The position numbers and the translations under genes are program-made. The notes beneath the pieces were generated by a model. It ran no database searches. It was not told the origin of the DNA and was given only the letters and a program-made list of their open reading frames with translations. A stretch of 64,000 bases of DNA from Acarospora socialis (Eukaryota > Ascomycota > Lecanoromycetes > Acarosporales > Acarosporaceae): positions 992,001-1,056,000 of the forward strand of contig JAMYGW020000005.1 in assembly GCA_025617375.2 (NCBI GenBank). The letters are read 5' to 3'. Below, in pieces: positions 1-64,000 of this stretch (positions are counted from its first letter, which is position 1; each line of letters opens with the position of its first letter).

Positions 1-848
1 AGCTGGAGATGCAACGGTATGCATCATTACGCACCGTCCTCTCCGGAGTGGTTGCAGCCAGTGGTGCGGAACGACGTCAGGTTAGTAGCCGGATTCTTGT
101 CGGCCTTGGATTGGGCAGCTATGGGGCGCTGATGATCGACACTCATCCAGGGTGGAAATCCATTCCAACGCATCCGGTGTCTGTGTGAAGGCAGCGTCTC
201 TGGAAACACATGCGACCCTCAAGGTTAATCTCTAGAGGTTGGCGTAGGTGAGTGAAGGTTCCCTTCACGGAAAGATCTACAATCCTTCTCAGGGTTAAGT
301 ACCGGTGTGTCCTTTTCTAAGGCGAGTTTGCACCCAACAACCGCTGGAATGGGCTCCTGGCGGTAGAATACGACCCTGAACTGCCTGCGCGGCAGCTGGC
401 TAGCTCGGAAGTTCAGAGTTGAGACGGATGTTGTTGAGGCTTCAAGTGTAGATCTTCACCTTCTTGGGTCTGCCAACTCAGGGCGGCCAGTCCTGACAGG
501 ACTGGCATCGTTGCACACATGACTCTGGAATCATTGGGTATCGTTGCGGGCTGAAGACGCCCGATGGACGAGACCACAATAATATTCCGTCGCATTTACC
601 CTTGTTGGGGTTCAAGCGTTAATCGAGCATGAAGCCCCAACTTTTTAACATTTACTCGTGCTCGTACGTACGTACGTTTCTTACCGAAGGTGACCTCACT
701 TCGCATTGGCTTAGTCAGACAAATTGTGTCGGAGATTGCTGGTTACCTACTCCCTCAGAGTCTGATCTATGTACACCGATTCGAACTCATATACATCGAG
801 TGAGAGCACCAGTCAACACTTGCGCTAGTATCATCACTCCGGAAATCA
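1..848. other. intergenic, no gene recognised
   Basis: I see no open frame with recognisable protein character on either strand and no tRNA-like structure. A short ACGT run (about 663-677) is the only simple repeat. It lies downstream of the minus-strand Izh3 gene and may hold its 3' UTR and terminator. Confidence 0.5.
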
Positions 849-2384
849 TTAAAACATGTGACACTCCTCCTGAGCCCGCTGAAAAGCTCCGGAAAAGAAG
901 TCTTGCATAGCAAAATAATGGAAGAGAATGCCACCCAAGACGGCCAGATGCCATATGTTATGGCTCCCACCAATGTAGTCGAACCAACCAGGGCACCACC
1001 TCTCAGGTATCTGCGCCGCATAGATGAGTGCCCCAACCAGATAGACAGACACGCTCTTCATAACCGGGGCGTAGAAGTAGTACGACCATTCGGGTCCTCG
1101 ACTCAGGTTGAGCTGAATGACTGGTGCGAACCCCGTCGCGCCAAGCGCTACATAGAAGGCGACACGAGCCCAGTTCATATCTGCGCGGTTGAAGGTTGGA
1201 TGCCACGGAAGGATGACGCCACCAATACCGAGTGTTGCTGTGCACACGATATATGTCCACCGGCTGACAGGTTCACAGTAGAAGGCAGTGTACTCCGTTG
1301 TCATGATCGACGCTGCGATGAGAAGAGATATTCCCGTATAATCCACGCACGCGAATCGCTCCATGAGGTTTTGCTCGGCGATACTATTCATCGTGTGCCA
1401 TAGCGTACTGCAGACGAGGCATTTGCAAGCCGCAAAGAAGAACACCGCCGCGATGAAGACGTCGGCTTTGGTGGATAAGGAAAAGTTGACGGATGTCGGA
1501 TAGAAGTAAAAGGCGATGGACAAGACGATAATCAAGCCTATGGCATGAGACCAGATGTTGACAAGTTCGTTGGAAACATTGAACGCCGAGCGGACGCAAT
1601 CGATCTTTGACTCGGTGAATCGATAGCCTTTGACGATATGTGGATTGACTCGCCATGGATGAGGGAGGTCTTCATATCGGATCAAGCCATGCTCTTGTGC
1701 TCTTTTGACGGCGTTCTCAATACTTTCCGTCAGTGTCTCTTTCGCCCTTCGTGCCACCTCAAAGCCCTCGTCAACGACTTCCTTTGCTTTCTCTATCCCT
1801 TCATCCACCCGTCGCCTCCCTTTATCTATAACTCCCGAAAGTCCGCTATCCCGTATATCATGTGCTTTGGCTTCAAAATCGGCCAGTATCCCCTCCATCA
1901 GCTTCATACTTGCTTGAGCCTTGGCTTCTAAGCTTTCCCTAGTCGTTAAAACGTCGTTGTATCGTCCTTCTAAGGTCTCCACCAGAACCTTCGCCCTGCG
2001 TCTTCCGGCGCCGATGAGCTCTCCGGAAACATGTGAGCATGAGTCCCGCACAGCCTCGAGAGTTGTGTAAGCTCGACTGATACCAGCATCCAGGCGTAGG
2101 TTACCATAGTCCTCCAGCCATGCGAGTCGTCGTTCCAGCTCGGAAAGGAAAAGGTCCACCTAATCCTCGTGAGCACTGTTACACGGTTATCGCTCGTTAA
2201 GGTAACATACTCTAAGATAGGTAGCATCCGCATCCAAATCACTGGAATGTCTCCGCAGTGAGTGATATGAAGAGTGTCGACGGCGTGGGTTGAGGGGTAT
2301 CCGTTCAGGCGAGTGTCCTGAACTGCGCCCCGTTGGTCTGTCGCCGTAGGACTCCACGGTTAAAGACGGTGATGTACAAGCCAT
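849..2384 (-). CDS. IZH3: Izh3-like PAQR/haemolysin-III family membrane protein
   Basis: This is a seven-transmembrane protein of the PAQR (adiponectin receptor/Izh) family, which in yeast affects zinc and sterol homeostasis. The model has two exons: 2384-2211 (ATG at 2384, 58 codons, Ser/Arg-rich) and 2159-849, joined across a 51 bp intron (2160-2210, GTATGT...TTAG), giving 494 residues. The first roughly 250 residues are hydrophilic, helical and Lys/Glu-rich, the long N-terminal extension typical of Izh3 rather than the shorter Izh1/2/4. The C-terminal half holds about seven hydrophobic segments. PAQR motifs are visible: an early SxLWH element (VCSTLWH) and a late HNIWHLAVLGG..FH segment that supply the metal-site histidines. 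Exon 2 has no ATG of its own at the junction (GTG), which supports the upstream exon. Family assignment is firm; the zinc or sterol role is inferred from yeast. Confidence 0.88.
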
Positions 2385-3177
2385 GGAGAACAAAGTGATG
2401 TTTCGCTTTCGGGGCGACGATATATATGACGACTATGAGTGGTGGTGGCTGACGGTGACGTATGGGGGATTTTGTTGGGCGGACCGATGCGGCCAAGGTA
2501 AGTCGCTCCAAAACGCCTTTCTTATTATATTATAAAGAAAGATTCGAAACCTTGCGCAAATATCTAGCGATATGTACAAAGACCTCACGCAATCGAGTCA
2601 ATCGTCGTCAAGTAGTGGGGACGTTGATGTCGAATCCATAGTCGATAAGGTGAGAGGCAGAAGCAGAAGCGGAGAGTTTGGGTTGACCCTACATTAGGAC
2701 AGAGAGGTATCCTGCGAGGGGCGACTCGCTAATCTCTCAAATGTGCTGCTTTTGGTTTAGCGCCCACGTTAGCTTGCATCTAGCTAGATGTTCTAGATCT
2801 CTGTGCCCAGCAACCTCGGTGAAACTCTCCTTAGGTACGGAACAAGGCCGGTGGAGAACAGTGACAGAAGCACATTCAACCCGTGTTCTCTGATTGTATT
2901 TACATACGACATTTAAGCTACACCAGGCGACGTGATGGTTAGACCATCAAGGTGTAATGTGTTCTATAAACCAGCTTATATTCAATCATTCAAAATAGCA
3001 GAGATCTACCTTGTAAGCCCTTTGCCGCATATACCATGTACCAATGAAGCCTGAATGCCAGCCAGACCCATCCACACCATGCAAAATCCTAGATCATTAG
3101 ATCCAAAGGCGGGTATCGTGACAAGCATTTATAAACGCCATAAGAATGTGGACCCTTAAGATATAAATCCGTCCAAT
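2385..3177. other. intergenic: Izh3 upstream region and palF 3' side
   Basis: No convincing coding region. The part next to 2384 should be the Izh3 promoter and 5' UTR; the part next to 3178 should be the palF 3' UTR. Nothing repetitive stands out. Confidence 0.5.
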
Positions 3178-5585
3178 TTACCTCTCGTACCGCGGCAATG
3201 ACTCTCTAGCAGTCGAGATGATACCTGATCCGGTATCATGATGAAGATAACTTGGAGATTGTTGATTATATTCTTCGTCTTCTGGTAGTGCTGGAGCACT
3301 TGGCTCCAGGTTTGTACGCTCCTGTGCGCCATTTCTCGCGCTGGGAGCGTACAGTCCTTCATCGTCCGGGAAGTCTTCTGGTGCACTTGCCTCTAACTGG
3401 AGCCTGCGCCGCTCAAGTTCCTGCTTATCCTCACCGGTATAAGATCCACCCCCTTCAGTGATGCCATTATCGACCGATGGTATGATGGTCTCCGCCGAGC
3501 GGGTAGATGGTCTACCGTGAGCATAAGCGTAGGTGCTAGATTCGCCACTTTCTCCAACGCGAATTGTGTTGTCGACTGCAAAGGTGCCTAGTTGTCCGGG
3601 CGCTGTGGGCGTATGATCAGTGTTCAAAGAGTTGACCTCTGCGGGTGGCTGACTGGGAAGGAGCCGCTCTTCGGCCCTCCGAATCCGGGTCTTTTCATCC
3701 ATGGCATCTTCGTTCTCGACAACCGGTGGAGGAACAGCTGCCGTGGGAGAGTGTAGGATGGGGTGGGGCTGAAGGGTCTCAGTTAACCCCCCAGTACCAC
3801 TATATGACGGGAAAAAATGGACGCCGTCTTGCGGTACGCATGTCTGCCAATCCTCCGGGTCGTCAGGTAATCTCACGTCGGTTGATTCTGGCGGGATGAA
3901 ACTTTCTTGGTACTCTGCCTGCTGCGTCTGAGGGCCCCGGGTATTCCGTTTTCTCCCACTGTCTCTGGTGCCAACAATGACTTCAAACAAGCATGCAGCA
4001 ACACTTCTTTCTCGTCGAATTTGATCCGTGTCAAGTATACTGCCGCTAAATGTGGACACAATTTCTCTTGTGCCATTTTCGTCTCGCTGTAGAATGTGGC
4101 TGTTATTTTGAGAATCATTGAGGACACTCGACCTACTCAGGCGAGGAAGGAGATTATCCAGTCCGGCCTGGAGCTTGCCGCGTAGGTCGATAATAACCTC
4201 GACGTAGTACTTGAAGCTGATCATCGCTCCAGGTACAGATGATATGGTAGGAAAAGAGTCTTCAGGCACCCTGACGGATGTCTTCACAAACGCAGTCAGG
4301 CTTCGAGGATCCACTATGAGTGGTGCAAAGGTTTGTGACAAGTCTTTGCGGAAGACTCCACTCGACACGGCTGACGATAAGGATAGGCCAGTCAAACCAG
4401 ACTTCGACTTTGGGTAGTAGTCATGATTGGATCTGACTACGCCTTTGCCCTTACCAGTTGGCTCGGCTGAGATCGCAGGATGGGTATCAATGCGGCCCTG
4501 ACGGTACAGTGTGACAATAATGCCTTCCAAGCTCTTGATAGGTTTAGTGTGATTTATAGATATTCTTACTGGTATAACGTCGCCAGGAAGACAGCCGGCT
4601 CGGACAAGCTCAATTGTCGCCGTGATGGTCTTGTCTGCCTGCGACGTCGTGATACTTTGGGAATCGCTGTCTTTGGCGGACAAGGATCTAGGTCCGGCCT
4701 TGGAGCTTCGGGTACTGTTGCTGACAGCACTTGGAGTGCTTGCCTCACTCGGAGCAGGACTGTGAACCGGTCGGTCGAGAGGCTGGGCTTCGCCTCGTGG
4801 AACGCTCTCGGCACTCGCGGTAGGACCGCTGCTCGACCGGGTTAATGGAGGCCTCGTTGAAAGTCGTTTTAAATCTTTGGGCTTGATCTTCTTCTCTCGT
4901 GAGATTGGATTCAAGGTGATCATCCGTTGCTTCGGATGGGACAATGGTGCGACATCGACTGTCTGCACTAGGTAAACTTTGCGATCGCATGAGGACGTTG
5001 GGGATATAGTTGTCGGTCGGGTTATCGTTGAGGTGATTATATATGATATTGTTCCTCTTTCGAACTACATCGACTGTTGAGTTGCTATCACTCCAATGAC
5101 AAGCTGTCGGCACTTACATCGATACTGCTGGGCACTCCCTTTGAAGGGAAATCAAGCTCGAAGTTGAACTCGTAGCGCCCGACATCCAGCCGGCCCTCTC
5201 CACACAGGGTAATTTCATCCTCAAACAACGATGCGTATCCATGTTTAAGTTGCTCATTTCCCTTCTTCATTCGGCCGGTACCCATAAAACCGCTATCAGG
5301 ACTAATGCCATCGCCCGGCGCATTCGCCGTGTTGAAAACCCTGACGTGACCATGAAGGCGTACGACCAGATGCGTAACCCTCACCGGTTTGACGACCGTC
5401 AACACCACGGCACCTTTCACCACGTCTCCTGGCGCGTACTGACGATGGGGCTCGTCCGGCCTTATGTAGAACTCCGATAGGTTTCGAGTCCGAGTTGCGA
5501 GCGGGGAAGCCAATCTCGAGAGGATCGCCCGACTCCTCGAGGAGATGGAGGACGACACGTCATTTGATGTTGGATTCATTAGCAT
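3178..5585 (-). CDS. palF: pH-response arrestin PalF/Rim8
   Basis: PalF/Rim8 is the arrestin-like adaptor that couples the plasma-membrane pH sensor PalH/Rim21 to ESCRT components and so to proteolytic activation of PacC/Rim101. Exon 1 is 5585-5118 and exon 2 is 5064-3178, separated by a 53 bp intron (GTAAGT...GTAG), giving about 784 residues. Arrestin-N is in exon 1 and continues into exon 2 (YAPGDVVKGAVVLTV, VRVTHLVVRLHGHVRVF, then FERGTISYIITSTITRPTT just after the junction). Arrestin-C runs from about residue 300 to 530 (IELVRAGCLPGDVIPV). The rest is a long disordered Ser/Pro/Glu tail ending SLPRYER, as I remember PalF proteins ending. The frame is open upstream of 5585 but has no earlier ATG; the arrestin fold is complete from here, so the first ATG (5585) is taken, with a second at 5579. 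Confidence 0.92.
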
Positions 5586-6599
5586 TAAGACCTGTTCGTA
5601 TGGTGTCTGATCACTGGTTTGAGGTCTGGATTGTGATCGCAACTTGACCGAGGAATCGATGACGGGTAGTGCTTCAATTGTTGATTTATACTGCGTAGAT
5701 CATGAGAAGTCATTAGCCTAAGACGTAAGGCAGGCAGAGGTGTCAGCATCAATGGTCTGTACATTGTTCGGAGTAGGTGGGGGAGTTGGCTGCTCCACGG
5801 AGGTAAAGCATGTTGAAGGTGCACGGACTTGCGCACCGTCCTAGCGACAGTAGCTTCTCCTTATGATCAACCAGCATGATGGAGAGTAACGAGTGGAACC
5901 GAGTAAATAATGGAGGGGATGCCTCAACCAACTTCGAGAAAGACGGTGAGGTAGGAAAGCTGAGTGGTGTGGGGACATACCTACTCAGCTCCGCCAGACA
6001 TTGCGACATAACGTTACTCAACTGTAGCCAAGCATTGCCAAGAGCGGGCCAGCCGTAATCTGATATATTTAGAGCGCAAGTCCCTGGGTCCCGACCGGAT
6101 GGATAAGTGAAGATTTTCGCGTGCTTCAAGCCGATGCCAAAGTCTTGGTAAAGTCTTGGTAAACTTGGTACAGGCAGAAGGAGGAGGTCGTCACTTTAAG
6201 TCTAATAGTTACCTCCTAATCTGGACTATAAACGTTGGGTGCTCCGGCAATAATAGCCGGGCCCGAGGCCTGAACACTCAAGAGCACTGGCGTCATCTAT
6301 GCAGTAAAGACAAACTTCTCCGGTGCATGTCCGGGTAATCACTTACTCACCGCAGGTCCGAAGAGACTGGGCTGTAAAACAAGGGACACGTGGAAATCAG
6401 ATGATTCTCACGTTATGCGGCAGTGATACGCTCGTAATGGTGTAGCTAATCAGCGTTGATGCTGTGCCTTCCAACTCCTAACTCTGTGGCGTAAAGACAA
6501 GCTTCCACTAAGGCACGAATGCCAGGATCCATTTGAGCAAGCCATCGAAGGCTTATACCATCGGCGATTCCTTGAATGCCACCCTTGACTGCAAGGGGG
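5586..6599. other. intergenic: palF promoter, mnd1 3' side
   Basis: The palF upstream region. A short direct repeat of an 11 bp unit (TAAAGTCTTGG, about 2.6 copies, 6139-6170) is present. A 126-codon minus-strand frame (5749-6129) has no recognisable domain and no codon-bias support, so it is not called. Confidence 0.45.
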
Positions 6600-7309
6600 C
6601 TAAAGCTCTCTCAGACCCTCTCCCTCCACGTACTCGCTACCATAATACATCAATCTGATCTGCTCCAGGGCTTCCCTGTCGCCTCCCGTCAACGTGCCCA
6701 GATACCCCTCAAGCACATATATATTATCCGTCCACCTCTCCGCCGCCAGTTTGAACCACTCAAATTCCTCCCTCCTCCTAGCTATTTCCTCCGGATCGTT
6801 ATCGCGGTACCCCACCAGCTCTTTCTTCAACCCCTCCACCTCTCCCATCAAACTCTCCCTCTTTTCCAACAACCCCTCCCTCTTGCTGCCTTCCCCCTGC
6901 TCCATCCCACCCCTGACGTTGCCCGCCTCCTCGATCTTTTCCTCCAACTCACGCACGCTGGCGTCCACCTTCGCCTTGTCCGCCCTCAGACCCTCCAGTA
7001 CGTCCTCCCTCTTTTTCTTCTCCTCACCCGCAAAACTCCAGTACCAGTTCCCGCTGCCGATCTTCTCGACCCGGATCTTGCCCTCGTCCGAGAGCGCTTG
7101 CAGGTAGTCTTTGACCTGCATGCCGTTGATGGATGCTACCTGCGGCAGGGTCTTTTCGAGGTCTCTGATGCTGTGCGCCGTGCCGGATTTGTGGAACCAT
7201 GTTAGGATGAGCGCCTGTTTGGCGGCTGGTGGAAGCGTTTTGGGGGCCTGTGGTCAGGGTTAGAAAAGCGATATGCGATTGGAAGACGTGTGAGGGAACT
7301 ACGGACCAT
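6600..7309 (-). CDS. MND1: meiotic recombination protein Mnd1
   Basis: Mnd1 forms a coiled-coil heterodimer with Hop2 that assists Dmc1/Rad51 strand invasion between homologues in meiosis. The coding exon 1 is just the ATG (7309-7307), followed by a 59 bp intron (7248-7306, GTCCGT...CACAG) and exon 2 (7247-6600), for 216 residues, close to the yeast length of about 219. The start of exon 2 (APKTLPPAAKQALILTWF, then HKSGTAHSIRDLEKTLPQ) is the N-terminal winged-helix domain, with the conserved GSGNWYWSF near residue 70. A long heptad-like coiled coil follows from about residue 80 to 150, and the conserved C-terminal region with RWTDNIY and IRLMYYGSEY closes the protein. No domain is missing. 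Expression is expected in meiosis only, which is inference. Confidence 0.9.
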
Positions 7310-7852
7310 TGCGAAGGGCGTTGTAATAGATTACGCTGATCTGAGACAGAGAATACGAGCTGCGCTGTGAAGTTGAGGCTGAAGTGGTGACGACTGGGTT
7401 TGATGGTGCTTGTTCCGTTTAGGGCTCGCTTCCTAAGGGCTTCACAGAGGTCATGTTTGTAGATAAGATATCCGACTCACACTCTTGCATGAGTCTTGGA
7501 GTCGGTGGTCGAGAAACTTTTTAACTTGATCATGCATGCTCTTCGAGACTGAGCTGAGACGATAAAGTCGTCACAGCAATATCACATGAATTGTGTCCTC
7601 ATCTCATTTATATATAATGTCCCCGTTCTCACTGTCGACCCAACACGGATGCTCCCGCGTCAAAACTCGGCATGGAAATCTCGGGCTAAACTCTGGTATA
7701 TAACTGCTTTGTATCAACAGAGCACTCCTTCTGTTAGGTCTTTATGTGGAGTTGATGGCAATCTGTCAGACTGGGTCTAGCCTCACTGCGGATTGTCTTC
7801 GTGAAGAAAATACACAGAAAGGATTATTCAGCGTCATGAGTGGCCTCATCTA
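7310..7852. other. intergenic
   Basis: This holds the mnd1 upstream region and the 3' flank of the hydrolase gene, both read on the minus strand. No extra gene or repeat seen. Confidence 0.45.
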
Positions 7853-8754
7853 CTATAAGTACTTGTTAAAGAAAGAAATGCCTTGTTCGCATGCATCATC
7901 CATCGCCTTCTTGTCTTTCTCACTGCTCCAGTCGCTCCTGAGTGCAAACCCGTGCACCTGATCCTCATAAATCCGAATCTCGTGCGGCACATCAGTTTTC
8001 TTTGCCATAACTTCTTGGATCTGGCCGATGCACTTCTCGTCCAACAGACTATCCTTGGTGCCAAGTGCCAAGCTCAGGGGTTTTGTAACGGGTTCGAAGT
8101 CTGCGGGAATGGAGACGAGTGAAGGATGGCAAGCATAGGCGGCATCGGCGCCTCCGATGCTGGTACCGTCCGCATTCTTGGTTGGCCCATGCGCCTCGAG
8201 GATTACGTACCGCCCTCCCCAACAAAAGCCAATGGCACCAATCTTGTCGGTGCCGGGAATCATCCTTACGGTGTTTATGAAGCCATCGATGATCGGCTTG
8301 CTGACGCCTTCACGGTGCTTGAGCAGCCATGGAGGAAGGGTCGTGGCGACAGTCGCGGTGTTCTTGGCCGTGTCGACCATACTGGCATTCTCTTTGTCCT
8401 TGAGACGGGGCTCTACACTCTGGAGGAAGTCGATTGGAAGCGAGTCGCCTTGGTGAACGTCGGGAATGTAGGCGTAGAAGCCAGCTTTGGCGTAGTTATC
8501 TGCTAAAAGGCGGACGTTCTTGAATTCCCAGCCAAAGACTGATGGAGATTGGTCAGAAGCGATTGGGTTTTGATATGGTACCGAAGATACTACGCACTGT
8601 CGACGACGAAGATAATGGTCTTCGTCTTCGCCTTATTCTTAGGCTCAGAGACATAGGTTTGAAGACCGCCGATGGTCTCGACATGACCAACTGGAGTCCC
8701 TTCGTGAACTTTGCCGGAAAGGCAACAAGAGCTCATTCCCACGCCCGTAGACAT
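7853..8754 (-). CDS. dienelactone hydrolase family protein
   Basis: An alpha/beta-hydrolase of the dienelactone hydrolase family, cytosolic and about 280 residues. Exon 1 is 8754-8598 and exon 2 is 8538-7853, with a 59 bp intron (GTGCGT...CATCAG); the junction restores IIFVVD-IFGWEFKNVRLLAD. The Cys-Asp-His triad is visible: Cys158 in GFCWGG, Asp215 in LALGTKDSLL and His248 in QVHGFA. The start MSTGVGMSSCCLSGKVHEG with its SCCLSG motif is usual for fungal members. Bacterial enzymes open dienelactone in chlorocatechol breakdown, but the substrates of fungal paralogues are mostly unknown, so the function stops at hydrolase. It is transcribed divergently from the 3beta-HSD-like gene 731 bp away; co-regulation is possible but unproven. 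Confidence 0.88.
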
Positions 8755-9485
8755 GATGAGGGTTGACAGATTTGGTTAGGCGAGTGGCAGCGAAGACGGT
8801 AGTGATGAGGAAAGAGAACAGGCACGGATGAAAACAACATTGTAAGGGTCTTCAAGTCCATAAGGTAAGTGGTACTTGTCCTGATTAGGGTCGGAGTCTC
8901 TGGCCTACCCATTTGCCATTCGCCCTTATCCCGAGGGCATTTGTGAACTGGGTGAACTCAAAATGTTATTAAGGTTAGGTAACTTAGAAGAATGACCGTG
9001 AGTTGCCCCACTACGTTCGTGACCCGATTGGAGTTTCGGCCTTTCGTGTTCCGTCTTCCGAGCGGGGTGCCTAGTGTGTAAGGTACATGTCATGGAGCTC
9101 CCGGGATCATTCCCTTCGGGTGTTCTCTTAGTGATGTAGAGACGGGCTTACCTCCGTGATCATCTTCGAGTTTGACGATTTCTATTCGCACAGCTGTCCT
9201 ATCTCCCCGAGCAGTTTTCCGTGTGGCGGACAGGTCTGACCTGCTCGTGATGTCGAATGACTGCTATGGATGATTCATAATCTAAATCACAATGCGGATA
9301 ATCGCGGGACGTCATGATACCTGACATACTCTACCTGGTAGGTCTCTTGTTTGATAGGTTGCTTGTTAGTTCTGTACTTCTGCTACCCATGGTGTTACCG
9401 TCTGCTTATCAATCCATCTCCTTGTGGTCTTCTCTCTCTATATTTCGTCCATCAGTCAATTCCACCTATATCATGTGCAGGAGCA
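8755..9485. promoter_or_regulatory. divergent intergenic region
   Basis: A 731 bp spacer between the hydrolase (-) and the dehydrogenase (+), so both promoters must lie here. I could not assign individual factor sites. Confidence 0.4.
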
Positions 9486-10911
9486 ATGTCCATCTCCAGC
9501 GCTCTGGTCACTGGTGGGACGGGTTTCGTTGGTTCAGCCATTATCGATGCGCTCCTCAAACAGCACCCTGAATGCGCTATCGCGTCCCTCGACATCAAGC
9601 CCGCGAATGGTGATGTGCAACGGCGACCTACTGTTAATTACCTTACCGTGGACATCACAGATGCCAAGGAAGCTTCGAGAGTGGTTCAAGCGACCAAGCC
9701 TTCCGTAATCATCCATGCAGCCGGTATCGTCCCACGGCTCACGAGCAGATACACCAGGAAGGAACAGCCTCTGGTCTGGAGGGTCAATGTCGAAGGCACG
9801 CGGAACATGTTGGCTGCCGCAAAGAAAGCTGGAGTGGACTCATTCGTATACACCAGCAGCTGCTGCTCAGTCACGGATGACCTGAAGTATCAGTATCCTA
9901 ACGTAGACGAAACGTGGCCGACCTCACATCATTCTTTGATCTACGGAGAGTCGAAAGCGAGTCTCTCAGCCAGCTAACGTACATGATTGCAAGCTTACCT
10001 ATCAGCAGGCAACTGCGGAAGCGCTGGTGCTGGATGCCTGTTCGGAAACCCTTGCAACATGTGCTATTCGTCCCTCGGTCATCTTCGGTCCCGATGACTA
10101 CCAGCTAATTCCATCGGTTCACGCCTGCATCGCAAAGCTCGAGACACCCTTCATTATCGGCAGCGGTGACAACCTATGGGACGTCACCTATATCAGCAAC
10201 ATCGCGGACGCACACATCCTCGCCGCTGAAAATTTCATGACTACAAGGACCGCTGCGGGCGAGGCTTTCTTTGTCTCCAACAACGAACCAATCCCTTTCC
10301 GAGACTTGTGCCTCGAGGTGTGGAAGCACTTTGGACACTACCCTCCATTTGAGGTTCATATCCCGGAAAAATTGGCGCGGCTTGCAGGCTATACGGCGGA
10401 ATGGATAACCTGGCTGACGGGGACACCGACGACGTTGAGTAGCGGGAGTGTAATCGATGCCTGCAGCACGCGGTATTGCAGTGGGGTGAAAGCGAGGAAG
10501 ATCCTCGGGTACGAGCCGCGTGTCGGGATTGAGGAGGGAATACGGATAAGCTGCGAGGTAGGGCTGCATATATACGAGGACTCGGAGCTTGGCTGATGGT
10601 GATTTTAGGCATACGCCAAACGATTGGCGCACAATGTCATTGGAAACGCGAACGGTATGAATGATCATGTTGTAATGAATGGGAAACGGGGCATGAACGG
10701 ACATGCCGAAACTCCGGGTCACAAGGAGCAGAGTAGTGACGGGCACTCGAACGGATATATCAAAGCTAGCAATGGCACCTCGGCGCTCCGATATCGCAGC
10801 GAAGAGACAGTCAAGAACAGGAGTTGTAATGGAAGCATGAACGATAACGGAATCATGAGGACTGGGAAGGGTATCAATGGCTACATTTTCAGTAATGGCG
10901 TTAGTATATAA
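9486..10911 (+). CDS. 3beta-HSD / sterol-4alpha-carboxylate 3-dehydrogenase-like SDR with Asn/Gly-rich tail
   Basis: An extended short-chain dehydrogenase using NAD(P), related to Erg26-type C-3 sterol dehydrogenases. Three exons are inferred: 9486-9956, 10009-10557 and 10609-10911, about 440 residues. The Rossmann motif TGGTGFVGS is near residue 9 and the catalytic YGESK ends exon 1. Intron 1 (9957-10008) needs a GC donor (AAA|GCGAGT) with branch site GCTAAC and acceptor CAG; this is the only junction that restores the family sequence YGESK-ATAEALVL, because the only GT options are out of phase or lie past a stop. Intron 2 (10558-10608) joins GIRISCE to AYAKRL, as in relatives. Exon 3 then adds about 90 residues rich in Asn-Gly pairs. 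If intron 2 is kept, translation stops at 10596. Erg26 itself is usually a conserved single copy; this divergent form may be a paralogue with another substrate. Confidence 0.82.
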
Positions 10912-11345
10912 CTTAATATTAATAATACGAACGATAAATCTAGGCAGACGAATCCGTTGCTCCTTCGAGCTCACAGAGAGACATTTCAATAAGCGTTGTC
11001 CAGGCGAACTGAAGTGACAATGTTGACTGGGGGGAGAGGCAGAGGACTCCTGTTAAGGTGTTACTGGACCCGGTCCCCAACCGTCACCTAAGCTTCTTTA
11101 CTGCAAGGAGTACGGGAATATCCTGCAGCAAGGCATTCTTTCTTTTCTATACCAGCATCGTGGCTCATGCCATGCTGAAGCCATATGTGTGGATACAACA
11201 TCTTGCCAATGTCTAAGACGTTCAGACACGTACTCTTTGCACTATTGACGGACAAACGTCTATACACTGTAGAAGCCGACTTTCTCTTCGAAACAACTAT
11301 CCCCACCTTTCATGAAACTCTCAGAAAAGACACACCTCCGTCCCC
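10912..11345. other. convergent 3' intergenic
   Basis: Lies between the ends of two convergent genes and presumably carries both 3' UTRs. No gene seen. Confidence 0.45.
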
Positions 11346-12206
11346 TCACTGCGACTCCTTCATCCCGTCCCCTCCAATCGCCCCCTCCAGCGTCGAATCC
11401 TCCTCCACCCTCTCCGCCTTCTCCGCATCCTGGCCCGGCCTTCCCGTCTCCTCACCCAACACCTCCCTCGCCCTCTTCACAAACGCCTCGATCAGCACGC
11501 CCGCCACCTTCGGCGCCGCCGCCTTGCTCAGCGCCGCGTAGACCGGACTCGCAAACTCTACCTGGATGCTCAGATCGACTTCGGTCTGGGGGATCGGGGG
11601 CGCCTCGTGACTGCCCTGCAGCGGGCCCGGCTGGCCCTCGGGCGCCGGCTTGTAGGGAAATTCGCGCAGCGTCCAGGTCGTGAGGAGGGAGCTGAACATA
11701 GCGTTTCCGGCGGCGCGGTCGGTGGCCTCGTCGTTGGAGGGTGGTTGGAGAGCTTCGGAGGGGTAGTGAGACAGGTCGTCGTGCGGGATCGTCGTCTGTG
11801 CGGTGCCGCTGACGGCTTCGACGACGGTGTCCGGCACGCAGAAGACTTTGGACCGGAAGGTTTCCGAGTAGCCGGCCCAGCCGACTTGGAGTTCGGCTTC
11901 TTGAGGGTATTTCTTGTTGGTGGGTTTGGAGGCGGACGACCAGGAGGTGACGGTCGAGGAGGAACAGTAGGGGAGGAAGGCCGAGTAGGAGTTTATGTCG
12001 GAGATGATGGAGAAGATTTTGCTGGCCGGGTACGAGAGGGTGCGGCTGGCTTTGAGGGATTGCGTTTCGGGCGTTAGAGGCGTGGAGATGAAGTGTCGGG
12101 TGGGGATCCTTTGAGCGGGTGGGATTGGGAGTGGTGGTCGCGTTATAAGTCTGGGGAGAAGGGCGGTTGTTGGGCGGGAGGAGGTGAGGAATTGCGCTGT
12201 CTTCAT
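11346..12206 (-). CDS. COQ10: coenzyme Q-binding protein Coq10, mitochondrial
   Basis: Coq10 is a START/polyketide-cyclase-fold protein of the mitochondrial inner membrane that binds ubiquinone and supports its synthesis and respiratory function. Single exon, 286 residues from the ATG at 12206. The first roughly 50 residues are Arg/Ser/Thr/Pro-rich and lack acids, as a mitochondrial presequence should be, with TRHFIST at the likely cleavage region. The START domain begins with KASRTLSYPASKIFSIISDINSYSAFLPYC and includes VGWAGYSETFRSKV. An insert of roughly 50 residues (SALQPPSNDEATDRAAG.. and PEGQPGPLQGSHE..) lengthens the domain compared with yeast (about 207 residues), and the tail is acidic. 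The upstream frame has only a TTG, so 12206 is preferred. It shares a short divergent promoter with the Trm140-like gene. Confidence 0.87.
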   Translation of the reverse strand: MKTAQFLTSSRPTTALLPRLITRPPLPIPPAQRIPTRHFISTPLTPETQSLKASRTLSYPASKIFSIISDINSYSAFLPYCSSSTVTSWSSASKPTNKKYPQEAELQVGWAGYSETFRSKVFCVPDTVVEAVSGTAQTTIPHDDLSHYPSEALQPPSNDEATDRAAGNAMFSSLLTTWTLREFPYKPAPEGQPGPLQGSHEAPPIPQTEVDLSIQVEFASPVYAALSKAAAPKVAGVLIEAFVKRAREVLGEETGRPGQDAEKAERVEEDSTLEGAIGGDGMKESQ

Positions 12207-12466
12207 CTTGAGATATTGAAGCGATTGGACGTCGAGATTGTAGTAGAACAAGTTTGGGATTGATGTGTTCGTAGCATTACTCTTGGGAAAACTTCAGATC
12301 AAAAAACAGTTGAGGAACTTTTGTACCTGTAATAGTGACGTACAGACTGGGAATTTGGGCTCGATCTCGGTTGTACCCGGTAGGGCTGCAGCCGTAGCGG
12401 CATCTTCAAGCTCATCGATAAGACATTCCTAGAATCGGCTTATCCTTGAAACTCACCCCGGCAGCA
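12207..12466. promoter_or_regulatory. short bidirectional promoter, coq10 / trm140
   Basis: Only 260 bp separates the two ATGs, so a shared bidirectional promoter is inferred. No factor sites are assigned. Confidence 0.5.
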
Positions 12467-13660
12467 ATGGCCACCATGAACAACACTGTATCATCTGCAG
12501 CAACCTCTGCAGATCGAATCACTTGCCCAGACCTCTCAACCCTTTCAATAGAACCGTCCGCACAGGACATCTCTAACATCGCCCAACCCCCACGAATACC
12601 ACCCCACCGCTCCCACGACCCGACCAACAACCTGAAGCGCAGCGACCCCTTCCAATTCGGCTCGCGTTACCTCGAAGAAGGCGACGACATCTACGAGTTC
12701 AACGCCTGGGACCACGTCGAAACCGACGCCACCTACAAAGAATACGCCGAGATCCAATACGCCCGGCAGCGGGACGCGCCCGTCTCCGACTTCGACAAGC
12801 GCCGCTTCAACGCCGACCCCGCCAAGTGGTGGAACCTGTTTTACAAGAACAACACGGCCAACTTCTTCAAAAACCGCAAGTGGCTGCAGCAGGAGTTTCC
12901 CGTGCTCGGCCAGGTTACGCGCAAGGACGCCCCGCCCATGACGATCTTGGAGGTTGGCGCTGGGGCGGGCAACACGGCGTTTCCGGTTCTGGCGCAGAAT
13001 GAGAACCCGGGGCTGAGGATCCATGCGTGTGATTTTTCGAGGAAGGCCGTGGAGTTGATCCGGGCGAATGAGGCGTACGATGAGAGGTTCATCCAAGCCG
13101 ATGTGTGGGACGTAGCGGCCACAGGGCCGGAATCCTTGCCTCCGGGTCTTGGCGAGGGGAGTGTGGATGTGGTGCTGATGATTTTCATCTTCTCGGCGCT
13201 GTCCCCTTCACAATGGTCACAGGCGTTAAGGAATATCTATACGGTGCTCAAACCGGGTGGGGAGGTTTTGTTCAGAGATTACGGCAGAGGCGATCTGGCG
13301 CAGGTGCGGTTCAAGAAGGGCAGGTACATGGAGGAAAACTTCTACGTCCGTGGTGACGGGACGCGAGTCTACTTCTTCGAAAGGGAGGAGCTGGTCAAGA
13401 TCTGGGGACAATGGACGGAGGCGGGAGAGAAGGTCCAAGCTTTGGAGGAAGATGGCGGGAATGACGAAGAAGTTGAGACTGCCGGACACCATGCCGGTGA
13501 TGACGCCGGAGGCTTTGAAGTCGTGGATGTCGGAGTCGATCGCAGACTGATAGTGAATAGGCAGCGGAGACTGAAGATGTATCGGTGCTGGCTCCAGGGT
13601 CGGTTTCGAAAAAGGACGCGAGGGATTGCTGGTATAAACAGTTCACTAGATGAGATGTGA
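12467..13660 (+). CDS. TRM140: tRNA N3-methylcytidine methyltransferase (Trm140/METTL2-like)
   Basis: This SAM-dependent methyltransferase would form m3C at position 32 of tRNA-Thr/Ser. Single exon, 397 residues from the first ATG (12467). Diagnostic segments are FGSRYLEEGDDIYEFNAWD near residue 65, the DKRRFNADPAKWWNLFYKNN block, SAM motif I ILEVGAGAGNTAFPVL near residue 165, the HACDFSRKAVELI motif, the VLMIFIFSALSP segment, and the C-terminal DVDRRLxVNR-KMYRCWLQGRFRK signature. There is no actin-binding segment, unlike S. cerevisiae Abp140; the stand-alone form is normal outside yeast. Choice between tRNA-Thr and tRNA-Ser substrates cannot be made from the sequence. Confidence 0.88.
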   Translation: MATMNNTVSSAATSADRITCPDLSTLSIEPSAQDISNIAQPPRIPPHRSHDPTNNLKRSDPFQFGSRYLEEGDDIYEFNAWDHVETDATYKEYAEIQYARQRDAPVSDFDKRRFNADPAKWWNLFYKNNTANFFKNRKWLQQEFPVLGQVTRKDAPPMTILEVGAGAGNTAFPVLAQNENPGLRIHACDFSRKAVELIRANEAYDERFIQADVWDVAATGPESLPPGLGEGSVDVVLMIFIFSALSPSQWSQALRNIYTVLKPGGEVLFRDYGRGDLAQVRFKKGRYMEENFYVRGDGTRVYFFEREELVKIWGQWTEAGEKVQALEEDGGNDEEVETAGHHAGDDAGGFEVVDVGVDRRLIVNRQRRLKMYRCWLQGRFRKRTRGIAGINSSLDEM

Positions 13661-13868
13661 TCTCTCTGAAAATATCGACCCCCCCAAGCCTTATGCGAAT
13701 ATTACCATTTCAGATAGAATATATTCGTGAATCGGAGATCCTGCCAAGGGCTCCATATGACTCGGCCTTGGTAGGGCGATGTGTACTCTTCGTCACCATA
13801 CAGACTGTACATTATGCCTTTTATTCCTTGCCATATTCATGTTTTGTACAGATGCTATACAAATGCTA

Positions 13869-14911
13869 TTAAATCCAACCGCTTCCCCGCCCTGCATGCT
13901 TTCTTGCTGCCCTCAATATCTGCTCCTTTCTTGGAAATTCATTGAGCACCTCGTCCCAATTGATCCGATCCCACCAATTCTCCAGATATCTTCTCTTCCC
14001 CGCGACGCCGTAATCGCGCAGCCACACGTGTTCCCAAGTGTTGACGCAAAGCATCGGAATGACTTCGAGCCCTCCAGGCGCGACAACCTTATCCCTTCCG
14101 CTATGCCGGCCAAAGGACCCTGTTACATTGCTCACTTGTTGTCTTTGCGCCCAAGCTTGGCCCCTCATAGCGCCGGTCGCCGTTGCGTTCTGAGTGGCCA
14201 TGTCGACCGGTTGCATGCGGAAATGCGCGCCAGCGTAAGGGGAGCCGGCAATGTAGGTGGCAAGGATGCGCAGCTCGCCTGGCTCGGTGCTGACGAGCCA
14301 AACAAATCCAGGACCAAACATTGCATTTGCAGTGCTGATGAACTCGGCGCGCAGAGATTCGACTGAGGAGAAATCCTCCCTGATTCTGAGTTCGAGGCTT
14401 TCATGCATGTGAGTTTTGTCCGGAGCCTTAGAGCACAATGTCAGATATGATGTTCCAGCTCAAAAGCCAAGATTGAGGCTTACCAGAAACTTGAAGAAAA
14501 AGTGGTTGTTGTTCGCCATGGAGGCATAGTTGAAGAGAGCGGCTTGGTCGGCCTGACGAGCGAACTTCAAGAGTAAATTTTTCGGCATGGCGCTCTCATC
14601 GCTCGTACCTGCGAGCGATTAACACATACCGGGAATTGACACGGCCGTCACAAGTGCGGCGTTGGTGCCTTGGCCACGCTGAATGGGGTAGGATTACCTG
14701 CAGTCATAAGGCTCAGTCTTTGCAGGATGTAACCTTGATACTGCGTCCAAGCAATATCGAAACCCTCGGGAGAGAGTAAGCCGGGTACTCCATGTTGTTC
14801 GAACGTCGGACCGTGCGTCAACGGCGGAACAGAGTGTATAAGTCGCCTTCGCGATCCTGACGTTGCTGTTGTTCGTGTCTGCCATGCAACGAGGTTAGCA
14901 CGCCGTAACAT
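13869..14911 (-). CDS. RSM26: mitochondrial small-subunit ribosomal protein mS42 (SOD-fold, Rsm26-like)
   Basis: A mitoribosomal protein derived from Fe/Mn superoxide dismutase. Three exons: 14911-14698, 14608-14484 and 14426-13869, with introns of 89 and 57 bp, giving 298 residues. The start has an Arg-rich presequence (MLRRANLVAWQTRTT). The SOD-like N domain includes HGVPGLLSPEGFDIAWTQYQ and MANNNHFFFKFL; the C domain has TANAMFGPGFVWLV and NTWEHVWLRDYGV. The usual N-domain metal-ligand pattern of active SODs (H-x-x-H region) is not preserved, consistent with a structural ribosomal role rather than catalysis. mS43 (Mrp1) is a related paralogue and cannot be fully excluded. It is convergent with the Trm140-like gene (208 bp between stops). 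Confidence 0.85.
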
Positions 14912-15583
14912 AAGTGACGTTGAGAGCAGTTAGTTACCGAGGCGGTGTACCCAGCGCGCAGGGCAGCCTGCTGCCGTACTACCCGTTGTAAGATCATCAA
15001 TGGTGGTTATTGCATTGTGAGGATGAATGAGGCTCGAAAATGTACTAACGTTCTTCTGGAGCAGTATTTTTGGGCTAGCGCCTTCACCAGGAGCCAATAA
15101 AATCAGTTCAATCCAAGCTTTATCGCTGCCGTCGAAACTGTCAGAGCCGCCCACATCTACTCTACGTCGTTTCATCTTCTTGGGGCAAATAGCCCAAGGC
15201 CTCAGACAGCCTCTCACTCCGTAGAGTCATCGTGAGGTGTCGATAGCTTCCCATTCTCTGTCGCCCACTCAATCACGCGCTGCTTCTCGGCGCGTGCAAG
15301 AGTTACACCATGCTCATTCCGTGCCTTTCCATTGTGCTCCTGCTCTCGCTGGCTTCGAGCAGCACACAATGGCTATTTCTATATATCTCGGTCTGAGATC
15401 GTCACTGCATTTACTAATCGTGCATTGAAACCACCTGTCTACAGAGTGTCTGATAAGCTGTTCCGTCCTTTGTTTTCTGACCTCCATTCTCATCGTCAGA
15501 ATTTCTACAGACTGTATTACTGCCAGTCCGTGTGATCGTACGCTTGAGAGACTTTTGACGCCAGATACTTTCTCTGTTTGAGG
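14912..15583. other. divergent intergenic region
   Basis: Separates the mS42 gene from the Cys-rich membrane protein gene. A 95-codon minus-strand frame (14930-15217) and a 65-codon plus-strand frame (15027-15224) are open but resemble nothing and are likely chance. Confidence 0.4.
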
Positions 15584-16723
15584 ATGGGACGAACAACCCT
15601 TTCCAAGCTGGCTGCTGTTTGCCTCATCTCGTCAACGGTCCCTTCGGCCACGGCCCTCACCACTGCAGTCACCGCAGCTCAGGACCTTGGTCTTCTTACA
15701 CGAGACTCCAGCGCCTGCGGTGATCCTACTTACACTCCTTGTGATGACTTCAACCTACCCTCGAACTTCTGCTGCCCACCTTCGACAAAGTGCATCCCTC
15801 TCAACAATGCGACATCCGTTATCTGCTGTCCTCCGGGTGAGGACTGCCAATATATTAAGCCCATCACCTGCGACATCGCCCAACAGAATGCCGCTACGCA
15901 CCCGCAGAACCCGATCCACAACACGAACCTTTCGGCTTCGCTGGCAACGTGCGGTGACTCATGTTGCCCCGACGGGTATTCATGCCAGAACGACAAGTGT
16001 GCAATGAACAAGCAGATATTACATTCCTCCTCTTCAGCATCCTCCACCTCCACTGGATCTACCACCACATCGACCGCCGCACCCACAAACCCTTCCAGCG
16101 TACCCAACATCGCGACCACAATCCCTTCACCAACAACATCCTCCTCCGCAGTCGCAGCCGCCGTACCAGCATCCAGCCAATGCAACCCCTTTCCTGGCGT
16201 TGCTATCATGGCAGGTTTCTTCCCGGGCTTCGTGGCCGGCGCTCTCCTCGCCGTCCTCGTCATCATCTGCCTCGGCCGTCGTCGCGACAAGAAGCGCGAG
16301 CGCGAGCGCGAGAGCCAAAACTTCGGCCGCATCAGCGCCACCGTCTCCGATCCAATATACGATCCGCAGCTAGCTTGTCGCACCGACTTTCTGCGCCGCG
16401 AGTCTCGCTCCAAATACCGCTCTTCACGCGTCCGGTCTCTGTTTTCGCGACAAACACCTCCGGCGCCTGCTCAACAATCTGAATATCCACTGTACGAACG
16501 GCAACCGGGAGAGGGGGTGGGGAGGAGCGTTCCACGCACGCCGGATATAAAGAAGCCGCCCAGCTTGGAGAGTATCCGCGTCTACTCTCCTGAGCATGGC
16601 GCCGCGGCTTTGAGGCCGCAGACGACGTTCACGGAGATGATGGCCAGCGCCGGGTTTAGAGGCAATGAGGGGTATTTGGGGAGTCCGGGGCGGGTGGATC
16701 CGAGGTCGAGGAAGATCTTCTAG
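15584..16723 (+). CDS. Cys-rich single-pass plasma-membrane glycoprotein, function unknown
   Basis: I do not recognise an ortholog with a known role. The 379-residue protein, from the ATG at 15584, has a clear layout. A signal peptide covers about residues 1-25 (LAAVCLISSTVPSATALT). The extracellular part carries 14 or so cysteines arranged in repeated CCP-type units (CCPPSTKC, CCPPGEDC, CCPDGYSC) up to about residue 140. A Ser/Thr/Pro-rich stalk of about 60 residues follows, a likely O-glycosylation region. One transmembrane helix (VAIMAGFFPGFVAGALLAVL) is near residues 207-230. A basic stop-transfer patch RRRDKKRERERE and a cytosolic tail rich in Ser, Pro and Arg complete it. This is the plan of fungal wall-stress or mid2-like sensors, but the Cys pattern is not WSC. 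Role in wall or surface sensing is inference. Confidence 0.8.
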   Translation: MGRTTLSKLAAVCLISSTVPSATALTTAVTAAQDLGLLTRDSSACGDPTYTPCDDFNLPSNFCCPPSTKCIPLNNATSVICCPPGEDCQYIKPITCDIAQQNAATHPQNPIHNTNLSASLATCGDSCCPDGYSCQNDKCAMNKQILHSSSSASSTSTGSTTTSTAAPTNPSSVPNIATTIPSPTTSSSAVAAAVPASSQCNPFPGVAIMAGFFPGFVAGALLAVLVIICLGRRRDKKRERERESQNFGRISATVSDPIYDPQLACRTDFLRRESRSKYRSSRVRSLFSRQTPPAPAQQSEYPLYERQPGEGVGRSVPRTPDIKKPPSLESIRVYSPEHGAAALRPQTTFTEMMASAGFRGNEGYLGSPGRVDPRSRKIF

Positions 16724-17646
16724 GTGGTAAGAAGGCGACGTGGTTTCAAATCCTGGAACTGAGGCGGGTGACTACACTTGAATACGAGTAGCTATCGTTA
16801 CTTTCGAATAAACACTTGTGGTGATTTTCGTACCTGTGAAGAACTTGTCACATAGCTCACCTGTACCATCTTGCGAGATAAAGCAGTATTTGTGACTCTT
16901 TAATCACGATTTGTCACGATTCGATCCCCGTCTTTACTCTGGAGTGTTCCAAATCTTCAAAAATATGTGATAATAAGGTAGGTACTGTACGGCACTTAAC
17001 TTACCTGTAAGTGAGCGCATGTCAACAACAATCCCCCATCAGGTTAAGACCTATGAGATCATCGTCCTCGGTCAATTGCTTGTCGCCGAGGGTGGGATTA
17101 TCCTTATCCACTGCAAAAAAAGTACCAGAAGTTCCGAAAGAGCTCCATCAATTTCCTTATCTGATTGCAGAGCATGTATGTAAACCGTGACTTACCTTAT
17201 AATGTGTCTTACTTAGGTACCTTATGGGTACGATTATGAAGGTCAAGCTTTCCTGCGGCGTTGGAGGCGCGCTCGGCTCCTTTTATCCATCGTTCCCGAG
17301 ATTGGGGCCAGATTCAGTGTGGGGAGGAAGGAGCTGCACACCCACTCGTACATCTGCCCCCAACATCAATGTAAGGTAATGATATCAATTATCTTGGTAC
17401 CCTATCATGGCAGGCCTAGCCTTGCCAGCTTCTGCATGCGGCTAAAGCCGGTATGCGGGTGGAGGAGGAGCTCCAAGCTTTATATGAGTACTTGCCTGAG
17501 CAGTCAGGAACAGACTTATAAACTGCTTCTATGGTAGTTTAGTATATATCGTAACGGTTTCCGAATCCTTCTCAGAGTGTCGTTTATAGCTGTTTTCATA
17601 TTAGTGACCACCAAGAGCGCAGACATCGACCTCTCACGGTGCAATC
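16724..17646. other. intergenic, no gene recognised
   Basis: AT-richer stretch containing short direct repeats (TCACGATT twice, about 16904-16922) and a copy of the TTAGGTACCTTA motif near 17213. It includes the promoter of the amidase gene. Confidence 0.45.
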
Positions 17647-19569
17647 ATGGCGATCTCGCGTTTCTCACTTTGCTCTATGCTATGTCTTGTGCTATTGGCG
17701 CTCTTCGTCAATGGCCAGTCTGTGTGCACGTCACTTACAGGTGTGCCAAACTCATTGCTGCTTCTGATTGTCGGTCATACTGAGACATGAGTAAGCCAAG
17801 GGAAAGCCTTTTCCGAGCTTGGTCGACGTCACTTTGGAAGATCTGTCCACAGGACTTGAAAGTGGCCAATTCACCAGCGTCGATCTCGTCAATGTACGCT
17901 CACAGTAAGCTCATCGAAGCGTTGTACTTATCTTGTACGGCAGGCATACAATGCGCGGATCCAGGAGGTCAATTCCACTCTTAATGTGGTGATTGAGCTT
18001 AACCCGGATGCCTTGACCATTGCGGCACAACTCGATGCTGAAAGAGCCAATGGCACCACACGAGGGTAGGCGAAGCCTCATACTCAAGTCGAGTGCCTTC
18101 ACTAACTCGAACTAGGCCTCTTCACGGTATACCTATCCTGATCAAGGATAACATTGCTACCATGGACAAGATGAACAACACGGGTGCGCACGTAATTCTG
18201 CACTCCGGATGAACACAAGACGCTGACAGTGTGTAGCCGGTAGCTACGCATTGCTAGGAGCAACAGTCCCGCGTGACTCTGGTGTAGCCATGAAACTACG
18301 GCAGGCGGGCGTAGTGATCACCGGCAAACTCGGCCTTTCCGAATGGGCGAATTTCCGATCGACCAATTCAAGTAACGGCTGGAGTGCCCGGGGCCATCAG
18401 GTTTTCGGTGCATATTACCCAATGCAGGATCCTAGCGGAAGCTCAAGCGGAAGCGGTGTCGCTTCAGCATTAGGGCTTGCATTTGCCGCTCTCGGTACGG
18501 AGGTAAGACCGAATCCCCTCTCAAGCGATGTGACCGTCAGCTAATCATGAACCACAAGACAAGCGGTAGCATCCTAAGTCCGAGTGAAGTCTCCAATCTG
18601 GTCGGTATCAAGCCCACAGTCGGACTGGTAAGCCGAGCATTGGTCATTCCGATATCCCAACGACAAGACACGGTTGGTCCCATGGCTCGCACGGTCCGGG
18701 ATGCGGCGTACGTCCTTCAAGCCATCGCCGGAAAAGACCCAAACGACAACTACACCTCCGCCATCCCCTGCATACCCGACTACGTTGCCGCATGCAACTT
18801 CTCCGCCTTCCGAGGCGCCCGGATCGGCATCCCTCGCAACGTCATCACGCCCGAACCCGGCGACGGCCCCGTCCTCGCCGCCTTCGAAGCGGCCGTCTCC
18901 CTCATCCGCAAAGCGGGCGCCACCATCGTCGACAACACGAACATCACCCCCTACGCCCTCGACCAATACCTAAACGGCAACGCCTCCCTCATCGTCCTCG
19001 AAGCCGACTTCGTCTCGGACCTCCCCAACGAATACCTGTCGAAGCTCGTCACCAACCCGCAAAATGTGCACTCCCTCGCCGACGTCAGCAACTTCACCCA
19101 CGCCAACCGCGTCCTCGAAGACTACCCGGACCGCGACACCGCCATCTGGGACCAGGCCCTCGCCCTCGGCTTCAACAACACCGACCCCCGCTTCTGGGCC
19201 GCCTACCAGACCAACCTCGTCACCGGCGGTTCCGGCGGCATCCTCGGCGCCCTCGCCAACAACTCCCTCGACGCCCTCATCCTGCCCACCGACTTCTCCC
19301 CGGGCCTCCCCGCCCTCGTCGGCACGCCCGTCATCACCGTCCCGCTGGGCTTCTATCCCGCCAACACGACCGTCATAAAGAATCCGAGGGGGGATTTGGT
19401 CGCGACGGGGCCGAACGTTCCGTTTGGCCTCAGTTTTCTGGGACCGGCGTGGAGTGAGGCGACACTGATTTCGTTTGCGTACGCGTTTGAGCAGAGGACC
19501 AGGGTCCGCAATATGGTGCAGCCGTTTCTGCTGCCGCACACGGAGATGCGGGATATTGTGGGGGCGTGA
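17647..19569 (+). CDS. secreted amidase-signature family hydrolase
   Basis: A member of the amidase-signature family with an N-terminal signal peptide (MAISRFSLCSMLCLVLLALF), so probably exported. Six exons are inferred: 17647-17740, 17796-17893, 17944-18065, 18116-18183, 18237-18502 and 18559-19569, with five introns of 50-56 bp; about 552 residues. The Ser-Ser-Lys triad is visible: Lys in PLHGIPILIKDN, the cis-Ser in the GSSSGSG stretch, and the nucleophile Ser in GTETSGSILSPS, which is split by the last intron (GTE|TSGS). Family blocks such as AGSYALLGATVPRDS and SNSSNGWSARG fit fungal glutamyl-tRNA amidotransferase subunit A-like amidases, but the signal peptide rules out an organellar GatA. 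Exon 2's left border (GAGTAAG acceptor) is the least certain join. The last exon is strongly C-ending in codon use. Substrate unknown. Confidence 0.85.
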
Positions 19570-20460
19570 GGGATGGAGTAGGGGTGTTGGGATGGTGGAG
19601 GTGATAGGTTGGGGGGTGGTCTAGGGGTCGGAGAGGGGTATTTAGCCCATCAGATCAGAGATCTTACTAGGTTGGGGCTGATCGCTGGAGGAGCTGGGAC
19701 TGTGGGTTTATAGCAGGGAGGTGGCTGGCATATGGGAGGCTGAGCATATGACATGTATCTAGCTGACGCCGCTACATAACGAAGATTTTGCTTGTGAGAT
19801 ATTGTGGTCCCAACTACGACGGCGGTGTCGAGCGAATTTGTGTTCCGCAATCAGTGATGTGAGTTGGTAGGGTCGGGTAGGGTAGGGTAAGGTGCGGAGG
19901 CGTGTGTCGCAACCGGAGTGTCTACCCGAGGCACGAATTCCGCTCAATGAGACTGGAGTGCGATTATGCCAGGGTGGATTGGAACGGCGCTAGCCTGGGG
20001 CTGGTGGGAAGAATGGTGGTGTACCTACTTGACCAACGGAGTAGAAGATTCGGGTCCGGGTATATACTGTACATGACACGTGCCCAGAAGAGCTACCCAG
20101 ACGTCTACGGTCGCGTTGTTGTGATACGGCTCATACAGTCCAGGTGCGGCTGCAGACAAACAGCAGGTGCGAAATCGGTGCATGATACAGTCCGGTCTGG
20201 GACGTGCGACTATGTCTTCTCGCCCGTGAAGTGTATCGTTCTTGTCAGGGAACCTTTCCCTCCGCGCTCTCTCTCGTCCACATATGTATCACTTTCATTC
20301 AACAACGTCAATGTAAAGTCAAGAAGAACACGACAACGCTCATAGCTAGGAAGAGAACATATCCAACGCCGCAGGCTAAGTGCATTGCATTTCATTCCGC
20401 TCCCTATCTCGACCCGAACCTGCTGGCAATACTCGACCACCACAATCCCCTCCCACGAAC
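19570..20460. other. convergent 3' intergenic
   Basis: Between the amidase and PAP2 gene ends. A 147-codon plus-strand frame (19902-20345) is open but has no domain, membrane pattern or codon signal that I can support. Likely 3' UTRs plus spacer. Confidence 0.4.
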
Positions 20461-22165
20461 TCACTTCGCATACGTCTCCACGAGATCCACGCCCCTCGCC
20501 CTACTCCCCTCATGCGAACCCGAGGGACCCACATGCTGCGGCGGCGGGCTCCGGACAGGCGGAATGGGATCCGCAACCCTCTCCCCCACTGACCCGCCAT
20601 GGAGATCTGGCGGTGTGTGCGCGTGTCCCGCGTCCGACGCCGTGGCAGGCGGATGGTACGCCGTATCGCGGCCAAAGTCCTCGAGTCTCGAATCGTAGCC
20701 AGTATGGTGCGCACTCTGGCCTGGCGGGTTGCTGAGGGTGTATTGTTGGTGCAGCTCGTAGCCTTCGTCTTCGTTGTCGGAGTCTGAGGAGGACCAATAG
20801 CCGTCCGTGCGGCGGGGCTGCGGCATGGGTGGTGCGGAGGCGGGTGGGAAGGGGTTGCGGGGTTCGGGGACGGTGGGGTACGCTGCCGGACGGAAGGGCG
20901 CGGGAAGGGTGTCGTGTTGCCTTCGGCGTTGGGATTGCGAGATTTGCTGTCTGAAGACATTCTCTTCCGGTCTTCCGGTAGCTTCTGGGTCCGCTGTTCC
21001 AGCGGCAGGCGCGTATTGCTCCTCGTCCTCCCTCCCACGCGCACGCAGAGGTTCGATACCTTCGTGGCGTGACACCTCGCGATCCAGGGCGGCGGAGTCA
21101 GGTGCAGCGGGCTCCGTGGCCCAGGTTCGAATCGGGTATGCCCGGCCTTTCCTCCATGGCTCGCTGAGAGGCCCAAAGTACTGTCTGTAGCTGCACCACG
21201 CGACGACGGCGCCCAGGAAGCTGCCGGACAATACGTCGAAGGGGTGGTGTCTTGCGTCCATGATACGCGAGATGGCGATCAGGGCGGCACCGAGGGTGGG
21301 AATGAGTACGACAAAGGTTTTCCACACTTCGCCGCGGTTGTCGAGGACGTGTAGTTTCCCGGCTAGGTAGAGAGAGAGGTAGAAGAGACCGGCCCAAGCA
21401 CCTATAGGGTTCTGCAGTCAGTAAATGCTAAGCCATAGAGTTCGGAGGAGAGCTTACTGCTGCTATGACCGGATGGAAAGCTCCGGAATCCATCTTTCAG
21501 AATCGCATTGTTTGCTTGGGTACAGATTGTACTGTTTGACAACCCAAAGACAGGAGGATCCTCGCTGCCTGGCCTTGGCTGGCACCGAGCGATGAGATCA
21601 GGCCGGGGCTTTCCGGTAGCATTCTTGAGAGCACCAGTAATGACGAACGCGGCACCCGAAGACAGTAGCAGGCCCAAAACACCACAGTTAAGCTCCCAGA
21701 GCCTGTCTTTCATGCGGTATTTGCCTTGTCCGGCTCTCGCACTACCATTTGAAGATGTCTCTCGTGAGAATCGTCCGTCGAGGAGCAAGGAGTAGAGGGC
21801 GATGATGATGGCAGGGCATAAGACGGCGACGAAGGCTACCAGCGCTATGGAAACTCTATCGTGCAAGGTATAGGGGTACTGGAGGGTATAATTGCGTAGG
21901 GAGAAATGCTGGTGGAAGGGTTCGACGGCATCGAGAGCGTAGAAGGCAATGAAAAGGACACTGAACGCGTCTGTCAGTGAAGTCTGGAAACGAGTAGCTC
22001 GTACAGTGAGGAATTACATTATTATCACATAGTCGAGTATGTATCTAGACGTCCATTAGTAGCTGCTTTATGTCGTTGGCACCATGGAATTGCCTACGAT
22101 AAGACGATCCGTTTCGGAAGTCTCTTCTTGGAGAAAGGCAGCTTCTGTGTGATATAACGATCCAT
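20461..22165 (-). CDS. PAP2-family lipid phosphate phosphatase (Dpp1-like) with long C-terminal tail
   Basis: An integral membrane phosphatase of the PAP2 type that removes phosphate from phosphatidic acid or diacylglycerol pyrophosphate. Four exons: 22165-22098, 22044-22018 (only 27 nt), 21960-21458 and 21401-20461, with introns of 53, 57 and 56 bp; 512 residues. The joins yield KRIVLS-YILDYVII-IVLFIAFYALDAVEP, a continuous first membrane segment. All three catalytic motifs are present: KNATGKPRP (KxxxxxxRP), FPSGHSSSAWAG (PSGH) and SRIMDARHHPFDVLSG (SRxxxxxHxxxD). About six membrane segments precede a roughly 230-residue hydrophilic tail rich in Pro, Glu, Arg and Ser, with an acidic SSSDSDNEDEG stretch; yeast Dpp1 (289 residues) has no such tail. 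Confidence 0.9.
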
Positions 22166-22769
22166 TCTGTGTTGCTCGAGCTGAAGTGCAGAGGGCCTCT
22201 TCCCTCATACTGGTCTCAGACGGGATGACTAAGCAACCGATCCTGCCCTGCTACAAGGCCATCCCTTACAAAGCAGTGTTGCTGAACACGTCCAGAGAGA
22301 TTGTAACGACAACAGATGATCGCGACAGTTTTGTACACCAGAATCTATCTTATCTACGAGAAGGAGATCGTCGTGCAGTGGCCTCTTTCGTATTGGCAAC
22401 CTGCTGACTATTCATTAACATTGCCCTAAGTTCACGGCAAGGAGTATGGGCATTGGATTTCTGCTACTTCGAATATCATTCGGATCCTCCAGAACAGAAT
22501 TAACACCAAACTATATCCTGATAGAGTCCGTTAATCAAGAAACCTTCCCAAGACGCCAGCATGCAGAAGCATCAGATATCCTGCCCGGGTATCGAATCAC
22601 AGCGGGCACCACAACCACAACCATAACAGTTACACTACTCACTAAACCTTCCGGCGAACCGTTCTGCGCAACATTGCTGGCGTGTGCTGACAAGTCCCCT
22701 TCCATCGTTTGCGCAGCATCAGTCTTTAGGTACCAGCTGCTCTCCACCCAAGTCGTTTATCCTCGCCTT
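22166..22769. other. intergenic between PAP2 and cutinase genes
   Basis: PAP2 upstream region and cutinase 3' flank. Only short chance frames; nothing repetitive. Confidence 0.45.
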
Positions 22770-23628
22770 TCACAGCGACACTTTGGATTGGACGAAAGCA
22801 GCAGCAGCCCAGGCATTAACCCCATAAGAAAGGTGCGCTCCATCGACAATAGGACTCCCGTAGCAGATGAAGTCTGTCTTGAAGCAGAAAGTCTCGACCT
22901 TCTCGGGAGCAATGTTGGGCAACGGCTGGCCTTTGTCAGGATCACCGAAGAGAACCTAGTATATGATGAGCTTCATCGTTTCCCGCGGTTGTGGTAGCGC
23001 TGTTATTGTGCTTACCACCGCGGCTACTCTGGAGGCCACCGAGGCCGGAATCTGTGCGGCACCAAGATGGACGACCTGCGCTCCTTGACTATAGCAATTG
23101 GCAGTGATGTTAGGCTTAGAGATCAGGTAGCGAGATGAGCAAAGGACTTACCTGTATCCGGACAGTACGATCTGAGTCTGCGGGCATTGACTCGCAGCTT
23201 GTGCAGCTAATGAAGCCAGCTTCGCTCCTCCTGCTACGTCGCCCCCTGACAGATAGCCAAAGATATTCGCGGGATAGTCAACCCCTTGCACCGCGACGTT
23301 CTTGTCGCCGACCAAAGCACTGAGAGCACTGAAAAAGGGTGGCCCAGCTAGAGCCCCAACATTACCACCCTCGACTAGAGTGACAGAAGTGAGCGGACGA
23401 TACACTCACGATGCTTCACGAGCAAACCTTACCAGTGCCTCGGGCGAAGATCACCGTGATTGGTTTGCATTCACCCAATTCATTCCGGGTGTCGGACCAG
23501 TCTTGCCGCTTTGCAATCTCGTTGCTCAACGAGGCCATGGCGTCGAAGCTACGAGTCTGTTCATCATTGATGGGGATCGCAGTAGCCCAAAGGCCACAGA
23601 AGGCGAGGGAGACGATCGAAGACTTCAT
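22770..23628 (-). CDS. secreted cutinase
   Basis: Cutinase hydrolyses ester bonds of plant cutin and other polyesters outside the cell. Four exons: 23628-23433, 23374-23152, 23088-23016 and 22955-22770, with introns of 58, 63 and 60 bp; 225 residues, the usual family size. A signal peptide (MKSSIVSLAFCGLWATA) opens it, then a short pro-region ending KRQ. Conserved blocks are ITVIFARGT, NVGALAGPPFF, VQGVDYPA and QIVLSGYSQGAQVVHLGA. The triad is Ser140 in GYSQG, Asp192 in TDFICYG and His205 in GAHLSYG; the Asp-His spacing of 13 matches known cutinases. Cysteines for the two usual disulfides are present (ECKP, SQCPQ, TFCF, FICYG). The codon for the catalytic Ser is split by intron 2 (AG|T). The reading frame is intact. 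It suggests plant-associated or saprotrophic growth. Confidence 0.95.
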
Positions 23629-25800
23629 CTTGGCGGAAGACTATACGGTAGTCGACGGTTCTGGGCCTGATAGTGGAGGCGAGAGCTTGTCGAGGAGCTG
23701 AGGGATGCGCGAGCTGTCCTGATATTCTCAACAGAGGCAGAGGCGCCTCTTATGGAGGTTCTTGATCGTGTGCCAAGCATGGCCACGACAAGGGCACCCT
23801 TTGCCCCGCATTCCGTCTGTATCCGGTTGAGGCTATCCACTGCAAGCACGGAGGTTCCAAGTTAATGAGACCCTTGTATGTAAATAGCGTTCACGGAGAA
23901 CCCTCCATTGCTGGATTGGCGATACAAAAGGGGCCCCAATCGACCCAGCAAAGAACCACCACATGACCAATGAAAGCTCCAATTTTCTACAGGGGCAAAC
24001 GCGCTCCCCATATCATGCCCTACATGCTTTGCGCACACACGGGCTCGTTAGATTCCGGCTCCGGGAATGGATCTGGGCGACTTTGCGGCTGCCAAATGAG
24101 ACGTTTGAGAAGGACTTGCCCCTTTCACCGGCGGGTGTTTGGAAAGCATGTCGTTAGTGCAGATCTCCCCGCATAGCCAATGCGAGTTGACAGTGGACGA
24201 TCCGGCCGTCACTCTAATCACGGTTAGATCCTGGCCATGAGCGGAACGCCGTCCCAAAGGAATTCGTTATGCCTCCTGGGCTGCGACTTTCTAAACTTGA
24301 GGCATGTGGTTATAGCGCATCATTCGGCAAAGACCACCCTACAACACAGGGCCGGTGAAGAATTAATGCCCATATAACTGTTGGACAGGTGCGCATTTTC
24401 GTTCGCCATTTCGCAAATGCCGTCCGGCCCTGTGGCAATGGCGAATAGAAGACGTGGACCGCTTCGTGGAAACCACTTACCCTGCGTACGCCTAGAGGTA
24501 CCTTACGAGCAATCACTAGCCCGCTTATATGAGCAGTTCAAGTGTCACACAGCCGATCTGAACTTGGATTGACCATGCAAGTGCGAGTCAAACCATAAGG
24601 TATCTCGATCTAGCAGAGAAATAGTCTTGTAGCCTGAGGCCCGCCAGAGAAGATTGCTATTTTTGGCGGCTGTTCCAGCTGCGCAAACAGAACGGTCTCA
24701 TGCTACAGCAGCATATACCTCGGTGCTCATGGAGAACATGGATATGGGGCACGGTGCGTGCTGTCAATGCCTTGAGCGGAAAGCTTATGTGAAACCCATA
24801 ACCGGAAGCAATGAGTGCTGTCCTCTGCTTTGGTGTCCTGATGCATATGACGATGAATTTGGACTACGAAGACTTCGACCCAGCTACCTACTTACTTCGT
24901 ACCTGCTTCCATGCCCTGACATTCTGCCCTAACCATTCAAAGCGATTCGGATGGCAGCATCCACCAAAGGCATGGAGGTACGTGGCAGTGTTCCTGGAGT
25001 TAGTCCTCAACGAAGTAAGCAGTCCTCGCACCAGTTTGCTTGATCAGGCGCCTGCCGCCGCGTAAGCAGTTGACCATGTCTAAGCCCAACGGAAAGCTTG
25101 CCACTCTGGAGATCTACTCCGGGTTGCCGATTTAGCAGTGCTCGAAGGAGGTCACACGAAGCGGTACAAGATACCGCTAATGCGCTGAACCGCATTGAGA
25201 TACCCGTGAGACGACATAGATCTGACAGCATCTATGCTTTGATATCCATAAAGATCGCTGATGCAGTTGTGATTCTCGACTACCGAACGGCTTCGATTCT
25301 TGTGGGTAGTTCTACCAGTAATCCGAAAGTACGCACGTAGATCAAAGCATTTGATATGGCGGAGTGACACAAGATCGAGGGTAACAACGAGAAAGCACAT
25401 TTAGGTACAATACCTAAGGTACGAGTAGATTAAGGTATCGATGGCTTGCATTAAGACCGCATTAGCGCTTAGATGGGCCATGCATCGTCAAGCCTCGGCA
25501 AGTCGGATGGTGGTCGTTGAACATCTTTCACGGGCTTGAAACAACTTCATCCCAGCTCTATCATCACCGTTCCGCTTCATCTACGAGTACTCGTAGTCTT
25601 GTTCCTACCACTTCTTTCACTCGGCGCCAACTGTATACTCTGCTTAAGCTCCCGCCGCATCACTGAAACTGATCAGTCTACCCCAAACTTCCCCGGACTC
25701 TACATTGTAGCTCTACAACACACGGGGAGGTCCTTCGAAGGGGAAATGCAAGGTTAGTGTTCTGGACCTCGTGCTCAGAGCTAGAAACTCACCACCGTTC
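23629..25800. other. long divergent intergenic, no gene recognised
   Basis: About 2.2 kb between the cutinase (-) and Fat1 (+). Only short frames without protein character on either strand. One copy of the palindrome TACCTAAGGTA is at 25411-25421. The two promoters lie at its ends; the middle could be transposon or gene remnant, which I cannot demonstrate. Confidence 0.45.
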
Positions 25801-27775
25801 ATGACAGTACCTCTTGCGATTGCTGCGCCTGCAGCAGCAGCAGGCCTTGCTTACCTCAACGCGAAAACGGCCTTGGGCAATGACTTGTCCCTCCTCGGTG
25901 CCCTCACCAAGAGTACCATAAACTACCGGATAAGAGAACGCAGAGATCGTGTCAACTTGTTTTATACTCTTGAGGAACATGCTCACGCCCGAAGTACTGC
26001 GAATCACCCGTTCATCGTCTACGAGGGTCGGGAATGGACTTACAAAGAGGTCTACGACGTCGTCCTCAAGTACGGAACATGGTTGAAGACTACCTACAAT
26101 GTTGCCCCGAAGGAGATCGTAGCAATGGATTTCATGAACTCGCCCCAGTTTGGCTTCATATGGCTTGCTCTCTGGAGTCTCGGTGCTCATCCGGCATTCA
26201 TCAACTACAACCTGACTGACAAGCCGCTGTTGCATTGCGTGCGCACCTCAACAGCCCGGCTACTGTTAGTGGATAATGAAGTTCGAAATTTGTTCAGTAA
26301 AGATGTGCTGGATGAATTAGCTTCAACGAGCTTCCGCGATGGCAAAGGGGCCGTTGAGGTTGTGTTCTTCACTCCAGATATCGAATCACAAATTCTCAGA
26401 ACGGAGGGGGTTCGAGAACCAGACTCATCACGATCAGGCGCTATGGGCTACATGATGGCCAATCTCATCTATACTAGTGGCACGACTGGCTTGCCTAAAC
26501 CTGCGATAGTGAGTTGGAGTAAGGGTTGTGTTGGCGGAGCGTTTGTGGGTGGGTGGATGGGTTTTAAGCGGAAAGATCGGTTCTACACGGTACGCATTAA
26601 TCCCATGACTCAGCTGGGACGTGACTGATGTCTGTGTGCAGTGCATGCCATTATACCACTCGTCCGCCGCATTGCTCGGCTTCTGCAACACCCTGTCAAT
26701 AGGCGGCACCCTCGTTATCGGTCACAAATTCTCTACCAGAACCTTCTGGAAGGATGTCCGGGAGTCCAACGCCACCATCATTCAGTACGTCGGGGAAACC
26801 TGCCGATACCTCTTAGCGGCCCCTCCGCAGATCGACCCCGTCACGGGCGAAAACCTAGACAAGAAGCACAAGGTCCGCATTGCATTCGGCAACGGCCTGC
26901 GTCCCGACATCTGGAATCGATTCAAGGAACGCTTCGGCATCGACACCATCGCCGAATTCTACGCCGCCACCGAAGGCCCCTCCGGCGCCTGGAACCTCTC
27001 CTCCAACGACTTCTCCCGGGGCGCCATCGGCCACAACGGGACCCTCGTCAGCGCCCTCCTCGGCCCCCAGATCGCCATCGTCCAGCTCGACTGGGAAACC
27101 GAAGAGCCCTGGCGCGACCCGCAGACGGGCTTCTGCAAAAAGCTCCCGCGCGGCGAGCCCGGCGAACTCCTCTACAAAGTCGACGCCTCCGACGTCTCGG
27201 CCAAGTTCCAGGGCTACTTCAACAACCCGAAAGCCTCGTCGAGAAAGATCATGCGCGACGTCCTCACAAAGGGCGACGCCTGGTTCCGCACCGGCGACGT
27301 CGTGCGCTGGGACCGCGAAGGCCGCTGGTACTTCAACGACCGCATCGGCGACACCTTCCGCTGGAAATCCGAGAACGTCTCGACCAGCGAGGTCGCCGAG
27401 GCCCTCGGCTCCCACCCGCAGATCCACGAGGCCAACGTCTACGGCGTCGAGTTGCCCAACCACGACGGGCGTGCCGGTTGCGCCGCCGTCATCTTCGCTA
27501 CCGGCGCCGACGACGTCTCGCCCGCGCTGCTGGACAGCCTCGCGACGCATGCGGCCAAGTCGTTGCCAAAGTTCGCGGTCCCGCTGTTCTTGCGGGTTAC
27601 GAGGGAGATGCAGGCCACGGGCAATAATAAGCAGCAGAAGCATCTGTTGCGCTTGCAGGGGGTGGAGCCGGGGAAGGTGGGTGGTGATCGGTTGTTTTGG
27701 TTGAAGGGCGGGAGGTATGTGCCGTTTGGGGAGAAGGACTGGGAGGAGTTGAAGGGTGGGAGGGTGAGGCTATGA
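25801..27775 (+). CDS. FAT1: very-long-chain acyl-CoA synthetase / fatty acid transporter Fat1
   Basis: Fat1 couples uptake of long-chain fatty acids with activation to acyl-CoA, at the plasma membrane, ER or peroxisome. Two exons, 25801-26589 and 26642-27775, with a 52 bp intron (GTACGC...GTGCAG), give 640 residues. A hydrophobic N-terminus (MTVPLAIAAPAAAAGLAYL) fits the membrane anchor. The AMP-binding motif LIYTSGTTGLPKP is near residue 223. Downstream are the FATP/VLACS blocks (YVGETCRYLL, FGNGLRPDIWNRF, FYAATEGPSG, WFRTGDVVRWDREGRWYFNDR and DTFRWKSENVST). The C-terminus RVRL is not a canonical peroxisomal signal. Codon use shifts sharply to C-ending codons from about 26,900 to 27,500. 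It is the nearest plus-strand neighbour of the cutinase, whose products it could in principle take up. Confidence 0.93.
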
Positions 27776-28155
27776 GTGCGAGATAGATAGCTGGGTTAGG
27801 GTTCTTCATGGCTTGTATTGGCTAGTCTGGGATGCGTCACTTTGACGGTATAGATCTAGATATTTAAGTGGCTACTATCCACTTACTGTCGGCCTACGTA
27901 CACTCTCGTAGTCGTGCCCCTTTCCTGGCCGTCTGCACGATTACACGGAGAATGGAGTACTATTGGCAGGAAAGGCGGCGTAGCATAGTGCGATATGTCT
28001 TGTTTCTTCTTGTAGTGTCATAAAAGAGTATAGCAATGGTCGGACAATTGCAATGAAATCAACAGTATCGAAAAGATTACACACGCCATACGAAGTAGAG
28101 TCTACTAATCAAATTATATCGGCAACCCCACTCACGCACCCCACATGTCTGACAA
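27776..28155. other. convergent 3' intergenic
   Basis: Between the ends of the Fat1 and RING-protein genes; expected 3' UTRs only. Confidence 0.45.
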
Positions 28156-30153
28156 TCAAGCACGAGCGGCCACCATCTTCTTCAGTCTCGGTGATCGACG
28201 CACTGCCCTTCTTACCGCTCGCACTTCAGCGGCTCTACTTCTCCCACCCATCTGTCTCCCAACCGGTATCTCGACAGCGGCAACCTTCCTCCACCTCGCA
28301 AACGCGTTTTGTATCCCCGCTTGACCATTGTCATCATCTCCAACATCCGGCATCTCCACATCCTGATCTTCCGGCCGGCCGCCCTGGTTCCCACCGTCAT
28401 TGTCGTCGTCATCATTATCCTCTTCCTCACTCTCTTCCTCACTCTCTTCCTCACTCTCTTCCTCACTCTCTTCCTCACTCTCTTCCTCATCCTCGCTCTC
28501 GCTCTCTTCCTCTTCCTCATCATCGCTCTCTTCCTCGTCCTCGTCCGCATTGGGATTATGTCTGGCAGCGTATGCGGCCTCTTCGGCCGCAAGTTCATTT
28601 TCGGCAGCAAAATCCACATGTTGGCCCAGGTCCTCCGCAAAATCGATCATCTGTTCCCACCCCTCCCTATCCATCCACTGCCGCCAAGCCCGCTGCAAGT
28701 ACTCCGGCAGCTGATTGGCTGGGGTGCCATCGGACATCATGTCGAGCGCCTCCTCGTGCCAGTGCGTTTCCTCATACTGCGGCGGGTCGTTGTCTTGATC
28801 GAAGTCGTACAGGAGCCACCAGTGTTCGAAGTGAACTTCGCGGTTCCGCGGGTGGACGGGCCGGCGCAGGTTCGCGTTTTGCGGATTGGTGTCCCAGGTG
28901 GCGAGGATGTTGTCGTAGTAGCGGTCCTGCTCGTCGGCGTAGTCGAGCAGGCGTTGCTGCTCGCGTAGCGCCTTGCGCCGCGCCGGCGCCGGGAACACGT
29001 GCTGCTGCTCAAGCAGGGTGTAGTCGTCGTGCAAGTGTGCCTGGATCATCCGGAAGGCGTGATCCTGCTCGGCATCGGGATCGAAGCCGACGTTGTAGTT
29101 GCCCTCCTCGATGTCGATGTTCAGCTTGGCGTTGAGACGGCCGGCGTCTTTCCGGCACATGGGGCATGGGAAGGAAAATTTGTTTTGCCCCAGTACATCC
29201 CATGCCTGAAAGGCGCAAGTGCTGTGGATCCAGTGCAGGCCGCAAAATTGTAACATGACGGTATCGCCCTCGCCAAAGTCGGCCTCGGTCCCGTCCTCCT
29301 CGTTGTCATGGCGGCCACACATGGCGGCGCATTTCTCTTCCCGGATCTTGGAAATTCCAATCGGCTGCACGTCCAAGGCGCGTTCTATGCGAGGATTCTC
29401 GAAGAGGGCGCCGACATCGCTGATGGTCTGCACATAGACCTGACTGATTTCGTCATTGAACACCAGATAAAGCTGCTTCCACGGCCGCCGAAAGCCGTGT
29501 TGCCGCAGCTGGCGAATCCACCATCCGTCTCTTTCACAATCGTGAATGCCGCAGATTTCGCCAAGCGGATCCTGCCAATCCAATTGATCTCGGTCAAATC
29601 GTTTTTCCAGAAGAACATCTTCCACATGAGTGCCACGGAGAGGGTCCTCGAAACGAGTCTCAGCAACCAGAAGTTCCGCCAGGATCTCGCAGTCAGCGTC
29701 CATCAGCGGGATCATGTCATTCGCCGAGTTGCGTAATCCGAGTGCGGCAGCCTGCCGATCGTAAAGCTTCCGAAAAGGTCGTATGACGAGAGACTGTTTG
29801 GTTTCTGCGTCGATAATGGGAAGGGACCATAATGCCTTCTGCAATCGATCATTTGCAGCGGCATGATTATGCACTTGGGCGAGCTGCCACCTGGCCACGT
29901 TCTGGTAGTGGCATATAGATAACCATCGCTTGAACCAATTATAAGTGTCCGTCCATACCGCAGAGTGCGCGAGATTGCTTCCATCGACTGCGGGCACGCG
30001 GTCAAGCCATTCCTGATCTTCACATAAGAATCGAAAGATGCGGATAGTCGACGAATTAACGGCCTGATGGTTTGCAAAGTCTTCTTCGCGACCATGATAT
30101 CTCAATCGGTCCAGTTCATATTGAATCCCGGCTTGATAATTCATGGCCTCCAT
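28156..30153 (-). CDS. RING-like zinc-finger protein with acidic repeat tail
   Basis: I do not recognise a named ortholog. Single exon, 665 residues. The N-terminal roughly 270 residues are globular and unassigned. From about residue 281 a RING-like zinc-binding pattern is visible: CAAMCGRHD, then after a long acidic insert FCGLHWIHSTCAFQAW and FPCPMCRKD, so C..C....C-x2-H-x2-H-x2-C.....C-x2-C. This suggests a possible E3 ubiquitin ligase, though the spacing of the first pair (C-x3-C) is unusual. The C-terminal part is acidic: a DEDEEESDDEEEEESESEDE run leads into perfect SEEE repeats encoded by a 12 bp tandem array, then a DDDDND segment and a basic end (RAVRRSPRLKKMVAARA). Acidic tract plus basic end suggests a nuclear protein; that is inference. 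Confidence 0.8.
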   Translation of the reverse strand: MEAMNYQAGIQYELDRLRYHGREEDFANHQAVNSSTIRIFRFLCEDQEWLDRVPAVDGSNLAHSAVWTDTYNWFKRWLSICHYQNVARWQLAQVHNHAAANDRLQKALWSLPIIDAETKQSLVIRPFRKLYDRQAAALGLRNSANDMIPLMDADCEILAELLVAETRFEDPLRGTHVEDVLLEKRFDRDQLDWQDPLGEICGIHDCERDGWWIRQLRQHGFRRPWKQLYLVFNDEISQVYVQTISDVGALFENPRIERALDVQPIGISKIREEKCAAMCGRHDNEEDGTEADFGEGDTVMLQFCGLHWIHSTCAFQAWDVLGQNKFSFPCPMCRKDAGRLNAKLNIDIEEGNYNVGFDPDAEQDHAFRMIQAHLHDDYTLLEQQHVFPAPARRKALREQQRLLDYADEQDRYYDNILATWDTNPQNANLRRPVHPRNREVHFEHWWLLYDFDQDNDPPQYEETHWHEEALDMMSDGTPANQLPEYLQRAWRQWMDREGWEQMIDFAEDLGQHVDFAAENELAAEEAAYAARHNPNADEDEEESDDEEEEESESEDEEESEEESEEESEEESEEESEEEDNDDDDNDGGNQGGRPEDQDVEMPDVGDDDNGQAGIQNAFARWRKVAAVEIPVGRQMGGRSRAAEVRAVRRAVRRSPRLKKMVAARA
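28420..28489. repeat. 12 bp coding tandem repeat (SEEE units)
   Basis: About six near-perfect copies of CTCTTCCTCACT (plus-strand orientation) encode the (S/E)EEE array of the RING-like protein on the minus strand. The unit is a multiple of three, so copy-number change keeps the frame. Confidence 0.9.
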
Positions 30154-30464
30154 TATGTGATCGAGATTCTATATGGTGACCGTGTGGCGAAGTCACCGTT
30201 CTAGAAGTTTGTTGCACTCACGATGCACACATGAAATCATTAGACGTGCGCAGAATCCATTGAACGTGACCGATACAAACTCTCGAACAAAGACATCTGT
30301 GATATCTTTGGAGGATGTCCTTGAAGGCTTTGTTCTCATACTGTAAGCGACATTCCAGTCGCTTTGACATCACAACGTAAAGCCGAGTAGTTTACCGCTT
30401 TGAATCAGCAGTCCGAAAACATTCAGAGCGTACAGAAATAGTTTTTCATGCTTGTCTTGTCTTT
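30154..30464. other. short intergenic
   Basis: RING-protein gene promoter and gpi17 3' flank, 311 bp. No further feature seen. Confidence 0.45.
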
Positions 30465-32322
30465 CTAGGAAGTCCCCAACCGACTCTTTTTCCACGTTGT
30501 CCATATCCTCTTCATCTCCTTCATCGCGCCCATGGTCAATGGAACACCAATAGGGCCTAATAGAGGTAGGTAGACTGCGACTTTGTGCTCGTCAGGAAAG
30601 TAAACTTGCCCGACCATGCTTTTCTCGAAGAAGCCCCGCTCAGCTTCAGCTTCGGCAATTCTAGCGTTTTCCAGTGCGCTGTGAAATCGTCCCTCTCTAA
30701 GATTAGTACATGTTTGTTGAAGGTGGGAGATCGTCTTATCCACCGATGCAGCGACAGTCTCGGGAATGGAGATTGAAGGAAGCGCAAGTGTGAGGCGTGC
30801 TAACGACCCCAGCGTAGAGGATGCTGAGAGTAAGAGGGAAGCAGCGCGTACACGTGTAAGTGTCAGCAGTCGTAACGGCAATGACGAAGGAGATTGAGGC
30901 GTCCCAAGGAGTGATAGGAGCTGGTGAGAAAAGGTGGTTAAGACAGGGCGAACGGCATCTTTAGACAGGGTCCTTGGTGTTGTTGAATTCTCGGAGCTGA
31001 AATCTGACTGGTTCAGGATCACTACGCCCCCCCATTGGGGTATAATCCAACTACTCGCGCCATTATCCTTGACCACAAGTGGCGCTCTGTCCTCAGAAGG
31101 CACAAACAGCACAAAGTTCACAGTTGGCCCACTCCCAATGCTAGGGCTTAGCGGCCACTCTGCAGCATTGATGAAACCACTCAGATCCTCGTTGCGCAAG
31201 GTCCATACACCGCGCTCTGCATCGTATTGTGGCTCCTGCACAGAAGGCGAGAAGGAGGCATAGAGCTGAACCTGGGTGTCGACGGTAAAATTGCTGATTG
31301 ACGAGAATGACTCTAGCAGGGGCGCGAGGTATTCCTCAATCGCGGGGCCAATCTCCCAAGAGGATGGCATTGCATTGGGAGTGAAGAGAGAGAAGGTAAG
31401 ATGGTAAGTAGGCGCGTACTTCAGAGACCTTGTTGTTCGCCGTGCAAGGTTAGCCGCTAATCCAGCAGGTACTGATTTGATCAGCTCCAACCGTGGTTCT
31501 CGCGTGTTCGGTGGCGCAGACTGCGAGTTTATCGGTACCTGTCCGGCTGGTAGCGATGTGTGGTGATTGTTGCCGGCGGAATTGCTCGTGGCCAAGATGT
31601 AGGCAATCGTTGCTTGCTCTTCCGTGAACAGCTCCTGCAATTCATGGGCAATGAATCTAGCAAGTGGCGAGGAGGTTGAGGATGTAGACGGTATCTGATT
31701 CTGACTGTAGAAGATATCAACAGCTGGTGAGTACGGGTGGAACTCGGCCACGGGCGTTGTTGCCGTATCTCGATACTGAAGCTTCACGGTTAAAGCTACG
31801 TCCTCCTCCACGTCAGGTTCCATATTTGATAGCATTGTGTCTAGCAGCGAACCAGCATCTGCTGTACTCGCATTGGTGAGTTGTAGTGAGCGCGTCAGCC
31901 GTAGCCGTAAGTGATGTGCAGGAAACTCATTCAAATCGTCCAGGGCGTGTTGGGTCGTCCGTATCAAATGCTGCGCCTCAGATTCTTGTAGGAAGGGAGC
32001 TTCTATGCATATCTGCAATGGAAACACTGGACGACATGCCTGCAACAAGCACAGTCAGCGGCCGCCTTACTTGAAGAACTGGGCAAGATTGGACAACCTT
32101 TCCATCCGCCCACTCCAGCATATCTTGCAATGGCAGACGAGCCCGGTATATAGAAGTCGTTCTCCACCATATCGGCAGACCTAAACATATCACTAGCGCC
32201 CAGAAAGACAAGATAACCAGACTTCGAACGCGGATGCTCTCCGGGAGCTCTGGAGGTGGGCTTTTCTTTGCAGACGCGACGACATCCTGCGAGCCCGGTT
32301 CCACTGCCTCCTCCAAAGACAT
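30465..32322 (-). CDS. GPI17: GPI transamidase subunit PIG-S/Gpi17
   Basis: PIG-S/Gpi17 is a subunit of the ER GPI transamidase that attaches preformed GPI anchors to proteins. Exon 1 is 32322-32098 and exon 2 is 32039-30465, about 599 residues. The topology matches the family: one N-terminal membrane helix (VRSLVILSFWALVICLGLP), a large luminal domain starting with WWRTTSIYRARLPLQDM, and a C-terminal membrane helix near VAVYLPLLGPIGVPLTMGA. LNQSDF and the WGGVVILN segment belong to the conserved luminal core. The intron has two possible donors: AAG|GTTGTC (58 bp, gives WADGK-ACRPVFPL as in relatives, preferred) and CAA|GTAAGG (31 bp, consensus donor but very short, adds nine residues). Both keep the frame. 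It is divergent from atg5. Confidence 0.88.
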
Positions 32323-32698
32323 TACTAAGGTCTAGAATCTCAGGAGGACAACATCACCCGCAGTAAAGGTAAATGCAAGTTTACAAGCCTATTGCGGGTA
32401 GAGTAGCTCCTAAAGTTCCAAAGGGCAGCTCCTTGGCGTACAAAGTACACAGCAGGGGAATTTCCATTCTGCTTATGTAAGCATCCGACATGGCGTCCAT
32501 GTCCGGCTTGAATTTCATATTTGTTGGATTTCTAGATCATGGCTGACGCTGGATTTTGTGTACCGAATAGGCGCTCTGTAGATTCAGCAGCATGAATCGG
32601 AGTCGCTGTGCACTGGTCAGCATGTTTGCTTCTCTCGTTGAGCCACAGCCTGCAGGGACGCGCTGCACCCCTTGACAGCCTTGGAGCTGCTGCTAGTC
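32323..32698. promoter_or_regulatory. divergent promoter region, gpi17 / atg5
   Basis: A 376 bp spacer between the two start codons. No factor sites are assigned. Confidence 0.45.
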
Positions 32699-33744
32699 AT
32701 GGCAAGCCAGATAGAACTCACTCAGATTCAGAAATCTATCTGGAATGGCTCATTACCGCTGGAGATAAGACTGTCACCTTCGGACTGTCGCATCTATGAC
32801 CAGAGCGACCCGTATCTGGTAGTATATCATCTTGCCTCTCACAAACCCTAGTGTCTAATACGCCCCGTAACAGATCCAATATCCGCGCCTATCCTACCTT
32901 CCGTTCCTCCTACCACGTCTCCACGCTTTCTTTGCTCCTGTCCTCATCAACCCCGATATCCCGCCGCATGAGGGGTGGTTCTCCTTCGAAGACGTGCCGC
33001 AAAAGTGGCATTATCCTGTGGGCTTACTGTATGACCTATTCTCAGGCGCCAGTCCAGCAAGCAGCAAACCAGAACGAAGCGATAAGGCCATCGAGAACAT
33101 CGATGGTGGAGATAAGGCGCTACCGTGGAAGCTCGTGTTGCACTTTACACAATGGCCGGACGAGCAGCTGGTCCGCTTGGACGAAGAGGGCAAGTTTCTC
33201 CACGACGCTTTCATCAACAGCGTCAAGGAAGCGGACTTCACACGCAATGGGACCGCCAAAGGCATCATGTCTTTGTCCAAGGACGATTCTACGCAGCTGT
33301 GGAAGGCTGTCGTTGACCGTGAGTGCGCAACGGTGAACATTTCCCGTAGCACATGCTCAATTGTTCGCAGACAACATGTCCACCTTCAACTCGATCAATC
33401 AGAAACTCCTTCACGCTCAGGGTGCGAGTCTTCGCCACGTTCCTATCAGGATCTATCTACCCTCCTCTGCTCCTGCAAACGGTGACAATGAAAAATCTCC
33501 GGGCTCACTGAGGGTTGTGCAGTCCCTCATTACGCCCTTGCTAGCGTCTAGAGAGCAGCAGACGTTGGGTCAAGCGTTGAATGAGCTCTTGCCGTCACTC
33601 TTTCCCAGCAGACGGACAGCGGTTCTAGCACGGGCGGTGCTTCATGGAGCTGTATTACCATTGACCGCTACGGTGGAGGATGTGATGAGAAGCGCAGCCT
33701 ATGCTGATGGGTGGGTGCATCTCAGTGTGGCGATGATGGGCTGA
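32699..33744 (+). CDS. ATG5: autophagy protein Atg5
   Basis: Atg5 is conjugated by Atg12 and, with Atg16, forms the E3-like complex that lipidates Atg8 on the growing autophagosome. Three exons, 32699-32818, 32874-33318 and 33371-33744, with introns of 55 and 52 bp, give 312 residues. The N-terminal block [39 protein letters not shown] spans the first junction. The acceptor lysine for Atg12 is most likely Lys158 in the conserved SVKEADF motif. The C-terminus has VPIRIYLP and the [30 protein letters not shown] ubiquitin-like-domain ending. Nothing is missing. The start is chosen because [15 protein letters not shown] fits the family; it is the first ATG in this frame in the exon. Confidence 0.94.
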
Positions 33745-34070
33745 GGTGGTTTCGAAAAGCCGGACATGGGAAAGCAAAAGTTGGCGGCGGCACATTGCTC
33801 GGATGCTGAGCTATAGATCCAATCCGGACTGAAGATCCAATTCCTGGTGTCGTCAGGTTAAGGTAGATTCTTGTCGACGCTGATATTGACAGCCTAACCG
33901 ACGCACATATCATAATAACTGTTAAGCCAACGCCAAAGCTATCATATAATCCTAGTGTATAGATCTGTTTCTCATCCGTTCGAGATTCATGCTACAATTA
34001 TGAGCAGTCGCGGAATGGTTCCAGGTCCAAGGCTTCACCACTAGCAACGTACCTACAGGTACAGAGATCT
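33745..34070. other. convergent 3' intergenic
   Basis: Between atg5 and the CSA-like gene; presumed 3' UTRs. Confidence 0.45.
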
Positions 34071-35597
34071 TCAATTGAAGGTGATTTTCTGTCTAGTCAG
34101 ATCACGGTACACGTCTTCAAGAACCTGCCTCTTTCTCTTCCTACTCTCCTCCTCCGGATCCCCCTGGCTCGGATCAGCCTCATCATCCTCATCCAGCTCC
34201 ACCTCTTCCCTCGTCCTCGGCATCCAAGCCCTGATCACACCGTCCGAGTGCGCAGAGTAGAGCTCCACATCGCCAGCTCTCCAAGCAAGCGACGTCACCC
34301 TATTTTTAATATTCCGCTGACCCACGCTATTTCTAGCCTGCGCGACTGCAACGCCCGGTGCACGCAGGCGCTTGAACAACGTTCCATTAAACAGATCGAA
34401 CATCAAGATTTCCTTCTCGTTCGGAAAGAACATCACCTGCTTGCCTTGTGGAACCAAGTTGCTGGGAACGATAAGCGGCAGTAGTGTGGATAGATGGGTG
34501 TTTTTGATGATGGGGCCAAAATGCGCCAGCGCATTCGCTCCAGTCGCACCTTCCCAGACTCTCACGCGCTCGTCGTGGCCAGCTGTTACTATATAGTCAC
34601 CATTGTCTGTCCATACAACGCCATTCACAGGCCCGACATGTGCCTTTTCCCTATCTCGTGCTCGTGCCCTTTTTCCAAGGCCGTCCTCGCCAGTAACCCC
34701 TACCGAGTCCTCCGAGTCGAGAACACCAAGGCTTCCTCCACTTCGCCGTATGTCCCACAGTCTGACTGTTCCGTCGACCCCGCCACTGGCGAGGATATGC
34801 TCCTCCCGGGGACTCCACGCTACGGACAACACAGCGCCGTGGTGGCCTGCAAGGGCGTGCGCGCTTGCGCCTGTCCGCAGATCGACGAGTCGCACCGCCG
34901 GATGCTGTGTGGCGCAGGCGACCAGAAGATGTGATGCTATGGGCGACAGAGCATGCGAGTAGAGGACGGAGTTGAGATCGAAGGATGCGGATGGTGTTAG
35001 GGTCTCTGTGGCGTAGATTTTCAGGGAGTGGTCGTAGGATGAGGAGAGGAAGGCTAGTGAGTCGAAGGGGTAGAATGATAGATGCGTTATGCCGAATTTG
35101 TGAGCAGATGTGGACCTGTATCCTGGACTTAGCTATGGTCGCATGGGTTGTTTTTGCTAGTTTATGCTAGTGATGCTTACTTGTTGACTGCTGCCATGGG
35201 CCGGTGCGTACAGCGCTTGGCCGTATCGTCTGCATTCTCGAGATCCCAAAGGAGTATAGAAGAATCCGCTCCTCCTGATAGCATACTAGCAGGCTATATC
35301 AGCTTCACCGAACTCGAGTAAAAGGCTTTCACTTCAGGATGCTCACAATCGACCTTCGAATCTATCAATTGCTAAAGCGTTCACCCCGGCTTTGTGCGCC
35401 CATATCCGCTCCGTACCTCCATCCTGATCTTCATCTTGTTGATCAGCGGTAGATCCGACATTTGCCCCAGTCTGCTCGTTGTGAAACCGGACGCCTGGCG
35501 TGGGAGATATTGCGTGCACGAGTCTGGTAGTCTGCGCGCGCTGGAGGACTGGTGGACTGATGGACCCGATGGTGCGGTTGAGGAGGAAGGAATTCAT
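34071..35597 (-). CDS. CSA/ERCC8 (Rad28-like) WD40 protein of transcription-coupled repair
   Basis: CSA is the WD40 substrate receptor of a Cul4-DDB1 ubiquitin ligase acting in transcription-coupled nucleotide excision repair; Rad28 is the yeast relative. Three exons, 35597-35347, 35285-35181 and 35115-34071, with introns of 61 and 65 bp, give 466 residues. WD-type blocks are clear: VNALAIDRFEGRFMLSGGADSSILLWDLEN, ITHLSFYPFDSLAFLSSSYDHSLKIY, VRLVDLRTGA, GHHGAVLSVAWSPREEHILASGGVDGTVRLWDIR, VNGVVWTDNGDYIVTAGHDERVRVWE and VTSLAWRAGDVELYSAHSDGVIRAW. The start MNSFLLNRTIGSISPPVLQRAQTTRLV matches the family N-terminus. A basic-acidic tail (ESRKRKRQVLEDVYRDLTRQ) ends it. A perfect 34 bp inverted repeat lies 144-229 bp upstream of the ATG. 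Confidence 0.9.
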
Positions 35598-36442
35598 GCA
35601 TCGATGCAGACTCTGTCTAGATGCCTACCTTGTAACCAGCTTTTGTAAGCGGTTGTACCGAATCGAGGTTTTACAAGGACCTGGTATCAGTTCGTTATGT
35701 TAGGGACGACTCCAGGACCTGACACATGGGTAATGGAATGGCACAAGTCACGTGGGAGGATATGGTACGCTTACCTTAGTCATCCCAGAAAAGTAAGCGT
35801 ACCATATCCTCCCACGTGACTTGTGCGATTCTGAGCCGCGCGAGTATTTCTACATCTAGAAAGTTACAAAGATGGTAAACCGGCAGATCAGGTCAGGTTA
35901 ACCTGCAATCATCCAAGGTTCTCTCCAACGAATTGTGTTTACAACACAAGCATGAGCTGGAGATTCCCGACTTTCCAACATCTGACTGACCGATACTCGG
36001 CGATGTCTTGACCGGCATACTTACGGCTTACGGTAGCTGGCCGTATGGATTCTAGAAGCGCAGCCTGATGTATGATAGATTGAGACCCAATGGCAGGAAG
36101 GACATCAACATGAAGTGTCTGACATGCCGTAGACTGGGAGGCGCAGCTTGTTTGAGAAAACTTACCCCCGCTGCCATTTTGCGACAAGATTCTTTGGCCT
36201 ACTAATGCGCAACGTCAGTCACGACGCGCGCTGATCAGTTTTCAGAACGATGCTGCAAGTCATCTTGGAACGACAAAGACAAACATCCGCCCTCACGTCC
36301 CAGGAGCGCGGACTGTGTCAGAGGACTGGCGAATGCTCTCTCTCCACGCAGGAGGCCTCGGGGGTTTGACCGTCTACAAGATGGCCCTACAGTCAGGTCC
36401 TCGTCGTGCCATTCATGATCCTATTCCTACGGAGTCTCGACC
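35598..36442. other. divergent intergenic with foldback repeat
   Basis: Separates the CSA-like gene (-) and the small secreted protein gene (+). It holds the inverted repeat at 35741-35826. The rest has no recognisable gene. Confidence 0.5.
35741..35826. repeat. perfect 34 bp inverted repeat, 18 bp loop
   Basis: The left arm is 35741-35774 and the right arm 35793-35826; they are exact reverse complements over 34 bp. Each arm starts GCACAAGTCACGTGGG and so contains a CACGTG palindrome. Past the arms, pairing continues for four more bases after one mismatch (GAAT/ATTC). I found no target-site duplication, so it is not called a transposon. Confidence 0.95.
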
Positions 36443-36898
36443 ATGCATTTCCCAACATGCCCATCCACCATGCTCGCCCTAGCCACACTCCTCTCCCTCT
36501 TCTCCGCCATCCTCGCCGTGGACAACACCGTCTACTGTGACGCCGCCGTGTCCCAACTGCCCCCCACCGTCGAGAGCGTCGACTTCACGATGCCCCGCCG
36601 AGGACACCTAGTTCCCGCCAACACCTTCTCCCGCGGCCGTCCGAGCAACCCGCACAACCTGCCGCAGTCGTTCATCTACCGAGAATGCGAGGTCAGCGTC
36701 GACCTGGAGGCCGGCACGGACGCTTTGGTGTCGACATGGCAGACTCCGCAACTCCTGGCGTGGGCTATCATAATGCAATGTGTGCTCGGCGGGGATGGCG
36801 GCCCCCGGGGTCGTGGGGGGAATGCTACGCATCGGGCGATTGTGGTTAAATTGAAGGTCTTTGAGCGGTATCTGCCTAGGTATCCTAACATTGCCTGA
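36443..36898 (+). CDS. small secreted protein, function unknown
   Basis: I do not recognise a family. The 151-residue product opens with a short polar start and then a hydrophobic signal sequence (MLALATLLSLFSAILA), with cleavage likely after about residue 25. The mature part has only three cysteines (VYCDAA, YRECEV, MQCVLG), no membrane segment, a basic Gly-rich patch (GGPRGRGGNATHR) and one N-glycosylation sequon (NAT). Size and signal peptide fit a small secreted protein, possibly effector-like, but the low Cys count gives no special support. A second in-frame ATG (36470) would give a tidier signal peptide. No intron signals were needed. Confidence 0.55.
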   Translation: MHFPTCPSTMLALATLLSLFSAILAVDNTVYCDAAVSQLPPTVESVDFTMPRRGHLVPANTFSRGRPSNPHNLPQSFIYRECEVSVDLEAGTDALVSTWQTPQLLAWAIIMQCVLGGDGGPRGRGGNATHRAIVVKLKVFERYLPRYPNIA

Positions 36899-37510
36899 TG
36901 GATCGGTGGTCGCGACGATTGTTCGTGAGTTGAATGAGGCCATATGCGTGGTCTACGGTCAGTGTTGTACCGTGGGTGAACACATGGCCTACACACAGCG
37001 AGATTAGTATAAGTAGTGTTGTGATACCAATAGACAGTCATCACAGTCAGACAATAGGCGTCGTTGTGTGTGAGGGTCATAATGATCATATTCATATATA
37101 TGGAACTACCTATGCGATCCTAATAGGGCTACCTGAGCTACCTGCCAACCTAGCTAACCTAAGTTGCCTGCTACCGACTTTGTCCCTGATGATGACGATG
37201 ATGATAAAGATAGTGGGGATGACCATAACGTCGTTAATATAGTAGAGTTGAGAGAGAGAGGGAGACAGAGAGAGTGAGACAACACACACCGAGTGAAGAG
37301 AGGGGGAAGAAAAGAGCGCCCAGAACCCAATGCAGTGCCTACCGCCCATTACGCTGATGCAATAAAATGACCTGAACGGCGTCAACAGAGATGGTATAAT
37401 GCTGGTCAGATAGCCCGGTTGATCCAATACTATACGCGCGAAAACATAGAGATAGAGAGAATGTACGAAAGAGACGGAGTCAAACAGAGCGAGATGAATA
37501 TGGATGCCAC
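36899..37510. other. convergent 3' intergenic with GA-rich tract
   Basis: Contains a purine tract of GA/GGA type around 37246-37280 and GATGAT-type triplets just before it. These may lie in the 3' UTR of the SAM-PH gene. No gene seen. Confidence 0.5.
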
Positions 37511-39772
37511 TTATATCATGTTACCATTGACATTGACCTCGTACCCGTCGCCCTTCTGCTTCAGTGCCTTGGCGATCATGAGGTGCCTCATCCAGTCAAT
37601 GCGCTGGTCGCGCGTCTTGACGGCGAAGTGATGGGCCTTGCCCGTCGCAGCGCCGAGAATGCCTTTCTTCTCAGCAGCCGGGACCAGCTGGAAACTGAAA
37701 GCGGCCGGGTCGACCTCTTTCTTCTTGCCGCTGAGTCCAAGAGACTTGAAGGCTGCACCCAGCTTGTTGGACGCGAGGGACGAGCATGCAACAGCGTACT
37801 CGTCGACGTCAATACATTCAAGTGCGTCGAGCGACTTCTCGTCTCGATGCATGGCGAGCTGGGTGCCTTTAAGAGTGAAGTGGTGGTCGTGCCACTCGTG
37901 CCGGAGCATCTTCGTCTTGCGCTTCTTCATCCAGCCGGCATGGTTGATGTCGTTCGCGTTCGGGGTGACGTCTCCGGGACAGTCGACGGGCTCGACGACG
38001 CGGTGTTCGTCAAGACGAGCCAACGGGAAGTTTGGCTGGCGGCGGGGCTCGGAGCGAGAGAATGTGCGTCGGATTTGGTTGCTGCCGAAGCGCATGTCGG
38101 GTGGAACGGACTGAGAGGTCTCCCGAGCGACTGGACCGTCGGGTATGGCGGTGACCGGGACGTCCATCTCTGAGCATGGTGTTCCTTGTCTGTATATATT
38201 TGATGGCGTAACGGTACGGTCTGCCGCGAAGGCACTGGCAGGGCGAGTGGCAGGAATTGTCAATTTCGGAAGGCTGCGGAGATTCTCGTGCGGTCGTGTG
38301 TTTGTGGGTGAGTGCAACGCTGGAAACATCTCGTATGGTGGGGTTGTGGGTTCGTCGAATGAACGGTCCGTCGAGCGGTCCATATGCTGAAAGCTGAGGA
38401 ATTGTCGGACATTCTCTTGAGGGTCTCGAGTCTGGAGGACCCGGAGCTTTTCTTCATCCAAGCGAAGTGCAGGAAGCTGGCCAGGCCCAAGGACATCGGA
38501 TGACGCGACGACGGATGGTACCACTTCAGACGGCGGACGGACGATGTTGCTAGCCGGGGAGGCGTTACCCACCTCGCCGGTAACAAACGCCTTCCGTCCG
38601 TGTTGAGACTCAATTGGGAACTCCCGCGCGAGTTTGGCAAGCTTGCGCTGTTGCTTTTGCCACTTGGAACAGTTTTCTCCCTTGGAACACTTATGCGGCT
38701 TAGGGAGGAGTTGCTCGATCGCTACAATCGACACTGATTCGGCTGGAGAAATGACATCGTCCAGTCCCTGCTGATGATGCTTCTGGAAACGCCGCCTTCG
38801 ACCAGTAGGTGAGATGGCTAGGTCGTCCTCTGGTGAAACTGGCAAGGAACAGTCATTGTGCCGATGGCCGTGCGTGATGATGGGTACACTCCTCGTAGCG
38901 CCGCGGGGAGGTGCTTCAATTGGAGTCGCAACAGGAGATTCGGTGATGCCTCGTATATTGCGTATTTCGTTCCATAGTCTGTGACGCTTTCCAAACGACT
39001 GAATCCCCAATTCCTTCAGATCTTCGAACTGAAGGTCCATCAATATAGCTCCGGAGATGTCGTTGCTCTCAAATTTCTCGACGACGGTATCATCGAACCC
39101 GGAAGCGTACATCCAGTCTGCGACTTGCTGTGGGGTCCAGTGGCGGAGGTCCAAATCACCTGGTTGTACGGATACAACATTCTCGAGATTGCTGGTGGCT
39201 CTAGTATGAGAGACGGGGATAGCCGGCTGTTGCGGTACTGCGGTTTGGACGAGTAAAGGCAAGTCTTTCGGTGTTGCGGGCGGTGACATGGAAAGGTAAG
39301 GATGAACATCTCGATAAGTGTCCTGTGAGATGCGAAAGAGATGTGGTCCAACTGGACCTTCCACCGGCTTCGATTCGCCTATCTGGAAGTCGAACCCGCT
39401 GAAGCCATTGGACTTGGGCGTTTGCAGTTCGTCATAGGACGAGATGGTGGTATCACTTTTCATGCCGAACTTCAAACAGTCAGTACGATTCACGTCAATG
39501 GGTTAGCTGGTTGCACAACGACTTACCGAGCCAATGCTTCTTCGAGCGGACATATCCTCGGTGTCGCTGAAGTCATCCTCAAACTCCGTGTCATATATCT
39601 CAGTCGCTTCTGAGAGCGGTCGAGGAGCTTGTGCTTGAGAGGCGAGAAACTGCCGGGCTTGCCCTTTTTGGAACATCCCGAGTCCAGCTCGGTGGTAGGA
39701 GGTTGGCGAATACGCCTGATATGGGATCAGTACAGTCCTCGTTTTGAATATTGCAAGTGAAAAACTAACCAT
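37511..39772 (-). CDS. SAM and PH domain protein
   Basis: A probable cortical or polarity scaffold, similar in plan to Boi-type proteins but without a visible SH3 domain. The first coding exon is only the ATG (39772-39770); intron 1 is 54 bp (GTTAGT...TCAG), exon 2 is 39715-39527, intron 2 is 57 bp and exon 3 is 39469-37511; 716 residues. The SAM domain is at about 171-236 (LRHWTPQQVADWMYASGF.. to HRLWNEIRNI). A conserved small motif HKCSKGENCSKWQKQQRKL lies in the linker. The PH domain is at about 571-704 (AGWMKKRKTKMLRHEWHDHHFTLKG to RDQRIDWMRHLMIAKAL). The rest is Ser/Pro-rich and probably disordered. PH binding to phosphoinositides and SAM oligomerisation are known for the domains; the cellular role here is inferred. 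Confidence 0.85.
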
Positions 39773-40427
39773 TGTGAAGGATAACAGCAAACAGCGTTGG
39801 TATGCAGGAAAGAAGCTTAACAGGACTGAATGCTCCGAACCGTTGCCGGCATGTATAATCTATAAAGTGCGCAGACCACGACTGAGCAGATGCGTACCGT
39901 TTTGACAAAAAAGAGACGGAAACGCCCTCGAGATGGTGGGCGCTTGGGTATCCTTATGTAGAGCTCACGATGTCGGGGCCGGGGTTGAGGATCTGGCGCC
40001 CAGCGTGGTGCTAGCACTAGCCCTCCCCCCCCAAGCGGTGGCTAGAACTGTGCCCATCACTTGCAGCGAGAGGTGACAGGATTATTGTCGGCGGCATCGG
40101 TCAGGTTGGTTGGGTGGATCCTAGTTTGTGCCCTGATATGCAGTATCAAGCGCTTACTGACGAAGACCGTTGAGTGGTGTCCTGCCCACAGATAGACTAA
40201 ACTAGTACCATCTTCTAACCGTATTTGGAAAAAATTATCTATAATTAAGATGGGTTGCGATCGAATGAAGTCACGTAAAAATGTGACTAATTATAGGAAA
40301 AGACCTCCTTTGTCGAATAGGGTTGGAGTACAAGATACCTTGGCTCGGATCTCTCTCTTCAAGCTTCTCGACGGACGGCAAAGGGACTCGCATCGGCTCG
40401 AGCGGGACGGACGAAGGAAAGCAGGCC

Positions 40428-40463
<36 letters not shown>
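40428..40463. repeat. AGCA tetranucleotide microsatellite
   Basis: Nine uninterrupted AGCA units in intergenic DNA. Confidence 0.95.
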
Positions 40464-40464
<1 letters not shown>

Positions 40465-43400
40465 CCTTAACCATGTGTGCCGCAGTTGTGCGTGCTATCG
40501 TAACATGATTGCATAATACAACCTATAACATTCCCAGCATCAGAAGAATCAGCTCTCCGTTCTAGATTCATATTGCTCTATATATTCCTCATCCTCTCAT
40601 ATCCTCCTCAGATAGACCTTGGTTGTATGGGGCCATATCACAATACAAAATAGGTCAACCGACATAGGTCTTCTCCCAGGATACCGACCAGTATTTCCTA
40701 CAGGAATATATAGTACCTAAGATAACTAACCATACGTAGTCTTACTCCATTATTCCCTACTACTCTACTTTGTACTGCGGCAGCCGTCAGGCATGAAACA
40801 TGCTGGCTGCTGCCACCTCATTCCCCACCTGCAACAACGTGAAGCCACAGTTTCCATATCTTATCGAACAGCAGCTAGATATCTGCGACGATGCATGCGA
40901 GCTTCTTTCATATTGGATACTATTCATGAAGGTAGCCTTCCCTTACAGAACTGGTGGGGATGAAATGGAAGGCCACGTCGACAGGAAAAGTGTGGTCCGT
41001 TAGGGCCAACACAACGTGGTCACAATGCGGTCCACAACCTTCATTCATCACCGAATCGCAATGATTTCCTCTCAACGGGAGTGAGTGCGTACAATGTAAC
41101 CATCGCAATCGGGTGCATACGAATGGACGATATCGTACGAGTCGAAAAGAACGATATGGCTCACATTTCGAGTCTGAGAGCTGCAACGGTACTTATCGAA
41201 CTGCAGAATCCTCGATTTGTGGCTGTCATGCACGTAAAGTGCTTGCATTGTAGCGACATTGGATGGAAGTACGGAGCATTCCAGTCATTCCTCGCGCATA
41301 TGCGGATGTGATGGTGATGCAGGCACACCGCAATCAAGCTGCAAACTGGTAGTAGAAGAGTCAGGGTCCATACTCCATAGTATCAATTTGTTGGGTATGT
41401 GAGGTCTGCAATGGGCCGCTTATGTGACGCCCCCGCTGGAAGATAGGCATCATGTCAAGCACATGGATCGCATTGTTGCTGCTGGTACGGGAGAATGCAG
41501 TTCTGTTATGTACGGTAAAGTAGCTTTGTGCAACTGTGCTTTCGCAAGTCCCAGTAGAAGTGGATGGTGAGGTAGGTAGTTGTGGTGACTTCGTTTGGAT
41601 GCTTACAGCTACCTATTCGAGGTGGATGGGAAGCTCTGGGAGGACACCACTCTGCTTCCCGCCTTGCTTTCTTCCTTCCATCCTTCGGCCATGAACTCCA
41701 ATCGTTTGCGACACACTGAACTCACATGATCAAACCCTCATGCGGGTCCAGCTCGGATGGCCATGTTCGCAACCACTGAGAGGCCAGTATCCAGTTTTCT
41801 GAAGAACACGGTAGACGGCGGCCACTGTCGGCTATGGACCATGGTTACACCTCGCAACCGCAGACATTGGATCACGGACCTTCCTATGCTGATCGACAAA
41901 TCACAGAAGATCGCGTTCATGTTGCCAGCTTTTCGAGAGGATTTAGCGAATGCTGATAGTGGATACGGTTACACGACTGGGTACTGTAGAAATTCCCGGA
42001 ACCGTGGGAGGAGATTTTAATGGAAAGTAACAGTATCAGCCGACCTCTATCAGTCGACCTCTGTCCAGTGTCGCCGAACTTGTCCCGAATCCAGGTAATC
42101 TGAGGAAATGTCGAACAGACTGTTACTCGATAACAGAGACTGCCTAGACCAGGCCAAGGGACCAAGTCAGCTGGGATACTTCATCTCCGCTTGTGCCGCC
42201 AAAGCACCTCATGGTTGGATGTCAAAGAACCTCGGACTCGGTATTGACATGAGGGGAAAAGGAAGTAGTGGAGGTAGACTTGACCAACAAGAACATGTGA
42301 ATAGCTTTTGGAGTGGATCTGATTCAGTTGACGGAACTCGACTCTTGATTGGCTGCGCGAAAGAATAAGTCTATTATCATTTACGACCAATCAGGCCTGA
42401 GAGTTCCGAGAATTTCATCGGGACGATAGAATGTCACTATTTGTCTATCTTGGGACAATTAAGGAGATATTCTTAGACATCCCTAACCAGACTGATACAA
42501 TTAACGGCTCAAGAGACGGATATTCCTTAAATGACTGCTGATGAGGAGCTACAAATCAAGGATAATTAAGGCGCTTACAGAAGTGTCCTAAATATGGCTT
42601 AAGAGCACAACAGGGCAGTAATCAACGGGAGGATGCAGACTCGTCACAGTCCATCCATGGGACCCTGCTACTCGTACCAGGGTAGTCATTTCTCCAGACT
42701 TTCTCACATGTGGGGGTGCCCGTCTCATTTTTGTCAGTGCACACGATCCGCCCCATGCAGCACTAACCGTCGACCTTGTTCGGTAGCGTGCAAAGATGGG
42801 ACAGCTGTAGCCAACCATCCGAGGTATCACTGAGCTTTGCGCATCCGACTGCATCTCATCACCAGCCATTCGTTGCTCTCGACCACCCTCCGAATACTTT
42901 TGGAGGGTCGCCTGATGTTACCACTCCGGAGCATTCGAGGCTGGATGTTCGCTGAGTTTCTCTACACTATCTCCATACGGACTGGTACAATAAAGTATCG
43001 CAGCCCAACGCTTCCCTCACATCACAGTTTGTGGCTGTTGATATGGGGTGAATCAAGACATCTGCCGGCCTGAAGTCAAAGATTTATAGAGCCGGTGCGA
43101 TTTTGGCCCATAAGTGGAGGGGAAGTCGACACTCCCGAATAAGAGCAGCTGGAGATGTTGCGCAATTCATAAGCCATTGAGCAATCCCTATGCTGGGCAT
43201 ATCATGGCACAAGCGTGTTACTCGTCCAAATACAGCTCCCCTAAAGAAAACACCAGAGGGGCCGATATCAGGTTTGCGACGGATCTCCTTTCTTGAGCGT
43301 CTGTGCTTCCGATAAATGTGTCTCTTACGCACTATTAATTTGCATCGGTTGCGAGAGGACCATGTCGGATGCGTCTATACTTGCGATTAGCCCTTAAGTG

Positions 43401-43655
43401 GTCGGATATCGTACATTAGTACGCAAAGCATGATCGTGCATTGTACTAATTAGCATCGTCTTCTCCGGCACGGACTACATGTCCTTCTTACCTAAGGTAC
43501 TGTACAACCAAGCTGTACGACGACGTTCACCCGCTGCCAGGACGATAAGTGTGTTGACGAGTCGGGTTAGAGAAGCCGATCACAATCGGGATGAGGGGGA
43601 GGAGACTTCATGGGGGGACAGCAAGAGCTTTCTTTTTTAGGATCCCGCTACTACT

Positions 43656-43697
43656 GTGTACTCGTACACATACCTAAGGTACTACGAGTACCTTAGG
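43656..43697. repeat. palindrome pair with CCTAAGGTAC hairpin
   Basis: A GTGTAC/GTACAC palindrome is followed by CCTAAGGTAC (43673-43682), a 5 bp loop and its exact reverse complement GTACCTTAGG (43688-43697). The same core occurs at 43489, 25411 and 53062. Confidence 0.85.
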
Positions 43698-44317
43698 CCC
43701 CTCAAGTCCGCCAATAAAGCTTGGGCTGCATGAGGCGCCTCGCAAAAATAGAGCTCCCTGACTGGTCACACAGCACGAATCGTTGGACGACACCTCCAAG
43801 TGTCACTTGCTTCTAGCCAATAAGCTCTTTTATGGGGCCCAATTGGAATGCAAGCGTTCAGTGGGTCCAATCGAAAAGGGACTGCCCGCTCAACGATCCC
43901 TACCTTAGCCCTGTCCACACCCACATATACCTTGTATCTTGTACCATGCCTACCGCACTCGGTCTCGTGGTGGGGCCCTCCCACTTTGCTGAGAGACAAA
44001 TTTAGAACCGTGGCGTTTTTGCCCGCTTTCCGCTTTCCGCCTTTTCTATTGTTGACTTATGTTATAACTAAGGTCCCTCATCTCCATCATCAAACCTTCA
44101 AAGGACTCAAGTTCGCAGACCGTGTTTATTGCTCCCTCCTTCCTCATCAACAGACATCGAAGCCAGCTGGTCTAGGCTTTGTGATCTACCTCACTGTAAT
44201 ATAATAGCAATCCGGTCTTGCTTTCCTGTCCTCCTTACTCCGATCGTTGCCTCGTGTTGATTGCGCTCGCTACACTCATTACCTACTTATCCGGCCCCAC
44301 GCACAGCTAACAGCACA

Positions 44318-46388
44318 ATGTCGACGATGCCAACCCAGGCATCGGCACCAAGCGGCAAGCCCACCGCCATGGTGGGCCCTAAACCATCACCTCCCAAACC
44401 GAGTTCGAAAATGCACAGGCGATCGCGGTCAGGTGCGGATGCCCATGTCCTTATCTCTGCGCAGTACCGCCGACTAACGTGGCGCTTCAGGTTGTTTCAC
44501 TTGCCGGCTGCGAAGGAAGAAGTGCGACGAAGGCAAGCCGGCGTGCAAGGCCTGCAAGCACTTAGGGCTAAAGTGCGAGTACAAGAGGCCGATGTGGTGG
44601 AGCAACAACGAACAACGCAAGCAGCAGAAGGAACACATCAAGACCATCATCAAGCGCACGAAGCTTTCCGAGAAGACGTCGCAGATGGTTTCGATGGGTA
44701 TCAACACCCCACCTGGCCTGTCACACTCTCTACCGACGTCGGACACCTACTCAGAGGCTATGGCTCACACGCGTGCTGTGTCGGTAGATTCGCAATACTC
44801 ACTGGATTACGATTTCAATCAGGTCCCAGTCACGGAAACTTATGATGGCTATCCTCCGCAACTGCTCACGCCACATTATACTCAGCCTCCGCCGTTCAAT
44901 CCATATCCTGCCGCTCCTTACGAGGTTGACATAAAGACCGAGCGACAGATGTACGTTAATGATGTTCCCACAAGGAGAGACTCTTCCATATCGACTTTCA
45001 GCACCTTCCAACCGCCACCGCCCCATGCGACGCTGCCTTCATTTCCCGGAGATAACTGGATTCAGGACGATGTCTATGGCAGCAGAGTGGACTCGTTCAA
45101 CGGGGAGGAGGGGTTGGACTTCAACTTCTTTGACTTCTCCCATGGCGCACCGCATACAACACAACAGGCTGTTGTCCAGGTAGACGACTACGATCGGCCG
45201 CTGCTGGACCATTTCGTCGACAATGTGCTGCGGCTAATCTTTCCCATCCTGGAGGTCAACCAGCATGGATCTGCGCGGTCGGAGGTCATCCTACCGGCAT
45301 TGGAGTCGAACAGATGCTACTTGCATTGTTGTCTCAGTATCTCCGCAATACATCTAAAAGCCACCGAGCGGCTCCAGGGCGAACAGATCGACAACGACAT
45401 CATGCGGCACCGCTATGCGACCATCTCCGCGCTCTGTGAAGCTCTCAACCGTGATACCGATCATCAGCAGATCCTCGAGGCTACCCTGGGCATGATTTTC
45501 TTCCAGTGCTCCGTTGGCCGGCCGGATGATATTCTGCCGGATATTGCGTGGCATCAACATTTCCAGGCCGCTTCGAGTTTAGTACGAAAGCTGGAATTGC
45601 CGCATGCCATGGTCCGAGTGAACAACTCGCAGATGCATCCGCCATTCAACATGACCCTCGCATCCTGGATTGATATTCTTGGCGCGACCATGCTTGGCCG
45701 AGCGCCGCACTTTGCAGACACATACCGGGAGAAGCATCTCAGCGCGTCGACATCTGGTCTCTGTGAGCTGATGGGTTGTGAAGACCGAATGATGTACCTG
45801 ATCTCTGAAATCGCATGCCTCGATGCACTCAAGATCGAAGGCACTGTCGATGACACCCAACTTTGCACTCACATCACCCTTCTCGCACAGCAGATCGATC
45901 ACACCGAGCCTCCACCAGGCACTGTCGATTACGCCTACTCCACGACCGGCGCCATCCGCCCAAGACAACTTTCAAGAAACATGACAGCTATCTTCCGCCT
46001 CGCCGCGCGCATCTATCTTTGTAGTCTTGTGCCGACCTTTGAGCGCACCCAAGACAGCATGATCGCTTTGATCTCCCGGCTCACAGAAGTTCTCGATTTC
46101 ATCCCTGCGGGCCCAGACGGCTTCGACCGTTCTCTCGTGTGGCCCTTGCTGATTGCCGGCTCTGTCAGCACACCCACTTCCTCGTTCCGCCAGGTGTTTG
46201 CTGAACGTGTGGAACGTCTTGGCGAGCAGGCTGAGTTTGGAAGCTTCGGCCGCATGGTCCGCCTGCTTCAGGAAGTATGGCGCCAAGCGGACGCCGCTGC
46301 GACTGTGGAAGAAGGTAGCGAAAAAAGGCAGAACGTCCACTGGCGGGACGTGATGCGGCAGAAAGGCTGGGACTTCCTGTTGATATGA
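44318..46388 (+). CDS. Zn2Cys6 fungal transcription factor
   Basis: A binuclear-cluster DNA-binding regulator of unknown target. Exon 1 is 44318-44432 and exon 2 is 44491-46388, with a 58 bp intron (GTGCGG, branch GACTAACG, TTCAG), giving 670 residues. The cluster is C-x2-C-x6-C-x6-C-x2-C-x6-C at residues 40-67 (CFTCRLRRKKCDEG, then CKACKHLGLKC); the intron falls just before its first Cys. A basic linker follows (KQQKEHIKTIIKRTKLSEKTS). A Tyr/Pro-rich middle part covers about 130-260. From about 290 on, a helical region (HFVDNVLRLIFPILEVNQHG.., LHCCLSISAIHLK, LEATLGMIFFQCSVG) fits the Fungal_trans_2 type regulatory domain. It lies 1 kb upstream of hxB on the same strand; a regulatory link is not shown. 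Confidence 0.88.
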
Positions 46389-47396
46389 CGCGCTGGATCT
46401 TGATGATCTTCAGACGCTCTCAACGATAATAGGAGGTCATTTGACCTATAATAATTCTGCCACCATGCATCCTGGTCTGTCTGCTTTTCGCAACCTCACA
46501 TGTTGCAGCGCAGCATGGCGATGGCTTCGAGCGCGTTCCTATTAGGGGAGCCGGGTAGACGGAACTTCATCGATGCAGCGCCTTCACCCGTCACTCTCAC
46601 CTTTCACAACATCGATTCTATCTTTATCTACATCGCGGAGCGGCATCGTCACTATTATGAGGGCATAAGCGGCGTTCTTTACACATCTTCCGGAAGGGTG
46701 GCTGGTATCACGACTTTCCATTACTAGAAGATTTCAGCCGAGCAATCGATCGCTTCCTGACATCAGGAATGTGCACAGTGCGGCTCGGACCGCCACGAAC
46801 TATCCGTTCTGTACATATCGCAGTCATCGGCGTTTTCAGGGATACCACGGGTGGGTCATTATCACTTTACGACGTTATGACTTGCCCAGGTCCAAAGAGG
46901 CCTCTATGGGCGCCCTGCATGGGCCTTATGTAATTTATCTATAGCATCGTCTGAGGACGGTCGAAAGGGCATGGCAGCTGATGCTCCAGCCGCGGAATTA
47001 AGATTCTTCGGACTACTTTATATCCTGATGTCTTAGAGATTTGTAGCCTTATCATAGCACTGCCACTGCAATGAATGAACGTCCTCGTCCACCTAGAACA
47101 ATATCTTTAACGCCCTAAGATCAATTTAGATATCTTCTGCGCGGAAATCAAGAGCTTATTGTCACCTTCCCACACTGATCAGGTACAGATCGGTTGATGA
47201 CGTAGCGGCTTCTATGTTCGAAGTCGGAAAGCGTCGCGGCGGTCTCTAAACACCACCACAACCCTACTTAGTTAACCTTGTACTAAGAGAATCACTGCTC
47301 TGAAGCCCTCAGATGAAGCTACTAGTTTTTCCGCTTGGGAACTGGTCTCTGAGGCCTCCTTGAAGCATTGCTGAGGCCAGTAGCTGTTTGACAGCT
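46389..47396. other. intergenic, no gene recognised
   Basis: Transcription-factor 3' side and hxB promoter, AT-richer than its neighbours. Small open frame 46500-46727 is not supported. Confidence 0.45.
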
Positions 47397-49989
47397 ATGG
47401 CAGAGGACGGTCGTGCCATGTCAGGCTACAACGCAAACGTCGATGCGTTTAGGGAAGAAGAGTATCCGATGCTCAGGGGTACAAGACTCGTCGCTCTCCG
47501 CCTGCAAATGCACGTAGCTTAGGTTAACTAACTCATACTTTGTAGATCATGTCTACCTCGAACATGCCGGCACAACGCTCTATGCGAAGTCACTCATCGA
47601 GCGATTCTCGAAGGATATGACATCCAATCTTCTTGGTAATCCACACTCGGCTGCATCTTACTCACAGCAGTCAACCAGGCAGATCGAGGATATAAGACTG
47701 CGAGTTCTGCTCTTCTTCAACGCGGATCCGGAGGAGTTTGAGGTGATTTTCGTCGCGAATGCTACGGCCGGAATCAAGCTGGTCATGGAGGCATTCAGAG
47801 ATCATGAATCTGGATATTGGTACGGATATCATAAAGATTCGCATACGAGCCTGGTCGGTGTCCGTGAGAACGCGACGGCGGGACAGAGATGCTTTCAATC
47901 AGATGCTGAAGTCGATCGCTGGCTATCTGGCGTCGATCTTGCCCTAGAGGCCAGCACAGAAACGAGGTTCCGTCTTTTTGCATACCCTGCCCAGTCAAAT
48001 ATGAACGGACGTCGATTGCCACTTGGCTGGCCTGGCAAGATCCGGTCCTCCAAGCTCGCCGAACACCGTAACATATACTCTTTACTTGATGCCGCGGCGC
48101 TGGTCTCTACGTCGCCCTTGAACTTGGGTGAACCAGACAAGTCGCCCGACTTCACGGTGCTCAGCTTCTACAAGATCTTCGGCTTCCCCGATCTTGGAGC
48201 ATTGATCGTTCGAAAGGAAGCCGCCCCAATCCTACGTCGGCGGAGGTACTTCGGAGGAGGGACAGTAGAAGTGGTGACCTGCATGAAAGAACCATGGCAC
48301 ATACGAAAAGAAGGCCCTCTCCATGAACAAATGGAGGATGGTACGCTGCCATTCCATAATATAATCGCCCTTGATGGAGCGCTGGATGTGCACAAAAGGC
48401 TCTATGGGTCTATGGCAAAAATCTCACAGCATGTGATGGCTCTTACGCGAGAACTGCTTAGAGCTCTGTTGTCATTTCGGCATGGGAACGGGAGTGTCGT
48501 GTGCCAGATATACAATGATCCAGCGTCGTACTTCAACAACCAAGAAAGACAAGGCCCCGTTATTGCTTTCAATCTTCGCACCAGCCATGGGACATGGGTG
48601 AGTCTCGCTGAGGTGGGAAAACTCGCGAATATCAGGAACATTCACCTAAGGACTGGAGGGCTCTGCAATCCAGGCGGGGTAGCTTCGGCTTTGAGCCTCA
48701 CTCCGCAGGATATGATCCGCAACTTCTCCGCAGGTCAGCGCTGTGGCAATGAGAATGACATCCTAGAAGGAAGGCCCAGTGGTATGATCAGAGTCAGTCT
48801 TGGAGCCATGAGCAATATGCACGATGTCAATGCTTTCGTTGCCTTTATAAAGGAGTTCTTTGTGGAAATCGATTCAATGTCAATGAAGCCTGCTTTCTCC
48901 CAATCCCGAGATGAAGAATTGTTCGTCGAAAGTCTGACAATATATCCCATCAAGAGCTGCGGTGGTTGGAAGATCCCGCCAGGAACTCCGTGGGCTATTG
49001 GAAGAAAGGGCTTGGCGTGGGATAGAGAATGGTGCCTGGTTCATCAAGGAACTGGGTCCGCACTCAATCAGAAACGCTATCCACAGATGGCTTTACTTCG
49101 CCCTGAGATTAACCTTGAGCAGGGACTGCTAACAGTACATCTTCGTGATTCTGTATCACAAGCACAAATTGACAAACTTCATATTCCACTTGCGGCCGAT
49201 CTTGCAACGATGCCAGGCAGTTTCGAGCACGTGGATGCCTTCAAATCACAAAATTCACAGGTTTGCGGAGATATCATCAAGACTCAGATATACTTTTGCT
49301 CTGAGGTTTCCGAGTTCTTTAGTCGCGCCATTGGTGTGCAGTGCCATCTGGCAAGGTTACATGTGCAAGACAACGGAGGACCCCAGCGACTTTCTAAAGT
49401 TCATCTACAGATGCATCAGACGACTGACCACAAAATCAAGATCCCCGGAGCTTTCCCATGCCGGTCAGACATAGAGTCTATCATTGAGACGGCAATCTTT
49501 CTATCAAATGAGAGTCCAATACTGACTGTATCGAGGTCTAGTTTAGATCACCTTAACGAACAGATCCTGGCCACCGGCGGCAAGGCCGTCCAGGCAGAAG
49601 TATTTAGAGCAAATATTGTTATTGCGTCGAAATCAGCGTCCATATCCGGTAATAGGCAGCCATACGTTGAGGACAGGTGGCGGTATCTACGAATTGGCCA
49701 GGAGTACTTTCAGATCATGGGTTCCTGTCGGCGCTGTCAGATGGTATGCATCGACCAGAACACCGCCGAGAGGAACGAAGAGCCGTTTGTGACGCTGGCA
49801 AAGACGCGCCGATTTGACGGCAAAGTATTCTTCGGGCAGCATACCCGCCACCTGCCACACCATGACTCTATCTCCACAACTGCGGGAAGCTCGACGATCC
49901 GGGTTGGCGATCCTGTGCGAGCATTTGCAGAGGGCCACGAGACTTTCGACGTGCAATTGCGCGCTTGTTGGGATACTCGGGTCGTCTAG
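47397..49989 (+). CDS. hxB: molybdenum cofactor sulfurase HxB
   Basis: HxB inserts the terminal sulfur into the molybdenum cofactor of xanthine dehydrogenase and related hydroxylases, drawing sulfur from L-cysteine. Exon 1 is 47397-47478 and exon 2 is 47546-49989, with a 67 bp intron (GTACAA..branch CTAAC..GTAG), giving 841 residues, the normal length. The NifS-like PLP domain covers about 1-460 (HAGTTLYAKSLI, GNPHSAASYSQQ, IFVANATAGIKLVMEAF), with the PLP lysine in DFTVLSFYKIFGFPDLGALIV near residue 236. RTGGLCNPGGVA holds the catalytic cysteine region. MOSC-N starts near 489 (LTIYPIKSCGGWKI) and the MOSC domain ends with GSCRRCQMVCIDQNT near 752 and a C-terminal GDPVRAF block. The exon 1 join reads EEYPMLRDHVYLEHAGTT. 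Confidence 0.93.
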
Positions 49990-51659
49990 GCATAATAACT
50001 GTTTTTGAGTAGCATACCGTGGCGTTCGTGTTACCCGTTCGAGACCTTGCACTGCTAGGTTTTCTCTGTCGGGGACATCGAAGGTACTCGAGACATATGT
50101 GGAACCGCCATGTCTTTGCGTACGAAGTACTGGACGTCCGATGCTGTTCGAGCTTCGCATGAATTTCGGCATCAACTGTACCATAGTACTGTCAAAGTAT
50201 TCCCGCAATGTCTCATGGCAGCAGGGGCAGTCCCATTGGCCACGACTGAATTGAAATCAAAACAAATAAAGCAATGAGGCGCGTTCTATATTGTCGGTAT
50301 CAGCTTGTGCAGAATCTGGTCTTCTGAGTCGATGAGCCAGTTAACTGCGAGTAGACGCCCGCTTCCACCTTCGGTGCGGGACGCCGGTAGAGCCGCTGGC
50401 TTCAGATGACGCGCGCTCTGTGCAACGGAGAAGAGTAGAATACCTACGAGCCTTCCATTTCGACAGCTTCCTCGTCGGCGATCCTTCGTGTATCTTATTC
50501 AGTCAAATTGACTGTTTCGTCGGTAATAGATCTCTATTGTTGATCTGAAGCCGCGCGGTGATTTTGCATCCTGAGCGGCTGGACAACAGCGCCGCCGAGA
50601 TAATATATAAATGCAATGGTAACGTTAACAATTATTTCTCTTCTCCATGTTACACTGAACAAGGCCTGCGCTCCCTTCTTTCACTCGGATTATTGCCCAC
50701 GAGAGACCTTGGCTCCGGCTTGAGTCCCTCGACCACATTCCTTCTTCGTGCTTTGGACCGACCACCCAACAGGGGGAGTCCAAACCACCCCTATCGTTAC
50801 AGATTGACAGGACCATACAGGTACGATATGTCCTCTTGGGAAGCCGTAGTTGACGCCTTACCCAGAGCGAGTACGAACTAAAGGTCCAACCAACCAACAA
50901 CACTGACAAAGTGACCCAAGCAGTGTCGGGGCCTAACTTTGGCAACCACGAACTGCGACCTCCTTTGGGTCGAATCAGCAGCCAGATCTTGTGCATCGTT
51001 GGCTCGAAAGTGGCTCGCTCGCTCGAACCCAGCTGCAAGGACCAGCAGCAAGTCACACCTCTCTCCTTCGAGGCATCTTATTCGCCAGTTACCACCGTAT
51101 ATATTTGTCGACCAATCGCCTTCAATCCTGCCCCTCATCATTATTATCCCTTCCGTCTCGCTTGTTCAAACCAAAACTTTCGGGAGACCGCCCCTCCATC
51201 TTCGGCTGCACTAGCCTCTGTTACTAAACTGGGACTCGAATCCCACGCCGCCGTAACTAAACCAACACGACAACAATAATATTTTGTTTGAGGATTATAG
51301 CGAAGCTTCCTACCTTACCGTACTACTGCAGCACGGCACCTGGACTTACCTGCGGGTGAGCTACGCGCCCACCGGGTGTATACATAGCTCGCTCTGGGCT
51401 TTTGTTGCTAAATCTTGCTCTGAGCTGGCCTCACCGCAAGCCAAAGAGGTATGCGCCCAACTTTTACCTTTACGGGGCTCATACCATTCCCTTCCTTAAA
51501 ACACTTTCCCATCCCACCGTCCTCCTCTCCTGCTGTTGTGCCTACCACGGCTTACCTACCTAGTGCTTGTAGGCGTCACCGTCACTTGATCTCTCCGAGT
51601 CATTCATTTGACACTTCGGTCACTCATTCTTCAAGGTCGCCGTCCGTCCGCCCAACATC
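49990..51659. other. intergenic with long leader candidate
   Basis: Contains a TATA-like AATATATAA near 50,600 and pyrimidine-rich tracts at about 51,480-51,650 just before the next ATG. This suggests a long promoter and 5' UTR for the downstream gene. Short frames here (such as 50911-51279) have no support. Confidence 0.4.
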
Positions 51660-52310
51660 ATGCCTTCCAAAGCTGCAAACAAAGTCAAGCCGGAGCTACC
51701 TGCTCTCAAGACTCCGGTGTCAGCTACCCTTCCTTCCGAACTCCCTCGAAGCCCTGTGCCAGGCTGGACCAACGTGATCAAGCTCGAGGATGATGTCAAG
51801 ACGCCCATCACTCCTCCGACAGCATACACCGAGTTCCTCAAAGCTCTGTCACCCGCCGTGTCGAGTCCCGCCACCGGCATGAGCTTCGGTGCCGAAAGGT
51901 ACTCTGGCAAGTCGACTCCCACGTCGCAACCCTCGACAGCGAGCAGCGGTTGCTCCTGCAACTGCGAGAACCACAAGTCGCCCACCTTCACGGTGCCGCC
52001 ATCACCCTTCCTCAACCCCAAATCGGCGCGGACCCCTACCGGTCTGCGACGGCTGCGCATCCCACAATCTCCCGTTTACTCTCCCGCCACCGACTCTCCT
52101 CTCAGTGCCGCTATCCGTTCCCCTTTCTCGCCCACGCACTGGGCCACGGCCGGCAAGACTCAATACTTCGACGCTCCTCGCAGCGGATGTCACCGACCCG
52201 TGAGCGTCAAGCAAGTCGTCACCCGCACCGTTACATACACGCGCACACCACTGGAGCCGGCGCCGAGGGGTAAGCGGAGGAGAGTCGGATGCACCTCTGC
52301 GACGACCTGA
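51660..52310 (+). CDS. conserved Pro/Ser-rich fungal protein, function unknown
   Basis: A 216-residue single-exon protein that I recall as a conserved hypothetical of filamentous ascomycetes; no function is known to me. The best conserved part is VPGWTNVIKLEDDVKTPITPP followed by TAYTEFLKALSP. In the middle is a short Cys cluster, SGCSCNCENHKSP, and then many S/T-P dipeptides (SPFLNP, SPVYSP, SPFSPTHW), which are possible proline-directed kinase sites. The C-terminus is basic (PRGKRRRVGC), a candidate nuclear signal. No membrane segment or signal peptide. It has an unusually large 5' intergenic space (1.67 kb) and a large 3' one (1.9 kb). Confidence 0.72.
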   Translation: MPSKAANKVKPELPALKTPVSATLPSELPRSPVPGWTNVIKLEDDVKTPITPPTAYTEFLKALSPAVSSPATGMSFGAERYSGKSTPTSQPSTASSGCSCNCENHKSPTFTVPPSPFLNPKSARTPTGLRRLRIPQSPVYSPATDSPLSAAIRSPFSPTHWATAGKTQYFDAPRSGCHRPVSVKQVVTRTVTYTRTPLEPAPRGKRRRVGCTSATT

Positions 52311-54236
52311 TTGATCTTCTCAACATCGGAGTCGGACTTCATCACCACCCTGCCTATCTCGAGCTCATTCCCCACTACTTATATTCAACCACCATCCTTA
52401 CGAAACATCTGTTGTGACTTTCTTACCCTACGATCTGCACGTGCCGGGCACGACGAAACAAGATTACACTGCAAGCTAAAGCGTGCATTCGCAATCAGAC
52501 TAGAGGTGGAGGCAACCTATATCCGCGGAGGCAAACACGATTTCACGACATCAGCTATGGCCGGCGTGGAAGGAGTTATACGGGGAAGGACTAGGTCTTA
52601 CACCACGATCATGGGTTTGCTTTCATGTCAAGTATCAGTCAGGCGTTTTAGGAGCAACACTGGCGGACGTTTGCCAGCAATACATTTAATTCTTTCCGGC
52701 GACCACTTATAGTCCTCCAGTATATCGCATGCAGGAATTAGCTGGAGTAGCTGTCGTCGTTTGCACATTTACCGACCAACAACTGCTGACCGTCAACAAG
52801 ACCCATTTTTGGAGACTCTGTCAACACGGCCTGTTTGCAGACCCGTTGGCCTTCACCTGCGACGCACAAACTCTACCCTACCTACCCCACTCGATTCCCC
52901 AGCATGCGTGCCGTAGCTATCGCTAACCCCAGAACTCTCTCCTCCCAAACATCAACGAGAACCAACCATCTTCCCAGGTCCAGTCAAACTACCCTTTCGA
53001 AGGATGCCCTTTAGGCTCCATCCCCAGACTAGACCCTACCTTAAGCAATCCTCTAGGTGGCTACCTAAGGTACTCTGTGTTGTAGGGAACGAAAGCTCCA
53101 CATACACAAAAGCAGCGGCCCAACCGAACCCAGGACCCCGGTTCTCCAACCCGCAAGCGTCGAAGCTTGGCACGACACGAAAGCAACCACCACGGCACCT
53201 AAGCGCCGAGACGGTGACGGATTGGGTCTTGGGCCGGGAGCCTCTACGTTAGCGCCGAGTGGGACACTAGTTGTTCGTGACCAATCATCGACGCGGGGGA
53301 CTATGAATAGATTGTTCTCTAAGCGCCCTTTGATGTTTACCTTATGCGTACGGAGCTCCGTACGTGGTAAGGTATGGAGGTTGTGTACCTATGGGTATTC
53401 GTGCTTGTATGTGTAGGTAAGGGGAATTAGGAGTACACATATGGTAGGCGTGGGGCTGAGGGATTGGGAGGGAGGTCAGGAGAGAGCCAATAGGACGTTG
53501 CTCCTCTTGTAAAGCAAAGCGATGGGTAATCTGATGTGGCAGATATGGTGATGGGACTGGTGATGAGTTGGGTGAGAAGGGAGGGAAGGAGGGTAGGTAG
53601 CGCGGCAAGTCAGGTGCGATGTTTAGTGGAGGTCTATTCGATTATTCCCATTCTTAAAACGACAGATTCGGTCGTGGTGGAGTTCTTAGGTGGGACCCGA
53701 GTGCTTGGGCTGGGTGGGTTCTTTCTTGCTGATGGCCGGAGGTGTGTCGTTGTCGCCATCGCGGTCCACAATGTAGATTGATGGGCGGGAGGACCGGTGT
53801 TAATTGACGCTGGGTTTGCGACGGTTGTGGGGCTTCTGTTGTTGAGTGGGCAGGATTCGGGGCGTACCCGTACCACTATGGACCTGGTGCTGGTAGGCGT
53901 ATAATGGAACCCTGGATGGTCGAACGGCTTTCGACATCTGGCAAGCTGCATGATATGTCTGTCATGTTGGCATTCCCGATGCCGTGTCAGACATCATCTG
54001 AGCACTCTATCCTGAGTTGCACACCGTCAGTGGGGCATCCTATGGTAGATTTATTGGGACGTTGGCGCTGATTGGGTGAAACGTCCGGTTGCCCTGTTTC
54101 ACATCAGTTTATTTTTAGTTTTGCCCGCTAGAATCGAATCTGTAGGGACCTTCAGGCTTAGGTAAGTGATTAGTTAGTGAACGGTCATCTGCCCGGGTGT
54201 TCTAATCTTGTATGACTATATGCATAGCATTGAATC
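52311..54236. other. long intergenic, no gene recognised
   Basis: Holds a palindrome-rich spot at 53338-53374 and a TACCTAAGGTA copy at 53062-53072. No domain-bearing frame. The first exon of the next gene may lie in its last 250 bp. Confidence 0.45.
53338..53374. repeat. 37 bp imperfect palindrome
   Basis: The perfect 18 bp palindrome CGTACGGAGCTCCGTACG (53347-53364) is flanked by TACCTTA on the left and TAAGGTA on the right, which pair with each other. Confidence 0.9.
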
Positions 54237-55511
54237 GTGACTTCAGTGACCGTTCAGGCGCAAAGCCAGCCCATTTACCTAGGTTACGCGCTTGAAAGAA
54301 AAGCAAAGGCAGACGCGATGGCGAATAACATCAATGCCTTCACCCCTACTGAAGCCTCCCGAGACGGAAGCATACTCAACAATTCGCCGACCAGAGGCAA
54401 GTCGCCAGCGGCGCTCGCACGCTTCGAGTTTGAGCCTGGCAGAAGCAACGACGGGACCAAGATCCTGATGGTCGAATGGGAAGAAGACGACGCCACGCGG
54501 CGCTCTCCTGGCGAGTGGCGGGTCTCCTGGCAGGGCAAGAGCACCGTCTTACCCGCCGACGAGCGGACGGACGACCATACTCGTCGAGTCTACTTTCTGC
54601 TCCCGCCCGGCACGACGATCCCACCGTCCATCACCCTGTCCCACACCGCCGCGCCGACCCTTGCGGATGCCTCCCTGTCCACGCAGCCGCTATTCATGCA
54701 GATCAACCCGCTCCCTGCCATCTTCCCGCCGTCGCTCGGCGCCACTGCCCGGACGGCGGGCAAAAAGGGCGTGCTTCATACCATCTGGGCGAAGAAACGG
54801 CTACAGGTGCTGCGCAAGGAGATCGAGACGGAGAGTAGGGCGAATGTGGAGAGTGTGGGACTCGATATGGCGCTGCAGGAGAAGGAGTGGATCGAGGAGA
54901 ATTTCGGCATAGCGGCTAAATCGATGGGTATCAGCATACCGAGCCTGGACACTTCGATGTCAGGGCCACCCATCAGTCCAGTGACGCCGAGGTCGCCGGG
55001 TGGTGGGAGGTTGAGCGAGAAGCTGAAAGGCCTGAGGTTGGGAACGAGTGACCAAGAGCTGAAGACCAGCAGTGACGGGCCGGCAAATGATGGTGAAGCA
55101 CATCCGCTGTCACCAGAGACACAGGATGTTGCTGTATCGTCTTTTGCTACTTTTCATCAGTCATCCGGGAATGTAAATCCTGCAAATCGACCGGCAATGA
55201 CTGCGGCCCAGATACCTCCTTCATACATTCGAGCCCAGCAACAAGGTCTTGGCGCACTGTCTATGGATTCTATCGCAACGAAGAAAACACAAGCTCCGGA
55301 CGGATGGAAATCCCTGTCACGAGGTGGAGGAGCACAGGAGCAAGACTACCCAAGACAAAACGTCGACCCGAAAGCGAGGAAAAGGAGTCAGGATTCGGAA
55401 GAAGAGCTTTTCGCGAAGGCGCTGAGCCCGAGATCCCCCGATATACCTCGAAGCCCATTCTCCTTTTCTACCCAAGACACACTGCCTATAGGAAAGAAAG
55501 GTGACAAGTGA
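54237..55511 (+). CDS. conserved fungal protein of unknown function, 5' end unresolved
   Basis: An open frame of about 420 codons. I recognise no domain. Coding character starts early (PIYLGYALERKAKADAMANNINAF), goes through an ordered block (ILMVEWEEDDATRRSPGEWRVSW.., RRVYFLLPPGTTIPPSITLSH) and a Lys/Glu-rich helical part (KKRLQVLRKEIETESRANVESV.., ALQEKEWIEENFGIAAKSMGI), and ends in a disordered Ser/Pro tail with SPRSPDIPRSPF. The frame has no ATG at its left edge (GTG at 54237, stop just upstream); the first in-frame ATG is at 54318, but coding-like sequence precedes it. An upstream exon is likely, joined at CTTCAG (54242) or GTTCAG (54254); one candidate is ATG|GTAGAT near 54041 for the second acceptor. 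The stop is only 89 bp from the convergent zinc-finger gene. Confidence 0.68.
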   Translation: MTSVTVQAQSQPIYLGYALERKAKADAMANNINAFTPTEASRDGSILNNSPTRGKSPAALARFEFEPGRSNDGTKILMVEWEEDDATRRSPGEWRVSWQGKSTVLPADERTDDHTRRVYFLLPPGTTIPPSITLSHTAAPTLADASLSTQPLFMQINPLPAIFPPSLGATARTAGKKGVLHTIWAKKRLQVLRKEIETESRANVESVGLDMALQEKEWIEENFGIAAKSMGISIPSLDTSMSGPPISPVTPRSPGGGRLSEKLKGLRLGTSDQELKTSSDGPANDGEAHPLSPETQDVAVSSFATFHQSSGNVNPANRPAMTAAQIPPSYIRAQQQGLGALSMDSIATKKTQAPDGWKSLSRGGGAQEQDYPRQNVDPKARKRSQDSEEELFAKALSPRSPDIPRSPFSFSTQDTLPIGKKGDK

Positions 55512-55600
55512 ACACGAACAGTGGCGAACGACCCACGAACCTCCATTCCATATTAACGATTACGATACAAATTTGCCGCCGGCGAAGAGGAAGCAAGGGA

Positions 55601-56600
55601 TTACAGCATCAGCGGCCCTTCATCCCCCAAAGCCAGGCTGACAAGATCATGGATCTTGGCCACCGTATCCGCAGCCCCCAACTCCGCCGCCAGATCCCTC
55701 AAGCCCGAAGTTAAAGCGAGCAGTCCATCATGCCGTCCATCCGCTTCCGTCAAACAGGACGAGAAGATACGATTCGCAAACATGCCTATTGTTATGCGCC
55801 GCGCCGAAGCATCCTGCGACAACTCTTCATCAAACTCGACGGCTGGCCTCGCTACTTCTGGATCCTATCCGTCCAATCATCAACTGCTATCATTTTGGCG
55901 AACAGTAAGTGGTTAAGGAAACGGCGAGACTCACCAGATCCGCCCACAGCTCGAAAACGGCCTTCACCTCCTGAATACCCCGACTCGCGTACTCTTTACT
56001 GGCTAGAATCACCAGACTGGCAATCCTCATCACTGCGAACGCATGCAACCTTTTCTCTTCTCCTCCGTCTCTGAACTTCTTACCCGCCTCCACCACATTC
56101 GACTCCCATTCTGAACAGCTCTCCGGCTCCCACTCCGCAATTCTCTGGAACACCGACGCAGGAATCAGTCTCCTTGGTGGACTCGACGGCATCTCCACCC
56201 CCTCAGCCTCCATCTCCGTATCATCTCCTCCTTCCGTCTCCCCATCATATTCCCGCAGCACCTGATTCCGCTCCGAAGGCCCAATGCCTTCACTTCCCAC
56301 ACTCTCCGACCTCGACCTCAGCTCCTCCTCACATCTCGACTGCCGTCTACCCACCCAACAGCTCACGTCCTCATCCCACCTGAGGCCTCTCGGATTGCCG
56401 TTTTTCTGCACGCACATCGGAAAGTGGTCGTAGACGGTCTGTCGCCGCGTGTAGCGCGAGCGGCAAATGGCGCAGACGAAAGGTTTTTGGTGGTTTCGGT
56501 AGCGGCGGCGGCGGCGGCGAGGAGGGAACTTGGGGTCGGGGTGGGGCTCCGGAGGGGATTTGTAAGAGTGCTTGTTGGGAGTTCTGAGTCTGAGCTTCAT
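55601..56600 (-). CDS. zinc-finger-like protein, function unknown
   Basis: Two exons, 56600-55935 and 55864-55601, with a 70 bp intron (GTGAGT...GGATAG), give 309 residues. The start MKLRLRTPNKHS is followed by a basic run RRRRRRYRNHQKPF and then one C2H2/C2HC-like finger (FVCAICRSRYTRRQTVYDHFPMC), in which the last ligand is Cys or the nearby His. The middle is acidic (GETEGGDDTEMEAEG). The C-terminal half is helical: RLIPASVFQRIAEWEPE, LHAFAVMRIASLVILASKEYAS and, across the junction, VFELWADL-DPEVARPAVEFDEEL. Other acceptors in the intron are out of frame with CTG|GTGAGT. Zinc finger plus basic run suggests nucleic-acid binding; nothing more is known to me. Confidence 0.7.
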
Positions 56601-57621
56601 TGCTGGTGTTGATTGGGGGAGTGTGGAGGTGGTGTCAATTGAGCGGGTGGGTGAATTGAAGATATGTTCTTATACTATCTTCGAGCCTATCATTGGCTCA
56701 GGCCCAGGTGCAGTTTTGACCTTTTCTGGCGAAATCGAGGTTCGGGTTGATATCTGATGAAGAGTGCTGGTGCGGCGCTTGAGTGAAAGGACGATGCCGA
56801 CGGGGTGATATGGAACGGTGATGGGACGAGTGAATAAAATCAATGGAAGAAAGAGTGGAAGATGGAGTCGATCGCTATTCACAGCAGAAGACCTAAGGTT
56901 TACAGACGGGTCCTTGCCGATCAAAAAGAACTTGATTCTCTTTCTCTGCAGTGAATGAGTGTGTCGGTAGATGAAAACAAAACATCACTAGATGAATGAT
57001 TGACAATGTGTTCACCTCCATCTAATAACAGTTCTTCGCCTCATGCGCATTCACTCACACAGCCAGCAAGATTCACATCCCTCACCTGCAGAACGCTCAA
57101 CTGGTCAACCTTGCCCTTTCTGTCTACAACAGTTGCTAAACATACTGTCCATCTCCAGACTAATTCAAGCGCCTGGCATCAGAGGGACAAGAGGTAATGA
57201 TGAAAAGCTCAGCATAGAAGAGCATGTTTCCCTTTCCAGGTAGGGTGGCGTCAAGCTTGTGCCTTCTCAGTAGAAGCGTTCCGGAGCAGGCACTACGTGA
57301 ACTCTTGGTGTTGACTGATAGTCTGATGAGGTTGGCTTGAGGTATGAAGAGGAAATGAAATAGATCAATCCGTCCCGTTGCCATGTTGAATAAAAAACAA
57401 CTAGATAATCACGTATCACGCGGTGTACAAGTCACACTCGACGATGCATGTTAGAATTTCCCCTTTGTTGGAGGCACCCCTTGGTCTTGATGGTGGTTGC
57501 GAGGGAGGGCTTCAGAGCTGTACGCTGACTCAGCAGCCGTCGCCAATCCCGAGCTTCTGCGTAGAGGACATCCACCTTTCGAGCTAAACTGGGGTGAAAG
57601 ATCAATTCCTGTCTGGCAAAA
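56601..57621. other. divergent intergenic
   Basis: Between the zinc-finger gene (-) and mL59 (+). Short frames only; no repeat seen. The 202-codon minus-strand frame 57432-58040 is mostly antisense to mL59. Confidence 0.45.
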
Positions 57622-58258
57622 ATGGCCGCTTCCCTCCAATACGTCAAGCTTGCCCAAGCTCTGCCCTCACGACTGATAAGGTTCTTCGCGCGATATCCCC
57701 CGCCAGCCTTAAAATCCACCTCGCACGGCTCGACGCCGGTCACATCCCCGTCCGCAACTGCCTCCACCGCACCAACCCCAACCTCCAACAACACTACCTC
57801 TACATCGAATGATGCCCTTGGGACAGACTCGACGGTCGGCGATGCGTCAAACCCCTTCCAATCACAACGCCACCCAGCAACAGGCAACTGGCACGACCCA
57901 ATCTTCTCACTCCGACGACAAGCAGATCTCGTGAAGCTAGCGCGACAACACGGCGTCGAAGGACTCTTGCCGTTCACAGTGAAAGGGACGGAGGAGAGAT
58001 TACGGCGGAGAGAAGAGAACGGGCTGCGGGTCAAGGGCACCGGCGTGGGGCAGAAAGTGAAGGGGAAGGCTTGGGAGCGGACGTTGAAGGGGCGGCTGGA
58101 GAGGAGACGGCAGGCGATGCTGGAGATGCCGAAGATGATTCAGACCTGGAAGGAGGTGAGTGCGCTATGTGTGAGCGGTGGTTTGTGGGTGGTGCTGATT
58201 GGGGTTGGTGTTTGTGTAGCGGGGCCACGGAAGGGGGTGGAAGAAGTTTCCGAAATGA
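57622..58258 (+). CDS. MRPL25: mitochondrial large-subunit ribosomal protein mL59 (MrpL25)
   Basis: A fungal-specific protein of the mitochondrial large ribosomal subunit. Exon 1 is 57622-58155 and exon 2 is 58220-58258, with a 64 bp intron (GTGAGT...TGTGTAG), giving 190 residues. The start MAASLQYVKLAQALPSRLIRFFARYPPP is the family opening. A Ser/Thr/Pro-rich insert (about 35-75) is longer than in yeast. The conserved core follows: NPFQSQRHPATGNWHDPIFSLRRQADLVKLARQHGVEGLLP, then a strongly basic rRNA-binding part. The 13-codon last exon encodes RGHGRGWKKFPK, the expected C-terminus; without splicing the frame runs on into unrelated sequence to 58584. The transposon-like element starts 261 bp after the stop. 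Confidence 0.87.
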
Positions 58259-58510
58259 TGCGGTGGTCGATTGTGAGGGTCTTTTGCTGTGGCATTGTAT
58301 CGGCGGTTTCATGTGACCGCCTGTCGGATCGGCATGGCGGAGAGGATGCAGGCTGTCGTATGGGAGTTTGTAGCGGCGACTTGGGTGAGGCGTTGCTACT
58401 TGGTGGACTCAGTATCAGCCTGGAGACGGGCAGTGACGAGAGGACTGCAGTAATCTGTCTCCCTCCCAGTCTTGTATATGAAGTGGAGTGCTGCACTGGT
58501 CGTCTAGTCA

Positions 58511-58519
58511 GTTATCGAT
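58511..58519 (+). repeat. 9 bp target-site duplication, left copy
   Basis: GTTATCGAT, directly repeated at 58963-58971, with the two copies exactly abutting inverted CGGCAAA/TTTGCCG ends. Confidence 0.85.
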
Positions 58520-58962
58520 CGGCAAATTACTGTCGTCTCCCCCTCAGAGTGCATTTTACGTCCTCATCTCCCCCATTTAAATAGCATTACTTTCATCTCC
58601 CCCACATCATCTCCTCCTACTCATAGACACCTGAACCAACGCCTGTATAAATTTATAGATATGAATTGAGGCATGTGTTTAGGTTTGTTATTTAGATGTC
58701 TGTTTAGGCATGAATTTAGGCATGGATTTAGGCATGATTTAGGCGTGGATCTAGGCATGAGTTTAGGCATAGCTTTAGGCGTCGGTTTAGGCATGAGTTT
58801 GGGCGTCGATTTAGGCGTCGATTTAGGTGTTGGTATACGCATGAGTTAGGTGGGATGCCCTTAGATTTAGGTCTCTAGGTAGGGGGAGACGATAATGGGG
58901 GAGACGATGGTAATTATGAATAAATGGTAAATTCACTCTTTGGGGGGTGACATAGTTTGCCG
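58520..58962. mobile_element. non-autonomous MITE-like DNA transposon, 443 bp
   Basis: The ends are inverted: CGGCAAA at 58520-58526 and TTTGCCG at 58956-58962. After this the arms keep matching imperfectly for about 40 bp (ACTGTC / CTATGTC, C-rich run, AGAGTG, ATTT, AC). Both arms also contain repeated TC(A/G)TCTCCCCC blocks, as CTCCCCC on the left and as GGGGGAG on the right. The element is bounded by the perfect 9 bp direct repeat GTTATCGAT. It encodes no protein. The centre is a TTTAGGC-type minisatellite. A 9 bp duplication is typical of Mutator-like elements, but no autonomous partner is in the window, so the superfamily is inferred. It ends about 100 bp before the Prp28 ATG. Confidence 0.75.
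58676..58830. repeat. TTTAGGC(A/G)TNNN minisatellite inside the element
   Basis: About twelve degenerate units of 11-12 bp, each with TTTAGGCATG or TTTAGGCGTC. The minus strand happens to be open through it (Pro-Lys-Ser-Thr repeats), which I take as a by-product of the 12 bp period, not a gene. Confidence 0.85.
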
Positions 58963-58971
58963 GTTATCGAT
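58963..58971 (+). repeat. 9 bp target-site duplication, right copy
   Basis: GTTATCGAT, identical to 58511-58519. Confidence 0.85.
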
Positions 58972-59061
58972 TGAGCGTAACTGCATTGTACGGTAATGGC
59001 TTGAAGCGGTAACCGTATAATTCCATAAACGGGATCGCATCAAGCAGAACCTAGCTTGTGT

Positions 59062-61727
59062 ATGATCTTCAACAGGACCATCCCCTACCCCAAGATGAAC
59101 GGAACACTGATGAATGGTGATATTGCTCTGGCACCACCTCCGCCTCCACCACCAGGTCCTGATTTTTTGGAGCGACCTTCATCACCCCCTCCACCTCCCC
59201 CTGATTCTCTAGCGCCGCCACCTCCCCCAGAAGATCTGCCGCCTCCTCCTCCACCATCACAGGCCAACGATATCCCACCTCCGCCTCCGGTCGAGAGTAA
59301 AAAGAGGAAAGCGGGATGGGGCAATCATTCGGAACAACGAAAGCCGCTCAGTGTGGAGGAGATACTGCGAAAGAAGAGGGAAGCTGATGCGGCAGCAGCA
59401 AAAGTAAGCTTCTCTTGAAACCATAAATTGCTCGACGATCTCATGTTCACCCTTGTGTTATTATCTAGATATACTCCAGCTACTGACTGTTACGTTTGTG
59501 TCTAGCCTAAGTTCTTGTCAAAAGCTCAGCGGGAGAAGCTGGCCCTTGAAAAGCGGGCAAAAGAGGTCGAAGAAGCAAAGCAAAAGGCCCAGACTGAAAA
59601 GGCCTTGGCTCCGCCGAGTCAGAATGGTCACGCTTATCCATCACGTCCTCAAGCCTCTGTGAATGGAGAGATGCGTCATGCTCAGCCTTCCCATGCGGCG
59701 AATGGCGTGAACGGGGATCGAAAACCAGCAATACCGACAGGTCCTCGGGCTCTAAGGCAAGGTGAGGTACCGACCGGACCTGCGGCGATGCGATCAGCAC
59801 TGCCTAACAAAGGATACGATATGGCCCCTCCTCCACCTCCGAAGCCTTTAGTGAATGGTTCTTCTGTCAGTAAGCACGACAAGCGACCAATTTCCGAGGA
59901 AGCTCAAGCTGCGCTCATTCGACAACGGTATATGGGCGCAGATCAAAACCAGTCAACCTTCTCTGCTAAGAAGAAGAGGCGCCGGACAACGGAGAGGAAA
60001 TTTAACTTCGAGTGGAATACCGAGGAAGACACGAGCCCCGACTATAATCCTCTCTACCAGGCGCGTGCGGAAGCCAACTTCTACGGTCGAGGCCGGCTCG
60101 GCGGCTTTGCCGAAGACCTAACTGACGGGATTGCGCAAAAATACGCCAAGGCTTTACAGGAACGAGATCCTGAGGCCGGCAACGCCAGGGCAAGGGAGAT
60201 GATGGAAATGGAGCGAAGGAGGAAGGAAGAGGGCGGCCGGAATTCGCTCGACAAGCACTGGAGTGAAAAGAAACTCGAGCACATGCGGGAAAGGGACTGG
60301 AGAATATTCAAAGAAGATTTCAATATCAGCACCAAGGGTGGAGCTATACCGAATCCTATGAGGTCTTGGGCGGAATCGGGCCTACCCAAACGCCTTTTGG
60401 ACGTGGTAGACCAGGTAGGGTACACTGAACCCTCCGCTGTTCAGCGTGCTGCCATCCCAATCGCGCTGCAATCGCGTGATCTCATTGGTGTTGCTGTTAC
60501 TGGCTCTGGGAAAACGGCAGCATTTCTACTTCCGCTACTTGTTTATATTTCCGAGCTTCCCGTACTCAACGAGATGACGAAGAACGACGGACCGTATGCG
60601 ATCATTCTAGCACCAACCCGTGAACTGGCTCAGCAAATCGAAATTGAAGCGAGGAAATTCGCCACCCCTTTAGGATTCACATGTGTCAGTATCGTTGGTG
60701 GTCATTCGCTCGAAGAACAAGCCTACAACCTACGAGATGGAGCCGAGATTATCATCGCTACTCCGGGTCGTCTGGTTGACTGTATTGAGCGTAGAGTACT
60801 TGTCCTAGGGCAGTGTTGCTACGTTATCATGGATGAAGCGGATCGGATGATCGATCTTGGATTCGAAGAGCCTGTGAACAAGATTCTCGACGCGCTTCCG
60901 GTTGCGAATATGAAACCAGATTCCGAAGAGGCCGAAGACGCGGTTGTGATGAGCCAGCACCTTGGTGGCAAAGACCGTTACAGACAGACGATGATGTACA
61001 CGGCCACCATGCCTGCAGCCGTCGAACGAATCGCCAGGAAATATTTACGCAGACCTGCAATCGTGACCATAGGCAACGTTGGTGAAGCGGTCGAGACGGT
61101 TGAGCAGCGCGTCGAATTCATTGCTGGGGAAGATAAGAGAAAGAAACGTCTTGCTGAATTACTGGCATCCCGAGAGTTCCAGCCTCCTATTATCGTCTTT
61201 GTCAATATCAAGCGCAACTGCGATGCCGTTGCACGAGATATCAAACACATGGGCTTTTCAGCGGCTACTCTACACGGAAGCAAAACTCAAGAGCAAAGAG
61301 AAGCTGCCTTAGCTTCGGTCCGGAACGGCAGCACCGACGTGTTGGTCGCTACGGACCTTGCAGGTAGAGGTATCGACGTACCGGACGTCAGCTTGGTGGT
61401 GAATTTCAACATGGCGACGAACATCGAGAGCTACACCCATCGTATTGGTCGTACCGGTCGTGCAGGAAAGAGCGGTGTTGCGGTTACCTTCCTTGGCAAT
61501 GAAGATGCCGATGTCATGTACGTTCCCCCCGCTCCCAACCGTATTGACATATAGCTAACAACTTCATTAGGTATGATCTAAAGCAGATGTTGATGAAATC
61601 ATCCATCTCGAGAGTCCCAGAGGAGCTGCGTAAGCATGAGGCTGCGCAGCAGAAGTCGCAGAAGGGCGGTGGGCAGAAGAAGATTGAGGATAGTAGCGGA
61701 TTTGCTGGGAAAGGTGGTTGGCAATGA
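59062..61727 (+). CDS. PRP28: pre-mRNA splicing DEAD-box helicase Prp28
   Basis: Prp28 (human U5-100K) is the ATPase that exchanges U1 for U6 at the 5' splice site before spliceosome activation. Three exons, 59062-59403, 59506-61517 and 61571-61727, with introns of 102 and 53 bp, give about 836 residues. The N-terminus is Pro-rich (poly-Pro runs from about residue 24 to 80), then KKRKAGWGNHSEQRKPLSVEEILRKK. Helicase motifs are complete: the Q-motif region (GYTEPSAVQRAAIP), motif I AVTGSGKT near 442, PTRELAQQ, TPGRL, DEAD near 555, motif III TAT (YTATMP; the usual SAT is varied), VATDLAGRGIDVPDV and HRIGRTGRAG near 758. The last exon gives YDLKQMLMKSSISRVPEELRKHEAAQ and ends GKGGWQ. A start at 59095 (MNGTLMNGD) is equally possible. 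Confidence 0.93.
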
Positions 61728-62089
61728 ATGTAGACGTGTATTATTGAAAATCGTAACCAATCTGGTTATTTATTCAACAAAGCTACCTTTGATTATATAC
61801 TGTAAAGTGCTGAATATGCGTTTGCCCGTATATTAGGGCTGTTCATATGTGGACTGGGTCTGGCATACCTACTTTGATGTGACCTCGCTTCACAGTCGCT
61901 CTGCCGCCTACATTTGCAGCCTCATAAACTTTCTAGACCCGGCACCGAACACCACGGTACTGTACCATAGCTCGTCTAACTTATATCGCAACAGTTACCA
62001 TTCTCCGCATTCATAGAGAACAACTGCAGTGAGTCCTACGACAACGTTATCTAGTCGTGTACGTGGTCTGGTAGAGTAGTCCGAGCACA
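61728..62089. other. intergenic, tandem genes
   Basis: Prp28 3' flank and Prp39 promoter, 362 bp; no other feature seen. Confidence 0.45.
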
Positions 62090-64000
62090 ATGGCCGATTT
62101 CAGTTTTGGCGGGACGGATGAGGAGAACGCGGAGCTCAAGAAGCTCAATGCAGAAGTGGTATGTCCTCGTCACATCTCTACTCTTGCTCAGAAATGAACC
62201 ACTTACGTTCTGTATAGCTAGATGACCCGGATAACTTCGACAACTGGGAAAAGCTGGTTCGCGCAGCTGAATCGCTAGAGGGTGGCCTGAACCGTAATTC
62301 CAGTCCACAATCGATTGCAGCAACCCGAGAGATCTATGATCGATTCCTCGCCAAGTTCCCACTCCTATTCGGATACTGGAAGAAATATGCAGACCTGGAG
62401 TTCTCCATCGCGGGGACGGAGGCGGCAGAGATGATCTACGAGAGAGGAGTCGCCAGCATCACCAATTCCGTCGATCTCTGGACGAATTATTGCGCCTTCA
62501 AAGTTGAGACAAGTCACGACTCTGATGTGATCCGAGAGTAAGTATAGGAAAAAGTGCTTTCCTTCCCATAACCGTAATGTCTGCAGCACGACTCTGGAAC
62601 TCATAAAGGCAAAGTGGATCTTCGAGCTTGGCTCGTGGACGGGTGAGACAGTCGCTGCCAGCTACTAGACTACTTCTCACACTTGACACCCAGGTGCTTT
62701 CTTTTCGTTCGCTACACACCTGACCACTTCCGAGAGATTATATTATGCGTTCGAGAAGACCACTTGGTGGACTCTTGCGGAGATCGATGATAGTCTGAAA
62801 TCACTCGCACATGCTATGTTTGCTGTCCTCTCTGCCTTCCTCTTCTCTTGTCCTCCCTTCCCCCGGGGTAATATCATCACTAATCGCTTTTGATGTGCAG
62901 GCTTTTCGAGAGAGGTGCGAGTAGCGTCGGCCTGGACTTTCTGGCACATCCGTTCTGGGACAAGTACTTGGAGTTTGAAGAGCGCCTTGAAGCCTACGAT
63001 AAGATATTTGCCATACTCGACCGCGTCGTCCACATACCTATGCATCAATATGCCCGGTACTTTGAGCGCTACCGTCAACTTGCCCAAAGCAGACCACTGA
63101 CAGAACTACTCCCGGCTGATATGCTGGCTCAATTCCGCTCAGAGATTGAGAACGAAGGCCCAGCCACGGTACAAGCGGGCTCGCAGCAAGTAAAGACCGA
63201 GAGAGGAGAGCTTGAGATCGAACGCGAGATGAGGACCAGGATAGACAATTTCCATCTTGAGATCTTCTCCAGAACCCAAACCGAGACCACAAAGAGATGG
63301 ACTTATGAGTCTGAAGTGAAGCGTCCCTACTTCCACGTGACCGAACTGGATGAAGGGCAACTGGTCAACTGGCGGAAATACCTTGACTTTGAAGAAGTTG
63401 AGGGCGACTACTCTAGAACGCAGTTCCTGTACGAACGATGCTTGGTGACCTGCGCTTACTACGACGAGTTCTGGTTACGGTATGCTCGATGGATGCTAGC
63501 CCAGCAGGGCAAGGAAGAAGAAGTTAGGAATATCTACCAGCGGGCAAGCATGCTATACGCGCCTATTTCCCGACCAGCTGTCCGTCTTCAATACGCTTAT
63601 TTTGAGGAGATGTCTGGTCGGGTTGAAGTGGCCAAAGACATCCACCAAGCAATCCTCGTGATTCTTCCCGGTCACATCGAGACTGTAATCTCCTTAGCAA
63701 ATCTATCACGTCGTCACGGTGGCCTTGATGCAGCGATTGAGGTATACAAAGCGCAGATCGATTCGCCACACTGCGATATCTACGCAAAGGCTGCTCTCGT
63801 CGCCGAATGGGCTCGTCTGCTCTGGAAGATCAAGGGATCGGTCGAGGAGGCTCGGCAAGTTTTCCAGAAGAATCAACACTGGTATTTAGACAGTCGGCCC
63901 TTCTGGATCAACTATCTCACTTTTGAGCTCGAGCAGCCTACCAGTGCTGAGACGGAGCATGTCCAGTACCAACGCATCAAGCAGGTCGTTGACGATGTTC
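62090..64000 (+). CDS. PRP39: pre-mRNA processing factor Prp39 (3' end beyond window)
   Basis: Prp39 is a HAT-repeat component of U1 snRNP that supports commitment of the 5' splice site. Exons: 62090-62158, 62218-62537 and 62901 to the window end, where the frame is still open. Intron 1 is 59 bp. Intron 2 is 363 bp and gives the family sequence VIRE-LFERGASSVGLDFLAHPFWDKYLEFEERLE. HAT repeats are plain: DPDNFDNWEKLVRAAESLEGG, REIYDRFLAKFPLLFGYWKKYADLE, YERGVASITNSVDLWTNYCAF, IFAILDRVVHIPMHQYARYFERY, and later WRKYLDFEEVEGDYSRTQFLYERCL and FWLRYARWMLAQQGKEEEVRNIYQRA. About 500 codons are inside the window, so most of the protein is present. Intron 2 contains two possible exons (62587-62642 and 62694-62817) that together keep the frame; see findings. 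Confidence 0.9.

What the first reader, a model, noticed from the sequence alone, without database searches (positions are those of the whole stretch)
58511..58971. Complete small transposon with 9 bp target duplication next to Prp28
The sequence shows CGGCAAA/TTTGCCG inverted ends, about 40 bp of imperfect inverted arm homology with shared C5/G5 blocks, and a perfect direct repeat GTTATCGAT immediately outside both ends. That combination is what a cut-and-paste insertion leaves. Inside is a TTTAGGC minisatellite and no coding capacity. A 9 bp duplication points to Mutator-like elements, but the end sequence is not one I recognise, so this may be an undescribed non-autonomous family.
Basis: partly seen in the sequence, partly recalled or inferred. 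Interest (0 to 1): 0.8.

Follow-up and report, generated by a model that had tools for sequence, protein, structure and literature searches.

The report
Short Mutator-like transposon beside Prp28
A 443-base "jumping gene" fragment without a transposase of its own sits just upstream of a splicing gene in a fungus related to lichen formers; it belongs to a varied Mutator-like family, and the long relatives examined have been wrecked by an unusual pattern of C-to-T mutation.

Summary
Window 58520-58962 (443 bp) has CGGCAAA/TTTGCCG ends, gapped inverted arms of 116 and 97 nt, a 12-bp TTTAGGC-type array, no long reading frame and a perfect 9-bp duplication GTTATCGAT. It belongs to a diverse family in this genome (Prp28 is 93% identical to Pleopsidium flavum, a lichen fungus). 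Of 25 end pairs picked without using their flanks, 8 have an exact 9-bp duplication and 3 have 1-2 mismatches; none has an exact duplication of 6, 7, 8, 10 or 11 bp. One 9.4-kb relative with a 9-bp duplication holds a degraded MULE transposase domain; its right arm matches a minisatellite-bearing relative at 86/96. "Non-autonomous Mutator-like element" is well supported, and the kind is known. The window's own end occurs once in the genome. The empty site could not be tested. The by-product is less expected: the long elements examined have lost nearly all CpG and CpC but kept CpA and CpT (51 AT-rich windows from 8 loci: CpG o/e 0.004, CpC 0.057). That looks like RIP with a target other than the usual CpA, which the standard indices miss. 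Five short elements counted are spared.

The parts
58511..58519 (.). left target-site duplication GTTATCGAT
   Evidence: only two copies in the window
58520..58635 (+). left inverted arm: CGGCAAATTACTGTC, then spaced TCRTCTCCCCC-type blocks (putative transposase binding sites, inferred)
58642..58852 (+). 12-bp minisatellite region, unit TTTAGGCRTGRG-like; the regular part is 58703-58827
58866..58962 (-). right inverted arm with GGGGGAGACGA blocks, ending TTTGCCG
58963..58971 (.). right target-site duplication GTTATCGAT
57622..58258 (+). neighbour upstream: mitochondrial ribosomal protein mL59 gene (end at 58258 assumes a GT-AG intron that I read by eye)
   Evidence: PF18126, E 8e-46
59095..61554 (+). 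neighbour downstream: Prp28/DDX23 helicase gene; its likely ATG (59095, read by eye) starts 133 bases after the element's last base

Best explanation
The feature is a complete non-autonomous Mutator-like element (MULE). Shown: matching inverted arms, a 9-bp duplication of the target, no long reading frame, and a genome-wide set of related elements with the same terminal signature and the same duplication length, one of which encodes a MULE transposase domain. Inferred: a MULE transposase made elsewhere bound the spaced TC-rich/CCCC blocks in the arms, cut at CGGC, and inserted the element between mL59 and Prp28 with a staggered 9-bp cut that was filled in. The internal TTTAGGC array is filler that grew by slippage or unequal exchange and sits in the place of the transposase gene. 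The two MULE-domain copies found are dead by C-to-T hypermutation; small copies survive because they are short, or because they lie in gene space.
For: 9-bp duplication and arms. Family: 8 of 25 end pairs with exact 9-bp duplications, 2 with one mismatch, 1 with two; exact duplications of 6, 7, 8, 10 or 11 bp: 0. Crossing the flanks of different pairs gave 2 exact matches of 600 and none with 1-2 mismatches; the listing shows two sets of pairs that share a flank (L005, L047), which accounts for the 2. MULE PF10551 over its cut-off at C1:54147-54425 and C3:3010154-3010435 (C1 copy again). The C1 copy has TTAAAATAT on both sides, and its right arm matches minisatellite elements L002 at 86/96 and L047 at 85/97. 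Short copies share the first and last stretches of a 3520-bp element (L068), itself flanked by TTGTTGATT.
Against: The window's end pattern occurs once. Its two arms are only 70/110 alike, and its left arm is about 65% like the nearest subfamily (L014 78/118, L005 74/117), so it is old or an orphan, and no transposase copy with its own arms was seen. Good arm pairs without a duplication also exist (L070, L072, L080: 7, 4 and 9 mismatches). The 3520-bp L068 gave no match to the MULE piece. 20 of 38 core places had no end hit within 1.5 kb. The relaxed listing also held 4 rows with a one-mismatch duplication that I take to be chance (two in L061, one in L085, one inside the C1 stretch).
Confidence: 0.9

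Rival explanations
1. A Foldback-type element in the strict sense: long inverted arms built of tandem repeats, moved by a MULE or another transposase.
For: Some relatives carry the minisatellite in both orientations, as inverted arrays (L003; L043 and L005). Tm1 of root-knot nematodes has 9-bp duplications and tandem-repeat arms (PMC3169594, passages).
Against: The window copy has the array on one strand only (11 TTTAGG, 0 CCTAAA), and its arms are not made of the array.
Confidence: 0.25
2. A member of another superfamily with 8-9 bp duplications (recalled: Merlin, hAT, P) that only resembles MULEs.
For: Duplication length alone does not settle the superfamily, and the window copy has no transposase.
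Against: Exact duplications at 9 bp and none at 8 or 10 among the end pairs; MULE domain inside an element whose right arm matches short copies at 86/96.
Confidence: 0.05
3. No transposon: a minisatellite with chance flanking repeats, spread by gene conversion or recombination.
For: The core recurs without a recognised end within 1.5 kb at 20 of 38 places.
Against: Arm similarity exceeds all 2000 shuffles; exact 9-bp duplications at unrelated sites.
Confidence: 0.03

Closest known systems
Tm1 (Mutator/Foldback family of root-knot nematodes, PMC3169594; passages read)
   Same: 9-bp duplications, composite inverted ends, small non-coding copies beside transposase-bearing ones, ~14-bp tandem repeats in the arms, an end motif starting with CGG
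   Different: Nematode; its repeats form the arms themselves. Here the 12-bp array lies inside conventional arms and its unit is a different sequence.
DTM_Hades, a DNA transposon of the lichen fungus Cladonia rangiformis (PMC12542154; passages read; reading the code DTM as Mutator is recalled)
   Same: Small (~730 bp), found among genes in a lichen fungus, mostly escapes RIP
   Different: Its ends and interior were not available to compare; the passages give no duplication length (the terms 'target site' and 'terminal inverted' do not occur).
Fungal MULEs of the Hop, Mutyl and Phantom-Ca groups, and the Rehavkus and aphid Phantom MULEs with minisatellites (review PMC6446971; passages of its table)
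   Same: 9 or 9-10 bp duplications and TIRs in ascomycetes (Phantom-Ca, Mutyl); minisatellites noted for Rehavkus and aphid Phantom
   Different: None of the fungal rows that I saw notes a minisatellite. The clade of the degraded transposase was not resolved (one search found nothing).

Membership tests
Mutator-like elements (MULE superfamily) | target-site duplication of 8-11 bp, mostly 9 | tested here: met
   GTTATCGAT at both ends; 8 of 25 end pairs exact at 9 bp and 0 at 6, 7, 8, 10 or 11 bp
Mutator-like elements (MULE superfamily) | terminal inverted repeats | tested here: met
   arms of 116 and 97 nt, score 53 against a shuffle maximum of 35
Mutator-like elements (MULE superfamily) | MULE-domain transposase in an element with the same ends | tested here: inconclusive
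   Met for the C1 copy and the L002/L047 subfamily; for the window's own ends only through a chain of related subfamilies
Mutator-like elements (MULE superfamily) | mobilised by a MULE transposase | not testable with these tools
   needs an experiment
MITE | short, without coding capacity, inverted ends, duplication | tested here: met
   443 bp; longest frame from an ATG 73 aa
MITE | many near-identical copies | tested here: not met
   38 places share only a diverged core; best other match to the window element 77% over 179 of its 461 query bases
Foldback elements | long inverted arms made of tandem repeats | tested here: not met
   array on one strand only in the window copy; inverted arrays seen in some relatives
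RIP as in Neurospora, acting on the long relatives | C-to-T change mainly at CpA, giving TpA/ApT above 1.15 and (CpA+TpG)/(ApC+GpT) at or below 0.75 | tested here: not met
   0.71 and 1.54 in the 51 most AT-rich windows; thresholds from PMC7882544 (passages)
RIP as in Neurospora, acting on the long relatives | transition-only damage confined to repeats | tested here: met
   330 of 337 differences between two MULE copies are transitions and 50 of 50 between the two LTRs of one insertion; CpG and CpC return at or within about 100 bp inside the element ends
RIP as in Neurospora, acting on the long relatives | RID/DIM-2 type cytosine methyltransferase present | not tested
   the PF00145 search did not complete (last try)

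The most novel reading that the evidence does not exclude
This fungus has a RIP-like genome defence whose preferred cytosine target is CpG and CpC (C before G or C) instead of CpA. It has wiped both dinucleotides out of the long transposons examined, including the MULE-domain copies of this family, while leaving short minisatellite-bearing MULEs untouched; surveys built on CpA indices would score such DNA as free of RIP.
Probability: 0.55. Interest if true: 0.72.

Novelty: new member of a known kind. Interest (0 to 1): 0.5.

Why it matters
The element gives a sequence-defined MULE family for a fungus related to lichen formers, with ends, duplication length and a dead transposase source in one genome, so activity and insertion near promoters become testable. 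The by-product may matter more. A kingdom-wide survey says RIP-like defences share a CpA preference (PMC12543289, passages). A CpG+CpC loss confined to repeats would mean that the target of the mutating enzyme can change, and that such RIP is missed by the usual indices.

Tried and rejected
Looked for a second copy of the window's own 24-bp end at up to 3 mismatches: none. Took the ORF 57622-58584 that enters the element for coding capacity of the element: rejected, it is the mL59 frame reading on. Looked for a MULE domain in the 3520-bp element L068 by tblastn with the C1 transposase piece: no match. Looked for protein relatives of that piece: 956 candidates, none at E <= 0.001; the tool only considers proteins of 0.55-1.75 times the query length, so full-length transposases were probably out of reach. 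A literal paper search for TTTAGGC was useless (1,647 papers, 25 listed). Preference for insertion 5' of genes: ORFs beside 15 elements were listed (for four of the 15 one or both ends were set by eye), and several face the element with their 5' side (window/Prp28, L002, L005, L006), but no random-site control was made, so no claim. The empty-site search, a search for more copies of the MULE, a search for RID/DIM-2-type methyltransferases (PF00145) and a second end pattern were sent but did not complete.

Full report
What is there. The interval is a 443-bp element, 58520-58962, with CGGCAAA and TTTGCCG at its ends and GTTATCGAT immediately outside both. The 9-mer occurs nowhere else in the window. 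The arms contain repeated TCRTCTCCCCC-type blocks. The middle is a 12-bp array, 58703-58827 in its regular part. The longest frame from an ATG inside is 73 aa; the one ORF of at least 120 aa that enters the element belongs to mL59.

Where it sits. Upstream is the mitochondrial ribosomal protein mL59 gene, downstream the Prp28/DDX23 helicase gene, both on the + strand. By my reading of the sequence the Prp28 start codon at 59095 begins 133 bases after the element. The genome is 31.1 Mb in 38 contigs and unnamed. Prp28 is 93% identical to that of Pleopsidium flavum, and most other named hits among the 120 listed of 7,987 are lichen fungi as far as I recall their names. The placement rests on this one protein.

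The family. Searching the genome with the element and with one relative (L005) finds the core at 38 places in all, a lower bound. Reading five relatives showed elements with inverted ends of other but related sequence. An end consensus written from them, CGGCRAATNACTNNNRTCNACCCC, has 80 matches at up to 3 mismatches, against 11 for the reversed pattern; they fall in 68 places. Since the pattern was made from members, these match by construction in part. 18 of the 38 core places have such an end within 1.5 kb; the other 20 are truncated, have further diverged ends, or are only related arrays.

The duplication test. I took 59 stretches (58 loci plus one stretch made of two overlapping loci) and paired ends by similarity of end and arm, without using the flanks. 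That gave 25 pairs, some of them plainly false or alternative pairs within one locus. Eight have an exact 9-bp duplication (window, L005, L017, L043, L045, L047, L068, C1), two have one mismatch (L031, L071), one has two (L020), and 14 have four or more, among them three with good family ends (L070, L072, L080). Exact duplications of 6, 7, 8, 10 or 11 bp: none. Crossing left and right flanks of different pairs gave 2 exact matches of 600, accounted for by pairs that share a flank, and none with 1-2 mismatches. With looser ends, one search lists 15 rows: those ten, a further exact case (L074), and four one-mismatch rows that I take to be chance. The eight exact duplications are 75% A+T, in a window of 47% A+T; the sample is too small to claim a preference.

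The transposase link. The MULE model PF10551 rings twice in the genome, at C3:3010154-3010435 and C1:54147-54425, both over the cut-off and both broken by stops. The C1 copy lies between CGGCGAATATCTAAGATCTACCCA and CAGCAAATATCTAAGATCTACCCA (read inward from each end), 9407 bp in all, with TTAAAATAT on both sides. Inside it a 352-bp direct repeat pair (86% alike) flanked by GAGAA marks a nested LTR-type insertion, so the MULE itself is about 3.2 kb (9407 less 6218 less 5). The read-through piece of 409 codons has 25 stops and still scores E 6.8e-9 to MULE. The right arm of this element matches the minisatellite-bearing element L002 at 86/96 and L047 at 85/97; its left arm matches them less well (77/97 and 74/100). 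The window element is tied to them through the L005 group, whose arms its left arm matches at about 65%, and through the shared core (77% over 179 nt with L002). That is why I rate membership of the family high, but not the claim that this very transposase moved it.

Structure shared by the family. Each of 11 elements tabulated has at least one TTTAGG or CCTAAA, L068 only one. Over 38 loci, 107 units at exact 12-bp spacing give the consensus TTTAGGCGTGAG, the first six letters being fixed by the search. In the window copy all 11 are on one strand; some other copies carry both strands as inverted arrays, the layout of Foldback elements. Five short copies (L070, L071, L080, L082, L087) share with the 3520-bp L068 its first ~100-184 bp and last ~140 bp at 79-89% identity, which is what deletion derivatives of a longer element would look like.

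An unexpected pattern. The long elements examined are extremely AT-rich and contain almost no CpG and CpC. In L061 the observed/expected values are 0.00 and 0.01, with CpA 1.53 and CpT 1.18; in the 64-kb window the four lie between 0.94 and 1.08. Over 218 kb in 47 stretches, the 51 windows of 500 bp under 33% GC, from 8 loci, give CpG 0.004, CpC 0.057, CpA 1.51 and CpT 1.24; 11 windows of 33-38% GC give 0.27, 0.78, 1.28 and 1.23; 56 of 38-45% give 0.62, 1.01, 1.17 and 1.10; 307 of 45% or more give 0.91, 0.96, 1.09 and 1.05. So CpG goes first and CpC follows. These loci were fetched because they hold hits of this family, so this is no even sample of the genome. Two MULE copies differ by 330 transitions among 337 substitutions, and the two LTRs of one nested insertion by 50 transitions of 50; one of those LTRs still has 12 CpC. 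The borders lie at the elements: in the C1 copy CpC falls from 9 per 100 bp just outside the left end to 4 and 1 inside, while at the right end the last 100 bp inside still hold 13, and the ends of L068 are also spared.

Reading of it. This is RIP-like in repeat targeting and in being transitions, but not in target. The usual indices give 0.71 and 1.54, where RIP calls need more than 1.15 and at most 0.75. Points against an absolute preference: of the C/T differences between the two MULE copies with an equal neighbour, 132 are before T, 113 before A and 11 before C. I read these as slower, later changes after CpG and CpC were exhausted. Deamination of methylated cytosines is not excluded. Five short elements counted are spared; the window copy has 15 CpG and 60 CpC/GpG.

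Literature. Passages of RIPCAL name CpA, CpG, and CpG with CpA as preferred targets in different fungi, and also report depletion of CpC and CpG along with CpA in Stagonospora nodorum repeats (PMC2621366). In Rhizoctonia solani the authors stress CpG, but their table gives CpC changes the shortest spacing of the four (214 bp, against 370 for CpG; PMC4014442, passages). Changes at CpC are therefore not unheard of; what I did not meet is near-complete CpG and CpC loss with CpA kept. A kingdom-wide survey reports a shared CpA preference (PMC12543289, passages). The searches behind this are (20 of 26 papers listed; 9 of 9; 11 of 11; 15 of 266; 15 of 22), of which I saw titles and abstract starts, with passages of five papers on RIP and no supplements; the claim of newness is weak. 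For the element, (9 papers; 13; 6) brought up Tm1 and the MULE review and, in titles and abstract starts, no fungal family with these ends; repeat databases could not be searched.

Verdict. As a transposon it is a new family of a known kind. Its wider interest is the contrast between spared short copies and long relatives stripped of CpG and CpC.

Noticed in passing
L061 1-9901, L062 1-5922, L069 917-6001, L068 ~1200-4300, L077: Near-total loss of CpG and CpC with CpA and CpT kept, and nearly transition-only differences between copies: RIP-like hypermutation with an unusual target.
   Followed up: partly
L069 1384 to L062 3201 (C1:46383-52600): LTR-type element (352-bp LTRs 86% alike, GAGAA duplication) nested in the MULE-bearing element.
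   Followed up: yes
L068 1027-4546: 3520-bp element with matching ends and TTGTTGATT duplication; no match to the MULE piece, interior unidentified; a tandem stretch of about 18 bp period (by eye) near 3880-4070.
   Followed up: partly
L007 about 1690-1768: Long TG microsatellite inside a relative of the minisatellite element.
   Followed up: no
window 28420-28550: 12-bp tandem array CTCTTCCTCACT, 9.8 copies, of another sequence than the element's array.
   Followed up: no
L002, L005, L006 and the window: These elements lie within a few hundred bases upstream of gene-like ORFs that run away from them; no control was made.
   Followed up: partly
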